Assembly (NCBI GenBank): GCA_030041435.1
Contig: JASHNW010000027.1
Coordinates: forward strand, 1 to 64,000
Origin: Acidobacteriaceae bacterium
GTDB lineage: Bacteria; Acidobacteriota; Terriglobia; Terriglobales; Acidobacteriaceae
DNA length: 64,000 nt
Direction: 5' to 3'
The notes beneath the pieces were generated by a model that searched no databases, had not been told where the DNA came from, and worked only from the letters and a program-made list of their open reading frames with translations. The translations under genes and the position numbers were made by a program. Positions within the stretch are counted from its first letter, which is position 1. Each line of letters starts with the position of its first letter. Positions 1 through 64,000 of this stretch are shown piece after piece.

Positions 1-146
1 CCTGGCAGCCAAAGGGCTCCCGCGGCGCTGCAACCCCGCAGAGTGCGGAACAACTCGTCCAGTGGATCTTCACCTCCATGGACGACTTCTCCCAGGGCTG
101 CCAAACCGATGACGCAACGGTAGCCGTCCTGCGCGTCATGGAATAG
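1..146 (+). CDS. C-terminal fragment of a SpoIIE/PP2C-type serine phosphatase (partial)
   Basis: Only the last 47 codons are in the window; the reading frame is open from base 3 to a TAG at 144-146. The translated end reads ...MDDFSQGCQTDDATVAVLRVME. The TDDATVAVLRV block matches the C-terminal end of RsbU/SpoIIE-like PP2C phosphatases, where a DD(A/R)T segment lies near the metal centre. These enzymes usually dephosphorylate anti-sigma antagonists or other Ser/Thr phosphoproteins in the cytoplasm. The N-terminal sensor region lies outside the window, so its input is unknown. The stop codon sits inside a perfect hairpin (142-160). Family assignment rests on a short tail only. Confidence 0.55.
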   Translation, partial: WQPKGSRGAATPQSAEQLVQWIFTSMDDFSQGCQTDDATVAVLRVME

Positions 147-180
147 GCCAGTGGCCTATTCAAGCCTTCTTTTGGCTTGA
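142..180. terminator. Two tandem hairpins between convergent genes
   Basis: AATAGGCC (142-149) pairs with GGCCTATT (153-160) across a 3-nt loop, and TCAAGCC (160-166) pairs with GGCTTGA (174-180) across a 7-nt loop. They lie between a plus-strand gene ending at 146 and a minus-strand gene ending at 263, so they could stop transcription from both sides. Neither is followed by a clear T-run, so factor-independent termination is uncertain. Confidence 0.35.
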
Positions 181-262
181 GTGGGCTCCACACGGCCCGG
201 GCAACTCCCTCACTGCGATGCGGATGCGGGAACAATCTTCCAGCCTGTGGCTTTCGGTTGCT

Positions 263-1069
263 CTATGCCCCGACTTGCATGGATTGCGCCGGAGGCTCTG
301 TGTCGGCAAGTGAGGCAGACCGGTCGATCGATGCGGGGCGGAACTTCCAGTGCGCCAGCTTCCAGATGAGCCAGCTGTAGGGGACCGCAGTGAGCAGGTC
401 GAAGATGTAATGTTCGCCGTTGGCCAACGTGGCCAGGATGGTGAGCAGAACAAAAGCCACGCCGAATACCCTGCCCCATTTCCAGGGCCAAAGCAGTGCG
501 GCGCACAGCAGCGCGGTCGAGGTATGGTCCGAGGGGACTCCATTGGGCACAGTCGCTGCCGCAAATACCCGATGCACGGCAACAGGCCCCGGGCCCTGGG
601 GGAAGTTCGCGAAGACGAACTTTGGGCCGGCGACGGGAAAGGCGATATAAATGGGCAGCGCCACGATGGCGTTAAACAAAAAAGTCCAGAGCGGGAGCGT
701 CTTCTCGCGGTCGCGCAGATAAACATAGACGGCGAATACCGCGAGCATGGCCAGGAACGGCATGTCGTAGACCTGGGCGACAAGGCCGGTGAGGAAGCGG
801 CTGGACGCAACCCAACGGCCGATGGCAAAGGTACGGTAGCCGAGGTGCGCGTCGAAGGACCAGGCGTAGAGATCGTAGCGGACCGGCCGCCAAGCCGCGA
901 GGTAGCGGATGAGAGTGCCGGCGACGATCTGGAAAAAGCGGATCGCGGGAAAGGCAAAGAAAGCGGCGACGAGGAGCGTCTCCGAGCGCTTTCTGTCGTG
1001 CGGGCTGGTGAAGAATCGTATGCCCACAACAAACAGAAACACCGTGACCGCAATTTCGGAAACGATCAT
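263..1069 (-). CDS. PAP2-superfamily membrane phosphatase / phosphotransferase-like protein
   Basis: This 268-residue protein is an integral membrane protein with about six hydrophobic segments. Two motifs of the PAP2 (type 2 phosphatidic acid phosphatase) superfamily are visible: PSDHTS with S180 and H182, and GEHYIFDL with H220 and D224, giving the two histidines and aspartate expected for a phosphohistidine mechanism. The spacing and the GEHY...D form resemble the Aur1/PAP2_3 branch, which includes inositol-phosphoceramide synthase-like enzymes as well as lipid phosphatases. Its substrate cannot be read from sequence. The ATG at 1069 has a good Shine-Dalgarno (GAGGAG, about 8 nt upstream). 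It faces the upstream phosphatase convergently and appears to be a single-gene unit. Confidence 0.75.
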   Translation of the reverse strand: MIVSEIAVTVFLFVVGIRFFTSPHDRKRSETLLVAAFFAFPAIRFFQIVAGTLIRYLAAWRPVRYDLYAWSFDAHLGYRTFAIGRWVASSRFLTGLVAQVYDMPFLAMLAVFAVYVYLRDREKTLPLWTFLFNAIVALPIYIAFPVAGPKFVFANFPQGPGPVAVHRVFAAATVPNGVPSDHTSTALLCAALLWPWKWGRVFGVAFVLLTILATLANGEHYIFDLLTAVPYSWLIWKLAHWKFRPASIDRSASLADTEPPAQSMQVGA

Positions 1070-1301
1070 GCGCCAGCTCCTCAGGCCGCGTGGGATTGAG
1101 CGGGACAGCGTTCTCAGGGAACGCGCGGAGTCCGGTATTCAGTTTAGGGGGCAGACCGCGGACGCACCCATCCCTCGTTGGTGGGAACGCACCTGCTTGG
1201 GCAACCCTGCGCGGAAGGCTCGTGCCGGTTTGAGGATTTCATACCCTGGCCAGCCACCCCACATAAAACGCGCACAAGAGGAGGCGCCGGCTCCGTAGCG
1301 T

Positions 1302-2003
1302 CTACTGGTGCTTGACCTGGGTTCCGCTGGCAATGTGCAGCGTGAAGAGCTTTGCTGACGGGTGCTGATTGTAGCCGATGTTGGTGTACGTCACAGTGCG
1401 CGAATCGCCGTCCGGCTGGATCATGGACTGCTTCAGCGAGATGTCACGGGTAAGATCCACCCAGATGACAACATGACTGAAGTTATTGCGGATGTTCTGG
1501 TCTTTAGGGACTAAGTCGAGCTTGGCCGTCTCCACGCCGCCGACGTCTTCCATTCCCTCGAAGGTCACGTTCCAGGCGGCATCGAGGTCTTTGCTGTCAG
1601 CACCGAAACCGGTGGCAAGCATGCTGTCGTACTCGGCGCGGTTGGCGCCCGCGGAGACGATCGTCTCGGTCTTCGCCGCGGGTTGATAGACGTCCAGTTC
1701 GCCGTTCTTGTAGAGCAGATCGGAAGCTGCGGCTCCGTTGCTGTCTTTGATGTGCGTAACCATCTCCAGTGAGTCGCCCACGCGGCGGAAAGCGGCGCTA
1801 CCGGTTTGGGTCTGATGCTCCTGGACGACGGCGGTGTAGAGATCGACCGAGATGTCGGCTTCGGTGTCCTGGAACTTCGCCGACGCGGCGTCCATTTTGC
1901 TCAGGACCTGCTGCAGGGTCATGCTCTGCGCTGAAGCGGCAGGAGCGGCAACTACCGTGGCACATACGAAGGCGGCGCCAAAAATAAGCCGGAATTGTTT
2001 CAT
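1302..2003 (-). CDS. Secreted LolA-like outer-membrane lipoprotein carrier family protein
   Basis: A 233-residue periplasmic protein with a clear signal peptide (MKQFRLIFGAAFVCA..., cleavage expected after ASAQS). The rest is rich in beta-strand patterns, begins with a helical LQQVLSKMDAASAKF segment, and ends with TVTYTNIGYNQHPSAKLFTLHI, the layout of LolA/LolB-fold proteins. Family members carry lipoproteins or other hydrophobic cargo across the periplasm. A longer version starting at 2027 is possible, but ATG at 2003 directly precedes the signal peptide and has an AAGGAAG sequence about 11 nt upstream. It is the third gene of a same-strand run with serS and a small membrane protein. True LolA versus a LolA-like outlier cannot be settled here. 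Confidence 0.7.
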   Translation of the reverse strand: MKQFRLIFGAAFVCATVVAAPAASAQSMTLQQVLSKMDAASAKFQDTEADISVDLYTAVVQEHQTQTGSAAFRRVGDSLEMVTHIKDSNGAAASDLLYKNGELDVYQPAAKTETIVSAGANRAEYDSMLATGFGADSKDLDAAWNVTFEGMEDVGGVETAKLDLVPKDQNIRNNFSHVVIWVDLTRDISLKQSMIQPDGDSRTVTYTNIGYNQHPSAKLFTLHIASGTQVKHQ

Positions 2004-2069
2004 GGAATCTGGCACTTCCTTCTTCATGCTGACGTTCTGGATGCAGTTTTGGCGCGGACCCGTTGGAGC

Positions 2070-2441
2070 TCAGCCTGCACGGTGGGCCCAGACGCGCCAG
2101 GCGACGATGCGGCCGCCAATTTCGCGCTCGGCCTGCCAGCGATCGACAGCGACCGGCCCGGAGACCGGGGCGATCGAGTCGGCCAACTGCTGGCTGGTCG
2201 GCGCGAAGCCTGTGGCGTGCACCAACTCGACGGGAACGTCATAGATCATGCCGCCGGCGGGATTGACCGACACACGAATCACGTTCGTGGGCCAGTCGGG
2301 CTTAGGCTGGTCGCCGTAGTGGATCCAGCGCGGGGTGAGGAAGATGAACGCAAGGATCAGCGTGACCATGACGTCGTAGTGTACGCTGCCCCGCTCGTGC
2401 GTCCACCAGAGATAGCTCTTCAGCACGCGACCCATGCTCAC
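2070..2441 (-). CDS. Small conserved membrane-anchored protein of unknown function
   Basis: A 123-residue protein with one hydrophobic segment near the N-terminus (DVMVTLILAFIFLTPRWI, about residues 23-40) followed by a hydrophilic domain containing NVIRVSVNPAGGMIYDVPVELV. No family is recognised. The start is read as GTG at 2441: a GGAG embedded in the last codons of serS lies 10 nt upstream, whereas the alternative ATG at 2435 would be 16 nt away. Only 5 bases separate the serS stop codon from this start, so the two are probably translationally coupled. The LolA-like gene follows after 66 bases. The protein is likely anchored in the inner membrane with its C-terminal domain outside the cytoplasm, which is an inference. 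Confidence 0.6.
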   Translation of the reverse strand: MSMGRVLKSYLWWTHERGSVHYDVMVTLILAFIFLTPRWIHYGDQPKPDWPTNVIRVSVNPAGGMIYDVPVELVHATGFAPTSQQLADSIAPVSGPVAVDRWQAEREIGGRIVAWRVWAHRAG

Positions 2442-2446
2442 CGGCG

Positions 2447-3772
2447 TCAGGCTCCTGCGCGCGGGCAGATGATTTCCTGCCCTCCCATATAGCGTATCAG
2501 CGCTTCGGGGACGCGGACGGAGCCGTCGGCCTGCTGGTAGTTCTCAAGGATGGCCAGCCAGGTGCGGCCCACGGCGAGGCCGCTGCCGTTGAGGGTGTGA
2601 ACGAAGGCCGACTTGCCCTGGCCTTTGGGCTTGTAGCGGATGTTGGCGCGGCGGGCCTGGAAGGCTTCGAAGCTGGAGCAGGAGGAGATTTCCCGGTAGA
2701 GGTTCTGGCCGGGAAGCCACACTTCGAGGTCGAAGGTTTTGGCGGCGCTGAAGCCGGTGTCGCCGGTCGAGAGCAACATGCGGCGGTAGGGCAGCCCGAG
2801 TTTCTCGAGGATGGTCTCGGCGTTGCGGGTAAGCTTCTCGTGCTCGGCGTCAGAGTCTTCGGGGCGCGTGAACTTGACCAACTCGACCTTCTGGAACTGG
2901 TGCTGCCGGATGATGCCGCGCACGTCCTTGCCATAGGAACCGGCTTCGGAACGGAAGCAGGGCGTGTAGGCGGTGAGGGAGATGGGCAGGCGCGCTTCAT
3001 CCAGGGTTTCGTCGCGGAACAGGTTGGTAACGGGGACCTCGGCGGTGGGGATGAGCCAGTGGTCGTTATCGCGGTACTGTCCGGGCGTGAAGCTTTCGGC
3101 ATCGGTGCAGCGAAAAAGGTCTTCGGCAAACTTGGGAAGCTGGCCGGTGCCAAAGAGAGATTTGCTGTTGACTATGAACGGCGGCAGGACTTCCGTGTAG
3201 CCGTGTTCACGCGTGTGGACGTCGAGCATGAAGCTGATGAGGGCGCGCTCCAGCTTTGCGCCATCGCCCCAGTAAACGGCGAAGCGAGCGCCGGAGATTT
3301 TGGCGGCGCGGTTCAGGTCGAGGATGCCGAGTTGCTCGCCGAGTTCCCAGTGGGGTTTGGGCGGGAAGGCGAAGACGGGGATAGCGCCCCACTTTTTCAC
3401 TTCGACGTTGGCGGTCTCGTCGCGGCCAACCGGCACTTCGTCGCGACACACATTGGGAATGCTGGAGAGGATGGCGCGCATCTCGTCTTCGGAGGCGGCG
3501 GCAGCGGCTTCCATCTCATCCATACGCGCTTTCAGGGCGCGCGTCTCATCCATAACAGCGGTCGCGTCCTGGCCGGATTTCTTTAGCCGTGCGACTTCTT
3601 CGCTGAGCTTGTTGCGCTGCGCCTTCAGCTGTTCCGCTTCCGTGATGCGCTCGCGGCGGCGCTGGTCCAGCGCGCGGAAGCCGCCCAGCAATGCTGCCGG
3701 ATCAGCGCCGCGGTCGCACAGTTTTTTCTCGACCAATTCAAGATTGGCCCGGACAACATTCAGATCGAGCAT
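2447..3772 (-). CDS. serS: Seryl-tRNA synthetase
   Basis: A full-length 441-residue class II aminoacyl-tRNA synthetase that charges tRNA-Ser with serine using ATP in the cytoplasm. The first ~110 residues are charged and helical, the long coiled-coil tRNA-binding arm ([20 protein letters not shown]). The serine-binding TAEVP block is at 243-247 and class II motif 2 ([14 protein letters not shown]) at 273-286. Near the C-terminus are [15 protein letters not shown] and the motif 3 segment [17 protein letters not shown]. Length and motif order are standard for bacterial SerRS. It heads a minus-strand run with a small membrane protein and a LolA-like gene. Nothing in the 5' region suggests a T-box. 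Confidence 0.97.
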
Positions 3773-3807
3773 ACCCTTTCAGACTACCAGCCGAGGCGGG
3801 CTGCCCC

Positions 3808-3837
3808 AGGGCCTGTTAACGACAAGGGCCTGTTAAC
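3808..3837. repeat. 13-bp tandem direct repeat AGGGCCTGTTAAC
   Basis: AGGGCCTGTTAAC occurs at 3808-3820 and again at 3825-3837, a 17-bp period. Each copy ends in the palindrome GTTAAC. It lies just upstream of serS (start 3772), where tandem operator half-sites would be reasonable, but no regulator is implied by sequence. Confidence 0.5.
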
Positions 3838-3861
3838 ACTATTGGGATGGAGGCGTTGCGT

Positions 3862-3948
3862 GCGAAAATCCGGGCAGGCGAGGCGGAGTCCGAAGGCTGT
3901 GGCGGCCCCACTGCCGAGGGCGACAACGAAGCATGCCCGGATTTTCGC
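3862..3948. repeat. Long-arm inverted repeat (REP/MITE-like) in the serS upstream region
   Basis: GCGAAAATCCGGGCA (3862-3876) is repeated as its exact reverse complement TGCCCGGATTTTCGC (3934-3948), separated by 57 bases of GC-rich sequence. A 15-bp perfect match with a long loop, in non-coding DNA, is more like a small repetitive extragenic element than a terminator. No second copy was noticed in this window. Confidence 0.5.
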
Positions 3949-4087
3949 CGCAACCCGCAGGGACGGAGCCGGTTTCCTTATTTCTTCGTCGTTCGTCGCT
4001 AAGATACGCCCGGTATCTGTCGCTCCTCTTTCCTCGAACTGAGAAAAATCGGCTCCCATCGCTCTCGTGTGCGTATGTGTCAGTACC

Positions 4088-5203
4088 CTAAGGCGCCTGA
4101 ATCCCGGGCGGACCCGCCTGCTGCTGCTGCGCTTTGATTTTGGCGACAATCTCCCGTTCCCTCATGCCATCCGCCGGACGATGGATGCGGTAATACACAA
4201 AAGCCAGCTCCACATGAGGCTGCAGCCAGCCGGGGTTGGCTTTTTCCAGCCGTTCGAGATCAGTCGCCGCGCCTGCATAGTCTCCTGAAGTACTCTTCCA
4301 CATGGCGACCTCATACTGAGCCGTAGGCGAAGCAGGATTGAGCTTCAGCGCGCGATCCAGGCAGGTCTTCGATTCCGCCATGTCCCGTCTCTTGTAGAGA
4401 ATCGATCCAAGGTACAGGTTGGCGTTGAAGTCATCCGGATCGCGGCGGAGCGCCTCGCGAAAATTCGGTTCCGCGGCGGCCGCGTCTCCATTCATGTCTT
4501 TGGCCATCCCCAGCAGCGTATAGATCCCGGGAAGATTGGGATTCAGTTGCAGCGCGGCTTCGAGATCGGTCAGTGCACGGGCGAACCGGTTCAGGTCGAT
4601 CAGCGTCGAGCCGGCCTGCATATAGGCATCCGCGTTCCGGGCTGAGGCGCCCACGGTCTCCAGACGGCCCGCGCCATCGAGCCGGTGCCCCGACTTGATC
4701 ATGGCTGCGCCGAGCACAAACTCGAAATCGGGGTTCGTCGAGTTCGCTGCCTCCAGGGGGAGAAGCATGGCAGCCGCTGCGGCAGCCTGGCCCAGCCGCA
4801 CGTCGCAGTCGCCCATAACCGTGGCAAGCTTTGCATCGGGCTGCCGCAGCCGCGCAACAGCTTCGAATTCGCGGTTTGCGTCTTTGCAGTCGCCGGTCTT
4901 GTAATACGCGAGCCCCAGATCGGTGAGCAGGCCGGGGTCGCGGGGTGCGGCTGCCAGCACCGTGCGGTACTGAGTAATGGCCTCCTGGTAGTCTCCTTCG
5001 TGCGCCAGCGCCACGGCCAGGTTCGCCCGTGCTGCCAGTTCGTCGGGCGCCAGTTTGAGGACCTCCTCATAGTCCCGGATGGCAGCGGCGTAGTCTCCAC
5101 GCTGCTGATCCTGTATGGCTCGATCGAAGATCTCCCTGGGACCCGATTGCTGCCCGATGGCCAGGCTCGCAGACACAAGAAGCAGTATGAAACCAGATCG
5201 CAT
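4088..5203 (-). CDS. Secreted TPR-repeat protein
   Basis: A 371-residue exported protein: signal peptide MRSGFILLLVSASLAIGQQ, then consecutive tetratricopeptide repeats covering nearly the whole mature chain (for example FDRAIQDQQRGDYAAAIRDY, LADLGLAYYKTGDCKDANREF-like and GSILYKRRDMAESKTCLDRA units). TPR arrays are protein-interaction scaffolds; the partner is unknown. An upstream in-frame extension exists, but the extra ~70 residues are low quality and overlap the opposite upstream sequence, so ATG at 5203 at the signal peptide is preferred; ATG at 5236 is an alternative. The tail is a Gln/Pro-rich stretch (KAQQQQAGPPGIQAP). It appears monocistronic. Confidence 0.75.
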   Translation of the reverse strand: MRSGFILLLVSASLAIGQQSGPREIFDRAIQDQQRGDYAAAIRDYEEVLKLAPDELAARANLAVALAHEGDYQEAITQYRTVLAAAPRDPGLLTDLGLAYYKTGDCKDANREFEAVARLRQPDAKLATVMGDCDVRLGQAAAAAAMLLPLEAANSTNPDFEFVLGAAMIKSGHRLDGAGRLETVGASARNADAYMQAGSTLIDLNRFARALTDLEAALQLNPNLPGIYTLLGMAKDMNGDAAAAEPNFREALRRDPDDFNANLYLGSILYKRRDMAESKTCLDRALKLNPASPTAQYEVAMWKSTSGDYAGAATDLERLEKANPGWLQPHVELAFVYYRIHRPADGMREREIVAKIKAQQQQAGPPGIQAP

Positions 5204-5342
5204 CGCAACAAGAATAGCGCAGGCACAACGGAACATGCTGAAGCCGGATGCCCGGCGAGAGCGGCACCAGTTCTCTTCCTGCCTCGTGATGGCTGGAGCA
5301 AACTTCGGACGCAGGAGCCCCGCCGTCGGCCGCTGTGCGTAC

Positions 5343-6085
5343 TCAGCGGTAGCCGCGCGCGAGGAGGTATTTCGCGCCAGCCTCGAAGGCTTCGGGACCA
5401 GGCACGGCGAACCCGAAGGCATCGGCCAACCGAGCGATCACATTGAAGGAGAAACAGACCGCGAGCGCATCCTCGATCTGTTGGCGCGACGCGCCGGCGG
5501 CGAAAACGGCTCGCATGTCATCCGCATCCACCGTGTGCTCGCGTGTCAGCTTGCCCAGCGACAGCAATGTCGCTCGCAATGGCTCCGAGAGGGCCGCGGT
5601 GTCGAGATCGGACAGGACCGCGGACACGGTTTTGCCGTCGCTATAGGCCCGTTGCGCGACCGCGGAATGCGCCTTCGTGCAGAACTCGCATTGGTTGGTC
5701 CTGGCGACGAAAGCAGCCATCAACTCGCGATCGCCAACAGACCAGGCCGAGGGTCCGCGCATCGCCTCCTGAGTGACTCCCGACATAGTACTACAGTGTT
5801 ACAAACTCGCAAGTTGCACAGGATCAGCATGTTGTGCTGAATCTGGCGAGTTAACGGAAATGGAACCTCACATGCTACAAACCGCGAAAATACTGGCGAT
5901 GGTCATTGTGTTCCGATCAGCCTTCAGCTTTGTAACACTGTAGTAATAGGACCGCCATAGAAGTCAGCCCGGTATTTGGCCAGTTTGACGACGTCGAGGA
6001 CCGGCTGGCGCGAAACCGTTCGAATGAGCGCGAAAAGCGCCTTCGTACCGAAACCGTGGCCAGTGTCGAGGATGCGAAGCCGCAT
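5343..6085 (-). pseudogene. AhpD-like / carboxymuconolactone decarboxylase family gene disrupted by a MITE-like insertion
   Basis: Two fragments form one gene. The 5' part (6085 down to the insertion) encodes MRLRILDTGHGFGTKALF...ADFYGGP. The 3' part encodes MSGVTQEAMRGPSAWS..., with the CEFCTKAH motif (CxxC plus His) of AhpD-like peroxidase-related proteins. A 157-bp element with one copy of a 4-bp duplication lies between them. Removing 161 bases rejoins the frame exactly as ...FYGGP-MSGVTQ... and gives an intact 193-residue protein. In the present sequence the upstream frame ends shortly inside the element (...ITTVLQS), so full-length protein cannot be made; the 3' fragment could at most be expressed from ATG 5786. 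The start overlaps the preceding gene's stop region (TGAGCATG), so the pair was an operon. Confidence 0.85.
5785..5949. mobile_element. 157-bp MITE-like element with 17-bp terminal inverted repeats and a 4-bp target duplication
   Basis: The element spans 5789-5945. Its ends are TACTACAGTGTTACAAA (5789-5805) and the exact reverse complement TTTGTAACACTGTAGTA (5929-5945). It is flanked by ATAG at 5785-5788 and 5946-5949. A subterminal inverted repeat, AACTCGC (5804-5810) with GCGAGTT (5846-5852), is also present. It carries no ORF of useful size, so it must have been moved by a transposase elsewhere. The element is more AT-rich than its surroundings. A TA duplication with ends one base longer and imperfect would explain the same junction, so the family (IS5-, IS630-like or other) is not decided. 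Confidence 0.85.
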
Positions 6086-6087
6086 GC

Positions 6088-6396
6088 TCACTCCTTCCCG
6101 GCCGCAGCCTCGAGGGCCGCAAGTGCCGCGTCGTATTGCCGAGTCGCTTGTCCGATCGCGGCGCACACCATAACCTCAAAAATCTGGTCCTCGCTGAGGC
6201 CCGACGCCTTCGCGGCGGTGATGTCCTCGTCGGTGACCCGCCAGGCATGCCGGGCAACCTTGTCGATCAGCGCACCCAAGGGTCCGGCGAGGCCGCTGTT
6301 GTTGAACGCGGCCCGGCGTTCGGAGGGTGATACCGTGCTGGCTCCTTCCAGGATTCGCCTCGTCAGTGCTTTTCGCGCATGCCTGATATCCGACAT
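6088..6396 (-). CDS. Small AhpD-like / carboxymuconolactone decarboxylase superfamily protein
   Basis: A 102-residue protein with the helical pattern LSEDQIFEVMVCAAIGQATRQYDAALAAL, which resembles the C-terminal half of AhpD-like proteins. It lacks the CxxC pair that its downstream neighbour has, so it may act as a partner rather than a peroxidase. ATG at 6396 has GGGAG 5 nt upstream; a longer start at 6453 adds only an Arg/Pro-rich low-quality extension. Its TGA (6088-6090) is 2 bases from the ATG of the disrupted CMD gene, so the two were probably co-translated. Confidence 0.7.
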   Translation of the reverse strand: MSDIRHARKALTRRILEGASTVSPSERRAAFNNSGLAGPLGALIDKVARHAWRVTDEDITAAKASGLSEDQIFEVMVCAAIGQATRQYDAALAALEAAAGKE

Positions 6397-6509
6397 GTAG
6401 TCTCCCGTCCAGGTTGGGCGGCCGCGCCGGCGGCCTCCAGGAGGCGGTGCCACTCGCTTTCGATGCTCTGCCAGGCGGGGGCTATAGCGGCAGCAGCCAC
6501 AAAACGATT

Positions 6510-6536
6510 TTGGCCTCTCCGCTGCGGAAAGGCCAA
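6510..6536 (-). terminator. Strong hairpin downstream of tRNA-Leu
   Basis: TTGGCCTCTCCGC (6510-6522) and GCGGAAAGGCCAA (6524-6536) form a nearly perfect 13-bp stem with one mismatch. On the minus strand it follows the tRNA by 26 bases, and a short TTTT lies a few bases beyond. It is the best candidate terminator for the tRNA transcript, though the T-run is not immediate. Confidence 0.45.
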
Positions 6537-6561
6537 TTCAGCATAAGCTCTTTGTTTGTTT

Positions 6562-6649
6562 TGGTGCCGGGAGGGGGGGTCGAACCCCCATGGCCGCGAG
6601 GGCCGGCGGATTTTGAGTCCGCTGCGTCTGCCAGTTCCGCCATCCCGGC
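6562..6649 (-). tRNA. tRNA-Leu (anticodon CAA)
   Basis: Minus-strand cloverleaf of 88 nt including an encoded CCA (6562-6564). The acceptor stem is GCCGGGA/TCCCGGC with discriminator A. The anticodon arm is GCGGA-CTCAAAA-TCCGC (anticodon CAA), followed by a long type II variable arm, then GGGGG-TTCGACC-CCCCC as the T-arm. The long variable arm and CAA anticodon identify leucine, decoding UUG. It lies between the AhpD-like operon and the aminotransferase gene and shows no sign of an integrated element at its 3' end. Confidence 0.97.
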
Positions 6650-6699
6650 GCGTGGTGAGCCTCCTCAGTATCGCATAGCCCTCGCGCTGCGCTGGCGAC

Positions 6700-8067
6700 T
6701 TATCCAGCGATGGCGGCGTCGGCGATGGTGAGGGCTCCGTCCAGCGCGTCGACGGCAAAGTCGAGGTCGGATTCCTCGACGATCAGCGGTGGCGCGACGA
6801 TTAGGTGGCTGATCCAGGCCTGGATGGCGACTCCCCGCCTGAGCATATCCGCGGCCAACTTATCGACAACGAGCGGCGTGCCGTCGACCTTCTGCGCCAT
6901 GGTGTTGAAGGGCTCTTTGGTCTCGCGATCTTTCACCAGTTCGAGCGCCCAGAACAGTCCGAGTCCCCGGACTTCGCCGACGGACGGATGCTTCTCCTGA
7001 AGCGCGCGCAGTTTCGGTCCGAGGTACTCGCCCATTTTCCGAGCGCGCTTCACCAGATCGAGCCGCTGCATCTCGCGGATCGTAGCGACCGCCGGCCCCA
7101 GCGTGATGGGGTGCGCCTCGTAGGTGTGTCCGTGCGCGAAGTAATGGTCGTCGAAGTAGTCGGCAATCTTCTGCGTCGTGGCGCACAACCCCAGCGGCAC
7201 ATAGGCCGAAGTTATGCCCTTCGCCGTAACCAGGATATCCGGTTTGACGCCCCAGTTATCGACAGCAAACCATTCGCCCGTGCGTCCCCAGCCGCTCATC
7301 ACTTCGTCGGCAATCAGCAGCACCCCGTGGCGCGTGCAGATTTCCCGCAGTATCGGCATGTACTCGGGCGGCGGCACCAGCACGCCGTTGGTGCCGACCA
7401 CCGGCTCGACGATGACTGCGGCCACATCGCTCTCGTTGCGGATCATGTGCTCGAGGTAATCGGCGCACGCGATGCCACACCCAGGGTAGGTATGGCGGAT
7501 GGGGCACTTGTAGCAATTCACCTCCGGCGCGAAGACAAAGCCTTGTCCCTTGCCGCCTGGCTCCATGGCCCAGCGGCGGGGGTCGCCGGTGGCGGCGATC
7601 GATGCCATCGTCGATCCGTGATACGACCGGTAGCGCGCAATGATCTTCGTCTTGCCCGTGAACATACGCGCGATCTTGAAGGCAGCTTCGTTGGCCTCGG
7701 TCCCTGAGGTGGTGAAGAAGAACTTGGTTAGTCCGGCGGGCAGAACTTCGAGCAGGAGCTGGCTGAGCTCGGCGCGGGCGGTCGTCGCAAAGGCCGGAGA
7801 AGCGTAGGCCAGTTGCTGTGCCTGTTCGCCGATGGAGGCGACGACAGCAGGATTCTTGTGCCCCAGGTTGACGCACATCAGCTGCGCCGACAGGTCGAGA
7901 TAGCGCTTGCCGTTGCCGTCGGTGAAGTAGCAGCCTTCGGCGTCCGCAATGTGCATCGGGTTCCATGACTTCTGGAAACGCCACGTGCCGTAGTTCAGCT
8001 TCTTCGTAAGTTCGACTACCTGTTGCGTGGTCAGAGCCGCCTGGGGAGCAGAGATCGTTTCGGTCAT
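6700..8067 (-). CDS. Class III PLP-dependent aminotransferase
   Basis: A 455-residue fold-type I PLP enzyme. Visible features: FFFTTSGTEANEAAFKIAR (cofactor phosphate site, ~116-134), the YHGSTMAS segment (149-156), LLIADEVMSGWGRTGEWF with D254 that binds the PLP pyridine, and ILVTAKGITSAYVPLG with the Schiff-base lysine K283. Enzymes of this class move an amino group from an omega-amine or amino acid to pyruvate or 2-oxoglutarate. A Cys-rich stretch, NCYKCPIRHTYPGCGIAC (184-201), is typical of the taurine/beta-alanine:pyruvate-like branch. It is divergent from allantoinase with only 74 bases between starts, which suggests shared control and a role in nitrogen-compound degradation, but the substrate is not known. 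ATG 8067 follows AGGTGA. Confidence 0.85.
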   Translation of the reverse strand: MTETISAPQAALTTQQVVELTKKLNYGTWRFQKSWNPMHIADAEGCYFTDGNGKRYLDLSAQLMCVNLGHKNPAVVASIGEQAQQLAYASPAFATTARAELSQLLLEVLPAGLTKFFFTTSGTEANEAAFKIARMFTGKTKIIARYRSYHGSTMASIAATGDPRRWAMEPGGKGQGFVFAPEVNCYKCPIRHTYPGCGIACADYLEHMIRNESDVAAVIVEPVVGTNGVLVPPPEYMPILREICTRHGVLLIADEVMSGWGRTGEWFAVDNWGVKPDILVTAKGITSAYVPLGLCATTQKIADYFDDHYFAHGHTYEAHPITLGPAVATIREMQRLDLVKRARKMGEYLGPKLRALQEKHPSVGEVRGLGLFWALELVKDRETKEPFNTMAQKVDGTPLVVDKLAADMLRRGVAIQAWISHLIVAPPLIVEESDLDFAVDALDGALTIADAAIAG

Positions 8068-8141
8068 GGGATCACCTGGTTCAAAATGTACTGTATCAAG
8101 TGCGGCCGGCCGCAGGGCATGGAACGCACACGCAGAGAGAA

Positions 8142-9497
8142 ATGACCAAACAGACCGGTCAGGCTTTCGTTTCGGAACGCATCGTAACGCCGCAAGGTGT
8201 CCGCTCAGGCACGGTTCTCGTGCGCGACGGAAAGATCGCCGGAGTGTGCGACGCGTCCTCCGTCCCGGCGGAGTACGCCGTGGTGCCGTGCGCCGGCGCG
8301 CTGCTGCCCGGGCTGGTCGACTCGCACATCCATATCAACGAGCCCGGCCGCACAGACTGGGAGGGATTTGCCACAGCCACGCGCGCAGCGGCGGCGGGCG
8401 GATACACGACGCTGATCGATATGCCCCTGAATTGTCTCCCGGCGACGACCACGGTTGCGGCTCTCGAAGCCAAGCGGAAGGCCGCCGAGGGACAATGCTG
8501 GGTGGACTGGGGCGCGTGGGGTGGCCTGTCGGGAAACAACGCCGCGGACGTGGAGCCGCTGGCGCGAGCAGGCGTGCGCGGCTTCAAGTGTTTCCTGGCG
8601 GAGCCAGGGATCGAAGGCTTTGCGCGCGTGGATGAGGCAGAGTTGCGCCCGGCGCTTCCCTTCCTCGCGCGGACGGGCCTGCCGCTGCTGGTCCATGCCG
8701 AACTGCCGGCGGAACTGGGTCGCGCCGCGCAGGCTCTGGCTGGCGCGAGCTGGCGGCAGCACAGAACCTGGCTGCTTTCCCGGCCGGACGAGGCTGAGGT
8801 CGCTGCAATCCGGCTGATGATCGGGCTCACGCGCGAGTTTGGATTCCGTCTGCACATCGTGCATTTGGTGACCGCGCATGCGCTGGACGACCTGCGCCGC
8901 GCACGCGCCGACGGATTGCCGGTGACCGTGGAAACATGCCCGCATTATTTGCATTTCGCCGCCGAGAAGATTGCCGACGGCAGCACGATTCACAAATGTG
9001 CCCCGCCGATTCGCAGCGCGAAGAATCGTGAATTGTTGTGGGAGGCGCTGCGCCGAGGTGAGATCGACCTGATTGCAACCGACCATTCGCCCTGTCTTCC
9101 AGGGTGGAAACAGCGCGGGGGCGGAAGTTTTGCCGAAGCGTGGGGCGGGATCGCCAGCGTGTCTGTAGCCCTGCCGGCGGTGTGGACCGGCATGCGCCGC
9201 CGCGGCTTCTCCCTGAGCGATCTTGCGCGCCTCATGGCCGAAAAACCTGCGGAACTGGCAGGACTACAGGGCCGCAAGGGGCGCATCGCCAAGGGCTGCG
9301 ACGCGGATCTGCTGGTCTTTGACCCGGATCGGGAATTGGTCGTCGGCGCGGAGAACCTGCATACACGCCATTCGATCTCGCCCTACGTCGGCGAGGGACT
9401 ATTTGGCACCGTGACGGCTACCTATTTGCGCGGCGAGCCGGTTTTCGAGGCGGGCAGGTTCGTGGGGCAGCCGCGAGGGCGAGAAATCCGCGTATAA
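8142..9497 (+). CDS. allB: Allantoinase
   Basis: A 451-residue amidohydrolase-superfamily enzyme that opens the ring of allantoin to allantoate in purine degradation. Metal ligands are visible: DSHIHINEPGRTDWEGF (H62 and H64), the lysine K149 in RGFKCFLAE that is carbamylated in the family, HAEL, HIVHLVTAHA, and ATDHSPC with the catalytic aspartate. The segment MPLNCLPATTT is characteristic of allantoinases rather than dihydropyrimidinases or hydantoinases. The start is placed at ATG 8142 where the conserved region begins; ATG 8100 would add 14 poor residues. No other allantoin genes are adjacent, so the pathway must be completed elsewhere. The gene ends 36 bases from the end of smc, convergently. 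Confidence 0.88.
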   Translation: MTKQTGQAFVSERIVTPQGVRSGTVLVRDGKIAGVCDASSVPAEYAVVPCAGALLPGLVDSHIHINEPGRTDWEGFATATRAAAAGGYTTLIDMPLNCLPATTTVAALEAKRKAAEGQCWVDWGAWGGLSGNNAADVEPLARAGVRGFKCFLAEPGIEGFARVDEAELRPALPFLARTGLPLLVHAELPAELGRAAQALAGASWRQHRTWLLSRPDEAEVAAIRLMIGLTREFGFRLHIVHLVTAHALDDLRRARADGLPVTVETCPHYLHFAAEKIADGSTIHKCAPPIRSAKNRELLWEALRRGEIDLIATDHSPCLPGWKQRGGGSFAEAWGGIASVSVALPAVWTGMRRRGFSLSDLARLMAEKPAELAGLQGRKGRIAKGCDADLLVFDPDRELVVGAENLHTRHSISPYVGEGLFGTVTATYLRGEPVFEAGRFVGQPRGREIRV

Positions 9498-9505
9498 CGG
9501 CTTTT

Positions 9506-9525
9506 CGGGACGGGGTCCTGTCCCG
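9506..9525. terminator. Hairpin between convergent allB and smc
   Basis: CGGGAC (9506-9511) and GTCCCG (9520-9525) pair across an 8-nt loop in the 36-bp gap between the two convergent genes. A CTTTT run precedes it on the plus strand (so AAAAG follows it on the minus strand); neither direction has a T-tract after the stem. A weak bidirectional terminator is possible. Confidence 0.3.
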
Positions 9526-9533
9526 GAGCCGCG

Positions 9534-12500
9534 CTATGCCATTGCCAGCCGTGCTTCCCCGCGGCCGTGCAGCCGCTCGTTGCCGCCAAGCCGCACGCTC
9601 ACCACCTTCGAAACGCCGGGCTCCTGCATGGTGACTCCATAGATCATGTCCGCCGCGGTCATCATGCGCTTGGAGTGCGTGACGATAACAAACTGCGTTT
9701 CCTCCGCCATCCCACGCAGCATGTCGGCCAGGCGGCCCACGTTGGTTTCGTCGAGCGGCGCGTCCACCTCGTCGAGCACGCAGAAGGGACTTGGCTGATA
9801 CAGGAAGATGCCGATGAGCAGCGACAGTGCGGTCAGCGCCTTCTCGCCACCGGAGAGCAGCAGCACGTTTTGCAGCTTCTTGCCTGGCGGCTGCGCGACG
9901 ATGTCGATGCCGCTGTCGGCGATGTTCTCTTCGTCGGTGAGGCGCATAAACGCCTGGCCGCCATTGAAGAGCTTGCCGAACGTCGCGCTGAAGTTTTCAT
10001 TGATGCGCACGAAGGCCTCGTCGAATTTGGCGCGGGAAATCTCGTCGATCTCGCGAATCGTGGCCTGCGTGTTGTCGATGGAGTCCAGCAGATCCTTGCG
10101 CTGCGTCTCAAGAAACTCGTGGCGCTGCGCGGTCTCGTTGTACTCCTCGAGCGCCATCATGTTCACCGGCCCCATGCCTTCGAGCTTCTGCTTCATCTCG
10201 CGGCACGCCTGATCTTCGCCGGCCAGCTCTTCGCCTTCGATGCGGGCCAGAGACGCATCTTCGCGCAGTACCGAAGCATCCAGGCTCAGGTCGGCGACAC
10301 AGGTCTCTTCGGCGTGGCGAAGATCGGCCGCGAGCGTTGCAGCCTGGCTTCCGCAACCGCTGCGGGCTTCCCGCTGCCCATCGATCTCAGCGCGCAGAAC
10401 CCTCAGATCCTGCTCCATCGCGGCCATCTCCGAGCGCAGCGAGGCAATCTGCCGATGCGCTTCGGTGGCTTCGCCCTGGGCGGTTTCGCGGGCTTCGGCC
10501 AACTGCTGGCGCGCGGAGACCAGCGTTTCATTTTCGCTGCCGCGCTGCTCCTGCTCGGCGCCGGCAGCGGCGAGTTGCTGGTTGATCTGAGCGACGCGAT
10601 TCTCCAGATCGCGATACATGCGGTCGATGCGGGCGAAGGCCGCCTCCGCGCCCCGGCGCCGCTCCTCGAGGCCGGCCAACTGAGCGGAAAGCTGCGCGGC
10701 TTCCTGCTGCGCCAGGTCGCGCGCCGCGCGCAGTTCGGCGACTGCGCGCTGCATCTCCTCGATCGCGGATTCAGCAGCCTGATGCTCGGCCTCGAACCGC
10801 TGCGCTTCGTCGCGCCGCTGCTCCAGAAATGCTGCTTTCCCGTGGCGCGCATCGCGGTTGCGCTCGCTCTGCAGCGTCCATTCCTGCAAGCGGCGCTCCA
10901 GCCGCTGCACTTCCATCTCCATTTGCCGCAGCGCGGCGCTTTGGTTGGCGCTCTCACGCTCCGCGATGCGGCGCTCTTCGGATTTCCCATCGAGAGCTTT
11001 GGTCAGGTCGGCCAGAGTCCTGGCCAGGGCGGCGCTGCGCAACTCGGCCTGCCCCAGTTCGCGCTCCACCTCCGATAGCTTTTGCTGCGTTTCGCGCAGC
11101 TCGCGCTTCAGGGCCAGTGGTCCTTCCGCTCCGGGTTTTCCTCCCGTCACGGTAACGTTGTGGAAGCACTCACCGGAAGGCGCGAGGAAAAATGCGCTCG
11201 GATTCTCCAGCGCCAGCGACCGTGCGGTTTCCGAATCCGGCGCCACAAAGCCATCGCGCAGCTTGGGCAGGATCACTTCGAGCGATCGCCCGAAGCCGTC
11301 CAGCACGCGAATGCAGTTGCGCAGCGGAACAATGGGCTGCATGGTGTTGTGGCGCGTCGGTGTGTCGTCGCCGGCGAAGGAGAACTTCGCCTGCGCATCC
11401 TCAGGATGCACGAGGAAGGTGGCCCGGCCATCGACGCCGGTCTGCAGCAGCCGCACACCTTCGTGGGCGGAATCCCAGCTTTTGACGACGATGTAGTTCA
11501 GCTCGTCGCGCAGAAATTCGTCGACAACGCTTTCGTATTCTCCGTTGACTTCAAGAAAATCGGCGAGCGTGCCAACCGGCGCCAGGCCTCCGCCCAGCGA
11601 GCGCGACTGGAAGAGCTTGCGTACTGTGTCGGTCGAATAGCTGTGCTCGCGGATGAGCGCTTCGAGCGAATTGCGGCGACCGGTAAGCGTGGCATGTTCG
11701 GCGCGCAGTTGATCGGCGTGGCGGCGCGCACCCGCTTCTTCGGCACGGCGCGTTTCCATCTCACTGCGCAGCGACACGATTTCCGCCTCCACGCGGCGCA
11801 GGGTCTCCGTGACCGACTCAAACGTGAGCGAAACCTGGCCGCGCTCGGCGCCCAGAGCTTCCAGATCGCGCCGCGCAGATTCCATTTCGAGCGTCAGCCG
11901 CTCGGCTTCGCGTTCCAGCGATGCCAGCGACTCTTCGCCCTGGGTGATCTGATTGCGCGCCTGCCCCAATTGCGAGAGAGCCTGCGCCGCGCGCCGGCGA
12001 GACGCCTCCGACTGCTGCTCCGCGCTGCTGACGGCGCTGACGGCTTCGCGCATCGCCTCCTGCTTCTGGCGGGTGCGATCGCGGAATTCCGCAGCCTCCG
12101 ACGCGGCGGACTCAAGGAAGCTGCGCTGCGTTTCGCGCTCGGCGGCCATGCTCTCCAGATGCGCGGCGGCTTGCTCCAGTTCGGCCTGCGCCGCGGACTT
12201 GCGCGCCTCCAGCTCCGCAATCCGTTCCTGATTCGTCTGATGCCGCGCGTCTGCGCGTTCCATCTCCACGACGCGCTGGTTGGCCCGCGTTTCTGCGTCC
12301 TTCGCGGCGTCTTCCAGCGTGTATCCGCGCGCGACCAGCGCCTCGTGCTCGGCCTCGAGGCCGCTGACGCGCTCCGCTCCGGCATCGATGCGCGCCGTGA
12401 GGGAAGCAATCTCCGCTTCCAACTCGGCGTAGCTGCCGTCCATTTGCGCGATCCGGCTGGCGAGAACCACCTTGAGCTTCTCGCGCATCTCGTCGCGCAG

Positions 12501-13412
12501 CTTCGCGTAGCGCTCGGCCTTCGCCGCCTGACGCTTCAGCGAGCCCATCTGCCGCGTCACTTCCTCAAAGATGTCGTTGACGCGCGCCAGGTTCTGCTTC
12601 GCCTGCTCCAGGCGCAGCTCCGCCAGGCGCTTCTTCGTCTTGAAGCGCGTAATCCCCGCCGCTTCCTCGATGATGGCGCGGCGGTCATGCGGTCGCGAGC
12701 TGAGCAGCTGCCCAATGCGCTCCTGACCGATGATCGCGTAGGACTCCGGCCCCAGGCCCGTGCCCATGAAAATATCCTGAATGTCGCGCAGCCGGCAAAG
12801 CTTGCCGTTCAGCAGATATTCGCTGTCTCCGGTGCGGAACAGCCGTCGCGTCACGACGATTTCGCCCTTTTGCGGCGTGCGGTTGAACTTGCGGCGGCGT
12901 ATCTTGAGCACGACCGCGGGAACGGCGCCTTCGCCGGCCTCCGCAGCGATCAGAGCCGGTGCATCCTCAGCCGCGGGTGCGGCGTCGGCTTCCCCTTCGA
13001 GGATCTGCCCCGGCTGGGCTTCCGCGATGATTTCCTCGGCCTCGGCCGCGCGCTCGGCGCGCAGTTTCTCCTCGTCCCAGTCGGGGCTGTTCTCGTCGAT
13101 GACGACTTCGGGCTCGGCGAGCAGCGGACCGCCGTCGTAGGCCTCCGGATCGACCAGAGTGAGCGACACTTCCGCCATCCCCAGCGGCTTGCGTTCGCGT
13201 GTTCCGGCAAAGATGACATCTTCCATCTTGCCGCCGCGCAGGCTCTTGGCGCTCTGTTCGCCCAGCACCCAGCTCACGGCGTCCAGAATGTTCGACTTGC
13301 CGCAGCCATTGGGCCCCACGATGATGGCGATTCCCTGCCCAGGGACGGCGACCTCGGTACGATCAGCAAACGACTTAAAGCCCAGGATCTGTATTTTCTT
13401 TAACTTCAGCAT
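9534..13412 (-). CDS. smc: Chromosome segregation protein SMC, with an acidic insert in the head domain
   Basis: A 1292-residue SMC ATPase that, with ScpA/ScpB, organises and separates chromosomes. The N-terminal head has Walker A GPNGCGKS (33-40), the RRLFRTGDSEYLLNG block and FMGTGLGPESYAIIGQ. Long coiled coils flank a hinge near the middle (SLGGGLAPVGTLADF ... FLVHPEDAQ). The C-terminal head has LLLSGGEKALTALSLL and Walker B FCVLDEVDAPLDE. Between residues ~92 and 177 is an extra acidic, Ala/Glu-rich segment where common bacterial SMCs have only 15-20 residues. The protein is about 100 residues longer than B. subtilis SMC as a result. ATG at 13412 has GGAGGAG 9 nt upstream. ScpA/B are not in the window. 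Confidence 0.96.
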   Translation of the reverse strand: MLKLKKIQILGFKSFADRTEVAVPGQGIAIIVGPNGCGKSNILDAVSWVLGEQSAKSLRGGKMEDVIFAGTRERKPLGMAEVSLTLVDPEAYDGGPLLAEPEVVIDENSPDWDEEKLRAERAAEAEEIIAEAQPGQILEGEADAAPAAEDAPALIAAEAGEGAVPAVVLKIRRRKFNRTPQKGEIVVTRRLFRTGDSEYLLNGKLCRLRDIQDIFMGTGLGPESYAIIGQERIGQLLSSRPHDRRAIIEEAAGITRFKTKKRLAELRLEQAKQNLARVNDIFEEVTRQMGSLKRQAAKAERYAKLRDEMREKLKVVLASRIAQMDGSYAELEAEIASLTARIDAGAERVSGLEAEHEALVARGYTLEDAAKDAETRANQRVVEMERADARHQTNQERIAELEARKSAAQAELEQAAAHLESMAAERETQRSFLESAASEAAEFRDRTRQKQEAMREAVSAVSSAEQQSEASRRRAAQALSQLGQARNQITQGEESLASLEREAERLTLEMESARRDLEALGAERGQVSLTFESVTETLRRVEAEIVSLRSEMETRRAEEAGARRHADQLRAEHATLTGRRNSLEALIREHSYSTDTVRKLFQSRSLGGGLAPVGTLADFLEVNGEYESVVDEFLRDELNYIVVKSWDSAHEGVRLLQTGVDGRATFLVHPEDAQAKFSFAGDDTPTRHNTMQPIVPLRNCIRVLDGFGRSLEVILPKLRDGFVAPDSETARSLALENPSAFFLAPSGECFHNVTVTGGKPGAEGPLALKRELRETQQKLSEVERELGQAELRSAALARTLADLTKALDGKSEERRIAERESANQSAALRQMEMEVQRLERRLQEWTLQSERNRDARHGKAAFLEQRRDEAQRFEAEHQAAESAIEEMQRAVAELRAARDLAQQEAAQLSAQLAGLEERRRGAEAAFARIDRMYRDLENRVAQINQQLAAAGAEQEQRGSENETLVSARQQLAEARETAQGEATEAHRQIASLRSEMAAMEQDLRVLRAEIDGQREARSGCGSQAATLAADLRHAEETCVADLSLDASVLREDASLARIEGEELAGEDQACREMKQKLEGMGPVNMMALEEYNETAQRHEFLETQRKDLLDSIDNTQATIREIDEISRAKFDEAFVRINENFSATFGKLFNGGQAFMRLTDEENIADSGIDIVAQPPGKKLQNVLLLSGGEKALTALSLLIGIFLYQPSPFCVLDEVDAPLDETNVGRLADMLRGMAEETQFVIVTHSKRMMTAADMIYGVTMQEPGVSKVVSVRLGGNERLHGRGEARLAMA

Positions 13413-13503
13413 GAGAAAGCACTCCTCCAGCCCGTCGACAAAACCCCCGGCGACGGGAACAGCACAACCCAGCGGTGGCGAGAAGAGAGAAGCATCATGG
13501 AGA

Positions 13504-13533
13504 ACTGTAGCGTCCGCTTTCCGGCGCGGTCAA
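13504..13533 (-). promoter_or_regulatory. Candidate smc promoter
   Basis: Read on the minus strand, TTGACC (13533-13528) is followed after 18 bases by TACAGT (13509-13504), about 90 bases before the smc start. Both hexamers are close to the sigma-70 consensus. Confidence 0.45.
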
Positions 13534-13572
13534 CAACTGGACCCCAACATATTGTGGATAAGCCGTCCGAAA

Positions 13573-13585
13573 CCCAAGTATTGGG
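13573..13585. promoter_or_regulatory. Perfect palindrome CCCAA-GTA-TTGGG in the smc/receptor divergent region
   Basis: A 13-bp palindrome in the ~400-bp gap between smc and the TonB-type receptor gene. A degenerate relative, CCCAACATATTGTGG, lies 30 bp upstream at 13543-13557 and could be a second half-occupied site. The rest of the gap (13413-13819) shows only the smc promoter and no gene. Confidence 0.3.
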
Positions 13586-13819
13586 GAGCAGGGGTAGTTG
13601 CTGATCGTATTCAAGCCGGAAAGTCCACGCCAGAGCGGACGGATTTAGTCTTAACGGTAGCTCCGGGGCCTTTGAGTGGCAAGTAAAAACATTGGCGGAT
13701 TGGGTACCCCACCCGGTTCACCCAGACTGCGCGAACCTGCCGGAAAGAGATCCTCCGCCCCGGCAAGCTCGCCTGTCTTCAGGTCTGGCATCCAAACTAC
13801 TTCCTCCGGAATGAATGCG

Positions 13820-16327
13820 ATGCAGCGCTGGAAGCCTCAATTCTGCGTCATTGCCGTGCTGGTCCTCGCTTGTGCCGGTGTTGCCGGGCAGGCGCGCCCC
13901 CTGCGCGCGCGGCCGGAGAGCACGGCGCCGAATCCCGGCGAGGTCACGGTTTTTGTTGTCGACGAGAACGGTTTGGCGGTCCCGCAGGCCCAGGTAACGG
14001 TGGAACAGGGGGGGCAAGCAGCCCTGCATGCCGCAACGGACTACGAAGGACGCCTTTCATGGGGACCGCACACGCCGGGAACTTACACCCTCAGCGTGAC
14101 TAAGCCGGGGTTCTACGAGAGCGTGCAGAGCGGGCTGGACACCGGAGACAAGTCCGTCCGCGTTGTCATAACACACGAGCAGATGGTGCAGCAGGAAGTC
14201 AGCGTGACGGCGTCGGCGCCGAGCATCGACCCCCAGCAGATCTCCAATCGCAGCACCATGAATGTGCCGGAGATCGTCAACGTGCCCTTCCCCACCAATC
14301 GCGACATCCGGAATCTGCTGCCATTTACGCCGGGTGTCGTCCAGGATGTGTATGGCGACAATCACGTGGCGGGCGGCGAGACGTACATGACTTTGGACAC
14401 GCTCGACGGATTTGACGTTCGATCGCCGGTGTACGGAACCCTGGATCTGCGCGTCAGCACCGACGCCGTGCGCTCCATCGACACCGAGACGACGCGCTAT
14501 CCGGTCGAGTACGGCAGGAGCACTGCCGGAGTCATCGCCTTCAACACCGGCATGGGCGACAACAAGTTTCGCTGGGATGCGACGAATTTTATCCCTTCGT
14601 TCCGCAATCAGAAGGGGATTCGCTTCGACACCTTCGAGCCGCGCTTCACCTTCTCCGGGCCGCTCAAACGCGATCGAGCCTGGTATTTCGACGGCTTCGA
14701 GACGCAGTACAGCGACGTATTCATTCCCGAACTGCCATCGAACGCCGATACGGACCACCTGATCCGTGGCAGCAATCTGATGAAGTATCAGGTGAACCTC
14801 GGTTCCGCGAACAGCCTGACCACTGCGCTGCTGGTCAACGATTTCCATTCTCCCTACGACGGCCTCTCGGCGATTACCCCGCAGCAGAGCACGGACAACC
14901 ACGACATCATCGCGTGGCTTCCCTATCTCCGCGACCAGCAGAGTTTCAAAAACGGTGTTGTGGCGGATAGCGGTTTCGGAGTCCTGCGGTATCGCGAGGG
15001 ATTCGAGCCGCATGGCAACGCCCCCTACGACCTGACGCCGGAACTGCCCACGGGCAGCTACTTTGAGAACACGACGACCCGTTCGCAGCGTATCGAAGGC
15101 TACGAGAATGTTTACCTGCCTCCACAGCACTGGCAGGGAAGCCACCAGATTCGCGCCGGCGTGGACCTCGACCACATCGGCTTCAACGAAAATGTGACGC
15201 TTGCTCCGGTGAATTATCTGAGCGAGGACCGCACGCTGCTGCGCCGCAGCGTTTTTCCGGCCTTTGCGCCGTTCAGCCGCAACAATGTCGAGCTGGGCTC
15301 GTACATGGAGGACCGCTGGACCCCGGGCACGGGTTTCCTGATCGAGCCGGGCCTCCGCTTCGACTGGGATGAGATCATCCGCCGACCGCTATTTTCACCG
15401 CGCATCGCCCTGAACTATTCGCCTCCGGGCATGGAGGACAGCACCAAACTGAGCGCCGGTGTTGGCGAGTACTACGAGCACACGCAGCTCGAGTACCTGA
15501 CGCGGGCTCTGGCCGGAATCCGCTACGACACGTATTACGCCGCCGACGGCACGACCCCGTCCGGGCCGCCGCAGGAGACCCGCTTCATCGAGAACAACGG
15601 ATCGCTGCACGAGGCGCGCGCGCTGAACTGGAGCGTGGGCGTCGAGCAGAAGCTGCCAGGCAGGATTTATCTGAGCGCCAACTACATGCAGAGGAGCCTG
15701 TCGGGTGAATTCGTGTACGCGAACCAGAATGGGCCGGACGCGTTATCCGGCACGTACGTTCTGACCAACGACCGCCGCGATCATTACCGCTCCGCAGAAA
15801 TAGACGCCCGCCGCTCCTTCGGGAGCTGGTACACGCTGTTCGCCTCCTATACCCGCTCGTCGGCCACGACTAATTCCGCTCTCGACTACGTACCGACCAT
15901 CCCGGTGCTGGGCCCGCAACAAAGCGGTCCCCTCTTCTGGAACGTCCCGAACCGGTTCCTGAGCTGGGGATGGCTGCCCGCATGGGCGCCGCTGCTGCCG
16001 AGCGTGCATAAGAACTGGGATTTTGTGTACACCCTGGAGCTCCACTCAGGTTTTCCCTTCGATGCCATCAATGCCAACGAGCAGATTGTGGGGGCCGCGG
16101 GGTCGTACCATTTCCCCCGATACGTAAACTTCAGCCCCGGTCTCGAATGGCGTTTCCACTTTCGCGGCAAATACTTTGGACTGCGGGGCATCTTCGCCAA
16201 CATCTCAAACAGCGGCGACCCTTATGTGGTGAACAACAATGTCGATTCGCCGCAATTCCTCACCTTCGAGCAGCCGCTGGGACGAGCCTTCACCACGCGC
16301 ATCCGCCTCATCGAGTCGTCGAAGTAG
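13820..16327 (+). CDS. TonB-dependent receptor-like outer-membrane protein with N-terminal carboxypeptidase-regulatory-like domain
   Basis: An 835-residue exported protein. After a signal peptide (MQRWKPQFCVIAVLVLACAG) comes a ~90-residue beta-sandwich-type domain (VTVFVVDENGLAVPQAQVTVEQGGQ...GTYTLSVTKPGFYES). A plug-like region follows (NVPFPTNRDIRNLLPFTPGV, then VEYGRSTAGVIAFNTG), and a long beta-barrel with alternating strands and many Tyr/Trp/Asn. This is the Oar/TonB-like architecture abundant in Acidobacteria, used to take up large substrates such as glycans. The substrate is unknown. ATG 13820 is preferred because GGA lies 9 nt upstream; ATG 13811 is only 9 bases earlier. A classical TonB box was not recognised. 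Confidence 0.8.
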   Translation: MQRWKPQFCVIAVLVLACAGVAGQARPLRARPESTAPNPGEVTVFVVDENGLAVPQAQVTVEQGGQAALHAATDYEGRLSWGPHTPGTYTLSVTKPGFYESVQSGLDTGDKSVRVVITHEQMVQQEVSVTASAPSIDPQQISNRSTMNVPEIVNVPFPTNRDIRNLLPFTPGVVQDVYGDNHVAGGETYMTLDTLDGFDVRSPVYGTLDLRVSTDAVRSIDTETTRYPVEYGRSTAGVIAFNTGMGDNKFRWDATNFIPSFRNQKGIRFDTFEPRFTFSGPLKRDRAWYFDGFETQYSDVFIPELPSNADTDHLIRGSNLMKYQVNLGSANSLTTALLVNDFHSPYDGLSAITPQQSTDNHDIIAWLPYLRDQQSFKNGVVADSGFGVLRYREGFEPHGNAPYDLTPELPTGSYFENTTTRSQRIEGYENVYLPPQHWQGSHQIRAGVDLDHIGFNENVTLAPVNYLSEDRTLLRRSVFPAFAPFSRNNVELGSYMEDRWTPGTGFLIEPGLRFDWDEIIRRPLFSPRIALNYSPPGMEDSTKLSAGVGEYYEHTQLEYLTRALAGIRYDTYYAADGTTPSGPPQETRFIENNGSLHEARALNWSVGVEQKLPGRIYLSANYMQRSLSGEFVYANQNGPDALSGTYVLTNDRRDHYRSAEIDARRSFGSWYTLFASYTRSSATTNSALDYVPTIPVLGPQQSGPLFWNVPNRFLSWGWLPAWAPLLPSVHKNWDFVYTLELHSGFPFDAINANEQIVGAAGSYHFPRYVNFSPGLEWRFHFRGKYFGLRGIFANISNSGDPYVVNNNVDSPQFLTFEQPLGRAFTTRIRLIESSK

Positions 16328-16493
16328 CCCGGCCGGAAAGCCGCTCCGATTCCCGGTTCCGGGACGTTCCCAACGCTTCGGCTGCGAAAATTGCGCGTCC
16401 TCGTGTAAGCTGGCTCTTTATCGCGCATGGTCAACGAAGGCGGTGGCCCTGGCATCCCAGTCAATCGGATGCGGGAATGTCTTCCGCATTCAC

Positions 16494-16523
16494 TTGTCAG
16501 GGCGCTTGAATGGTTTTTATAAT
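16494..16523 (+). promoter_or_regulatory. Strong promoter for the TPR-like secreted protein gene
   Basis: TTGTCA (16494-16499), an 18-base spacer and a perfect TATAAT (16518-16523). The predicted start leaves an untranslated leader of roughly 140 bases before ATG 16673. This is the only conspicuous element in the 345-bp gap 16328-16672. Confidence 0.6.
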
Positions 16524-16672
16524 CCAGCATCAATAGCTGGGCGACAACTTCGGATCGCAGGATCCGGACAGCTGTGAACAGGGGGCGCAGGTTCGCCGGG
16601 ACCCCGCAGTTGAGCGTTGCAGCAGCGTCGAAGCTTTGGTTTGCATCACACGAATTCTCCCAGGAGCGTTGA

Positions 16673-18151
16673 ATGAAGAAGCTCGTTTCCGCCTCGGTCG
16701 TGCTGCTGAGCGTGTGCTCCGGCATGGCCATCTGTTCGGGCGCACTCGCACCCGTCGCTGCCGCACAGGCTGCGCAGGGGCAGCCGGCGAACTGCGGTTC
16801 CATCACGATCAAAGAGCCAGCCGAATATAACGCGTACAACAACGCCATCAGCCAGTCGACCCCGGCCGCCAAGGCTCAGGCAATCGAGGCCTTCCTGCAG
16901 CAATATCCGAACAGCGTGGCCAAGACGGAGATGCTGGGGCAACTGATGGCCACCTACCGCGGGATGGGAGACGTGCCGAAAACCCTCGACGCCGCCAAGC
17001 GGCTGGTGGAAGCCGACCCCACCAATCTGCGCGCGATTACCTTCGTCGTTTATCTGGAGCACCAGCAGGCCAATGGCAACCAGGCGGCCCTCGACCAGGC
17101 CGCCGCTGACGCGCAGAAAGGCCTGGCTACGCAGAAGGATGCGTGCATGTCCCAGGGGGATTACGACACCCTTAAAAGCGCGGCTGCTCCCATCTTCTAC
17201 GAAGCGATCGCTGCCGACGATGAAGCGAAGAAAGATTACAAAGGAACCATCGACAACTATACGAAGGAACTGCAGTCGTACAAGAGCCCCGACCAGACCA
17301 CGCAGATTCCGGGGCTGCTGGATACGTACTACCTGGGCCAGGCGTATCTGCAGGAGGACCCCAAGGACCTGAAGGATTCCATCTGGTTCCTGACGCGCGC
17401 CGCGCAGTTTGCCAAGCCGCCGTATCAGTCCCAGATCGAGAGCGCAGCCGTCTACTGGTACAAGAAATTCCACTGTGCGCAGAACGACGCAGCCTGCATG
17501 AACGGTAACCCGCCCCCGGGCTTTGCCGATATCCAGCAGCTGGCCGCAGTTCCCGCCAACGTGTTTCCTCCGGCGGCCTATAATCCAACCCCCGCCCCGC
17601 CCCCGCCGTCTCCGGCCGACCTGGCCCACCAGGCCATTGTCACCACCACCGGCTGCACAGGTGTCACGCCGGCGCCTCCGCCTTCCGCTCCGTCCAGCGG
17701 TGCTCCTGCACCCGCGGCTCCCGCGGCTGCGCCCGCAACGGCCCCGGCTGCTGCACCGGCCACTGTTCCCCAGGCATGTACGGACAACCTGAAGAACCTC
17801 GCTCTCTCCGATAAGGAGTTCATCCTGTCGAACGGCACTCCGGCGGATCAGCAGCTCATCTGGGGCGTCATGAACGGCATCACCGCTCAGGTCCCCGGTG
17901 TGATTGTCTCGGCAACCACGGACTCGGTGCAGATTGCGGTTTCGCAGGATGCACAGCAGTCCAACAAGGCGGACTTCACAATCAACATGAAGACCCCGCT
18001 CAAGGAGGCGCCGGCCGCTGGAACCAAGGTGACGTACATTGCGACCTTCGACTCCTACACGCAGAGCCCGCCGATGATCATCATGAAAGACGGCGAGTTG
18101 CCGGCTCCGGAGCATAAGCCGGTAACGCACCGTCGCGCCCACAGCCGCTGA
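16673..18151 (+). CDS. Secreted TPR-like protein with a Pro/Ala-rich linker
   Basis: A 492-residue exported protein that I cannot assign to a named family. It has a signal peptide (MKKLVSASVVLLSVCSG...AAQAAQG) and a helical repeat region from ~50 to 270 resembling TPRs (AIEAFLQQYPNSVAKTEMLGQL, TLDAAKRLVEADPTNLRAITF, DTYYLGQAYLQEDPKDLKDSIWF). A Pro/Ala low-complexity stretch spans ~300-360. The C-terminal domain of ~120 residues begins at CTDNLKNLALSDKEFILSN and contains a beta-rich VIVSATTDSVQIAVSQD. Four or more cysteines after the signal (CGS, DACMSQG, FHCAQNDAACMNG, TTGCTGV, ACTDN) may form disulfides in the periplasm. It has its own strong promoter and terminator, so it is a single-gene unit, probably well expressed. 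Confidence 0.8.
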   Translation: MKKLVSASVVLLSVCSGMAICSGALAPVAAAQAAQGQPANCGSITIKEPAEYNAYNNAISQSTPAAKAQAIEAFLQQYPNSVAKTEMLGQLMATYRGMGDVPKTLDAAKRLVEADPTNLRAITFVVYLEHQQANGNQAALDQAAADAQKGLATQKDACMSQGDYDTLKSAAAPIFYEAIAADDEAKKDYKGTIDNYTKELQSYKSPDQTTQIPGLLDTYYLGQAYLQEDPKDLKDSIWFLTRAAQFAKPPYQSQIESAAVYWYKKFHCAQNDAACMNGNPPPGFADIQQLAAVPANVFPPAAYNPTPAPPPPSPADLAHQAIVTTTGCTGVTPAPPPSAPSSGAPAPAAPAAAPATAPAAAPATVPQACTDNLKNLALSDKEFILSNGTPADQQLIWGVMNGITAQVPGVIVSATTDSVQIAVSQDAQQSNKADFTINMKTPLKEAPAAGTKVTYIATFDSYTQSPPMIIMKDGELPAPEHKPVTHRRAHSR

Positions 18152-18166
18152 ACCGGCAGGGATTAC

Positions 18167-18196
18167 AAAAAGGGCAGCCCCGCGGCTGCCCTTTTT
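18167..18196 (+). terminator. Rho-independent terminator after the TPR-like gene
   Basis: AAAAAGGGCAGCC (18167-18179), loop CCGC, then GGCTGCCCTTTTT (18184-18196): a perfect 13-bp stem including an A-run/T-run pair. It starts 15 bases after the stop codon and ends 20 bases before the next gene, so it separates the two secreted-protein genes into different units or attenuates read-through. Confidence 0.9.
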
Positions 18197-18216
18197 GCTG
18201 CTACAGTGAGAAGCAA

Positions 18217-19344
18217 ATGGCGATTCTCGCGCGCATCCTGGGTACCTCCGCCGCTGGTCGGGCGCTTTGCTGCCTCGCTGCCGCTCTGGCTGCAATCCTG
18301 CCGTCCGGCGTGGTGTTCGCGCAGGATTTGCCCGCTCCGGCCGCGCAGACCGTGACGAACGGTCGAGCCATCACGCTGGAGAGACGGTCCCCGGAGCAGA
18401 TGGGTGCCGCCGATGCTGCCCTGGTGCGCGCCAGGCAACAGGCGATCTCCGACGAAGCGCTGTTTTTCGGCTACGACCTGCGCTCCGGAACCTGGAGCTA
18501 CGATCAGGTGCTGTGCCCGGAGATACCGGATTACCTGATCCTGCATTATCGCGGCCGATACCGGAACGGAACCACTTCGCTGTTCACGGCTCTTGTGCCG
18601 CGCGTGGCGAACCGCGTGATGGTCGTTCCGGTGGTGTACCGCAATGCAACCCCCTACGATTCGGCAGCGAGTGCGGAGCGTACCATTTCCGTCTTCAACC
18701 GCGTCTTTCCCGGGCCGATTGCCGAAGCCGATACCCAGCCGAGTGGTAACTGGCTCGGCCTGGCGCTGAGCTTTGCTGCCGTCGCCGGCGCGGAGCCGAC
18801 GGTTCCAAAAACGCCCGCGCCGGAACCCGCCTTCGTTCGGGCTCCCATCGCCAGGGTCGAGGCCGCGCCTCACTATCGCATTCACGACCTGCAGTTCGCC
18901 GACCTGGTTGGCCGCAATCAGTACACCATCTGGAACATCTCTCTCAACGATGACGGGCGGGTCATTCGAGCCAGCGAATCCACAACGCCGATCCCCTACA
19001 GCGCGGCGATGCCTGAAACGGCCGTCTCCGAGCCGGGCGAGGCTGCAGCTCCGCCCACCGAGCCGGAGCCTGCTGCGGCGTCCCCGGCAGCAGCAACGCC
19101 TGAACCGGCGCCTGCGGCCACTTCGGCCGCTCTCCCGCCGCAGCCGGCTCCAGCACCCGCGCCTCCTGCCGCTGCTCCTCCTGCACCCGTTGCGGCCGTT
19201 GCGCCGGCTCCGGCCGTTGCGGCAACGCCTGAGCCCGCAGGAGCCAAGCCTGTCCCGCCCGGACCCGCGCCGAACTTCAAGCCGGTCCCGCAGGGACCTC
19301 CGCTCAAGGAAAAACCGGTCCCGCCGGACCCGCAGCAGCCTTAA
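18217..19344 (+). CDS. Secreted protein with a long Pro/Ala-rich C-terminal tail, unknown function
   Basis: A 375-residue protein with a signal peptide (cleavage near VVFAQD), a folded domain of ~210 residues and a C-terminal ~110-residue tail almost entirely Pro, Ala and Glu (EPAAASPAAATPEPAPAAT-like). The folded part contains GYDLRSGTWSYDQVLCPEIPDYLILHYRGRY and TSLFTALVPRVANRVMVVPVVYRNATPYDSA, with a single cysteine. Such tails often span the periplasm or cell wall. No family is recognised. It follows the previous gene across a strong terminator with only 20 bases left, so its own promoter would have to lie inside that region or it depends on read-through. The tail ends in tandem KPVP(P/Q)GP motifs. 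Confidence 0.75.
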   Translation: MAILARILGTSAAGRALCCLAAALAAILPSGVVFAQDLPAPAAQTVTNGRAITLERRSPEQMGAADAALVRARQQAISDEALFFGYDLRSGTWSYDQVLCPEIPDYLILHYRGRYRNGTTSLFTALVPRVANRVMVVPVVYRNATPYDSAASAERTISVFNRVFPGPIAEADTQPSGNWLGLALSFAAVAGAEPTVPKTPAPEPAFVRAPIARVEAAPHYRIHDLQFADLVGRNQYTIWNISLNDDGRVIRASESTTPIPYSAAMPETAVSEPGEAAAPPTEPEPAAASPAAATPEPAPAATSAALPPQPAPAPAPPAAAPPAPVAAVAPAPAVAATPEPAGAKPVPPGPAPNFKPVPQGPPLKEKPVPPDPQQP

Positions 19345-19371
19345 TTTGTACGAAGTTGTTAAAGACCTGGT

Positions 19372-20256
19372 TTAACCAACAAAGTCCACTCTGACCGGGT
19401 GCGGAATGACGCCCCGTTCGTGTCCCATCGTGAGCAGCCTCCGGATCGCCTCCCGCCCATCGTCGCCGTAGTTCAGCGTGCGCTCGTTCACGTACATCCC
19501 GACAAACTTATCGGCGAGATTGGCGTCGAGGTCCCGGGCAAACTGCATGGCGTAGGCCAGCGCTTCGTCGCGGTGATCGAGCCCGTGCTGGATGCTGTCG
19601 CGCAGGGCGCGCGTCACCGTTCTCATGGCATCGTCGCCCAGCGATCGGCGGATGGCATTGCCTCCCAGGGGCAGCGGCAGCTTCGTCTGCTCCCGCCACC
19701 ACTCGCCCAGATCGAGAACCTTAAACAGGCCGCTGCGCGACCACGTGAGCTGCCCCTCATGGATGATCAATCCCGCCTGGTAATTCCCCACCAGCACCTG
19801 GGGGATGATCTGGTCGAACGGCACCACCGCGATTTCAATCTCCGGAGCAAAAAGCTTGAGCGCCAGGCATGCGGTGGTCAGGGTCCCGGGCACCGCAACC
19901 CGGATTTTGCGAATCTCGTCCAGATCGTACGGCTTCATGGAGACGATCATGGGCCCGTAGCCTTCCCCCACCGAACCTCCGCAGGCCATCAGGGCATAGT
20001 TCTCCTGAATGTACGGATAGGCATGGAAGGAGATCGCCGTAACGTCGTAGTAAGCCTCGCGGATCGCCCGCTGGTTCAGGGTCTCGATGTCGCACAAAAC
20101 GTGGGTGAACTTGTAGCCGCTCACCCGGACCTTGTTCGTCGCCAGGCCATAAAACATGAACGCGTCATCGGAGTCGGGGCTGTGGGCAATCTTAATCTCG
20201 CGCATGGCTGGCGAGGCGGTCGTTTCCACCGGGGTCGGAATCGGGGGGGTACTCAA
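19372..20256 (-). CDS. mqnD: 1,4-dihydroxy-6-naphthoate synthase (futalosine menaquinone pathway)
   Basis: A 294-residue protein of the MqnA/MqnD periplasmic-binding-protein-like fold. MqnD converts cyclic dehypoxanthinyl futalosine to 1,4-dihydroxy-6-naphthoate in menaquinone synthesis. Signature regions: HSPDSDDAFMFYGL near the N-terminus, AISFHAYPYIQENYALMACGGSVGEGYGP, RVAVPGTLTTACLALKLF, and the MqnD-typical GLIIHEGQLTW. The start appears to be TTG at 20256, with AAAGG 8 nt upstream; the internal ATG at 20205 has no ribosome site. No other mqn genes are in the window. It points to a futalosine-type quinone supply for the nearby succinate dehydrogenase. Confidence 0.85.
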   Translation of the reverse strand: MSTPPIPTPVETTASPAMREIKIAHSPDSDDAFMFYGLATNKVRVSGYKFTHVLCDIETLNQRAIREAYYDVTAISFHAYPYIQENYALMACGGSVGEGYGPMIVSMKPYDLDEIRKIRVAVPGTLTTACLALKLFAPEIEIAVVPFDQIIPQVLVGNYQAGLIIHEGQLTWSRSGLFKVLDLGEWWREQTKLPLPLGGNAIRRSLGDDAMRTVTRALRDSIQHGLDHRDEALAYAMQFARDLDANLADKFVGMYVNERTLNYGDDGREAIRRLLTMGHERGVIPHPVRVDFVG

Positions 20257-20354
20257 GGCTCAACCTTTCGGAAATTGCGTCAGACTCATTGTCCTATAAA
20301 CGCCTGCGGATATGTCACCGGGAGATGACAAGACGACATGCGAAGCGTCCTACA

Positions 20355-22562
20355 ATGGCTGCAGAGCTGCCGATGCCCTTCCGTTTTGCCAACTTCCGAA
20401 CTCTGGCACTGCTGCTGGCCGCCCTCTTTGCCAGCGCGGCTTTCGCACAGTCCGGACAGCGCTCCTCCGCAAAGGCGCAGCATCTGACCGTTTCACTGCT
20501 CGTGCCCCCAGCGCAGGTCTATCCGGGTCAAAGCTTTACGGCGGGCCTGGACTTCCGGCTGGAAGACGGCTGGCACGTTTACTGGACGAATGCCGGCGAT
20601 TCCGGCGAGCCGCCGAGCATCGACTGGAAGCTGCCGCCGGGTATCACGGCAGGGGCGATGCAGTTTCCTCCTCCGCGGCGCCTGCCGCTCGGCCCGCTGA
20701 TGGACTTCGGCTACGAGAACGAAGTCGTGTTTCCCATTCCCATGCAGGTGGCGGCGAACTTCAGGCCGCAGAACCCCACCACGTCGCTGTTCGCGCATGT
20801 CACCTGGCTGGTCTGCCGGGAAGTCTGCATTCCCGGTAAAACGGACCTCACGCTGTCCCGCGCTGCGCTGGCAGCCGCGCCCTCCGCACCCATCGTCGAC
20901 ACGGCGGCGCAGCAGCAAATCGCGGCATTTCAGGCAAAGCTGCCTTCGCCCCTCCCCGCTGGCGATTCCGCAAGCTTCACCCAGACGCCGAAGGGCTTTG
21001 TCCTCGACGTCGACACCGGATCGCAGCAGACCGGCGCGCAGTTCTTTCCCCTCGATGAGACGGTCATCGCCAATGCCGCGCCGCAGCCGGTGAAACCGCT
21101 GCCGGATGGTGTAGAGCTGGCCCTGACGAAGGACGAAGACATTCAGGGTACGCCGCATACGCTGAATGGCGTACTCGAGCTGGCGAACGGCGCCGCCTAT
21201 GTGATCCACGCAGTGCCTGGCGAGACGCCCGCGAGCCAGCGCGCAGCCGGCGGCCTGGCCCGCGGCGTATTCGGCGCCGTCCTGCGCGCGGCCGGATTCG
21301 CCTTCCTCGGCGGCATCCTGCTGAACCTGATGCCGTGCGTCTTCCCCGTCCTTTTCATCAAGGGCCTCGCGCTGGTGCAGTCGTCGCAGCAGGAGCGCCG
21401 CCAGCTCCGCGCCCACGGCTGGGTCTACACCCTGGGAATTCTGATTTCCTTCTGGGCCGTCGTCGCGGTCTTACTGGCTCTGCGCGCGGCCGGACGCCAG
21501 CTCGGCTGGGGATTCCAGTTCCAGTCGCCCATCTTCCTCGCCGTCATGGCGATGCTCCTCTTCTTCCTCGGCCTCGCGCTGGCTGGCCAGTTTGAAATCG
21601 GCCTGTCCCTCACCAGCGCCGGGGACTCGCTGGCGCAGAAACACGGCTACGCCGGCAGCTTCTTTACCGGAGTGCTGGCCATGGTCGTAGCCACTCCCTG
21701 CACAGCGCCCTTCATGGGCGCGGCCATCGGCTATGCGCTGGCCCACTCTGCCGCGGTCAGCTTTGCCGTATTCACATCGCTGGGACTGGGCCTTGCCGTT
21801 CCCTATCTGCTGCTCGCCTATAACCCAGCCTGGACGCGCCTGCTGCCGCAGCCCGGCGCGTGGATGGAAATCCTGAAGCAGGCCGTTTCCATCCCCATCT
21901 TCGCTACCGTCATCTGGCTGGTCTGGGTCTTTACCCAGGTTGCGGGCAACAACGCACTGATGGGTCTGCTGGCTGCATTTCTGCTGCTGGCTATCGCGGG
22001 ATGGGTGCTCGGCCGCTGGCCAGGCAAAGCCGCGGGAAGCGTTGTTGCCGGTTTCGTCCTCGCTGCTGCGGTCGCCGTTCCCGTCTGGGCCGTTCGCGAA
22101 TTCGCTCCAGTTCGGTTTGATTCGAGCCAAGTGCTGCTCCTTTCGTCCATCAAGCCAGATTCGATCAACTCCGCCTGGCAGCCCTATACCCCCGACCTGG
22201 TCGCGCAATACCGTGCCCAGGGGCGCGCCGTGTTCGTGGATTTCACCGCCAGCTGGTGCCTCAGCTGCCAGGTGAACGAACGCGTCATTCTCGACAGCGA
22301 CGCGGTGAAGCAGCATTTGCGCGACAGCGGCGTGGCCCTGGTTCGCGCCGACTGGACCAACCAGGACCCGGACATCACGAAAGCGCTCGCGGCCCTGGGA
22401 CGCAGCGGCGTCCCGACCTACGCCATCTATCCGGCCGACCCTAACGCCCCGGCCCAGGTGCTGCCGGAGGTGCTGACGAAGGGGATTGTGATCGACGCCC
22501 TGAATTCTTTGCCGCCTGCGCAGCGACAATCGGCCAGCCTCGCGCGTCCAATCAAACCATAA
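20355..22562 (+). CDS. dsbD: Thiol:disulfide interchange protein DsbD
   Basis: A 735-residue membrane protein that carries reducing power from cytoplasmic thioredoxin to the periplasm. The N-terminal periplasmic domain has a signal peptide and the TWLVCREVCIPG cysteine pair. A CcdA-like region of about eight membrane segments has the cysteines in LMPCVFPV and VATPCTAPFMG. The C-terminal thioredoxin domain has active site ASWCLSCQVNE. This three-part layout is standard for DsbD. ATG 20355 is taken as start; 20373 (MPFRFANF...) is equally possible since both precede the signal peptide. A redoxin gene follows after 16 bases, so they form an operon. Confidence 0.9.
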   Translation: MAAELPMPFRFANFRTLALLLAALFASAAFAQSGQRSSAKAQHLTVSLLVPPAQVYPGQSFTAGLDFRLEDGWHVYWTNAGDSGEPPSIDWKLPPGITAGAMQFPPPRRLPLGPLMDFGYENEVVFPIPMQVAANFRPQNPTTSLFAHVTWLVCREVCIPGKTDLTLSRAALAAAPSAPIVDTAAQQQIAAFQAKLPSPLPAGDSASFTQTPKGFVLDVDTGSQQTGAQFFPLDETVIANAAPQPVKPLPDGVELALTKDEDIQGTPHTLNGVLELANGAAYVIHAVPGETPASQRAAGGLARGVFGAVLRAAGFAFLGGILLNLMPCVFPVLFIKGLALVQSSQQERRQLRAHGWVYTLGILISFWAVVAVLLALRAAGRQLGWGFQFQSPIFLAVMAMLLFFLGLALAGQFEIGLSLTSAGDSLAQKHGYAGSFFTGVLAMVVATPCTAPFMGAAIGYALAHSAAVSFAVFTSLGLGLAVPYLLLAYNPAWTRLLPQPGAWMEILKQAVSIPIFATVIWLVWVFTQVAGNNALMGLLAAFLLLAIAGWVLGRWPGKAAGSVVAGFVLAAAVAVPVWAVREFAPVRFDSSQVLLLSSIKPDSINSAWQPYTPDLVAQYRAQGRAVFVDFTASWCLSCQVNERVILDSDAVKQHLRDSGVALVRADWTNQDPDITKALAALGRSGVPTYAIYPADPNAPAQVLPEVLTKGIVIDALNSLPPAQRQSASLARPIKP

Positions 22563-22578
22563 GAGGAGGGTGATCTCT

Positions 22579-23193
22579 ATGCGCCGTCTCTCCGTTGCCG
22601 CTGTCGTCTCTGCCGTGCTTGCCTTAACCCTCAACGCCTGGGCGGTACGAGTCGGCGATCCGGCCCCCGATTTCACGGGCACCGACTCGCACGGCCAGAC
22701 CCACAGCCTCGCGGAATACCACGGCAAGTACGTTGTCCTCGAATGGACAAACAACGGCTGCCCCTACACCCGCAAGCATTACGACAGCGGCAACATGCAG
22801 GCGCTGCAGAAAGAGTGGACCGCCAGAGGAGTGGTCTGGCTCACCATTCTGTCCTCCGCGCCCGGCGCGCAGGGCTACATGACCGCCAGCGAGGAGAATG
22901 CGTACCTCGTTCGCATGCATGCCGCGCCCAGCGCAGCTATTCTCGATCCCACCGGCGCCATCGGCCACGAATATGACGCAAAGACCACGCCGGACATGTA
23001 CGTCATCGATCCCAATGGCAAGCTTATCTATGCCGGTGCGATCGACGATCACCCGACGACCGATGTCTCCGACATCAGGAACTCGAAGAATTACGTCTCC
23101 GCGGCGCTGAGCGAGGCCATGCAGGGCCAGCCGGTTGCAGTTACCTACACCCGACCCTACGGCTGCAGCGTCAAGTATGAGGGCGCCGAATAA
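22579..23193 (+). CDS. Exported thioredoxin-fold redoxin / peroxiredoxin-like protein
   Basis: A 204-residue exported protein: signal peptide MRRLSVAAVVSAVLALTLNAWA, then a thioredoxin fold starting at VGDPAPDFTGTDSHGQ. The active-site region is WTNNGCPYTRKHY, with one cysteine instead of CxxC, as in the PRX-like/AhpC-TSA proteins. MYVIDPNGKLIYAGAIDD is the usual strand-turn-strand near the end. It probably reduces peroxides or reacts with protein thiols in the periplasm, with DsbD as electron donor. ATG 22579 has GGAGG 9 nt upstream. A second cysteine (PYGCSVKY) near the C-terminus could be the resolving residue. Confidence 0.82.
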   Translation: MRRLSVAAVVSAVLALTLNAWAVRVGDPAPDFTGTDSHGQTHSLAEYHGKYVVLEWTNNGCPYTRKHYDSGNMQALQKEWTARGVVWLTILSSAPGAQGYMTASEENAYLVRMHAAPSAAILDPTGAIGHEYDAKTTPDMYVIDPNGKLIYAGAIDDHPTTDVSDIRNSKNYVSAALSEAMQGQPVAVTYTRPYGCSVKYEGAE

Positions 23194-23304
23194 CGGAGTT
23201 TTACGAGTTTTGACGGCACGGAACGTCCGTTCGGGAGAGGACATTTCAGACCGCCGATTTGCGCGCCGGACCGGCGCCGGGTTCGGATACACTGAGTGTT
23301 CGCC

Positions 23305-23802
23305 ATGAACCCACTCTCCATGCATTCCGATAACCTGGCTTCCACCAAGGACGATATGGTGGCCTTCATCGAGGGCCACGGAATTCGCCGCGTGCCTGGG
23401 CATGCCGGCGACGATGTGCCGTCGATCGTCTGGGACGATGCAGAGAATCCGGATCGCTGGAAGGATTTTGTGGAGACGGCGAAGGCCGCCGGCGCAACCT
23501 TCATCACCATGAGCGAAGCCATCCTCGAAAAAGAAGACGTGGAGATGCTTATCGAGGAAGTCCAGGACCAGGAATTCAACATGGAGATGAGCGGCGCTTC
23601 GACGGAGCTGGATGAGGCCCAGGCGCTGGTGAAGCACATCGGCAAAATCGGCCACTTGCAGCTCGGCTTCCCGCACCAGGGCATTATGTTCCTGTGCGAG
23701 ACCTCGACGGAGTGGTACGAGCGCTACCAGCAGCTGGTCGATACCATCGACGACCTTGGGGACATCGTCTTTGAGGACGAGGACGAAGACGAAGAGCCGT
23801 GA
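23305..23802 (+). CDS. Conserved hypothetical acidic cytoplasmic protein
   Basis: A 165-residue soluble protein of no recognised family. The N-terminal half (MVAFIEGHGIRRVPGHAGDDVPSIVWDD...WKDFVETAKAAGATFITMSE) looks like an alpha/beta domain. A helix DVEMLIEEVQDQEFN and a region IGHLQLGFPHQGIMFLCETSTEWYERYQ follow. The C-terminus is a run of acidic residues (FEDEDEDEEP). Its last bases overlap the recJ start codon as GTGA, so the two are translationally coupled and may act together. ATG 23305 is used; 23323 (MHSDNL) is an alternative, and neither has a strong ribosome site. The acidic tail recalls RraB, but the rest does not match. Confidence 0.7.
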   Translation: MNPLSMHSDNLASTKDDMVAFIEGHGIRRVPGHAGDDVPSIVWDDAENPDRWKDFVETAKAAGATFITMSEAILEKEDVEMLIEEVQDQEFNMEMSGASTELDEAQALVKHIGKIGHLQLGFPHQGIMFLCETSTEWYERYQQLVDTIDDLGDIVFEDEDEDEEP

Positions 23803-25613
23803 GCTCTCCTGAATCGGCGATCCGCCCGGCAATGCGCGTCCCGCGAAAGCCCCGGCGCTGGCTCGTTTCTGAATCCAACACCGAAGAAGCAGTGGCCCTC
23901 TCCCGCGAGGCGGCGATCCCTTTGCTGATTGCAGAATTGCTGCTCTCGCGCGGCATCCGCAGCGGCGAGGACGCCGGGCACTTCCTGAACCCGAACATCG
24001 CTCAGCTCCTCGATCCCTATTCCATGCTGGGCATGGATCGCGCCGTCGAGCGCCTCCAGCGCGCTATCGCAGCGCAGGAGCCGATCCTCATCTACGGCGA
24101 CTACGATGTCGACGGCACCACCGCCACGGTGCTGCTGAAGACCGCCATCGAGATGCTCGGCGGCAGCGTACGCTTTCATATCCCCCACCGCCTGCGCGAA
24201 GGCTACGGCATGCAGCGCGAGATTCTCGAGATCGCCGCGCGCGGAGGCGTGCGCCTGGTCATCAGCGTCGACACCGGCATCCGCGCCTTTGCCGCGGCCG
24301 ACGCCGCCGCGGAGCTGGGCCTCGACCTGATCGTGACCGATCACCACCTGCCCGAGACCGAGATGGGCGTGCCGCGCGCGCTTGCCGTCCTCAATCCCAA
24401 TCAGCCGGAATGCGGCTACGCCTGCCCGCATCTTTGCGGCGCGGGCGTAGCGTTCAAACTGTCGCAGGCGCTGCTGGAAGCGTGGGACCGGAACCGCGCG
24501 CGCAGCAAAATCCTTCCCTCGTTCCTGAAAATGCTGGCCATCGCCACGATCGCTGACGCGGTCCCGCTGCTTGGCGAAAATCGCGTCTTTGTGGCGCTCG
24601 GTTTGGCGGAGCTGCGCCGCCCGGTCGGTTTGGGACTGCGCGCCCTGATGAAGGAAGCGCAGATCGACACCACCGCTCGTCCGCTGACGCCCGTCGACGT
24701 CGCCTTTCGCCTGGCGCCCAGAATCAACGCCGCCGGACGCATGGATATCGCCGCAGAGGTGATCGAGCTGTTTACCACGCGCGATGCTGCTCGCGCCGGC
24801 GACCTCGCCGCGAAGCTGGAGCGGCTCAACCAGGAGCGCCGCGCGGCCGAGGCGGCCATGCTGGCCGAGATCACGGCACGTCTCGAAGAACCCTGCTTTC
24901 AGGAGGCCCGCTGCATCGTCATGGATGGCGACGGCTGGCATCGCGGCGTCATCGGCATTCTCGCTTCGCGCATCGTCGACCAAACCGGTAAGCCCGCGCT
25001 GGTGGTGACGCGCGAAAATGGCGAAGCCTACGGATCGGGCCGCTCCATCGCCGGCTTTCACCTGCTCGAAGCCATCGAGAGCTGCCATGAGCTCTTCACG
25101 CGCTTTGGAGGCCATGCGCACGCCGTCGGCTTCTCGCTTCCATCCGAGCGCGTGGAAGAACTACGCACGCGCCTCGCAGCCTACGCAGCCGAACATCTGC
25201 GCGACGAAGACCTTGGCGACCCTCTGGAGTGCGCTGCGGAATTACCCCTGCACGAGGTCACTCCGGAGCTGTATTCCTGGTTGCGCCGGCTGGAGCCCTT
25301 TGGCATGGGCAACGAGGAGCCAATCTTCGTCGCACGCAGCGTCCGCGTCCTCGACACGCCGCGCGTGATGAAAGAAAAGCACGTACGCCTGCGCCTCGGC
25401 CCGCTGGGGTCCCCGGCGACCTTGCTCGCCGAGGCGGAGGGTGTCACCTTCTCCGCTGTCGGCTGGCGCCTGGCCGAGCAGGTGCTTGCGCTCGACCTCA
25501 GACCGGATGCAGTCGTCGATCTGGCCTATCGCATCCGGGAAAACGATCACCCTGAATTTGGCGGCCTGGAGCTGGAAATCGCCGGCATCGAGACGGCGCA
25601 GGGACTATCCTGA
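23799..25613 (+). CDS. recJ: Single-stranded-DNA-specific exonuclease RecJ
   Basis: A 604-residue DHH-family 5'-3' exonuclease used in recombination and mismatch repair. Visible motifs: LIYGDYDVDGTTATVLLKTA (motif I, metal-binding Asp), VISVDTGIRAFAAADAA, LIVTDHHLP (DHH), and RINAAGRMDIA. The DHHA1 domain follows with GGHAHAVGFSL near residue 440, then an OB-like C-terminus. The length is normal for RecJ. GTG 23799 overlaps the stop codon of the upstream gene (GTGA); ATG 23832 is an in-frame alternative ahead of the conserved domain. Confidence 0.95.
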   Translation: MSSPESAIRPAMRVPRKPRRWLVSESNTEEAVALSREAAIPLLIAELLLSRGIRSGEDAGHFLNPNIAQLLDPYSMLGMDRAVERLQRAIAAQEPILIYGDYDVDGTTATVLLKTAIEMLGGSVRFHIPHRLREGYGMQREILEIAARGGVRLVISVDTGIRAFAAADAAAELGLDLIVTDHHLPETEMGVPRALAVLNPNQPECGYACPHLCGAGVAFKLSQALLEAWDRNRARSKILPSFLKMLAIATIADAVPLLGENRVFVALGLAELRRPVGLGLRALMKEAQIDTTARPLTPVDVAFRLAPRINAAGRMDIAAEVIELFTTRDAARAGDLAAKLERLNQERRAAEAAMLAEITARLEEPCFQEARCIVMDGDGWHRGVIGILASRIVDQTGKPALVVTRENGEAYGSGRSIAGFHLLEAIESCHELFTRFGGHAHAVGFSLPSERVEELRTRLAAYAAEHLRDEDLGDPLECAAELPLHEVTPELYSWLRRLEPFGMGNEEPIFVARSVRVLDTPRVMKEKHVRLRLGPLGSPATLLAEAEGVTFSAVGWRLAEQVLALDLRPDAVVDLAYRIRENDHPEFGGLELEIAGIETAQGLS

Positions 25614-25754
25614 TCAGTCGCCGCCTTTCATCTGCCCGCAACAATCGCGGCCGAATCTGGAATTGCCTGGCCTGTCTGAGCTCAACCCACCCTGGCGAGC
25701 ATCTAAACCGTTATTCCAGGGCTAACCTACTCCGGGCAAAGAACCGAGGTCCTT

Positions 25755-28157
25755 ATGAGCGCTGCAGTGTCTGCTCCCGTGGAAGTTTTGACGAAAGACG
25801 AACTCAGCCAGATGGATGCGTACTGGCGAGCGTGCAACTACCTGTGCGCCGGCATGATTTATCTGTACGACAATCCTCTGCTGCGCGAGCCGCTGAAGGC
25901 GGAGCACATCAAGAAACGGCTGCTGGGCCACTGGGGGTCCGATCCCGGCCAGACCTTCCTGTGGGTCCACTTGAACCGGCTCATCCGCAAGTACGACCTG
26001 AACATGATCTACGTCGCGGGCCCCGGCCACGGAGCGCCGGCGACGCTCTCCAACGCATGGATGGAAGGAACGTACTCGGAGATTTATCCCGACAAGAGCC
26101 AGGACCTGGAAGGACTGACGAAATTCTTCCGGGAATTCTCGTTTCCGGGCGGCATTGGCAGCCATTGCACGCCCGAAACCCCAGGCTCGATCCACGAAGG
26201 CGGCGAGCTGGGCTACAGCCTCTCCCATGCATTCGGCGCAGCGTTCGATAATCCCGACCTCATCGTGAATTGCGTGGTGGGCGACGGCGAGGCGGAAACC
26301 GGACCGCTCGCAACCTCGTGGCACAGCAACAAATTCCTGAATCCGGTCCGCGACGGCGCGGTGCTGCCCGTCCTGCACCTGAACGGATACAAAATCGCCA
26401 ACCCCACGCTCCTGGCGCGCATTCCGCATCAGGAGCTGGAGTGGCTGCTCCGCGGCTATGGCTGGGCGCCGCACTTCGTCGAGGGTGACGACCCCAGGCT
26501 AATGCACCCGCTGATGGCGGCCACGCTGGAGCACTGCATCGAGGAGATTCGCAGCATCCAGCAAGAGGCGCGCAGGAACGGCAAACTCACCGGCGGTACG
26601 GCAGGATGGCCCCGCTGGCCCATGATCGTGCTGCGCACGCCCAAGGGCTGGACCGGGCCCAAAGAAGTCGACGGCCACAAGGTCGAAGGCTTCTGGCGCG
26701 CCCACCAGGTCCCCATCCTCGACGTACCAGAGAATCCAAAGCACCTCAAGCTCCTCGAAGCCTGGCTGCACAGCTACAAGCCGGAGGACCTCTTCGACAA
26801 GCAGGGTGGCCCCATCGCACAGCTCCGAGGGCTCGCGCCCGTCGGCGATCGCCGCATGTCGGCAAATCCCCATGCTAACGGCGGCAAGCTGCGCCAACCC
26901 CTGCGCATGCCCGATTTTCGCGACTACGCGGTGAAAGTGCAGAACCCGGCGACCGAGTATGTGGGCCCAACGGAAGTCCTCGCGCAATTTCTGCGCGATG
27001 TCATACGGAAGAATCCGGCGAACTTCCGCGTCTTCGGCCCGGATGAGACCGCGTCCAACCGCCTCCAGGCCATCTACGAGGCCAGCCCGAAAACCTGGAT
27101 GGAAGAAATCATTCCCGACGACGCCGACGGCACCGAGATCGCGCCCACCGGCCGCGTGATGGAGATGCTCAGCGAGCACACCCTGGAGGGCTGGTTCGAG
27201 GGCTACGTGCTCACCGGACGCCACGGCTTCTTCTCCAGCTACGAGGCCTTCGTCCACGTCATCGACTCCATGTACAACCAGCACGCCAAATGGCTGGAGA
27301 AGGCGAAAACGGAGTTGCGCTGGCGCGCCGCAGTCTCCTCCATCAATCTGCTCATCACCTCGGTGGTGTGGCGGCAGGATCACAACGGCTTCTCGCATCA
27401 GGACCCGGGCTTTCTCGACGTCGTCGCCAACAAGAGCGCCAGCGTTACGCGCATCTACCTGCCGCCCGACGCGAACTGCCTGCTGAGCGTTGCCGATCAC
27501 TGCCTGCGCTCCAGCGACTACGTCAACGTCATCGTCGCGGACAAGCAGCAGCACCTGCAGTACCTCGACATGGATACAGCCATCCTGCACTGCACCAAAG
27601 GCGTCGGCATCTGGGACTGGGCCAGCACCGACGCGGGCGTGGAGCCCGATGTCGTTCTGGCCTGCGCCGGCGACATTGCCACACAGGAAGCCCTGGCCGC
27701 GGCGGCGATCCTGCGCGAGCGCTTCCCTGACCTCAAGCTGCGTTTTGTGAACGTCGTCGATCTCTTCCGCCTGCAACCGGCGAGCGAGCATCCGCACGGC
27801 CTCTCCGACGCGGAATTCGACTCGCTCTTCACGCGCGACAAGCCCGTCATCTTCAACTTCCACGGCTACCCGCTGCTCATTCACCGGCTCACCTATCGCC
27901 GCCGCAATCACGACAACATTCACGTGCGCGGCTACAAGGAGCGGGGCAACATCAACACGCCTCTGGAGCTGGCGATCATCAACAACGTGAGCCGCTTCAA
28001 TCTGGCCATCGACGTCATCGATCGCGTGCAGCGGCTGTGCGACGTCGGAGGGCACACGCAGGACTGGCTGCGCGATCAGATCACAGAGAGCCTCGCCTAC
28101 GCGCATACCTGGGGCGTCGACAAGCCGGAGATCAGCGGCTGGAAGTGGCCCTTTTGA
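25755..28157 (+). CDS. xfp: Phosphoketolase (xylulose-5-phosphate / fructose-6-phosphate)
   Basis: An 800-residue thiamine-diphosphate enzyme that splits xylulose-5-phosphate or fructose-6-phosphate with phosphate to acetyl-phosphate plus a C3 or C4 sugar phosphate. The phosphoketolase signature [16 protein letters not shown] is present, followed by [20 protein letters not shown] (TPP-binding). The middle domain has [12 protein letters not shown] and [19 protein letters not shown]. The length matches the family. ATG 25755 is preceded by GAGGT. Its 3' end overlaps the acetate kinase gene, so acetyl-phosphate made here is converted directly to acetate and ATP. No promoter was identified in the 140-bp gap after recJ. 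Confidence 0.95.
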
Positions 28158-29329
28158 CCGCGGCAGGAACCCAATCCGCAGGCGGCTGCGGCCATCGCAT
28201 CCTCGCCGTCAACAGCGGTTCGTCGTCGCTCAAGTTCGGCCTCTATCGGCCGCCGGAGAGCAGCGGCGATCCGGTGCTGCTGCTGGCCGGCGGCGCAACC
28301 GGCATCGGCCACACCAACGGCCGGCTGCAGATCGCGGACGCCGCCGGAGCCGCGCTCGTCGACGAAGCGTATCAGCTCAACTCGCAGGGCGAGGCCATGA
28401 GGGAAATCCTGGCCGCGATCGCGAAGCGCACCGGAGACCGCCCGGATGTCGTCGGCCATCGCGTCGTGCATGGCGGGCCGCATCTGCGCGAGCATCAGCC
28501 CATCACCGACGCGCTGATCGAAAAGCTGCAGGCGGCGGTGCACTTTGCGCCGATCCATATTCCCGCAGCGGTCAAGCTCATCCGCGAAACCGAGAAGCTG
28601 CTGCCCCAGGCCCGCCAGTACGCCTGCTTCGACACGGCGTTTCACCGCACCATGCCCGAGACCTCTCGCCACTATCCCCTGCCCCAGCGGCTCTACGACG
28701 TCGGCGTGGAGCGCTACGGCTTCCACGGGCTCTCCTACGAGTCCATCGTCACGCGTCTTGGTCCCGAATTGCCTGAGCGCATCGTCTGCGCGCACCTCGG
28801 TGCGGGAGCGAGCCTCGTGGCTCTGCGCAAAGGCGCCTCCATCGACACCAGCATGGGAATGACACCCGTCGGCGGCATCCCCATGGCCACGCGCAGCGGC
28901 GATTTCGACCCCGGCATTCTCCTGTTCCTCATGCGCACCGAGCACCTCACCGCCGATCAGCTCGAGTCGCTGCTCAACCGCGACTCCGGTCTCGGCGCAC
29001 TCTCCGGAGGCGAGTCGGACATGCGCCTTCTGGAAGCATGTGCCGCAAAAGGCGACGCGAAGGCCCAGCTGGCTATCGCCGTATTCGCTCACGCCGCCCG
29101 CAAAATGATCGGCGCTTACGCAGCGGAGCTCGGCGGCCTCGATCTGCTGGTCTTCACCGGCGGCATCGGTGAGCACAGCGCGTCGGTGCGCAATCGCATT
29201 TGCCAGGGGCTGGACTTCCTGGGCATCACCAGCGGCGATCCGGCCCAGTGCCCGAAGGTCCGCGCTATGACCAGCGAAGAAGAGCTGCAGATTGCGCGCA
29301 TTACCTGCCATCTCAACCGCTCGCAGTAG
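28145..29329 (+). CDS. ackA: Acetate kinase
   Basis: A ~394-residue kinase of the acetokinase family, making ATP and acetate from acetyl-phosphate. Motifs: [15 protein letters not shown] near the N-terminus, [54 protein letters not shown] followed by TRSGDFDPG, and FTGGIGEHS. Some positions differ from E. coli AckA (AHLGAGAS for [19 protein letters not shown] for VSGxSSDxR), suggesting a divergent subfamily seen with phosphoketolases. The start is not ATG: GTG 28145 or TTG 28154, the latter overlapping the xfp TGA as TTGA. An ATG far upstream lies deep inside xfp and is unlikely. Confidence 0.9.
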
Positions 29330-29349
29330 CTTGTCGAGGGCCGCGGCGG

Positions 29350-29379
29350 TTGACGCTGCTTCTTCCGTGCACCAATAAT
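29350..29379 (+). promoter_or_regulatory. Candidate sdhC promoter
   Basis: TTGACG (29350-29355), an 18-base spacer and AATAAT (29374-29379), about 80 bases before the sdhC start. Its position in the short gap after ackA supports an independent sdhCAB unit. Confidence 0.45.
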
Positions 29380-29457
29380 GAAGATTGGTTCTTATTACGA
29401 CCGAAGCAGAGAAGGAACGTCCGAAGTGATCGATCGCAACAGAGCTGGAAATCCACG

Positions 29458-30146
29458 ATGAGCGCTGCCGTAGCTGGCCCGCACACGAATCGGGCGCCGA
29501 GTTTCTGGCAGTCCACGAATGGCAAAAAAGCGGTAATGGCCGTAACCGGGGCGATTCTGTTCCTGTTCATCATCGGCCATCTGCTGGGCAACCTGCAGAT
29601 CTTCGAGAGCCGCGAGCGCCTGAACACGTACAGCCACTTCCTCAAGAGCCTGGGTGAGCTGCTGTGGATCGTCCGCGGCGTGCTGATTCTCGCCGTGGTG
29701 CTGCACATTGTGGCCACAGTGCAGCTGGCGCTGCGCAACCGCAAGGCCCGGCCCATCGCTTACGCGAAGAAGAAGTCGGTCAACTCCTCCTACGCCGACC
29801 GGACCATGTACTGGAGCGGTCCCATCATCCTGGCCTTCGTGATCTTCCACCTTCTGGAGTTCACGGCAGGCACGCTGCATCCGGGAGCTGCCGCCTTCAG
29901 CGAACACGACGTTTACTACAACGTGGTTTCCGGCTTCAGCGTGTGGTGGGTTTCTGCGTGGTACATCTTCTCCATGATCCTGCTCGGCTTTCATCTGCGG
30001 CACGGCATCTGGAGCATGTTCCAGTCCGTGGGCATCAACCATCCGCGGCACACGCCGTTGCTGAAGCAGGCGGCGCTGTGGATCGCGATTCTTATCACTG
30101 CGGGATACATTTCCATTCCCGTCAGCGTTCTCGCGGGGTGGGTACG

Positions 30147-30150
<4 letters not shown>
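29458..30150 (+). CDS. sdhC: Succinate dehydrogenase cytochrome b subunit
   Basis: A 230-residue membrane protein with five hydrophobic segments ([86 protein letters not shown]). Histidines in GHLLGN, VLHIV, IFHLL and GFHLRHG are the usual ligands for two b-type hemes in the b558 family. It anchors SdhAB and passes electrons to (mena)quinone. A single large cytochrome b subunit with no SdhD is the 'type B' arrangement. ATG 29458 is chosen; the longer frame runs back into ackA. The stop overlaps the next start (ATGA). Confidence 0.92.
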
Positions 30151-32071
<1,921 letters not shown>

Positions 32072-32072
<1 letters not shown>

Positions 32073-32872
32073 TGAAACTCAAGTTGACCATCTGGCGGCA
32101 GAAGAATCCGGGAACGAAGGGCAAGTTCGTCACCTACCCGGTGAACGACGTGAATCCGGAGATGTCGATGCTGGAATGCCTCGACGTGCTGAACGAAAGC
32201 CTGATCGAGCGCGGCGAAGAACCCGTAGCCTTCGAGCACGACTGCCGCGAAGGCATCTGCGGCTCCTGCGGCTTCATGATCAGCGGCGTCGCGCACGGCC
32301 CGCAGCCTGCGACCACCGTTTGCCAGCTCACCATGCGGCACTTCAAAGACGGCGATGAGCTGGTGCTGGAGCCCTGGCGCTCCGCATCCTTCCCCTTCGT
32401 GAAAGATCTGGTCGTCGACCGCCGCGCCTTCGACCGCATCATTCAGTCCGGCGGTTACGTCTCTGTCTCCACCGGCAACGCGCCCGACGGCAACGACATC
32501 CCTGTCGGCAAAGAAATCGCCGACCGGGCCATGGACGCGGCAGCCTGCATCGGCTGCGGCGCCTGCGTCGCGGCCTGTCCCAACGGATCGGCGGCGCTCT
32601 TCACCGGCGCCAAGATCGCCCATCTCGGCATTCTTCCTCAGGGCAAACCGGAGCAGGATCGCCGCGCCGTCCGCATGGTCGCGCAGATGCACACTGAAGG
32701 CTTCGGCAGCTGCACCAACATCGGCGAATGCACCGGCGTCTGCCCCAAGGAGATCCCCCTCGAAGTCATCGCCCGCATGAATCGCGACTATTTGTTCGGC
32801 GCGTGGACGGAACGTTCGGAAGTGATTAATACGATCGCGCCGGCTACCGACTGGAACTTTCGAGAGAAGTAG
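32072..32872 (+). CDS. sdhB: Succinate dehydrogenase iron-sulfur subunit
   Basis: A 266-residue protein that wires SdhA to the cytochrome b subunit. The N-terminal 2Fe-2S domain has [15 protein letters not shown] with a fourth Cys in TTVCQL. The C-terminal domain has [14 protein letters not shown] and [15 protein letters not shown] for the 4Fe-4S and 3Fe-4S clusters. GAGGAG upstream of ATG 32072 lies within the end of sdhA. It completes a tight CAB operon. Its last 29 bases overlap the convergent HTH antitoxin gene. Confidence 0.95.
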
Positions 32873-33257
32873 TCCAAAGACTTCTTGCCGGGGTGCTCGC
32901 CTTCAGGAGTGCAGCCACCGTTTCCGGGTTACTCGCGATGACCTGAAGATAAGCACGAGCGGGCGCGTCTGGGTTCTTGCGTCTCTGCTCCCAGTCGCGA
33001 AGAGTGCCAAGGGGTATCCGGTAAAGCTCAGCAAACGTCTCCTGCGTCATGCCGAGTTTCTCCCGCAGCTTCTTTACATTGACGAGCTTCGTCAATCCTC
33101 GCCCGTCGCGCGGCAGAGGTTGGGCGTCGGGATCAGCAAGCGCCGCCGTGTGGATCTGCTCGTCCGTGAGAGCCTCGACTCTTGCCCAGTCGGTGTCCGT
33201 CTTTAACGGCGGATCGCCTGGCTCATGGACAACCCTGATAGTACCAATCTTTTTCAT
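32844..33257 (-). CDS. HTH-domain antitoxin of a BrnT-type toxin-antitoxin pair
   Basis: A 137-residue protein. The N-terminal part contains [19 protein letters not shown], similar to the segment that BrnA-type antitoxins carry. The central part is a Cro/C1-type helix-turn-helix ([33 protein letters not shown]) as in HigA/NadS-like antitoxins. The protein thus joins a BrnA-like toxin-contact region to an HTH DNA-binding domain. Its ATG 33257 lies inside the toxin gene (35-bp overlap), so both are read from one mRNA, toxin first. It probably neutralises the toxin and represses the operon. The 3' end overlaps the convergent sdhB gene. Confidence 0.8.
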
Positions 33258-33501
33258 AAGCTTCGGCTTTCCTGACTGAAATGATCCGCGTCAGATCCTC
33301 TGATATTTCGGTAGAAACAACGTACAAGATTCCGTTAGGCGCACGTCCCAGGGTGATGATCCGTTCCTCTCCATAATCGTAGCGGTCATCAATCCAAAAC
33401 TCGGAAGAGGAATCATCGAGTGCCGGAACACCGTCAGCACGGCGACGACCATGCTTCAGAAAATTATCGGCGTCTTTTTGCAAATCCCATTCGCAGCGCA
33501 T
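33223..33501 (-). CDS. brnT: BrnT-family ribonuclease toxin
   Basis: A 92-residue protein of the BrnT (DUF497) family. EWDLQKDADNFLKHG at the N-terminus is the family hallmark ('EWDpxKaxxNlxKHG'), followed by DYGEERIITLGRAPNGILYVVSTE and [12 protein letters not shown]. Members fold like RelE and cut RNA when free of antitoxin. Toxin-first order with the antitoxin overlapping is the normal BrnTA order. Its ATG at 33501 has no clear ribosome site, while a strong one serves an overlapping short leader ORF (33464-33520). The pair lies between sdhCAB and a dipeptidase gene. Confidence 0.82.
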   Translation of the reverse strand: MRCEWDLQKDADNFLKHGRRRADGVPALDDSSSEFWIDDRYDYGEERIITLGRAPNGILYVVSTEISEDLTRIISVRKAEAYEKDWYYQGCP

Positions 33502-33520
33502 GAGAGGGAGTCAGTGCCAT
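33464..33520 (-). CDS. Candidate 18-codon leader ORF overlapping the brnT start
   Basis: ATG at 33520 has an ideal AGGAGG 8 nt upstream (33529-33534 read on the minus strand), better than any other site in this region. It encodes MALTPSHALRMGFAKRRR and stops at TAA 33464, inside brnT in another frame. It overlaps brnT from its start to codon 12. Translation of this ORF would pass over the brnT start codon and could set toxin synthesis by coupling. Whether it is expressed is unknown. Confidence 0.4.
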   Translation of the reverse strand: MALTPSHALRMGFAKRRR

Positions 33521-33579
33521 TCTCGTCTCCTCCTGGCCTCGTCGGGCCATTACCTGAACCGAACAATCAATCCAAGGTA

Positions 33580-33602
33580 ATAGTACGGCTACGCCGTACT
33601 AT
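33580..33602. repeat. Perfect 10-bp-stem palindrome ATAGTACGGC-TAC-GCCGTACTAT
   Basis: A 23-bp hairpin between the divergent brnT and dipeptidase genes. It has no T-tail and lies in the region where both promoters must be, so an operator or a small extragenic palindrome are both possible. The rest of the 171-bp gap shows nothing else. Confidence 0.5.
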
Positions 33603-33672
33603 CCTCAACACCATCGACTCGAAAGAGGTCCTGCACTGCCCATTGCTACAATCCCCATACTGGGAATCCAGC

Positions 33673-34983
33673 ATGAAGCCTCTGCGGCTATTCACCCTCG
33701 GTGTCCTTAGTTTGTCTCTCATTGCTCAGACCAAATCCAGCGAAAAGCCTGTGTCCCATCATGCCGCCGCCAGTCCCGCCGCTGTCCACCGCTCCGCCAT
33801 CGTCATCGACACGCACGCTGACACCCCGCAGCGCATGCTCGACAACCACTACGACCTCGCCCAGCCGCTCGACGGCGGTTCCCTCAATTTCGCGTCCGCG
33901 AAAAAGGGCAACCTCGGCGCGGAGTTCTTCTCCATCTGGGTCGACCCGAAGCTCTACCGGGGCCAGTACGCACGCCGCACGCTGGAGCTGATCGATATCG
34001 TCTGCCAGCAGGCCGCCGCGCATCCCGATCGGATGATGATGGCCTGGTCCCCTGAAGACATCGAGCGCGCCCACCGCGAGCACAAGCTCGCTGCCCTCAT
34101 GGGCATCGAAGGCGGCCACTCCATCGAAGACTCGCTCGGCCTGCTGCGCGATTACTACCGCCTCGGCGTCCGCTACATGACCCTCACCTGGTCGAATTCC
34201 AACGACTGGGCGGACTCCTCCGGCGACATCGACGATCCCAGCGTCCGCCACACTCAGGACGGCCTCTCCGACTTCGGCAAAGACGTTGTCTACGAAATGA
34301 ATCGGCTCGGCATGATGGTCGACATCTCCCACGTCTCCGACAAGACCTTCTACCGCACCGTCATCACCTCGCGCGCGCCCGTCTTCGCATCGCACTCTTC
34401 GGCGCGCGCACTCACCAACGCCCCGCGTAACATGACCGACGACATGCTCCGCGCCGTGGCCCGCAGCGGCGGTCCCGACAGCCAGGGCGGCGTCGTCATG
34501 GTCAACTTCTACTCTGCGTTTATCAGTGACGCGTACCGCGAAGCCTGGACCGCGCAGGCGCCCGAGCGCCAAGCCGCCGAAAACGCACAGATCGCGCAGT
34601 GGAAGACCGAGGGCAAGCCGATCACCTGGGAAATGACCGATGCCATGGACAAGCAGTGGGCCGCAAAGATTCCCCGCCCGCCGCTCAGCATGCTGATCGA
34701 CCACATCGACCACATTGCCAAAGTCGCCGGCATCGATCATGTCGGCCTCGGATCGGACTTCGACGGCATCTCCTCGACCCCCGAAGGCCTCGACTCCGCC
34801 GCCGACCTGCCGAAGATCACCGCCGCGCTCATGGCCCGCGGCTACTCGGCAGAAGATTGCCGGAAGATCCTCGGTGAAAACTTCATGCGCTTTTTCCGTG
34901 AAGTTCAGGCGACGGCGAAGCATCTGCAGGCGCAGTCGTCCGGGCGGCCCACCATCTCAAACCAGCAGCCATACCGGAAATAA
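33673..34983 (+). CDS. Secreted membrane dipeptidase (peptidase M19)
   Basis: A 436-residue exported zinc dipeptidase. The signal peptide is MKPLRLFTLGVLSLSLIAQ. The renal-dipeptidase (M19) metal centre is visible: DTHADT (His and Asp), GIEGGHSIEDS (bridging Glu), DISHVSD and ASHSSAR (His ligands), and GSDFDG (Asp). These enzymes cleave dipeptides, including D-amino-acid and beta-lactam ring substrates, in the periplasm. An insert with Gln/Ala-rich helices (AWTAQAPERQAAENAQIAQWKTEGKP) interrupts the barrel before the last ligand, which is common in the exported group. ATG 33673 is at the signal peptide. A DUF1697 gene follows after 21 bases. Confidence 0.88.
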   Translation: MKPLRLFTLGVLSLSLIAQTKSSEKPVSHHAAASPAAVHRSAIVIDTHADTPQRMLDNHYDLAQPLDGGSLNFASAKKGNLGAEFFSIWVDPKLYRGQYARRTLELIDIVCQQAAAHPDRMMMAWSPEDIERAHREHKLAALMGIEGGHSIEDSLGLLRDYYRLGVRYMTLTWSNSNDWADSSGDIDDPSVRHTQDGLSDFGKDVVYEMNRLGMMVDISHVSDKTFYRTVITSRAPVFASHSSARALTNAPRNMTDDMLRAVARSGGPDSQGGVVMVNFYSAFISDAYREAWTAQAPERQAAENAQIAQWKTEGKPITWEMTDAMDKQWAAKIPRPPLSMLIDHIDHIAKVAGIDHVGLGSDFDGISSTPEGLDSAADLPKITAALMARGYSAEDCRKILGENFMRFFREVQATAKHLQAQSSGRPTISNQQPYRK

Positions 34984-35004
34984 ACTTGCAGAAAGGAGCG
35001 GGCC

Positions 35005-35520
35005 ATGGCAATCTTCATCGCGCTGCTGCGCGGCATCAACGTAGTCGGCGCCAATCAACTGGCGATGAAAGACCTCGCCGCGCTCTGCGGAGACTGCGGC
35101 TTCCTGAAGGCCCGTACATGGATCCAGAGCGGCAATGTGCTCTTCGAAAGCAAGCTCAGGGAAGAGGCTGTCCGACAGAAGCTCGAAAAGGCGCTGGCCG
35201 CGAGGATGGGCAAGGCAATCAGTGTCATGGTGCGCACGCCGGCAGAGATGCGTGCAGTTCTCGAAGCGAATCCCTTTCCGGACAAAGAGCCGTCGAAGGT
35301 TTTGGTGGCCTTCCTGGCCGGAGCCGTCCCGACCGATCCCCTGAAGGGCATGGTCGCGCCCGCCGGCGAGCAGGTGCACGTCGGCCGACGCGAGGTCTAC
35401 GTCTGGTACCCGGAAGGAATCGGCCGCTCGAAGCTCAAACTGCCCGTCATCGCATCTGCTACCGCCCGCAATATCAACACGGTGGCAAAGCTGGTCGCGC
35501 TGTCTGACGACGGAGCATAA
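35005..35520 (+). CDS. DUF1697 family protein
   Basis: A 171-residue soluble protein with the DUF1697 hallmark start (IALLRGINVVGANQLAMKDLAALCGDCGF) and TWIQSGNVLFES. The ending KLPVIASATARNINTVAKL is also typical. The family function is not known. ATG 35005 has AAGGAG 8 nt upstream. It is 21 bases from the dipeptidase stop and may be its operon partner; the next gene is convergent. Confidence 0.85.
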   Translation: MAIFIALLRGINVVGANQLAMKDLAALCGDCGFLKARTWIQSGNVLFESKLREEAVRQKLEKALAARMGKAISVMVRTPAEMRAVLEANPFPDKEPSKVLVAFLAGAVPTDPLKGMVAPAGEQVHVGRREVYVWYPEGIGRSKLKLPVIASATARNINTVAKLVALSDDGA

Positions 35521-35585
35521 CGGCACAGGGCGCGCAATGCCGCCTCTGTGTCCTCTGGGTTGGACAGACGGTTACGCCGATGAAT

Positions 35586-36542
35586 TTAATTCCCGGATTT
35601 ATCGGAATCGGGTGGAGCGTCCGAGCTGGCCAGCTGCTCCATCGTCTCGCGCAGGTACCGGTGCGGGTTCACCGGCGTGTTGTGGATGCGCACTTCGTAG
35701 TGCAGGTGCGGACCGGTGCTGCGTCCGCTCATCCCCACGTAGCCAATCACCTGGCCCTCGCGCACCTGCTGTCCGGCAGTTACGGTGAACCCGGAAAGAT
35801 GCCCGTAGAGCGTATCGATCCCGTTGCCGTGATCGATAATCACCTCGCGTCCGTACCCGTTTTCCATGCCAGCCGTCTGCACCACACCATCCGCCGCTGC
35901 ATGCACCGGCGTTCCAAAGCCGGCCGAGATGTCCACACCGGAGTGGAACGCTCCCTCACCGTTGAACGGGTCTTCCCGCTCTCCGAAGGAACTGGTGATC
36001 GGTCCAATCACCGGCCAGAGCGCCGGCGCTCCAATGATGTCGGCCCAGTCTGTCCCTGACTCCGGGCTCGCCGACCCGCCGAATCCGTAAATGTGGCCGG
36101 TCATCGCATCGCTGCGCAGCAGACTCAGCTGTCCCAGCGACTGCGTGTAAGCCTGCTCTGTGAAAGTTCCTGAGCTGTCAGAAGAATCCGGCGCCGTGGC
36201 TGCGCTGGCCGACTTGCCCATGTGGCTCTGCCGCAGTCCGTAAAGCGCGCTCACTTCGCTGGCCAGCGACCCCAGCGATGCCGCCTGGATGTCCTTCTCG
36301 TGGGCCACCACCTGCAGCCGCTGGTAATCGAGCCGCAGCGCCTCGCGCTGCGACCGCACCTGGTCGAAGCTGGCCGTCTTCAGCAGCATGCGCGTGTACG
36401 ACCCGGCCATTCCGGTAATCGTAAAAGCGCCCACCACGGCCGCCGCCACGAACACTCCTGCGTAGTGCAGGGGGATGGGGATCTTGCGAAGAGGTCCATC
36501 CTTCTCGCGGGCGACAAAAATGATGTAGTAGCGTCTGCGCAA
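35586..36542 (-). CDS. M23-family (LytM) metallopeptidase with N-terminal membrane anchor and coiled coil
   Basis: A 318-residue cell-wall peptidase-type protein. A transmembrane segment (YAGVFVAAAVVGAFTITGMAG, ~27-47) is followed by a helical, likely coiled-coil region (~50-110), then a Ser/Ala linker. The M23 domain has FHSGVDIS (HxxxD) and GPHLHYEVR (HxH) zinc ligands, so it is predicted active. It probably cleaves or regulates peptidoglycan crosslinks in the periplasm. The start is TTG 36542, where conserved RRRYYIIFVARE begins; a GAGGAG lies farther upstream, so the exact start is uncertain. A promoter candidate lies ~90 bases upstream. Confidence 0.88.
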   Translation of the reverse strand: MRRRYYIIFVAREKDGPLRKIPIPLHYAGVFVAAAVVGAFTITGMAGSYTRMLLKTASFDQVRSQREALRLDYQRLQVVAHEKDIQAASLGSLASEVSALYGLRQSHMGKSASAATAPDSSDSSGTFTEQAYTQSLGQLSLLRSDAMTGHIYGFGGSASPESGTDWADIIGAPALWPVIGPITSSFGEREDPFNGEGAFHSGVDISAGFGTPVHAAADGVVQTAGMENGYGREVIIDHGNGIDTLYGHLSGFTVTAGQQVREGQVIGYVGMSGRSTGPHLHYEVRIHNTPVNPHRYLRETMEQLASSDAPPDSDKSGN

Positions 36543-36975
36543 AATCTGTGTTTCCAGGCTGTTGCCGGAAATCTCCTCAGTTGGATCTTTGCGTACTGAG
36601 AGGCTGGCCTGCGTGTCTTGGTATGAACCCTAACAGTGGCCTGGTGCCGCGTCAATCCCACGTCTAATTTGGATGGTACTTCGGTAACTCCTTCGCTTGC
36701 CTACCCGCAATGTCGTTCCGTGAGTCCCTGCAGGCGCTGCGGGGAACACAGGCATAAGAAAAAGGGACCGTGTGCGCACGATCCCCGCATATTCAGCATA
36801 CCAGACGGTTACCTTTTCCCTGTGTCTTCCCCAGCCCGCTGCAAGTTCCACGGCGCGAACTCTGGCCCCGCATCCCGGAAGATTTCTGCAGGCCCCAGCC
36901 AGACGCGCAACGCCCCCCGGTCCCGCCACATCCGGGAGTGCCTCAGCCTCAGCGTTGCTGGTCGAATCGAACCCG
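36543..36975. other. Intergenic region between the M23 gene and the receptor gene, no credible gene
   Basis: About 430 bases. Overlapping open frames on both strands have no protein-like composition. The left part carries the M23 promoter candidate (36627-36655). The middle has loosely matching inverted segments (GGGGAACACAGG and CCCTGTGTCTTCCCC) flanking AAGAAAAAGGG and CCTTTTCCC, which may be part of the receptor gene's 3' terminator region, but no clean stem-plus-T structure is present. Confidence 0.4.
36627..36655 (-). promoter_or_regulatory. Candidate promoter for the M23 peptidase gene
   Basis: On the minus strand TTGACG (36655-36650), a 17-base spacer and TAGGGT (36632-36627), about 85 bases before the TTG start. 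Confidence 0.4.
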
Positions 36976-39900
36976 TCAGAAGTTGAATTTCAACGCGCCC
37001 TGCAGAATCCGCGGAGGTGCGGCGCTCACTACGTTGCCAAACGTCGAGCTGCCGATGTCCCCATCGACTGCAGCCGGTCCGTTGAACTGCGTATGGTTGA
37101 AGACGTTGAACGCCTCTACACGAAAGAGCAGCGACTTCGATTCGGTGAGCGGCAGATTCTTTGCCGCCGCCATGTCGTAGTTGTCCGCTCCAGGACCATA
37201 GAAGAACCGCCGCTTCGCCGTGCCCGGGGTCCCCAGCGCGTTCATGGAGAATGCCGCCGTATTGAAATAGTTGTTGCCACTGGTACGTGGATTACGGCTC
37301 AGGTGCAGCGCGCCACTCAAATCCGGCTCATCGATGCTGCTGTTGTTCACACCATTAGGATTGGTCCCGATCAGCGAGTTGTCGCCATTGTCGATCATGG
37401 TCACAGGAAAGCCGCTGGCGAACCGCGTAATGCCGGAGAGAGACCAGCCATTCGTCAGCCGGCTGGGGTGAAGCCACCGGTCGAAGGGAAGCTGGTATTC
37501 ATAGCTCACGACAAAATTGTGCTTCACGTCGAACGCGGACAGCGCGTAGCTGAGCGACGGGTTAAAGGGATTGACCTCTTCCCCGATGTTCGACGACTGA
37601 TCCATCGACTTGCTGAACGTATAACTGGCGGAAAACTCCAGCCGCCCCGTGGTGTGGCGCGCGCTTAGCTCCAGCGCGTTGTAGTTGGCGTGCCCGATGT
37701 TGGACTGCAGCGCGTTGCTGCCGAAGTTCGGCCCCAGCGGTCCGCGCGTTCCGTTGACTTGCCCTCCGCCAACGGGATAGTAAACGCTGTCCTCACCGCC
37801 GGCTCCGCAGGTCAGCGTCCCCGGCATCACTTCGCCGGGCCGGCTTAGGCTCAGGCAAAGGGCAGGGTTGCCGGGGTTCGCCTCGATCAGCACCCGCTGC
37901 CGATGCGTCGACGTGCCCACGTAATTCGCTTCGAGGACGGTATTGGGCCCCGCCTGGCGTTCGATGGATAACATCCACTCCTCGGTGTACGGCGTCCGAT
38001 TGTGGATGTCGTACCCAGGGATGCCGCTGATCGGCTCGTAAGCAGACCACTCGATGCTCGAATCGGGATGTTTGGCTGATGAATTGAGCGGCGCAAACTT
38101 ATAAGGGAAGGGCTGACCGTAATTGGTCCCATCCGCTGCGCTGATGAACGGCGTAGCGAAGAGTGGCGGCGCAGGGCTGCTGTAGGTGGTGCCATACGGC
38201 GCGTTGGCGGCCAGCACGCTGATCGCCGCCGCATCGATCGCCGTATAGAAGTCTCCAAAGCTCGTCCGGATGCTCGTCGCTCCCGGAGCACCCAGGATCC
38301 GCTCCAAAGGACCGGTCGCCACATGAGGAGACCAGGCCAGCCCCACTCGCGGCGACAGATCGAGCCTATCGACGGATGCAAGGGTCTTCGGAATTCCAGG
38401 ATCGCCGGGATACAGAATGCCCGCTGGTGCGCCCGGGAAGACCACCGACTGCTCGCCGGGAACGAACGTTGAAATCTGATTGTATTTTTCCGACCACGGC
38501 GAGATGCGGTCCCAGCGCAGACCGTAGTTGAAGGTCAGATTCTCGCGCAGGTGCCAGCTGTCCTGAGCAAACAGGCCAGCATATCTGTTGCGCGCATAAA
38601 ACGGGTTGAGCTGGCTCTGATTGAACTGGCTGGGAACTCCGATGAGAAAATCGGCGAAGTCAACGCCCGTTTCGGTGCCGGAAAAAACGAAATTGCCGTT
38701 GAACTGTGCGATAGGCGCGGCATTGATCTGGTCGGCGTGGAATTCCGCGCCGAATTTCATCGTGTGCGCGCCAGCCACCTTCGCGAAGCTGTCCGAGATC
38801 TGATACGTGTTGTTCACCTGAATCAGCTGGTTCGCCGCTGCGCCGGTGGAGTAGCCGTTAAAATTCAGGTTCTCCACGCTCTGCCCTTTGGGATCGAGCG
38901 CGACGATACTCGGCGTGCCGTCCGGATTCGTGAAACCCTGCGCAGCGAGACTCACGTTGCGTCCCCCCACCGGCTGCCCCAGGTTCGTGTTGTCGCGCAT
39001 GAAGCTCAGGTGCAGCTCGTTCACCATGGTCGCGCCCAGAATCTTCGTATCGCCCAGCGCGATCAGCTGCGCGCGCCCCGTGGTCAGCGCGTCGAACCCG
39101 GGAACGCTGGCGCCGCTCTGGGCCACCGGATAAGGATTATCCAGATTGAAGTTGTCGATGAAGTAGTACGCCGAAAGGTAGCCCCAGCGCGTGTTCCCAT
39201 CCAGCCGCGCTCCCGCCTTGTCGTCCTCGACCGTCTGGTTATAGGCCGAGGTGGCGAAGGCGCCCGCGGCCGTGTTGGGCGCCGGGATGTACTGCAACAT
39301 CCGTTGCGCTGGCACCGACCACGCCGCCTGCGGAATAACCGCGTTTGGGAAAACGCAGGTGGAAGACGTACAGCCAGGCTGATAATAACGTTCGCCCGCG
39401 CTCACCACGTATCCCAGCTTCCGGCTCAGAAGACTGGCGAAGTACGGCCCGCCTACCGTTCCCGTAAGCAGATTCCCGCCCGGCCCATTCGTGAAGTCCA
39501 GCAGGTTGCCGGTGCGATCGGCAATCGAAGGCACCGGAATGCTCCCCGTATCGATGCCCTGTGTCTGTCGCGTTCCCTGATAGTCGAGAAAGAAGAAAAG
39601 CCGGTCGCGCCGGATGGGCCCGCCCAGCGTCCCGCCAAACTGGTTCTGCCGAAACTGCCCGCGCGCCGGGGAAAAATAATTCCGCGCGTCCAGATCCGTG
39701 TTGCGCAGAAAGTTGAATGCATCGCCGTGCAATGTATTGCCGCCCGATTTGGTGATCACGCTGATCTGGCCGCCGCTGTACTCGCCGTATTCGGCGTCGA
39801 AGTCGCCGGTCACGATGCGGAATTCCGCGATGGCGTCGAGGTTCGGAATAATCGCCGTGCCCGCGTTTACATCCTCTTCTGCATCGCTGCCGTTCACGCT

Positions 39901-40524
39901 GAAATAATTCGCGGTCTCCCGTTGCCCGTTCACCGAAAGATTGCCGGGATTGAGCGTGCCCGAAGGATTCAGGATGGTCGCGCCGACGTCCTGTACTGTA
40001 GACGACGTGATCGCAGAAGACGGAGCCACGCCTGGCTGGAGCGAGAGCAGATCGGTGTAGCTGCGGCCATTGAGCGGAACAGCGGTCATCTGCCGGCCAT
40101 CGATCACCTGGCCCATCTGCGTGCTGGTGGTCTCAATGTGGAGAGCGTTGTCCGCGACCGTCACCGTCTGCTGAACGGTTCCCGGCTGAAGAACCACGTC
40201 GAGCGTGAGGGCAGCGTTGGTGTCGAGCACAATGCCACTCCGCCGATACACCTCAAAGCCCGGCGCTTCCACGCGCAGTTCATAGCAGCCGACGGGCAAA
40301 ACCGGCAACGTGTAGAAGCCCTGGCTGTCGGTCTGGGCATGATACGAGAGCCCGGTATCGGCATCCTGAAGCGTCACGCTGACCCTCGGAAACACCGCGC
40401 CCGACGAATCCCTAACCGTGCCTGAAATGCTCCCCGCAACGCTGCCCCAGGCCGCGGTCGTTGCGTACAAAACAAAGGCGATGCAGGCCAAAAGGAGAGC
40501 AAACTTGGTCCCTGGCTTTCTCAC
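36976..40524 (-). CDS. Very large TonB-dependent receptor with carboxypeptidase-regulatory-like domain (Oar-like)
   Basis: An 1182-residue outer-membrane protein. Signal peptide (KFALLLACIAFVLYATTAAWG), then a CarboxypepD_reg-like domain (ISGTVRDSSGAVFPRVSVTLQDADTG...YELRVEAPGFEVY). A plug follows with VPLNGRSYTDLLSLQPGV and EYSGGQISVITKSGGN, and a barrel of ~900 residues ends in ...RILQGALKFNF, a C-terminal phenylalanine as in outer-membrane barrels. Oar-type receptors in Acidobacteria probably import large polymers; substrate unknown. GTG 40524 has AAGGA 9 nt upstream. A CRP-like palindrome lies ~120 bases upstream. TonB itself is not in the window, but an ExbB/ExbD pair is at the right end. 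Confidence 0.88.
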   Translation of the reverse strand: MRKPGTKFALLLACIAFVLYATTAAWGSVAGSISGTVRDSSGAVFPRVSVTLQDADTGLSYHAQTDSQGFYTLPVLPVGCYELRVEAPGFEVYRRSGIVLDTNAALTLDVVLQPGTVQQTVTVADNALHIETTSTQMGQVIDGRQMTAVPLNGRSYTDLLSLQPGVAPSSAITSSTVQDVGATILNPSGTLNPGNLSVNGQRETANYFSVNGSDAEEDVNAGTAIIPNLDAIAEFRIVTGDFDAEYGEYSGGQISVITKSGGNTLHGDAFNFLRNTDLDARNYFSPARGQFRQNQFGGTLGGPIRRDRLFFFLDYQGTRQTQGIDTGSIPVPSIADRTGNLLDFTNGPGGNLLTGTVGGPYFASLLSRKLGYVVSAGERYYQPGCTSSTCVFPNAVIPQAAWSVPAQRMLQYIPAPNTAAGAFATSAYNQTVEDDKAGARLDGNTRWGYLSAYYFIDNFNLDNPYPVAQSGASVPGFDALTTGRAQLIALGDTKILGATMVNELHLSFMRDNTNLGQPVGGRNVSLAAQGFTNPDGTPSIVALDPKGQSVENLNFNGYSTGAAANQLIQVNNTYQISDSFAKVAGAHTMKFGAEFHADQINAAPIAQFNGNFVFSGTETGVDFADFLIGVPSQFNQSQLNPFYARNRYAGLFAQDSWHLRENLTFNYGLRWDRISPWSEKYNQISTFVPGEQSVVFPGAPAGILYPGDPGIPKTLASVDRLDLSPRVGLAWSPHVATGPLERILGAPGATSIRTSFGDFYTAIDAAAISVLAANAPYGTTYSSPAPPLFATPFISAADGTNYGQPFPYKFAPLNSSAKHPDSSIEWSAYEPISGIPGYDIHNRTPYTEEWMLSIERQAGPNTVLEANYVGTSTHRQRVLIEANPGNPALCLSLSRPGEVMPGTLTCGAGGEDSVYYPVGGGQVNGTRGPLGPNFGSNALQSNIGHANYNALELSARHTTGRLEFSASYTFSKSMDQSSNIGEEVNPFNPSLSYALSAFDVKHNFVVSYEYQLPFDRWLHPSRLTNGWSLSGITRFASGFPVTMIDNGDNSLIGTNPNGVNNSSIDEPDLSGALHLSRNPRTSGNNYFNTAAFSMNALGTPGTAKRRFFYGPGADNYDMAAAKNLPLTESKSLLFRVEAFNVFNHTQFNGPAAVDGDIGSSTFGNVVSAAPPRILQGALKFNF

Positions 40525-40613
40525 TGCGGCAGTCCTTCAGTTGAGGTAATTTGGCGGCCGGAGAATCTGGGGATCGTCAGCACGCCGAATCCAGACCATT
40601 TCGGTCTTGATTT

Positions 40614-40660
40614 AATATACGACAACTTTAGTCCTGGTTCACGCAGTGATTTAAATCACA
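40614..40660 (-). promoter_or_regulatory. CRP/FNR-family-like site and candidate promoter of the 1182-residue receptor
   Basis: The 14-bp perfect palindrome GTGATTTAAATCAC is at 40646-40659. On the minus strand the extended site reads TGTGA-TTTAAA-TCACT, nine of ten matches to the CRP consensus TGTGA-N6-TCACA. A -10-like TATATT (40619-40614) follows, putting the palindrome centre at about -45. An activator site for the receptor gene is the simplest reading. The rest of the 40525-40883 stretch shows no gene. Confidence 0.5.
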
Positions 40661-40883
40661 CAACATTTCGGCGCGCTCGCAATGCCTCATCGCGGCCCCA
40701 ACCTTTTCGATGAGCCGTTGGCGATGGGGCGCTCCTGAAGATCCCTGACGTCAGAAGCCTCCAGCTGCCGAGCACACATCCTGGATGATGGCCAGCAGCG
40801 CGCACCGGCGAACGATTCCACGGCGCGCGCCCAGATTGCAGATCGCCGTTCACCATACCGGATACGCTTTTTCGGCTCTCCCC

Positions 40884-40923
40884 TTGACATTCGACCGGAA
40901 CCGGATTACGTTCAGGTCGAATG
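40884..40923 (+). promoter_or_regulatory. padR promoter with an overlapping 9-bp dyad; predicted leaderless transcript
   Basis: TTGACA (40884-40889), a 17-base spacer and TACGTT (40907-40912). The arms CATTCGACC (40888-40896) and GGTCGAATG (40915-40923) form a perfect dyad that covers the -35 end and the start codon. Transcription should begin at ~40919-40921, right at ATG 40921. PadR proteins usually repress their own promoters at such palindromes. Confidence 0.65.
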
Positions 40924-41280
40924 ACGACTGGAGAGCTGGACAGCCAACTCGAACTCCTGCAGGGCACCCTCGATCTGCTCATCCTGCAGACGCTCGCCTT
41001 CGGGCCGGCTCATGGACACGCGATTGCCCGCATCATTCAGCAAAGGTCTGACGAAGTGTTGCAGGTGGGCCACGGGTCGCTCTATCCGGCCCTCCAGCGC
41101 CTGCTGAAGCGCGGGCTCATCGTCGCCGATGACGGCTTGTCCGAGAACAATCGCAAGGCGCGGTTTTACCGCCTCACGGCAAAGGGCCGCAAACGGCTCT
41201 CGGCGGAGACCTCAAAATGGCAGCGATTCTCCAGTGCGATTGCGCGCCTGCTCTCTCCGCTGCCGAACCAGAATCCATAG
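40921..41280 (+). CDS. PadR-family transcriptional regulator
   Basis: A 119-residue winged-helix regulator: [29 protein letters not shown], then the wing region [41 protein letters not shown] and a short C-terminal helix for dimerisation. In Acidobacteria this type sits next to orphan MacB/FtsX-like permeases and probably represses the unit. A perfect palindrome overlaps its own promoter. The ATG 40921 appears to be at the 5' end of the mRNA, with no ribosome site. The permease follows 31 bases downstream. Confidence 0.92.
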
Positions 41281-41311
41281 GCCCGAACGTTTCCGAAAGA
41301 GGCATCATGCC

Positions 41312-43948
41312 ATGAAGCCGTGGGAAGCGCACAGAGAGCGCCTGGAAGGCGAAATGCAGGCGCACATCGACCTCGAAACGCAGGAGAACATCGACGCGGG
41401 CATGTCCCCGGCGGAAGCCCGCGAGGCCGCGATGCGGAAGTTTGGCAGCCTTCTGCTCGCCAGCGACCAGTCGCGCGAGGCATGGGGATGGCTGGGTCCG
41501 GAGCGGCTTTGGCAGGACATGCGTTTTGCGCTGCGCGGCTTCCGGAAGAATACTGGCTTCACCGTGGTGGCGCTGCTCTCGCTCATGCTGGGCATTGGGG
41601 CGAGCATTGCGCTTTTCAGCGTGGTGTACGGAGTGCTGATCGCGCCGTATCCCTACGCCAGACCGAATCAGATCTGGGCGCCCGCGGTGCTGGGCCCCAA
41701 CGACGCCGTCCACGGCTGGCACTGGTATTCGCAGCGCGAGCTGGATGAGATTCAGAAGCTGCCGGCGTTTTCCGACGTCATGGCTACCAGCGTCAAGCCG
41801 GTCCTGCTGACGGGCGGCATCAACCCGGAGAACTTCTACGGCGTCTTCCTTACCGGCGGAGCTTTCAATTTCCTCGATGTGAAGCCACTCCTCGGGCGCA
41901 CGATCCAGCCCTTCGATATCGGCCCCGGCGGCGAGCCCGCGCCCGTGGTGGTGCTCAGTTACGGATTCTGGCAGCGCTTCTTCTCGGGCGATCCGCACGC
42001 CATCGGCCGCACCATCACCCTGGACGACGTGCCGCGCACCATCATCGGCGTGATGCCGCCGCGCTTCGGCTGGTGGACCAGCGAGGCCTTCTGGCTGCCC
42101 CTGCGCACGGATCCAAAGGACCTCTCCGGCCTCGCGGTCATCATGCGGCTGGCTCCCGGCGTCACGCAGCACGCCGCCGAGCAGCAACTGAACCAGCTCA
42201 ATATCCGCTTTGCTGCCGAGCGCCCCAGCGATTATCCGAAAGGTCAGCTGCGCACGATCCTGCTCAACTACATGGACATCACGGTGGCCAGCGGCGACAT
42301 GAGCGCGAGCCTGCATCTGCTGTTCGCGGCCGTCGGCCTGCTGCTGCTCATCGCCTGCGTCAACGTGGCCAATCTGCAACTGGCGAGGACTACCGGGCGC
42401 GCCCGCGAAATTGCCATGCGCCTGGCCATCGGCGCCGGCCGGGCCCGCCTGGTGCGGCAACTCCTCACCGAGAGTGTGCTGTTGTCAGTGGTGGGCGGCG
42501 CGCTCGGCGTGTTGTTCGCCCTGGGTGCCACACACCTCATCGTCGCCCTCATCCCGCCGGACTATGTGCCCAACGAAGCCCGCATCGCCATCAACGGCTG
42601 GGTGTTGCTCTTTTCGCTCGGCGTCTCCATGCTCACCGGCATCCTGTTCGGCCTTGCGCCCGCGCTGCGTTCGTCGCGGCCCGACCTGGTGGGCACGCTG
42701 AAAGACGGCGGAGGCGGCGCCACCGGCAGCGTGCGCGGACGCGCCATGCGCAGCTGGCTGGTGGTGGCGGAGATCGCGTTGTCCGTGATCCTGCTCTCCG
42801 GAGCCAGCCTCGCGGTACGGGGCTTTGTGCAGCTCCTGCACGTCGATCCGGGCTTCCAGCCGGAGCGCGTGTTGCGCCTCAGCGTGACGCTGGGGCCGAA
42901 ACGCTACCCCACCTGGCAACAGCGCAATGTGCTCGACCGCAATCTGCTGGCTGGCATCGTGAACCTGCCCGGCGTCGAGGCCGCGGAGCTCGGCAACGGA
43001 GGACTGCCGTATGGTGGATGGCGCTCGTCCTATACGATCGCCGGCCAAGCGCGCACCGACGGCCGCAAGGTGGCGCTCGCCCTCATCAGCAGCCAGTATC
43101 CGCAGACGCTGGACATTCCGCTGAAACACGGACGCGAATTTACCGAGGCTGAAATGGAGAGCGGCATGCGCGTGGCGCTCATCAACGAGAGTGCAGCGCG
43201 GCTTTGGCCCGCGGGCGAGGACCCAGTGGGCCGCTCCATGCAAATCGACGATCTGGCGCATCCGCCGGATGACCCGCAGGTGCTCGCGGCCCCGGGCATC
43301 GCAGCGGGCGTGACCATCGTGGGCGTGATTGGCGATACAAGAAACGATGGCCTGGCAGAGGCGCCGTTTCCGGCGGTCTACCTGCCCTACACTCTGTACG
43401 CGCCGCCCGAGCGCGAGCTGGCCGTGCGCACCAGCGGCGATCCTCTGTCGCTCGTCAATGCCGTGCGGCTCAAGGCGCGCGATCTCGACAAGGACCTCGC
43501 TCTCGGCCGCCCGAACACGCTCAACGAGGTCCTGGGCGAAGAGACGCAGCAGCCCCGCTTCTTCATGGCGCTGTTCACTACATTCGCTGCGCTGGGCCTG
43601 GCGCTCGCGGCCATTGGCATTTACAGCGTGATTTCCTATAACGTGACGCAGCGCGTGCAGGAGATCGGCGTGCGCATGGCGCTGGGCGCCAAACGAGGCG
43701 ACATTCTCAGACTAATTTTGCTCGTGGTCGCGAAGTTCGCGTCCCTCGGCCTCGCGATCGGGCTCGTTGGCAGCATCCTCATCGAGCGCCTGGTGCGCTT
43801 CCAGCTGTTCACGAGGACCTCCTTCGGCGTGGCTCCCCTGGCGGCCATTGTGCTGCTCCTCGCCGCAGTCGCGGGGCTCGCCGCATGGCTGCCCGCGGCG
43901 CGCGCCGGCAATCTCGATCCCGTTACGGCGCTCCGGCACGAAGCATGA
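41312..43948 (+). CDS. ADOP-type (acidobacterial duplicated orphan permease) ABC permease
   Basis: An 878-residue membrane protein with a ~60-residue cytoplasmic N-terminus (EMQAHIDLETQENIDAGMSPAEAREAAMRKFG), a first transmembrane segment FTVVALLSLMLGIGASIALFS, and a large MacB-PCD-like periplasmic domain. Further membrane segments are around 350-480 (FAAVGLLLLIACVNVANLQLAR, FtsX-like), and a second PCD/FtsX half ends FGVAPLAAIVLLLAAVAGLAAWLPAARAGNLDPVTALRHE. It has two FtsX-like halves in one chain and no ATP-binding partner nearby, hence 'orphan'. Such proteins may act as mechanotransmission-type exporters or need a distant ATPase. ATG 41312 has AAAGAGG 10 nt upstream. Confidence 0.88.
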   Translation: MKPWEAHRERLEGEMQAHIDLETQENIDAGMSPAEAREAAMRKFGSLLLASDQSREAWGWLGPERLWQDMRFALRGFRKNTGFTVVALLSLMLGIGASIALFSVVYGVLIAPYPYARPNQIWAPAVLGPNDAVHGWHWYSQRELDEIQKLPAFSDVMATSVKPVLLTGGINPENFYGVFLTGGAFNFLDVKPLLGRTIQPFDIGPGGEPAPVVVLSYGFWQRFFSGDPHAIGRTITLDDVPRTIIGVMPPRFGWWTSEAFWLPLRTDPKDLSGLAVIMRLAPGVTQHAAEQQLNQLNIRFAAERPSDYPKGQLRTILLNYMDITVASGDMSASLHLLFAAVGLLLLIACVNVANLQLARTTGRAREIAMRLAIGAGRARLVRQLLTESVLLSVVGGALGVLFALGATHLIVALIPPDYVPNEARIAINGWVLLFSLGVSMLTGILFGLAPALRSSRPDLVGTLKDGGGGATGSVRGRAMRSWLVVAEIALSVILLSGASLAVRGFVQLLHVDPGFQPERVLRLSVTLGPKRYPTWQQRNVLDRNLLAGIVNLPGVEAAELGNGGLPYGGWRSSYTIAGQARTDGRKVALALISSQYPQTLDIPLKHGREFTEAEMESGMRVALINESAARLWPAGEDPVGRSMQIDDLAHPPDDPQVLAAPGIAAGVTIVGVIGDTRNDGLAEAPFPAVYLPYTLYAPPERELAVRTSGDPLSLVNAVRLKARDLDKDLALGRPNTLNEVLGEETQQPRFFMALFTTFAALGLALAAIGIYSVISYNVTQRVQEIGVRMALGAKRGDILRLILLVVAKFASLGLAIGLVGSILIERLVRFQLFTRTSFGVAPLAAIVLLLAAVAGLAAWLPAARAGNLDPVTALRHEA

Positions 43949-44149
43949 ACTCGTCCGCTTTCAGGCAAGTGACCGGAAACCGGCATCAGTGCCCAAATCT
44001 GTGCAAGGACACAGTTTGAAAAGTTTGACCGGAAAATACCCGCTGCCTTTGCGGTACAGCGGCCAGGAGCGCAACGGACTGTCTGCAGGATCGCAGGGCA
44101 GGATCAAAGCGAACCGGGCGGTTCGCAGCTGGACGGATCCCCCGTTACC

Positions 44150-44461
44150 TCAGTTGTACCAGTGCTCGCGCGTCATCAGCAGGCTGGGAGACGAGGACTC
44201 CCCGAATCCCTCCAGCTGTTCCCGGAGCATCCCGTTATGCTCCAGTGCGACCATCAACTGTTCCTCCAGGCGGAGAACACCCTCCTGGGCTTCCGCGATC
44301 ATTGCGCGCATCGCTATCGGGTCAGCTTTGCCAACAATCCTTTCGATTTCCACCAGCGTCGCCATCACTTTAAGAGCGTTCATCTCGGAACCAACTTCCT
44401 GCGCGAAAACCTCAGCGTGAAACAGATTCTGCAGGAAGAGCCCATTTCGAAGATGTGACAA
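44150..44461 (-). CDS. Small helical hypothetical protein
   Basis: A 103-residue ORF without a known family. It reads like a real protein: a helix-rich, Glu/Leu-heavy pattern (IERIVGKADPIAMRAMIAEAQEGVLRLEEQLMVALEHNGMLREQLEGF). The start is TTG at 44461, or an internal ATG at 44383 (MNALKVMATLVEIER), which would leave 77 residues. No ribosome site is convincing for either. It is divergent from the sugar transporter. Confidence is moderate because no homologue can be checked. Confidence 0.45.
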   Translation of the reverse strand: MSHLRNGLFLQNLFHAEVFAQEVGSEMNALKVMATLVEIERIVGKADPIAMRAMIAEAQEGVLRLEEQLMVALEHNGMLREQLEGFGESSSPSLLMTREHWYN

Positions 44462-44547
44462 ATCTCACCGAGGCTCTGGTGCGCCAAAGTCGCCCCGCCA
44501 CCCACCCTTCGCGGATGGTATGCTTTCCATTCCATGCCTGGAGCCCT

Positions 44548-45876
44548 ATGCGACTGAACGCCATTCTCCTTAAAAGCACGCTGGTCGGCGCTCTCGGCGG
44601 CCTGCTCTTCGGCTTCGATACGGCGGTCATCGCCGGCACCACCCATCAGCTCACTCAGGTCTTTCATCTCAGCGCCGGCGCGCTCGGCCTCACCGTCTCG
44701 ATTGCGCTCTGGGGCACGGTAGTGGGCGCCATCGGTTCCGGGCCGCTCGGCCAGAAGATTGGCGGCCGCGAAGCTCTGCGCATTATGGCGCTGCTCTACC
44801 TGCTTTCGTCGCTCGGCTGCGCCCTCGCGTGGAACTGGTCTTCTCTGCTTGCATTCCGGCTCATCGGCGGCCTTGGCATCGGCGGCTCGTCCGTGCTCGG
44901 CCCGGTTTATCTCGCCGAACTCGCCCCGGCGCGCCTCCGCGGCCGTCTCGTCGGCCTCTTCCAGATCAACATCGTCGCCGGCATCCTGCTCGCTTACGCA
45001 TCCAACTACGCCGTCGCCAGCTTGATCGACGGTGGCCAGGCCTGGCGCTGGCAGTTCGGCGTCGCCACCGTTCCCGCCTTCCTCTTTGCCGTCTTCCTCT
45101 TCGGCATCCCGCGGAGCTCGCGCTGGCTGGTCACGCAGAATCGCATTCCTGAGGCTCGCGCGGTCCTCGAACTGATGGGCACCCCCAACAGCGAAGCCGA
45201 GCTGAAGGAAATCGTCGACTCCATCCACCTTGAGCGCGCGCAGCGCTCCGAGCCGCTCTTCCAGCGTAAGTACCGGCTTCCGATCTTTCTTGCCGTCACC
45301 ATCGGCATGTTCAATCAGCTCGCCGGCATCAACGCGATTCTCTACTATGCGAACGACATCTTCGCTTTCGGCGGCTTCTCGAGCCTCTCTGCCGACAAGC
45401 AGGCCGTCCTGCTCGGCGCCATGAACTTCTGCGCCACGATCCTGGCCATGTCGGTGATCGACAAACTGGGCCGCAAATCCCTCCTGCTCATCGGCTCGGT
45501 CGGAACCGCCGCCTGCCTCGCCGGCGTCGCCGCTATCTTCTCTTTGCAGCGTCACCAGAGCGATCTGGTCTGGCTGCTGGTCGGCTTCATTTTCTTCTTC
45601 TCCATCTCCCAGGGCGCGGTCATCTGGGTCTACATCAGCGAAGTGTTCCCCAATCGCGTCCGTTCCAAAGGTCAGAGCCTCGGCAGTTCATCCCACTGGG
45701 TCATGAACGCCCTCATCTCCGGACTCTTCCCGCTGGTCGCCGCGCATTCCACCGCCACCCCCTTCGTCTTCTTCTCCGCCATGATGGTCGTGCAATTCTT
45801 CGTGGTTCTGCTCATTTACCCCGAAACCAAAGGCGTCAGCCTCGAGCAACTGCAGCGGCGCCTGGGCATCGACTGA
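44548..45876 (+). CDS. Sugar-porter family MFS transporter
   Basis: A 442-residue, 12-segment membrane transporter. The family motifs are clear: GGLLFGFDTAVIAGT in TM1, the GREALRIMAL loop (GR[KR] type), VYLAELAPARLRGRLVG, QLAGINAILYYANDIF in TM7, DKLGRKSLLL, and YISEVFPNRVRSKGQS; the end PETKGVSLEQLQ is the PETKG motif. It should take up a monosaccharide or polyol by proton symport. ATG 44548 precedes TM1, with GGAG just upstream; the long frame from 44455 is not needed. It is a monocistronic unit. A 14-bp tandem repeat overlaps its 3' end. Confidence 0.92.
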   Translation: MRLNAILLKSTLVGALGGLLFGFDTAVIAGTTHQLTQVFHLSAGALGLTVSIALWGTVVGAIGSGPLGQKIGGREALRIMALLYLLSSLGCALAWNWSSLLAFRLIGGLGIGGSSVLGPVYLAELAPARLRGRLVGLFQINIVAGILLAYASNYAVASLIDGGQAWRWQFGVATVPAFLFAVFLFGIPRSSRWLVTQNRIPEARAVLELMGTPNSEAELKEIVDSIHLERAQRSEPLFQRKYRLPIFLAVTIGMFNQLAGINAILYYANDIFAFGGFSSLSADKQAVLLGAMNFCATILAMSVIDKLGRKSLLLIGSVGTAACLAGVAAIFSLQRHQSDLVWLLVGFIFFFSISQGAVIWVYISEVFPNRVRSKGQSLGSSSHWVMNALISGLFPLVAAHSTATPFVFFSAMMVVQFFVVLLIYPETKGVSLEQLQRRLGID

Positions 45877-45904
45877 CTGTTAGTCGTTGTCTGTTAGTCG
45901 TTGT
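45877..45904. repeat. Two tandem copies of CTGTTAGTCGTTGT
   Basis: CTGTTAGTCGTTGT is at 45877-45890 and 45891-45904, directly head to tail. The first bases of copy one overlap the stop-codon end of the transporter. A two-copy microsatellite-like duplication of 14 bp. Confidence 0.55.
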
Positions 45905-46015
45905 GCTCATCCCAATTAACCGGAACGCCAATGCCCCCGGTTAAGCCCTTCCCTTGCAATAGCCCTGCATGTCGCCCCCCGCAATTCAGGTAACGTGGCC
46001 AGCAAAGTACCTGCG

Positions 46016-46879
46016 TCAGTTTCGCGCCGCCAGGCCCGCCAGAACCGCTGCCGCGAGGGTGGAAAGGGTGTTGACGGCGTCATTGTTGATCCATCCCCAC
46101 CGCTCCGGCACAGCGCCCAGCAGGCTGTCGACGAACAGTCCAGCCACTGCCGCGCCGAAGGCGATCGCCGCGTCCCTGGCGCGCAGCGTCAGAGCCGCCG
46201 CGCTCACGGCGACTACAACTGCGGCAGCGGCACATCCGGCCAGCGTCCCGGCCAGGCTTGCAGCGCCGTCCGTGCCCGCCGGAACGCGGCGCAGACTGGT
46301 GACCAGCCAGGGCTCGCCACCCAGCACCTGCCCCAGTTCCGACGCTACGGTGTCGGCGGTGGCCTCCGCCATGGCCGCCGTCATGGCGATCAGCAGCACG
46401 CGTCTCGCCGGAAACCTGCCCAACAGTTCCAGTAGCTGCGGAATCCCTGCCATCACCGCCACGCCAAGATTCGCCGCCACCTGCGACGCGGTGCGGCCGC
46501 GCTTCCCTTCCGCCGTGCCCAGCGCCTCTTTTCGGAGCCGCCCAAACCGCGTTGCGGCAAAGGTGAGCAGAAACAACGCCGCCAGCGGCCACAGTGCCGT
46601 GTGCAGGCCAGGGGTTTCCAGATACAGCGCAGCCGTAAAGATTCCGCCGGTAAGCGATGCACCCAGCGTTGCGGCGCGCATCGCGAACACCAGCGCGGCA
46701 AAACCGATGCCGATGCCGGCGGCCAGCCACACATCGGATGCGTGCTCCTGCAAGGCCTGCCCCGCGGCCAGCGTGACCCACGTCGCCGTGACCGGCACAA
46801 TGGCCAGCAGGATGAGCTGGGATTGCCATCGCAGCGGCGAACCCGGCTGGCGCCGCTCCGCGGTGGTCTCCGTTGCCAT
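46016..46879 (-). CDS. DUF92-family integral membrane protein
   Basis: A 287-residue membrane protein with about seven hydrophobic segments. The DUF92 hallmarks are GKRGRTASQVAANLG and AMAEATADTVASELGQ. Relatives include plant VTE6 phytyl-phosphate kinase and TMEM19, and bacterial members are usually uncharacterised; an isoprenyl-phosphate kinase-like role is possible but not shown. ATG 46879 has AGAGG 4 nt upstream. A strong hairpin lies in the 5' leader. It is divergent from the lipoprotein gene. Confidence 0.85.
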   Translation of the reverse strand: MATETTAERRQPGSPLRWQSQLILLAIVPVTATWVTLAAGQALQEHASDVWLAAGIGIGFAALVFAMRAATLGASLTGGIFTAALYLETPGLHTALWPLAALFLLTFAATRFGRLRKEALGTAEGKRGRTASQVAANLGVAVMAGIPQLLELLGRFPARRVLLIAMTAAMAEATADTVASELGQVLGGEPWLVTSLRRVPAGTDGAASLAGTLAGCAAAAVVVAVSAAALTLRARDAAIAFGAAVAGLFVDSLLGAVPERWGWINNDAVNTLSTLAAAVLAGLAARN

Positions 46880-46890
46880 CGCGCCTCTCC

Positions 46891-46915
46891 CGCGACGGGC
46901 GCAAAGCCCGTCGCG
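46891..46915. repeat. Perfect 10-bp hairpin CGCGACGGGC-GCAAA-GCCCGTCGCG
   Basis: A strong stem with a 5-nt loop 11 bases upstream of the DUF92 start, ending next to its ribosome site on the minus-strand mRNA. It could affect translation, be a small extragenic palindrome, or both. It is preceded on the mRNA by GTACTGTAC, a near palindrome. Confidence 0.5.
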
Positions 46916-47008
46916 TACAGTACAATCATCTTTCTATCAGCAACCAGTTTGAACCGGGGCGAACGGCACGGCCCCGCTCGAGGAGTCAGGGTATTGCGAG
47001 TGCGTAGC

Positions 47009-48535
47009 ATGGCATGGCTGGAGCGCTTTCGCGGCGCGTGCAGCCCCACTTCAGGCCGGTCAGGGCAGCTATCCGGCAAGGTTTTCCATCGGCAGCCAGC
47101 CATTTCTGCAGGCTTCACCGCCCTCCTCGGCGGAGCTCTGCTTCTCGCCCTTGGCTGCGGCAACCAGTACCGACCGGTCATCACACCCATCCAGCCCACC
47201 GGGCCGGCCAGTCTGCCCACCGCCTATGTCACGGTCATCTCGCAGCCCGGATTCACTCCCCTGCCGGCCGGCGTTACCGGTCCCTGTGCGAGCATCACCT
47301 ACTCTACGCCCAGCATTATCTCGCTCGTCGACTTCTCCGGCGACTCCATCGTCAACCAGGCGAACGGAGGCAACGGGCCGCTGACGTTCTCTCTGGAATC
47401 GGGCGGCGCCGACGTCTACGCGCCGAACTGCGACGGCTCGCTGACGGAAGCCACTGCAACCACCACGTCTCTGCTGACGAAGAACATCCAGAGCAGCACG
47501 CTGTTGCCGGGGTCCGTACCGACGAACACACTGAACGCCGGAACCAACCTCTACGTGGCGGAGTCCGGCCTGCATGGACCCACCTGTTCGACCACCAACT
47601 GCGTGGCTCAGCTGACGGGCTCCCCCGAAGGCCTGAAGCAGGAGATTCCTGTCGCCCCGTCGCTCATCAATTTCGCCGGCTACAGCACTGGAGAGCGCAC
47701 CTACGCCATCAGTCAGGGCAACTCCGGCAGCGGACCACAGCCTGCCTGGGGAGACTGCGCCAATCCCTCCTCGGTCACCGTGAGTGGCGAGGCTGACGCG
47801 ATCGAGAGCAGCACGAATACGATTTCCGCTCGGCTGCCGCTGGGAATTTGCCCCGTCTACGGATTTCAGACTCCCGACGAACAGCGCACGTTCATTATGA
47901 ATCGCGGCAGCGGCACAGTGACGGTCATCAACGCCGAGCTGAATGCCATCGATACCAATCCAAAATTAGGACCCGGCGGCACCATCGCAGTGGGAGCCGG
48001 CCCCGTATATGCCGACTATTACCGGCCCGGACAGTTGCTGGTGACTGCCAATTACGACTCGAATACGATCAGCATCATCGACGTGAGCCTTGATGTGTAT
48101 CAGAACGACAGCGCGACCTTCGGCACGGTCCTCGCCACGGTCAAAGTCGGCCTCCACCCGGTCGAAGTATCGGTACTCCAGGACGGCAGCCGTGTCTATG
48201 TGGCGAATCAGGGCGATATTGCCGCCGGAATCCCCGGCAGCGTCTCCATTGTCAGCCTCACCAACTATACGGTGCAGGAGACTATCTCGCTTAACTCCAA
48301 CCCGCACTCGATCGCGTCGATCTATAACTATCCCATCGGCAAGGTCTACGTGGCTTCGCAGAACAGTCCTTACCTGACGGTGATCCGCACCGACACCGAC
48401 GTTATCAGCGCCACGCCGGAAATGCAGGGCAACATCGTGGAAATGCACGTCAACGCACAGTACCCAGGTCAGGCCACCACCGGGGCATCGAACTACCAGA
48501 CCGAAAGCCGGTCGGTTGGGTCGGGCGCCCCGTAG
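47009..48535 (+). CDS. Beta-propeller (YVTN-like) outer lipoprotein
   Basis: A 508-residue protein with a lipobox (FTALLGGALLLALGC), so the mature N-terminal cysteine would be lipidated. The mature chain has repeated propeller-type blades: GSGTVTVINAELNAIDTNPK, LLVTANYDSNTISIIDVSL, VYVANQGDIAAGIPGSVSIV and GKVYVASQNSPYLTVIRTD. Such YVTN/surface propellers bind ligands or anchor other proteins on the cell surface. No enzymatic motif is seen. ATG 47009 is used because it is near the signal sequence; no good ribosome site was found. The extension upstream belongs to the divergent leader region. Confidence 0.78.
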   Translation: MAWLERFRGACSPTSGRSGQLSGKVFHRQPAISAGFTALLGGALLLALGCGNQYRPVITPIQPTGPASLPTAYVTVISQPGFTPLPAGVTGPCASITYSTPSIISLVDFSGDSIVNQANGGNGPLTFSLESGGADVYAPNCDGSLTEATATTTSLLTKNIQSSTLLPGSVPTNTLNAGTNLYVAESGLHGPTCSTTNCVAQLTGSPEGLKQEIPVAPSLINFAGYSTGERTYAISQGNSGSGPQPAWGDCANPSSVTVSGEADAIESSTNTISARLPLGICPVYGFQTPDEQRTFIMNRGSGTVTVINAELNAIDTNPKLGPGGTIAVGAGPVYADYYRPGQLLVTANYDSNTISIIDVSLDVYQNDSATFGTVLATVKVGLHPVEVSVLQDGSRVYVANQGDIAAGIPGSVSIVSLTNYTVQETISLNSNPHSIASIYNYPIGKVYVASQNSPYLTVIRTDTDVISATPEMQGNIVEMHVNAQYPGQATTGASNYQTESRSVGSGAP

Positions 48536-48572
48536 AACGGACGGTCCGATTCAGAGCATCGCCGGCAATCCT

Positions 48573-50546
48573 TTATTGGGGCTCGATGGACTCCGCGGCG
48601 GCCATTTCCCAAACGATCATCACCGCGCCGATGAGCTGTTCGTCCTCCCCGTAAATCGGTCCCCCGGAAACTGAAAGCCGGGCTACTCCGCCGTCTGCGC
48701 GCTGGTACAACAGCATCCGTGGACCGCTCGATTCGCCGGTGAAAATCGCTCTCGACAGTGGATTCTCGTTCGCCGGCTGAGGCCGCCCGTGGATGTCTGT
48801 CGGACCCTGCCAGCCATGCTCCGCCAGATCCTGGCCGGGAACAAAGGCATCGCCGAGCAGTTTTCTTGCCTGTTTGTTCACCATCACCACCCGGCCGTCT
48901 TCGGCATCGGCGAGAATCACGCCCACCGGAACTGCTTCCAGCACGGCCTGCAGCTCAGCCCGGCAGCTTTGCAGGTCTTCGCCGAGCTGCTTCTGGTCGT
49001 GGACCTCCTCGACGACCCCATAAATAGAAACGATTTCTCCCGATGGCCCAAAACGCGGCGACCCGCGAGAACGCATCCATTTCCATTCGCCGTCGCGTCT
49101 GCGCACACGATACTGCACGTCAATCGGCTGGCCGGTCTGCAGCGAATCGCGGATAGCCTGCGAAGTTGGCTCGACGTCGTCAGGATGCAGCATTCGAATC
49201 CAGCCATGGCCAAGAGCCTGTTCCATGGGCTGGCCGGTCAGGGCTTCCCATCGCGGGCTGGCCTCAGTCACTGCACCGGTCGCATCCAGAACCCACGGCA
49301 CGTGCGGATTCAGCTGCATCATGTGCCGGTGGTGGGTCTCGCTCTCGTGCAGAGCTTCTTCCGTGCGCCTGTGCTCGCTCACGTCCATCACGGCCACGGA
49401 CACACCCAGCACCTCGCCCGCTTCATCTCTGACCGGCTGGTACGACAACATAACCGTCTGCGTCCCGCCGCCATCCGGAGGCCTCTGCAGTTCTACCCCG
49501 CTGACCGGCTCACCCCGCAGCGCCCGCCGGATGAATCGCTCCACCAGCGGAAACAGCCGCGGAATCACTTCGGCGACGGTTCTGCCCAGATGCGCGCTGG
49601 CGGGCGCGCCGTTCATTTCCGCCAGCCGCCGGTTCAGGCTCACGTAGCGCAAATTGCGATCGAGGAAACACAGGCCCACCGGTGCGCCGTCATAAACGGC
49701 CTGCAGCTGAGCCAGGCGCTGCGCCGGCAGCGAGTCCACGCTCACAATGGAATTTCCATCCATCGGCGCGGGCAGCATCGACGCCCGGGTCCTCGGCGCA
49801 ACCGCAATCATGCGCGGCAGGTCCTCCGCCGGCGCCGGCTTGCCATACAGCCAGCCCTGACCCAGATCGCAGCCCAGCCAAAGCAGCATATTCGCCTGCG
49901 CCTGCGTTTCCACGCCCTCGGCGACGGTCATCATTCCCAGGCTTTGTCCCAGCCCCACTTCCGCCGCGACGATTTTTCTGCTCTCCCGCGACTCGGTCAT
50001 GGAGCGCACAAAGCTGCGATCGACTTTCAACTTATCGAAGGGCAACGCCTGCAGGTGCTTCAGGCTGGAGTATCCGGTGCCGAAGTCGTCCAGCGCCAGC
50101 CTGCAGCCCAGCGCTTTCAGCTCCAGCGCGACCGCTTTGGCGCGGGAGAGCTCACCCAGCAGTGCGCTCTCTGTCACTTCGATGGTCAGCCGGTCCAGGG
50201 GAAACCTGCCTCGCTCCGCGCAGGCCACAATGTGCGCCGGAAGCTCTGGATCCAGCAGTTGAACGGGCGAGAGATTAACCGACAAATGCAGCCCGCTGTT
50301 CAACAGCGGCGCGGCAGCAAATGCCTTGTCCAGCATCGTCCGCGTAAGGCGGTTAATCAGGCCGCTCGCCTCGACCTGAGGAATGAAGGCATCTGGAAAG
50401 ATCGCTCCGCGATCCTTGTGCTGCCAGCGGGCAAGGATCTCGAACTCCGTCAGCTGTCCAGTCCTTAACTCGACGAGCGGCTGAAAAGCCGGGAAGAACT
50501 CGTCCTCCTCGAATGCACGCCGGATATCGTCCGCCTCGACCTGCAT
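48573..50546 (-). CDS. EAL-domain c-di-GMP phosphodiesterase with three C-terminal PAS domains
   Basis: A 657-residue cytoplasmic signalling protein. The EAL domain is first (~1-250): catalytic positions E36 (EIL in place of EAL), the Asn in SVNLSPVQLL, EVTESALL, LDDFGTGYSSLK (the DDFG metal pair), DRSFV with the Lys of KVDRS, and EGVET are all present. It should hydrolyse c-di-GMP to pGpG. After ~280 come three PAS-type sensor regions (LAQLQAVYDGAPVGLCFLD, HMMQLNPHVPWVLDATGAV, AELQAVLEAVPVGVILADAEDG). Sensors normally precede an EAL output; here the order is reversed and the chain ends in PAS, so these PAS domains must signal back to the N-terminal EAL. There is no GGDEF domain. Confidence 0.9.
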   Translation of the reverse strand: MQVEADDIRRAFEEDEFFPAFQPLVELRTGQLTEFEILARWQHKDRGAIFPDAFIPQVEASGLINRLTRTMLDKAFAAAPLLNSGLHLSVNLSPVQLLDPELPAHIVACAERGRFPLDRLTIEVTESALLGELSRAKAVALELKALGCRLALDDFGTGYSSLKHLQALPFDKLKVDRSFVRSMTESRESRKIVAAEVGLGQSLGMMTVAEGVETQAQANMLLWLGCDLGQGWLYGKPAPAEDLPRMIAVAPRTRASMLPAPMDGNSIVSVDSLPAQRLAQLQAVYDGAPVGLCFLDRNLRYVSLNRRLAEMNGAPASAHLGRTVAEVIPRLFPLVERFIRRALRGEPVSGVELQRPPDGGGTQTVMLSYQPVRDEAGEVLGVSVAVMDVSEHRRTEEALHESETHHRHMMQLNPHVPWVLDATGAVTEASPRWEALTGQPMEQALGHGWIRMLHPDDVEPTSQAIRDSLQTGQPIDVQYRVRRRDGEWKWMRSRGSPRFGPSGEIVSIYGVVEEVHDQKQLGEDLQSCRAELQAVLEAVPVGVILADAEDGRVVMVNKQARKLLGDAFVPGQDLAEHGWQGPTDIHGRPQPANENPLSRAIFTGESSGPRMLLYQRADGGVARLSVSGGPIYGEDEQLIGAVMIVWEMAAAESIEPQ

Positions 50547-50672
50547 TGCACCACTCTACGCCCAACCCTGACCGGCGAAAACAGCATTGCGGATCGGTGC
50601 TTCCACCAGGCCCCAGGTTCGCCGAGAGGATGGCGCCAGGTGCGGCCCCTGCCACACTCGCCGGCCCGCTGC

Positions 50673-52085
50673 TTAAGGCGCAACACCCATTTCGTAATTG
50701 AGTGTCGCCAGCGCCAGCCGGTACTGGTAACGCGCGCTGGTGTTCTGAATTTGCGCGCTGGTTTGCTGCAGCTGCGCCTGGCTCAGTTCCACGATCGAGC
50801 TAAGCCCGAGCTTGTATCGCGTTTGTGCCAGTCCCATAGCAAGGTCCGCCTCCTGTTCCAGCTGCGCCGTTACGGCTACTCGCTGCCAGCTCGTATTCGC
50901 CTGCAGCCACGCCGTGCGCACATCGCGAACGATCTGATCGCGCAGGTCGCGGTTGTTCTCCGCCGCCGCCTGAGCACGGTACTTCGCTTCCCTCGCCTGG
51001 GAGATATACAGGAACCCGTTGAATACCGGGATTTCCAGGTTGCCGCCGACCGCGCCCCACCAGTTCGTAATGTAGTAAGTGCCGGGATGCACCGGGATCG
51101 ACCCGACGGTTCCGGCCGCGGTGAGTGAGGGCAGCAACTGATCCCACTGCGCCTTTGCAAATTTCTGTGCCGACTGCGTCTCATAGCTCAGCCCCTGCAG
51201 ATCGGGGCGCTGCGCCAGCGCCTGCCGGATCAGCGGCTCGACCGCCGGCGGCGGAGGCGGCGCCGCGGCCGTCCCCTCTACCAGCCGGTAGGTCACTTCA
51301 TGATCCAGTCCCAGCACGGCGTCGAGCGTCGCCATTGTCGAGTCGGCGTTGTTCTGCGCGTCCAGCTGCAGCAGCTTCGCCTGGGAAAGATCCACGTCGG
51401 CAAAGCTCAGATCCAGCGTGGACTTCAGCTTGTTCCGTGTCATCTCGCCCACCTGGGTCTCCGTCGTCTGGCGCGTGTTGACCGTCTGGAGTGCGACGTT
51501 CAGCTCGGTTTGTGCGATGAGCGCGTTGTAGAAGGCCTGATCGGCGGCCAGCACGATCTCCTCTGTCGTCGCCAGCGCGCTCGCGTTCGACGCTTTCTCT
51601 TCGAGTTTGCGCGAGAGCACAAGGTTATGGGTATGGCCGAAGTCGTAGATGAGCTGGGTCAGGTCCGCGCCGGCCCCCGCGTGCCGCAGAAGCCGCGACG
51701 AGGTCAGCGATCCGGCGCCGATGCGGCTGGCCTCTTCGCTGTCGACGCCGGTAATCGCGGCGCTGGCGATGGGCATTTCCGCGGACTTTGCCTCACGATA
51801 GACCTCATGCTGCGCCAGCGCGAGCAGTTTGCCGACGCTGACCCGCGGATTATTGCGGATCGCCAGTTGCTCCGCCTGCTCGAGTGTGAGCTGCGGCATC
51901 GCTCCCGAATCCGGTGCGGAGGCTGTTGCGGGAGATTGCTGGGCGGGCGCCGAGCTCCCTCCTGGAGTCATCGCCTGCGCATCGGAGACAATCTGCGGAC
52001 CCGGCGCCGCGGGCAGCGCGGACTGCGCTGTCGCCACGCCGCCGAGAACAAAGGCCGCGGCCGTCAGCGTCATGATCTTCTTCAT
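50673..52085 (-). CDS. TolC-family outer-membrane efflux protein
   Basis: A 470-residue outer-membrane channel: signal peptide MKKIMTLTAAAFVLGGVATAQ, then long helices with two OEP repeats (LTLEQAEQLAIRNNPRVSVGKL, ETQVGEMTRNKLKSTLDLS, RYKLGLSSIVELSQAQLQ). It forms the exit duct for the RND pump upstream. Its start overlaps the pump stop (ATGA). Three genes, adaptor-pump-TolC, run on the minus strand with 3-bp or overlapping junctions, so all are made together. Confidence 0.9.
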   Translation of the reverse strand: MKKIMTLTAAAFVLGGVATAQSALPAAPGPQIVSDAQAMTPGGSSAPAQQSPATASAPDSGAMPQLTLEQAEQLAIRNNPRVSVGKLLALAQHEVYREAKSAEMPIASAAITGVDSEEASRIGAGSLTSSRLLRHAGAGADLTQLIYDFGHTHNLVLSRKLEEKASNASALATTEEIVLAADQAFYNALIAQTELNVALQTVNTRQTTETQVGEMTRNKLKSTLDLSFADVDLSQAKLLQLDAQNNADSTMATLDAVLGLDHEVTYRLVEGTAAAPPPPPAVEPLIRQALAQRPDLQGLSYETQSAQKFAKAQWDQLLPSLTAAGTVGSIPVHPGTYYITNWWGAVGGNLEIPVFNGFLYISQAREAKYRAQAAAENNRDLRDQIVRDVRTAWLQANTSWQRVAVTAQLEQEADLAMGLAQTRYKLGLSSIVELSQAQLQQTSAQIQNTSARYQYRLALATLNYEMGVAP

Positions 52086-55000
52086 GCCTCGGCTCCTTCC
52101 TGCGCGGCCATGTTCTGTTCCTTCCGCGAATGAATCACCAGATAAACCGCGGGCACTACAAACATGGTGACGACGACCGATACGCCCAGCCCCCCGATGA
52201 TGGCGCGAGCCAGGGGCGCGTATTGCTCGCTGCCCGCTTCGGCACCGATGGCCATAGGAATCATGCCCAGCAGCGTCGCCAGAGAGGTCATCAGAATCGG
52301 CCGGATGCGCATTTTGGACCCCTGCACAGCGGCCTCCAGCAAGGGCAGACCCTGCTCGTGGAGGATGTTGGAGAAATCGACCATAAGGATGCTGTTTGAC
52401 ACCACGATGCCGGTCATCATGATGGTGCCCATCAGCGACATGATGTTCAGCGTGCTGCCCGTGACTACCAAAATGATCACCACGCCCGCGATGCCCGGCG
52501 GAATTGCCATCAGGATGATGAACGGATCCACAAACGAAGTGAACTGGGCCATCAGCACCAGGTAGACCAGAGCCACCGCGACGATCAGCCCGAATCCGAA
52601 ACTCTCGAAGGCCTCGTTCATGTTGACCACAGCTCCGTGCATGGTCAGGGTAGTATTCCGGTCATGCCTGGTGTTCGCCAGCAGGCTGCTGATACGCTTC
52701 CCGATGTGGCCAAGCCCTTCGGTTTTCGTCGAGACATAGATGTCGATCACGCGACGAATCTGATAGTGGTCCACCTCAGTCGGCGTGTTGATCATCTGGA
52801 TGTCCGCCACCGAACTCAGCGGCGTATAGCCGGACGCGTGCGATCCCATAATGTCGCTGACCGGTATTTGCCCGGCCATGCGCGCCTCGTCGATGGGGCT
52901 GTAGCCCGGCGGATTCACGCCGCGCAGCGGGATGTTCTCGAAATCCTGCATGGTCATGTGATTGATCCAGCGGTTGGCATACTGCACCGTTACCATGTAG
53001 TTATTGCCGGTCTTCGGATCGATCCAGTAGCTGGGCGCCACCATCCCGTCCGAGGTCATGGCGGTAATCACGTTGTCCACCACGTCTTTTGCGGAAAGCC
53101 CGATAAGGCTGGCTTTTTCGCGGTCGATGTTCAGCTGGATTCCGGGGTAGCTGAGATCCTGCGGAATATAAGTCCCGTTGACGTTGGGAAACGTCCGGAT
53201 TTTGGCTGCCAGCGTTTCCGCCAGCGCGTGCGCGCTTGCCATATTGTTCGAGCCGATCTGAACATCGATGGGCGCCGGGAGCCCCTGGTTGATGACACCG
53301 TCGATCAGCCCGCCGGCCTGGAAGTACGTGGTCAGCTCCGGCATCTCGCGCGACAGCTTCGCCTGCACTCGCCGCATGTACTCATAGCTGCCGATCGAGT
53401 GCCCTTCCTTCAGGCTGGTCTGCACGAATGCCGTATCCATTGAGGCGTTCGAAGTAAAGATTGCCGACAAGTCCGGATAAACCCCGATGTTCGAAACGAT
53501 CATGCCCAGATCCGACGGTCGCACCGTTTCGCGGATGATCTGTTCCACTTTGGCGATGTACTGGTCGCTTACCTCCAGCCGCGTGCCGCTCGGCATGCGA
53601 ACGTTGATGATGAACTGCCCCGGATCGGTACGCGGGAAATACGCCCGGCCCATGAACGGGAAGAACACGACCAGCACCACGGCCACTCCGCCGAGGATGC
53701 CGCCGATGGTCAGCCCCGGACGCAGCAGCGAGCGTCGCACCAGCCGCTCGTACCAGTCCACCATCATCTGGAAATAACGATTGAACTGGACGACGATGAG
53801 CCGGAACCCAAAGCGGTGTTTCGCCTCCGCCTCATGTCCAGCTTCATGTTCCCCGTGAGAACGGATGAACAGCGCGCAGTACAGCGGCACCACCGTCATG
53901 GCAAACGCGTACGACGCGAACATAGAGAGCACCACGCCCAGCGCCAGCGGCGTGAACAAATACCTGCTCACCCCGGACAGAGCTGCCACCGGCAGAAAGA
54001 CGATCGAGGTGGTCACGGTCGCCGCCAACACCGCCAGCGACACCTCCGTGCCTCCCTTCTCCGCTGCGATGCGCGGAGGTTCGCCCATCTCCATATAACG
54101 GAAAATATTTTCCAGCACCACCACGCCGTTATCGATCAGCCTCGAAAAGGCCAGGGCCAGGCCGCCGAGGATCATCGTGTTGATCGATCCCCCCATCCCG
54201 TCGGTAATCAGCAAACAGGCCAGCGCGGACAACGGCACGGACAGCAGCACCGCCACCGTCGCGCTGGGACTGCCCAGGAACAGCAGAATCATCAGCCCGG
54301 TGAGCACCAGACCGATCCCGCCCTCCTTGCCCACGTTCTTCAGCGCCAGTTTCACGAAGACCGACTGATCGAACACCACCGCGGTCTTCAGAGAGGCGGG
54401 AACGTCGACCAGGTGCCTGATCGCCGCCTTCATCCCGTTCACGATCGTGATGGTGTTGCTCTTCCCGGCCTGCTTGAAGATCGGCACGTAGACCGACCGC
54501 TGCCCGTTGATGCGCACGATGTTGTACTGCAGCGCGCCCGCGTCGACCGCATGTCCGATGTCCGCCACCAGTACCGAGCCGTTCCCCACCGACTTGAGCG
54601 GCATCTGGTTCATGGCATTTGCGCTGGGGAACTGGCTGTTTGCGTAAATGTTGTAGTCTTTGTCCCCGATGCGTACGTCGCCGGCCGGCAGAATCAGGTT
54701 GGAATTGTCGACCGACTTCACCACGTCGTTCAGGCTCAGGTTGCGAGCCTCCATCTTGAGCGGGTCGACGTACACCTGGATCTGCCGATAGGTTCCGCCA
54801 TACGGCTGCGGAACCGACGCCCCCTGGACGTTGGAAATCTGGTTGCGCACTTCGAACTGGGCGAGGTCCTTCAGCTGCGTCTCGTTAAGGCCTTTGCCTT
54901 CGAGCGTCACCAGGCACACCGGCTGCGTGGATGCAGTGAGCCCCAGCACTACCGGCGGCAGCGTCCCCGGCGGAAGGCGGCGCAGATCGGCCATGGCCAG

Positions 55001-55324
55001 ATTGGCCACGTTGCTCAGCGCAGCGTTTGGATCGGTGCCCGGCTTGAAGTAGATCTTGATGAGGCTCACGCCGGTCAGCGAACGCGATTCGCTGTGGTCC
55101 ACGTTGGCCGCCAGCGTGAAGAATCGCTCAAAGGTGTCGGTGATGTCCGCCTCGATCTGTTGCGGCGGCATGCCGTTATAGAAAGTCGCCACCACCACCA
55201 CCGGCATGTCGATGTCCGGAAACAGATCGACCGGCATCGAAAAAAGGTTCACCATCCCCACCAGCATGACCATCAGGCACAGCATGAGGATGAAGTACGG
55301 AAAGCGAAGCGCAAACTTCGGCAT
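52082..55324 (-). CDS. RND-family efflux transporter (inner-membrane pump)
   Basis: A 1080-residue RND pump driven by proton motive force. N-terminus FALRFPYFILMLCLMVMLVGMVNLFSMPVDLFPDIDMPVV, then a pore domain, and the membrane block LGGLALAFSRLIDNGVVVLENIFRYMEMGE with the conserved charged residues used for proton relay. The second half has GVIYLV-like segments and LIVAVALVYLVLMAQFTSFVDPFIIL. The 'FSRLIDN' form instead of GLVVDDAI places it in a distinct RND group that is common in Acidobacteria. It may export drugs, metals or lipids; the substrate is not clear. It is 3 bases from the adaptor gene. Confidence 0.92.
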   Translation of the reverse strand: MPKFALRFPYFILMLCLMVMLVGMVNLFSMPVDLFPDIDMPVVVVATFYNGMPPQQIEADITDTFERFFTLAANVDHSESRSLTGVSLIKIYFKPGTDPNAALSNVANLAMADLRRLPPGTLPPVVLGLTASTQPVCLVTLEGKGLNETQLKDLAQFEVRNQISNVQGASVPQPYGGTYRQIQVYVDPLKMEARNLSLNDVVKSVDNSNLILPAGDVRIGDKDYNIYANSQFPSANAMNQMPLKSVGNGSVLVADIGHAVDAGALQYNIVRINGQRSVYVPIFKQAGKSNTITIVNGMKAAIRHLVDVPASLKTAVVFDQSVFVKLALKNVGKEGGIGLVLTGLMILLFLGSPSATVAVLLSVPLSALACLLITDGMGGSINTMILGGLALAFSRLIDNGVVVLENIFRYMEMGEPPRIAAEKGGTEVSLAVLAATVTTSIVFLPVAALSGVSRYLFTPLALGVVLSMFASYAFAMTVVPLYCALFIRSHGEHEAGHEAEAKHRFGFRLIVVQFNRYFQMMVDWYERLVRRSLLRPGLTIGGILGGVAVVLVVFFPFMGRAYFPRTDPGQFIINVRMPSGTRLEVSDQYIAKVEQIIRETVRPSDLGMIVSNIGVYPDLSAIFTSNASMDTAFVQTSLKEGHSIGSYEYMRRVQAKLSREMPELTTYFQAGGLIDGVINQGLPAPIDVQIGSNNMASAHALAETLAAKIRTFPNVNGTYIPQDLSYPGIQLNIDREKASLIGLSAKDVVDNVITAMTSDGMVAPSYWIDPKTGNNYMVTVQYANRWINHMTMQDFENIPLRGVNPPGYSPIDEARMAGQIPVSDIMGSHASGYTPLSSVADIQMINTPTEVDHYQIRRVIDIYVSTKTEGLGHIGKRISSLLANTRHDRNTTLTMHGAVVNMNEAFESFGFGLIVAVALVYLVLMAQFTSFVDPFIILMAIPPGIAGVVIILVVTGSTLNIMSLMGTIMMTGIVVSNSILMVDFSNILHEQGLPLLEAAVQGSKMRIRPILMTSLATLLGMIPMAIGAEAGSEQYAPLARAIIGGLGVSVVVTMFVVPAVYLVIHSRKEQNMAAQEGAEA

Positions 55325-55327
55325 TCT

Positions 55328-56617
55328 CTACTCGCCTCCGTCGTTTGCGGAGTTCGTGTCTCCGTTGATGTCGATCATGCCGCCCGACTGCGGAGCCGTT
55401 TCCGAGGACGGCGTCTTCTCCACCACCGGCGTCACGGCTTCGCCTTCCGAGTATTTGCCCTGTCCGCCGATGATCACGCGATCGCCCGGCTCGAGGCCGC
55501 TCCCGACCGCGACGAGCTGATTGCCCTGAATGCCCAGCTGTATATCGCGGATCCGGACATGGTTCGTGCCATCAACCACCAGCGCCTGCCGCTGGCTGCC
55601 GTGGATGACCACCGCGCCGACAGGAATGGTCACAACGTTCTCGGCGTGGTCCAGCCGCATCAGCGCATTGGCATACATGCCGGAGTCGATCGCCAGCGTG
55701 GGGTTGGCTACATCGACCTCCGTCTCCATCGTGCGGGTTTCGAAGTTCAGATTCCGCGTGAACCGCACGATTGTGCCATCGAACGATCGCCCCAGCGCAT
55801 CCACCCGCACCTTCACCGGATCGCCCGTGTGCACGTAGCGGACGTACGCTTCGGGAACCGGCAGACGCAGGCGCATGATACCGCTCTGCGCCAGCCTGAC
55901 GATGGGCAGATCCTGGTCGTTGGAGTTGATGCCGGGCTGGATCAGCGCGCCCGTATCCGCGTACCGCCAGATGATGACGCCGTCCAGCGGCGCGACAACC
56001 GTGGTGTAGTTCTCAATCGCGCTCACGCGCCGATTGTCCGCGCGCGATACCTGCAGTCCCTTCTCGGCCGCATCGAGCGCGGCTTTCGCTGCGTCCACGT
56101 CGGCCTGGGATGACAGGTCTTTGGCCTGTGCGTCGTCCAGTTCCTGCTGTGCCACCAGTCCCGGCTGCGCCTGAGACGTCTGCAGCAGCCGCATGTAGTC
56201 GGAGTGCAGCGCGGCGTAGGTCGACTCCGCGCCCTGCACTTCATGCTGGGCCCGCGTGATCTCGTCCTGACTGCGGGCGACTTCTGAAACCGTGCCCGCC
56301 AGCTGCGCCTGCAGCTCGGGAACCTCCAGTATCGCCAGCGTTTCGCCCTTGTGTACGCGGTCGCCGATGTCGACGTAGATGTGTCTGACGAATCCAGAAA
56401 CCTTAGGATGAATGTCGACGACCTGGTAGGGCTGGAACTGCCCGGCCAGCGTCAGCACCTGAACGATCTCGCCGCGCTGCGCCACAGCCACCTGAGCGGC
56501 CGGCGCACCGGGCGCGGCTTCCACAGTGGGCGTCCGATGACGCACATGCAGAACCAAAAGGACGACCGCAATCGCGAGGACCGCGGCAGAAATCATCACC
56601 CATAAACGCTTGCGCAT
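55328..56617 (-). CDS. RND efflux adaptor (HlyD/MFP family)
   Basis: A 429-residue periplasmic adaptor that links the inner-membrane pump to TolC. Its membrane anchor is LWVMISAAVLAIAVVLLVLHV. The biotinyl-lipoyl-like half motifs are VVDIHPKVSGFVRHIYVDIGDRVHKGETLAILEVPE and AIENYTTVVAPLDGVIIWRYADTG. A helical hairpin lies between them and beta-barrel and membrane-proximal domains follow, with VRIRDIQLGIQGNQLVAVGSGLEPGDRVI near the end. It is the first gene of the efflux operon. ATG 56617 follows AGGTGATTCC. Confidence 0.92.
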   Translation of the reverse strand: MRKRLWVMISAAVLAIAVVLLVLHVRHRTPTVEAAPGAPAAQVAVAQRGEIVQVLTLAGQFQPYQVVDIHPKVSGFVRHIYVDIGDRVHKGETLAILEVPELQAQLAGTVSEVARSQDEITRAQHEVQGAESTYAALHSDYMRLLQTSQAQPGLVAQQELDDAQAKDLSSQADVDAAKAALDAAEKGLQVSRADNRRVSAIENYTTVVAPLDGVIIWRYADTGALIQPGINSNDQDLPIVRLAQSGIMRLRLPVPEAYVRYVHTGDPVKVRVDALGRSFDGTIVRFTRNLNFETRTMETEVDVANPTLAIDSGMYANALMRLDHAENVVTIPVGAVVIHGSQRQALVVDGTNHVRIRDIQLGIQGNQLVAVGSGLEPGDRVIIGGQGKYSEGEAVTPVVEKTPSSETAPQSGGMIDINGDTNSANDGGE

Positions 56618-56775
56618 ATCCGGGAATCACCTGCTTCGTTGTGAATGGCGGCAGTGGCCCGTGGACCTGTTCGGCATCCGCGCTCATTAGCCGGATCCGG
56701 AATCCTCCGCGCCGCCGGGTAGCGCCGCAACGGGCCGACCTGCCCACGCAGGCGCGCGGTGACTTCAGTCGAGAT

Positions 56776-57270
56776 TCAGCGGAGGCGCGGAGGGGGTCGA
56801 GTAAAAACTGACGCGGCACTGGCGCGGGCCGGCATAAGCCAGCTCGTCACCTGTCCTGGAGCCCAGCCGGAAAAACCCGGGAACAGCTTCGCGCCCATCG
56901 GCACAAAAAATGCCAGGGCCAGACCCGTCAGTGCCAGCGACGCTTCAGGACTAGTCGCCTGGCGAACATCCTGTACCGGCGAAACCCCGCGCTCTTTGCC
57001 CGTTAGCAGCTTGGCCTCGGGCATGTGGCGACTCGCAGTGTGCGGCGGTTGGTAGAGGGAAAGCTTGTATCTTAGCCCCCACGCAAAGACGGCACACCCC
57101 AGCAGCACCAGGCCAAAGCCGAGCACACGCAGACCCCTTCGCCCGCGGAAATCGGAAGGCGTGAGGTTTTTCGATGAGATGGAATGAGCGGATATCAACG
57201 TGGTACTAACTTGATGATGCCATAGCCTTGGACGTTTGCAAATCGGCGCCCGTAAGCGGACCGCCCACAA
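56776..57270 (-). CDS. Putative small membrane protein
   Basis: Up to 164 residues, no known family. Two likely membrane segments are present (LRVLGFGLVLLGCAVFAWGL and ASLALTGLALAFFVPMGAKLF), with a hydrophilic loop PPHTASRHMPEAKLLTGKER between. The start is unclear: 57270 or a later TTG at 57198, neither with a good ribosome site. It is divergent from lpxD and ends before the adaptor gene. The two membrane segments favour a real gene, but it could be spurious. Confidence 0.45.
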   Translation of the reverse strand: MWAVRLRAPICKRPRLWHHQVSTTLISAHSISSKNLTPSDFRGRRGLRVLGFGLVLLGCAVFAWGLRYKLSLYQPPHTASRHMPEAKLLTGKERGVSPVQDVRQATSPEASLALTGLALAFFVPMGAKLFPGFSGWAPGQVTSWLMPARASAASVFTRPPPRLR

Positions 57271-57302
57271 CCTGCCGATTCTCAGAGATTTACAATCTCC
57301 CT

Positions 57303-58307
57303 ATGCGATTATCCGAGCTGGCGCGCGTACTGCAGGCTGAGTTGCGCGGCGATCCGAATCTGGAAATCACCGGCGTCGCCGGAATCGAAGAGGCTGGCCC
57401 CGGCCAGGTTACTTTTGTAGCCAACCCAAAGTATGCGGCCCTGGCGAAAACCACGCGAGCGTCGGCGGTCCTCGTCGCTGCAGATTTCCCCGATCTTGAT
57501 GCCGCAACCCTTCGCCTCAAAAACCCTTACCTTGGATTCGCCCGTGCCGTCGAGGTCTTCTACCAGCCCCCGGCGTGGCCCCAGGGTATTCACGCGACGG
57601 CCGTCATTCACTCCAGCGCGAAGATCGGAGCCAACGCCCACATCGGTCCTTACGCCGTCATCGGCGAAAACGTCGTCATTGGCGACGACGCCGTCATTCT
57701 GCCTCACGTGGTCATCTATCCGGGCGTGCGGATCGGCAATCGCTTGTTTGCGCACGCCCACTCGGTGGTCCGCGAACACTGCCGGCTCGGCGACGACGTA
57801 GTGCTGCAGAACGGAGCCGTGGTCGGCTCCGACGGCTTCGGCTTTGCCAAAGACGAGGCCGGCCGGTGGCATAAGATTCCGCAATCCGGTCCGGCGCTCC
57901 TCGGCGATCGGGTTGAAATCCAGACTAACTCCTGCATCGATCGAGCCAGCGTCGGCGCAACCCACATTGGCGACGGCGTCAAAGTCGACAATCTGGTGCA
58001 GGTGGGCCATGGATCGTCTGTTGCCGAAAACACGCTGCTGTGCGCCCAGGTGGGGCTCGCCGGCTCCACGCACGTGGGCAAGAACGTGATCCTTGCCGGC
58101 CAGGTGGGCGTCGCCGGTCACTGCAACATCGGTGACGGCGTCGTCGCCATCGCTCAGGCGGGCCTGCACGGCGATATCCCGCCTGGCTCGATGCTCGCCG
58201 GCTCGCCGGCCTTCGACCACAAGCAGTGGCTGCGCGCAACCGCGCTCTTCAACCGCCTTCCCGAACTGGTGAAGCAGTTCCAGCGCCGGACAAAGCGCGA
58301 AGAGTAA
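57303..58307 (+). CDS. lpxD: UDP-3-O-acylglucosamine N-acyltransferase
   Basis: A 334-residue enzyme of lipid A synthesis that adds the N-linked 3-hydroxyacyl chain. The N-terminal LpxD domain (LQAELRGDPNLEITGVAGIEEAGPGQVTFVANPKYAA) is followed by a left-handed hexapeptide-repeat helix (IGANAHIGPYAVIGENVVIGDDAVIL...). The catalytic histidine is H236 in NLVQVGHGSS, and a C-terminal helical tail (FNRLPELVKQFQRRTKR) follows. ATG 57303 starts the conserved region; upstream codons are not supported. No other lpx genes are next to it. Its presence supports a lipopolysaccharide-bearing outer membrane. Confidence 0.94.
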   Translation: MRLSELARVLQAELRGDPNLEITGVAGIEEAGPGQVTFVANPKYAALAKTTRASAVLVAADFPDLDAATLRLKNPYLGFARAVEVFYQPPAWPQGIHATAVIHSSAKIGANAHIGPYAVIGENVVIGDDAVILPHVVIYPGVRIGNRLFAHAHSVVREHCRLGDDVVLQNGAVVGSDGFGFAKDEAGRWHKIPQSGPALLGDRVEIQTNSCIDRASVGATHIGDGVKVDNLVQVGHGSSVAENTLLCAQVGLAGSTHVGKNVILAGQVGVAGHCNIGDGVVAIAQAGLHGDIPPGSMLAGSPAFDHKQWLRATALFNRLPELVKQFQRRTKREE

Positions 58308-58378
58308 AGTAGAAAACAATCCTCATTTGCTGGCTACGGCAGCAAGGACGCCCAAATCCGCATCTAAATCCAGGTCCA

Positions 58379-59182
58379 ATGTCTACGAACGATCAGGAAT
58401 CCACCCTCAGTCTTGTTCCGCCGCCGCCGGTCGCGCCCATCCGTGTGCTCCTGCTCGACGATCACCCGGATAACCTGCTGCTGCGCTCCACCATCCTGCG
58501 CAAGTACGGCTACGTGACCGAGACCGCCAGCACCATTGAGGAAGCCGAGCACCTCCTCGACGACATCGACATCGCCGTTCTGGACTACCACCTCGGCGCC
58601 GGAAAATTCGGCACGGACGTCGCGGCCGACCTGCGCGCGCGCCGCCCGCAGGTGCCCATCATCATCCTGTCGGCCACGCTGGAGCGCCGCTTCGGCGGCG
58701 TCGAGGACATGCACCTTCTCAAGGGCTTCAGTTCCATCGACGACCTGGTCACCGCCCTCCGTTCCTTCGAAGCCAAGCGCCGCGGCAAGCCGGTCGTCGT
58801 CGACGCCCGCGATTTCTTCTACTCGCGCATCAACATGGCCATGGGCGACGACGTGGTGCTCGAAATTCTCGATGGCGAAGGCACCTGGCAATACGTGAAC
58901 GAGACCTGCGCTCGCGTGCTGGAGAAGCCCCGCGACTGGTTCCCTGGCCGCAACATGTTCGAGGAAATGCCGGATCTGGCCGCCGACTGGGCAGACATCC
59001 TGCGCACCGTCGCCGAAACCCGCGATACCTACATCGACCGCACCTTTCGCGGCGTCCTCAACCTGCCCAGCAAAGGCGAACGCTGGGTCTGGAACGTCCT
59101 CGCCTTCCCCATCACGCTGCACACACGCGAAACCGGCGTGGTGCTGACAGCGCGCGCTCTCGAACGCAAGCCACTGGTTTAG
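58379..59182 (+). CDS. Response-regulator receiver fused to a PAS domain
   Basis: A 267-residue two-domain protein. The receiver (21-125) has acidic pocket DD at 27-28, the phosphorylation site D69 in AVLDYHLG, T100 (LSATLE) and K115 (LLKGFSS). The C-terminal part (from ~150) is PAS-like: LEILDGEGTWQYVNETCARVLEKPRDWFPGRNMFEEMPDL and TFRGVLNLPSKGERWVWNVLAFPI. No DNA-binding, kinase or other output is seen, so it should act through a partner protein. ATG 58379 is used. It follows lpxD by 71 bases. Confidence 0.85.
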   Translation: MSTNDQESTLSLVPPPPVAPIRVLLLDDHPDNLLLRSTILRKYGYVTETASTIEEAEHLLDDIDIAVLDYHLGAGKFGTDVAADLRARRPQVPIIILSATLERRFGGVEDMHLLKGFSSIDDLVTALRSFEAKRRGKPVVVDARDFFYSRINMAMGDDVVLEILDGEGTWQYVNETCARVLEKPRDWFPGRNMFEEMPDLAADWADILRTVAETRDTYIDRTFRGVLNLPSKGERWVWNVLAFPITLHTRETGVVLTARALERKPLV

Positions 59183-59208
59183 GACCTGTTGCCAGGCGCT
59201 GACTTCCC

Positions 59209-59574
59209 TCACCTGCTGGAAAGTACGAAGAGATTGCCGTCAGGATCTTTGAAAACCGCCGACGTTCCCCAGTGCTCCTTTTTGGGATCCTTCGCGAAGG
59301 CGACGCCTTTCTGCTTCATGGCGGATGCAGTGGCGAAGACATCGTCGCACCAGAAGGAGATGGAGCTGAACTGGCCGATGCGGCTCTCGTGCCCTTCGGG
59401 CGTGAATAGCGCGATGCCCGTCTCCGCGCCCGGAACCATCAGCTCAATCCAGCGCTGCTTTTCGTTGAACGGCTGATCGGTAATGACCTTCATTCCGATT
59501 GCTTCGGTCCAGAATTTCAGCGCCGCATCCTGGTCGCTCACCGGAACCCCGACAAACTTAATGCCACGAATCAT
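59209..59574 (-). CDS. VOC (glyoxalase/bleomycin-resistance-like) family protein
   Basis: A 121-residue protein with the vicinal-oxygen-chelate fold: MIRGIKFVGVPVSDQDAALKFWTEAIGMKV at the N-terminus, RWIELMVPGAETGIALF and SISFWCDDVFATASAMKQKGV in the middle, and VFKDPDGNLFVL at the end. It resembles small glyoxalase-like enzymes; the substrate is unknown. ATG 59574 is at the conserved start. It is convergent with the receiver-PAS gene. Confidence 0.9.
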   Translation of the reverse strand: MIRGIKFVGVPVSDQDAALKFWTEAIGMKVITDQPFNEKQRWIELMVPGAETGIALFTPEGHESRIGQFSSISFWCDDVFATASAMKQKGVAFAKDPKKEHWGTSAVFKDPDGNLFVLSSR

Positions 59575-59696
59575 CGTGTTCTCCTCGATTTTCGGAGCAT
59601 ACCCAGTCCCATTTTCGGCTGCAATCGTCTATTCCCTGCTATAGTATTCATCGGTATAGGGACGACTCGGAGCTGACCCTGCAGACTGACGACTAT

Positions 59697-59993
59697 GTGA
59701 CCGACGTCCTCATGCGCGACCTGGTCGGCCACGACCACCGCCCGGTCAGCTTCCTCGTCTATCTCTGGCTCGCTGCTGCTCAGGCCCGCGCCGGCAAGCC
59801 TCTTCAGGTCAGCTACCAGGAACTGGCCGAGTCCGTCGGTGTCTCGAAGAGCGCGGCCCAGGCCGCAGTCGGCTGGCTCATTCGCCGCAAGCTGCTGACC
59901 GCGACGAAAGCCAACGCAACCGCAGTTCCCTTCTACGCCGCAATGACTCCGTGGAAGGAAGCCTCTCGGCGCGCCGCAGCGCGCGATCGTTAA
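59697..59993 (+). CDS. Small helix-turn-helix protein
   Basis: A 98-residue protein with a winged-helix-type segment (VSYQELAESVGVSKSAAQAAVGWLIRRKLLTAT), as in replication- or plasmid-type HTH regulators. It begins DLVGHDHRPVSFLVYLWLAAAQARAG. The frame extends upstream (LTLQTDDYVTDVLMRDL) with plausible residues, so GTG 59697 may not be the true start; no ATG is available and no good ribosome site is near it. Function unknown; a DNA-binding regulator is likely. Confidence 0.65.
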   Translation: MTDVLMRDLVGHDHRPVSFLVYLWLAAAQARAGKPLQVSYQELAESVGVSKSAAQAAVGWLIRRKLLTATKANATAVPFYAAMTPWKEASRRAAARDR

Positions 59994-60016
59994 TGGTAGC
60001 CTGAGACCACAGGGTG

Positions 60017-60382
60017 ATGCGAAGCTTAAGCGTTCTCATTCCGGTCTGCTGTGCGATATTGGCAGCCTCGGTCATCACCGGCTGCCAGTCCCCGTGGGTG
60101 CAGACAGCGGTCGTCAACCAGCAGGATGCGCCGATCCATCTGGTCGAAGTGGATTACCCCGGCGGCAGCTTCGGCGTGCAGACCATCGCACCCCATGCTG
60201 TCTTCCATTACCGCTTTCATATCCTGGCGACCGACCGGATCACCCTGAACTTCACCGATGCCGCGGGCCACAACCACACAGCCAAAGGCCCGCAGCTCAG
60301 CCAGAAAGAAGAAGGCGCGCTGCGCATCGAGGTCGCGCCGGATAACCAGGTCGTGTGGACGCCAACTCTGACCGCACATTAA
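60017..60382 (+). CDS. Small lipoprotein, unknown function
   Basis: A 121-residue protein whose N-terminus ends in a lipobox (SVITGC), so it is predicted to be lipidated and membrane-anchored. The mature part is beta-rich (VVNQQDAPIHLVEVDYPGGSFGVQTIAPHAVFHYRFHILA and TDRITLNFTDAAGHNHTAKGP). No family is recognised. ATG 60017 is used, with GTG 60014 just before it. The Uma2-like gene overlaps its 3' end if read from GTG 60355. Confidence 0.7.
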   Translation: MRSLSVLIPVCCAILAASVITGCQSPWVQTAVVNQQDAPIHLVEVDYPGGSFGVQTIAPHAVFHYRFHILATDRITLNFTDAAGHNHTAKGPQLSQKEEGALRIEVAPDNQVVWTPTLTAH

Positions 60383-60945
60383 GCAGGCCACATCCCCGGT
60401 GCTACACGTTTCCACAAGGCAGGCCTATAGCGACCCAGGTTCGAATCTCCATCGACCATTATCTCGAAACCTCGTGTCGACCCGATCGCGAATACGTCGA
60501 CGGCGAGGTGCGGGAGAGGAATCTGGGAAAGTGGGAACATGATCGTTTGCAGTGGCTGCTGGCCAACTGGATTGCGACACATGAATCGCAGTGGGGCGTC
60601 ATGGGATCCACGGAACAGCAAACCCGTGTCGGTTCCTTCCGCGTCCGCATCCCCGACCTCGTCGTGGTCAAAGCCGGCCCTCAGCCCGACGTCCTGCAGG
60701 AGCCCCCGCTGCTGGTCGTCGAAATCCTCTCCCCCGACGACACATACTCCGACCTCGAAGAACGCGTAGCCGATTATCGGAATATGGGGATCGCCGCCAT
60801 CTGGACCATCGATCCAAAGACCCGCAGCGGGCGCATGTGCCTCGGCGATGTCTGGAAATCTGCCCGCCGCCTCGAACTCCCAGGCACCCAGATCTACGTC
60901 GAACTCGACGATCTGTTCTCCTACCTCGACAGGCCTCGGCCGTAG
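60355..60945 (+). CDS. Uma2-family (DUF820) PD-(D/E)XK-like protein
   Basis: A protein of the Uma2 family, a restriction-endonuclease-like fold often found in many copies in cyanobacteria and Acidobacteria. Core motifs: SIDHYLETSCRPDREYVDGEVRERNLG, VRIPDLVVV (the metal-binding Asp), LLVVEILSPDDTYSDLEERVADY (the ExLSP strand) and GIAAIWTIDPKTRSG. No start codon is at the usual place: the conserved region begins just after an ATA at 60427, and the only upstream start in frame is GTG 60355, which lies inside the previous gene. The residues from 60355 to 60427 are not protein-like. Either GTG 60355 is used, or ATA replaced an ATG and the gene is poorly translated. Confidence 0.75.
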   Translation: MDANSDRTLSRPHPRCYTFPQGRPIATQVRISIDHYLETSCRPDREYVDGEVRERNLGKWEHDRLQWLLANWIATHESQWGVMGSTEQQTRVGSFRVRIPDLVVVKAGPQPDVLQEPPLLVVEILSPDDTYSDLEERVADYRNMGIAAIWTIDPKTRSGRMCLGDVWKSARRLELPGTQIYVELDDLFSYLDRPRP

Positions 60946-61050
60946 CACGCCGCACTGCGGGCGGCAGCCTTCTTCGGGTAGCGCGAACCCATTGTTTCTG
61001 GCAAACTTAACCAACTGTCCCCACTGCATCCTGAACCGAGAGGCGAACCC

Positions 61051-61839
61051 GTGATCCAGGTGGAAAACCTGACCAAAACGTTCGACCAGTTCACCGCGGT
61101 CAACGACATTACCTTCCAGGTGGACGCCGGAGAGATCTTTGCTTTCCTCGGCCCGAACGGCGCCGGCAAAACCACAACCATCAAGATGCTCACCACCCTC
61201 CTGCGCCCCACGACCGGACGCATCCATCTGGACGGCTTCGATCCCTGGGTGCGGCAGCGCGAAGCCCGCCAGCGCTTCGGCATCGTCTTTCAGGACCCCA
61301 GCCTCGACAACGAGCAAACCGCATACGAGAACATGGAGCTGCACGGCATCCTCTACCATGTGCCGCACCGCGTGCGCGCCGAGCGCATCGAGCAGCTGCT
61401 GAAGATGTTCGAACTATGGGAGCGCCGCAACGATTACGTCAAAACCTTCTCCGGCGGCATGAAGCGACGGCTCGAGATTGCCCGCGGCTTCCTCCATACG
61501 CCGAAGATTCTCTTTCTCGATGAGCCCACGCTCGGCCTCGATCCGCAGAGCCGCAATCAGCTCTGGAACCACGTGAAGGCTCTCAACGAACTTGAGAAGA
61601 CCACCGTCTTTCTGACGACGCACTACATGGACGAGGCCGACCGTGTCGCGCATCGCATCGCCATCATGGACCACGGCGCGATTGTTGCCGTCGGCACATC
61701 AGCGGAACTAAAGGCGAAGACGCAGACTGATTCGCTGGAAGGCGCATTTCTCGCCCTCACCGGCACTTCGCTGCGCGACGAGAGCGCCAGCTCCACCGAC
61801 AACCTGCGCCGCTTCGCGCAGATGTGGCAAAAAAGATAG
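61051..61839 (+). CDS. ABC transporter ATP-binding protein (DrrA-like)
   Basis: A 262-residue ATPase. Walker A FLGPNGAGKTTTIKML, signature FSGGMKRRLEIARG, Walker B ILFLDEPTLGLDPQ and the switch His in LTTHYMDEADRVAHR are complete. The sequence resembles DrrA/NodI-type ATPases that work with ABC-2 permeases. GTG 61051 has GAGAGG 8 nt upstream. The permease gene follows after 34 bases, so they form an exporter (for drugs, polysaccharides or other molecules). Confidence 0.92.
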   Translation: MIQVENLTKTFDQFTAVNDITFQVDAGEIFAFLGPNGAGKTTTIKMLTTLLRPTTGRIHLDGFDPWVRQREARQRFGIVFQDPSLDNEQTAYENMELHGILYHVPHRVRAERIEQLLKMFELWERRNDYVKTFSGGMKRRLEIARGFLHTPKILFLDEPTLGLDPQSRNQLWNHVKALNELEKTTVFLTTHYMDEADRVAHRIAIMDHGAIVAVGTSAELKAKTQTDSLEGAFLALTGTSLRDESASSTDNLRRFAQMWQKR

Positions 61840-61873
61840 GTAAATCAGAACCCTTGCTGCTAATGGAGGCACG

Positions 61874-62671
61874 ATGGGCGCCATCTACATCATGTGGCTG
61901 CGCGAGCTGAAGCGCTACTTCCGCTCGAAAGCGCAGATCATCGTCTCGCTCGGCCAGCCCACGCTCTACCTGCTCGCGCTGGGCTTCGGTTTCGGGCCGG
62001 TCTTCGCCAAAGCCGGCGCCGGCAACTACATCCAGTTCATCGCGCCCGGGGTCATCGGCATGACGGTCCTCTTCAGCTCCATCTTCTCCGGCATGGCCAT
62101 GCTCTGGGATCGCCAGTTCGGATTCCTCAAGGAGACCCTGGTCGCGCCCGTTCCCCGCCTGAACATCATCCTCGGCCGCACCCTGGGCGGCGCGACCGTG
62201 GCCATGCTGCAGGGCCTGCTCATGCTGGTCGTCTGCCTCATCGCGGGTTTCCGCCCCACGCACGCGCACGCTCCCGGAGCTGCGGCCAGCTACAACTGGG
62301 CAGCGCTCCCCGCGGCCGCTATCTTCGTCGCCTTGATTGCCATTGTCTTCGCCGCGCTCGGCGCATCGATCGGCTCCACGATCAAGGACATGCAGGGCTT
62401 CCAGATGCTGATGAACTTCCTCGTCCTGCCCCTCTTCTTTCTCTCCGGCGCGCTCTATCCCCTGAAGAATCTGGACACCGCCATGACCTGGATCACGCAC
62501 GCCGACCCGCTCGCCTACGGAATCGACGGCCTGCGCGGAGTGCTGATCGGCAACTGGCAGTTCAGCTTCACCTGGCAGTTCAATTTCCTGCTCGACTTCG
62601 GCCTGCTCGCCGTCCTCGCGGCGGTTTTCCTCGGCACCAGTGCCTGGCTCTTTTCCCGTATCCAGATCTAG
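61874..62671 (+). CDS. ABC-2 type transporter permease (DrrB-like)
   Basis: A 265-residue membrane protein with six hydrophobic segments, including PTLYLLALGFGFGPVF, IAPGVIGMTVLFSSIFSGM, AAIFVALIAIVFAALGASIGS and MNFLVLPLFFLSGALYPL. The ABC-2 signature region around FLSGALYPLKNL is present. It is the membrane partner of the ATPase just upstream, without a second permease gene; it would act as a homodimer. ATG 61874 is at the start of MGAIYIMWLREL. Confidence 0.9.
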   Translation: MGAIYIMWLRELKRYFRSKAQIIVSLGQPTLYLLALGFGFGPVFAKAGAGNYIQFIAPGVIGMTVLFSSIFSGMAMLWDRQFGFLKETLVAPVPRLNIILGRTLGGATVAMLQGLLMLVVCLIAGFRPTHAHAPGAAASYNWAALPAAAIFVALIAIVFAALGASIGSTIKDMQGFQMLMNFLVLPLFFLSGALYPLKNLDTAMTWITHADPLAYGIDGLRGVLIGNWQFSFTWQFNFLLDFGLLAVLAAVFLGTSAWLFSRIQI

Positions 62672-62726
62672 CGCGACATGCAACCCCCCGCCCTGTTCCT
62701 GCTTCTGGTAACGTGATAGCTAGGCG

Positions 62727-63483
62727 ATGACACATCTCATTCCCGTCACAGCACTCCTCTTCTTCCAGGACGTAAGCGCGTCCGCTCCGCCTCCGGTCAG
62801 CAACGGCAACGACATCATGGTGATGCTCCGCAACAGCGGGCCCGTTGCTATGGCGGTGCTGGGCGCTCTACTTTTTGGCAGCCTTTTTTCCTGGGCCATC
62901 ATTCTCGGCAAGTGGGGATCGTTCAAGCGCGCACGCGGTCAAAGCCGGCGTTTCCTGCGCGCCTTCCGCAAGGCCACGCGCCTGCAGGAGATTGCCACTG
63001 TCAGCGAACAGTTCAAGCCCAGCCCCCTCGTCAACGTCTTTGACGAGGTCTACGAGACGTATCGCCGCCAGACTGGCGGCTACGGTCCGCCGCGCAACAT
63101 CACCGCGCTCGAGCGCGCCGCGCAAACCGCCTCCAGCGAATCGCTCACCGCCATGGAGCAGCGCCTCACCTGGCTGGCCAGCATTGGCGCCATTTCGCCC
63201 TTCGTCGGTCTCTTCGGCACGGTCATGGGCATCGTCAAGGCATTCGTCGGCCTCGGCACTGAGGGCACCGCGACCCTGCGCGCCGTCGCCCCCGGCGTAG
63301 CCGAGGCCCTCATCACCACCGCCGCCGGCCTGCTCGTCGCCATTCCGGCCGTCATCGCATACAACCAGTTCACTGCCAGCTGCCGCGACTTTGCCGCGCG
63401 CATGGACGACTTTGCCCGCGAGCTGCTGAACAGCATGGAGGAAGCCGCGCTCGGTCCCAATCAGGATCCAGGGGAGGCCGGCC

Positions 63484-63500
<17 letters not shown>
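62727..63500 (+). CDS. MotA/TolQ/ExbB-family proton channel protein
   Basis: A 257-residue membrane protein of the TolQ/ExbB type with a long hydrophilic linker. Three membrane segments: GPVAMAVLGALLFGSLFSWAII, WLASIGAISPFVGLFGTVMGIVKAF and VAEALITTAAGLLVAIPAVIAYNQF. The region LTWLASIGAISPFVGLFGTVMGI with VAPGVAEALITTAAGL is the family signature. It powers TonB or Tol systems with the next gene. ATG 62727 is used. It overlaps the next gene by 17 bases. Confidence 0.92.
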
Positions 63501-63912
<412 letters not shown>

Positions 63913-63924
63913 CCTGGCTGCCCT

Positions 63925-63949
63925 GTGTCTGCTCGCCTTTGGCAGACAC
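63925..63949. terminator. Hairpin after the ExbD/TolR-like gene
   Basis: GTGTCTGC (63925-63932) pairs with GCAGACAC (63942-63949) across a 9-nt loop, 12 bases past the stop codon. No T-run follows on either strand, so its strength is unclear. Confidence 0.35.
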
Positions 63950-63960
63950 GGAATAAAGCC

Positions 63961-64000
63961 TCACTTCGTCGTCGCCACCATCGGCACAAACTGATACCAG
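63961..64000 (-). CDS. Possible C-terminal end of a minus-strand gene (partial)
   Basis: On the minus strand the last bases read W-Y-Q-F-V-P-M-V-A-T-T-K and stop at TGA (63963-63961). The composition looks protein-like and a hairpin separates it from the convergent ExbD/TolR-like gene. Too short to name. Confidence 0.3.
   Translation of the reverse strand, partial: WYQFVPMVATTK

Follow-up and report, generated by a model that had tools for sequence, protein, structure and literature searches.

A low-copy MITE-like element with IS701-like ends in an interrupted CMD/AhpD-domain gene of an Acidobacteriaceae bacterium

The element and the interrupted gene

The window, i.e., the whole 64-kb stretch of DNA that was analysed, contains a MITE-like element of 157 bp (positions 5789–5945, no strand assigned), in which no transposase is encoded. 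It is bounded by perfect terminal inverted repeats (TIRs) of 17 bp each, TACTACAGTGTTACAAA at 5789–5805 on the plus strand and its perfect complement at 5929–5945 on the minus strand. Directly at either side lies a copy of the tetranucleotide ATAG (5785–5788 and 5946–5949, both on the plus strand). Repeats and flanking duplication are thus present exactly where a previous sequence-only reading of this DNA had placed them. The small size and the TIRs are those of a MITE, and ATAG stands at either end of the element compared to a single site in homologues, as in a target-site duplication. Among perfect inverted 17-mers with arms 60–400 bp apart, the TIRs form the only pair in the window. Ten first-order shuffles of the window yielded 0.5 inverted pairs of 14 bp on average, which extrapolates to approximately 0.01 such pairs expected by chance at 17 bp, before matching 4-bp flanks are required. 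A further perfect 14-bp inverted repeat with arms less than 400 bp apart was observed at 22594–22794 and lies within the range of the shuffles. When folded as a whole strand, the element beats its shuffles (z −4.82) owing to the TIRs; the fold of the interior is no better than shuffles (z 0.05), and a structured RNA in the interior was rejected.

The element lies in a minus-strand gene that encodes a CMD/AhpD-domain protein. As assembled, the upstream, N-terminal part (5924–6085, minus strand) reads from 6085 through 46 residues of the gene and seven residues from the junction and element to a stop codon inside the element (5924–5926). The C-terminal part (5343–5786, minus strand) forms an ORF of 147 aa with an ATG at the junction, and it carries the CEFCTKAH motif, as claimed before. 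Removal of the element and one ATAG in silico joins the flanks to 193 codons, so that the restoration of the frame proposed by the sequence-only reading holds for a computed, not an observed, excision. The joined protein exceeds the cut-offs of the CMD model PF02627 (35.3 bits, cut-off 23) and of the AhpD core domain TIGR00778 (33 bits, cut-off 27.8) and has the CEFC motif of such proteins; against TIGR01926 and NF041238, which are narrower models, its scores remain below cut-off.

A homologue search in 61 genomes gave some match in 36, and two close full-length homologues were identified outside the own genome, one in a member of the same order but another family (G069) and one in the same genus (G001). 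The joined protein aligns to both over 193 columns without gaps, with 77% (G069) and 75% (G001) identity, and this comparison with uninterrupted homologues bears out the proposed splitting of an AhpD-like gene. At the DNA level, the joined sequence aligns to G069 over 821 columns (75%, seven gap positions) and to G001 over 828 columns (72%, 17 gap positions). In neither alignment is there an insert or a gap at the site. The ATAGG of the window at the insertion site corresponds to ATCGG and ATGGG in the two homologues. In the ten other members of the genus that were searched, no close full-length homologue was found, so the gene appears to be patchy in the genus; one of the genomes searched (G002) holds a 23-residue C-terminal fragment at 87% identity. 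Since the insertion is absent from the homologues in G069 and G001, it most simply arose in the lineage of the own genome. The sequence-only reading had called the event a recent non-autonomous transposition, of which the non-autonomous insertion stands; the intact gene halves, TIRs and target-site duplication suggest that it may be recent, and they carry no date.

Two other accounts of the locus were weighed against the interruption of a gene by a mobile element. That the 157 bp are a normal spacer separating two distinct genes, or that their ends form a chance inverted repeat, has virtually no probability. Apart from the two ORFs being separately open, nothing speaks in its favour; we rule out ordinary intergenic DNA by the empty homologous sites and reject a chance inverted repeat by the rarity of such pairs in shuffles, and copies with duplications occur elsewhere. 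Homologues carrying the same 157 bp, or a lack of any other copies and duplications, had been named beforehand as outcomes that would speak against an insertion, and neither occurred. The other account accepts the insertion and takes the gene to be merely shortened, with a shorter protein possibly made from the junction ATG. We grant this a small chance, as the 147-aa ORF retains the whole CMD match (35.6 bits, against 35.3 bits for the joined protein) and neither half of the gene has an additional stop or frameshift. However, a good part of the N-terminal 46 residues recurs conserved in both homologues, no ribosome-binding site before the junction ATG was evident by eye, and a scan covering promoters of the sigma-70 type revealed no such site in 5700–6100. 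A terminator was not found in the same region either. We thus prefer an interrupted gene, which is presumably inactive now. For annotation, the ORFs at 5343–5786 and 5924–6085 are to be regarded as two parts of this one gene.

Copies of the element in the order

The own genome (134 contigs, 5.77 Mb) contains a single copy of the element. By blastn, four of 100 genomes searched matched the element, the own genome counted. A pattern scan of genome contigs, which takes in only elements of about 144–173 bp, revealed six stretches, five in three Acidobacteria MAGs and one in a gammaproteobacterial MAG. From five copies, that of the window among them, we furthermore built a sequence profile and applied it to 397 genomes of the order. 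It matched in ten, four of which contain the copies used to build it. Matches were full-length in seven genomes, i.e., the own genome (G000), G003, G019, G481 (the same genome as G150), G638, G645 and, weakly, G670. The remaining three comprise a match cut by a contig end (G071), a partial match (G064), and a solo end beside CTAG (G594), for which no partner end with up to four mismatches was found within 1.5 kb at either side. Plasmid sequences contained no match to the element at an E-value of 1e-5, and viral contigs contained none to the paired-end pattern for elements of about 144–173 bp.

Seven copies form subfamily A (window, two in G150, and one each in G003, G019, G638 and G645). Every copy is exactly 157 bp long, and the copies align without gaps at 68–80% identity between lineages, with conserved interior blocks around GTTAAC, GGAAC and ACCGCG. 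The two G150 copies are 95% identical and lie at different sites. Because of this pair and the near-identical copies of G003 and G019, the number of independent subfamily A lineages is about five. A second subfamily is represented by two copies in G151 (the same genome as G184), which measure 147 bp each and share 70% identity; compared to the window copy, their interiors show no similarity above shuffles. The G670 copy measures 155 bp. None of the reading frames stays open throughout the seven copies of subfamily A, in agreement with the earlier description of an element without transposase, and a hidden small protein was rejected as well: one forward frame of 52 codons is open in five of the seven copies and closed in those of the window and G645, and the variable columns are spread evenly over the three phases (27, 28 and 25).

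In the orientation of the window, equal flanks were found as ATAG/ATAG (window), CTAG/CTAG (L022, G638 and G645), TTAG/TTAG (L021), and TTAT/TTAT adjoining an eroded end (G003 and G019). Three of the ten tabulated copies have unequal flanks, namely TTAG/ATAG (L018), TTAG/CTAA (G670) and CTAA/CTAG (L019). Multiple dispersed copies, as known for MITEs, thus exist at low copy number, with one copy in the own genome, a pair in G150 and further ones elsewhere. The search for further copies suggested by the sequence-only reading was successful in relatives, including their 4-bp duplications, and unsuccessful in the own genome beyond the one copy. Sequence comparison places the element in a family of MITEs that is present at low copy number in this acidobacterial order.

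A preference of the insertion for stop codons was considered and is not shown: stops of open frames of at least 100 codons lie at four of seven MITE sites, at one of three two-sided IS sites and at none of seven one-sided IS ends, and such stops also lie at 34 of the 76 YTAR sites in the window. Two further observations concern the distribution of copies. The MITE-bearing stretches of the MAGs G003 (L023 237–2483) and G019 (L015 912–3158), which belong to different genera, G003 to that of the own genome, are 98.9% identical over 2248 bp, reflecting either horizontal transfer or a binning mix-up. The stretch in the gammaproteobacterial groundwater MAG (L020 1817–1970), from another phylum, is an element of comparable size, whose ends (CTACTGTGTTA) are related; it has TTAG flanks and an interior that differs from the other copies.

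IS701-type elements as candidate helpers

The only DDE_5 match in the own genome lies inside a complete element (C51:2493–3994). This element comprises 1502 bp with ends TACTACTGTGTTATAAG and CTAG at both sides, and its TIR is identical to that of the MITE at 14 of 17 positions. Its transposase scores 436 bits against the IS701 model NF033540 (cut-off 150). In the published description of IS701 (PMC2266710), members of the family measure 1400–1550 bp, have ends of the form ---YACT-Y--YR, with T as the consensus at position 7, and are flanked by 4-bp repeats; transposase, length, ends and repeat of the C51 element all agree with this. The same IS701 end recurs close to the edge of five further contigs of the own genome (C16, C35, C39, C46 and C65 of G000), less than 200 bp from the contig edge in each, and repeated IS701 copies therefore probably broke the assembly. 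A matching transposase elsewhere in the genome, as envisaged by the sequence-only reading, is thus present in so far as an IS701-type element with its own target-site duplication (CTAG) exists; its ends share 14, not all 17, of the bases.

Among 150 relatives, DDE_5 matches were found in 24 and exceeded the cut-off in 19. Four elements of relatives (1460–1517 bp) have closely similar ends; the flanks are equal in two (CTAG and CTAA), unequal in L071 (TTAG/CTAG) and cut by a contig end in L074. The end pattern, with at most one mismatch, is present in 55 of 397 genomes of the order. Among these, G497 contains an IS701-type element of 1448 bp whose ends, TACTACTGTGTTACAAA, are identical to those of the MITE at 16 of 17 positions, with TTAG at both sides. 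Over the transposase region it shares 65% identity with the element of the own genome, and the copy may be damaged because its longest open frame comprises only 289 residues. G583 carries an IS701-type element of 1516 bp, the transposase of which shows 62% identity; it is flanked by ATAG at both sides, as is the element in the window. For the full-length element sought by the sequence-only reading, candidates with ends of 14/17 to 16/17 identity were found, and none with all 17 bases was seen among the listed matches of the pattern searches.

Compared to the IS701 consensus, the end of the MITE agrees at six of seven conserved positions and in the 4-bp repeat; position 7 is A, not T, whereas T was found in the complete IS701-type elements examined. 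The sole IS701-type end found with A at this position is a 60-bp solo end in G645 (contig C131; L140 675–734), which is 83% identical to a complete element and has TTAG alongside. With no notable transposase match in the surrounding 3 kb, it reads as an IS701-type remnant.

We consider it very probable, from the sequences compared, that an IS701-family transposase inserted the MITE in trans into the CMD/AhpD-domain gene. Such a transposase (DDE_5) would recognise the end class TACTAC(A/T)GTGTTA(C/T)AA(A/G) and cut with a 4-bp stagger, in most cases at CTAG, TTAG or CTAA. In the window the cut would have been made at ATAG, so that this tetranucleotide was duplicated and the miniature inverted-repeat element placed at codons 46–47 of the gene. 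The alternative is a genuine MITE with a helper outside the IS701 group, i.e., another transposase that has convergent ends and also duplicates 4 bp, and this appears clearly improbable. It would fit the pattern searches of three overlapping sets of genomes, as no autonomous element carrying the complete 17-bp end appeared in those of 150 and 399 genomes or among the matches listed for 397 genomes, and it would fit the interiors of the MITEs, which gave no match to those of the IS elements compared. Against it stand the IS701-type element of G497, which agrees at 16 of 17 end bases and in the length of the duplication, and that of G583, which duplicated ATAG itself. An origin of the MITE by internal deletion of an IS701 element is, apart from the ends, not supported, as the interiors differ. 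As no exact 17-bp autonomous element was seen and the interiors are unmatched, we infer the helper activity of an IS701-family transposase on the window copy from its ends, the length of its duplication and the bases of its target.

Known systems and the length of the element

The element resembles the IS701 family, as published (PMC2266710), in six of seven conserved end positions and in 4-bp duplications, and its ends are 14/17 to 16/17 identical to those of IS701-type elements of the same order. It differs in its length of 157 bp, the lack of a transposase, the unmatched interior and the A at end position 7. MITEPye1 of Paracoccus yeei is reported to be a bacterial MITE tied to a parent IS family, IS1182 (PMC11578231). 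Like MITEPye1, our element is small, has TIRs and direct repeats, lacks a transposase, occurs in few copies per genome and has IS-like ends; unlike MITEPye1, its parent family would be IS701, and its copies are spread across several genera of Acidobacteriota at 68–80% identity. No IS701-linked MITE is described in the excerpts of the literature found on IS701 with MITEs. The window MITE represents a new family, though one of a known type and as such fairly ordinary; new are the link to IS701, the finding of empty sites and the range over which the family occurs. For IS701 transposases, it would be a naturally occurring substrate that is moved passively, and its interruption of a gene is documented here for Acidobacteriota.

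One odd feature of the family is its exact length despite a divergence of about 25–30%; seven gap-free copies at 68–80% identity are, in our judgement, unusual for non-coding DNA. The 157-bp and 147-bp subfamilies differ by a 10-bp step, about one helical turn, and short elements of other lengths were absent from the matches listed in the end-pattern search of 397 genomes. The 155-bp copy in G670 fits selection on length less well, and we regard such selection as rather improbable. The spacing may have to keep both ends on the same face of the DNA, so that one transposase complex could pair them. If true, these elements would represent a natural ruler for IS701 synapsis. The uniform length of the copies could allow the spacing of ends to be tested in IS701 transposition.
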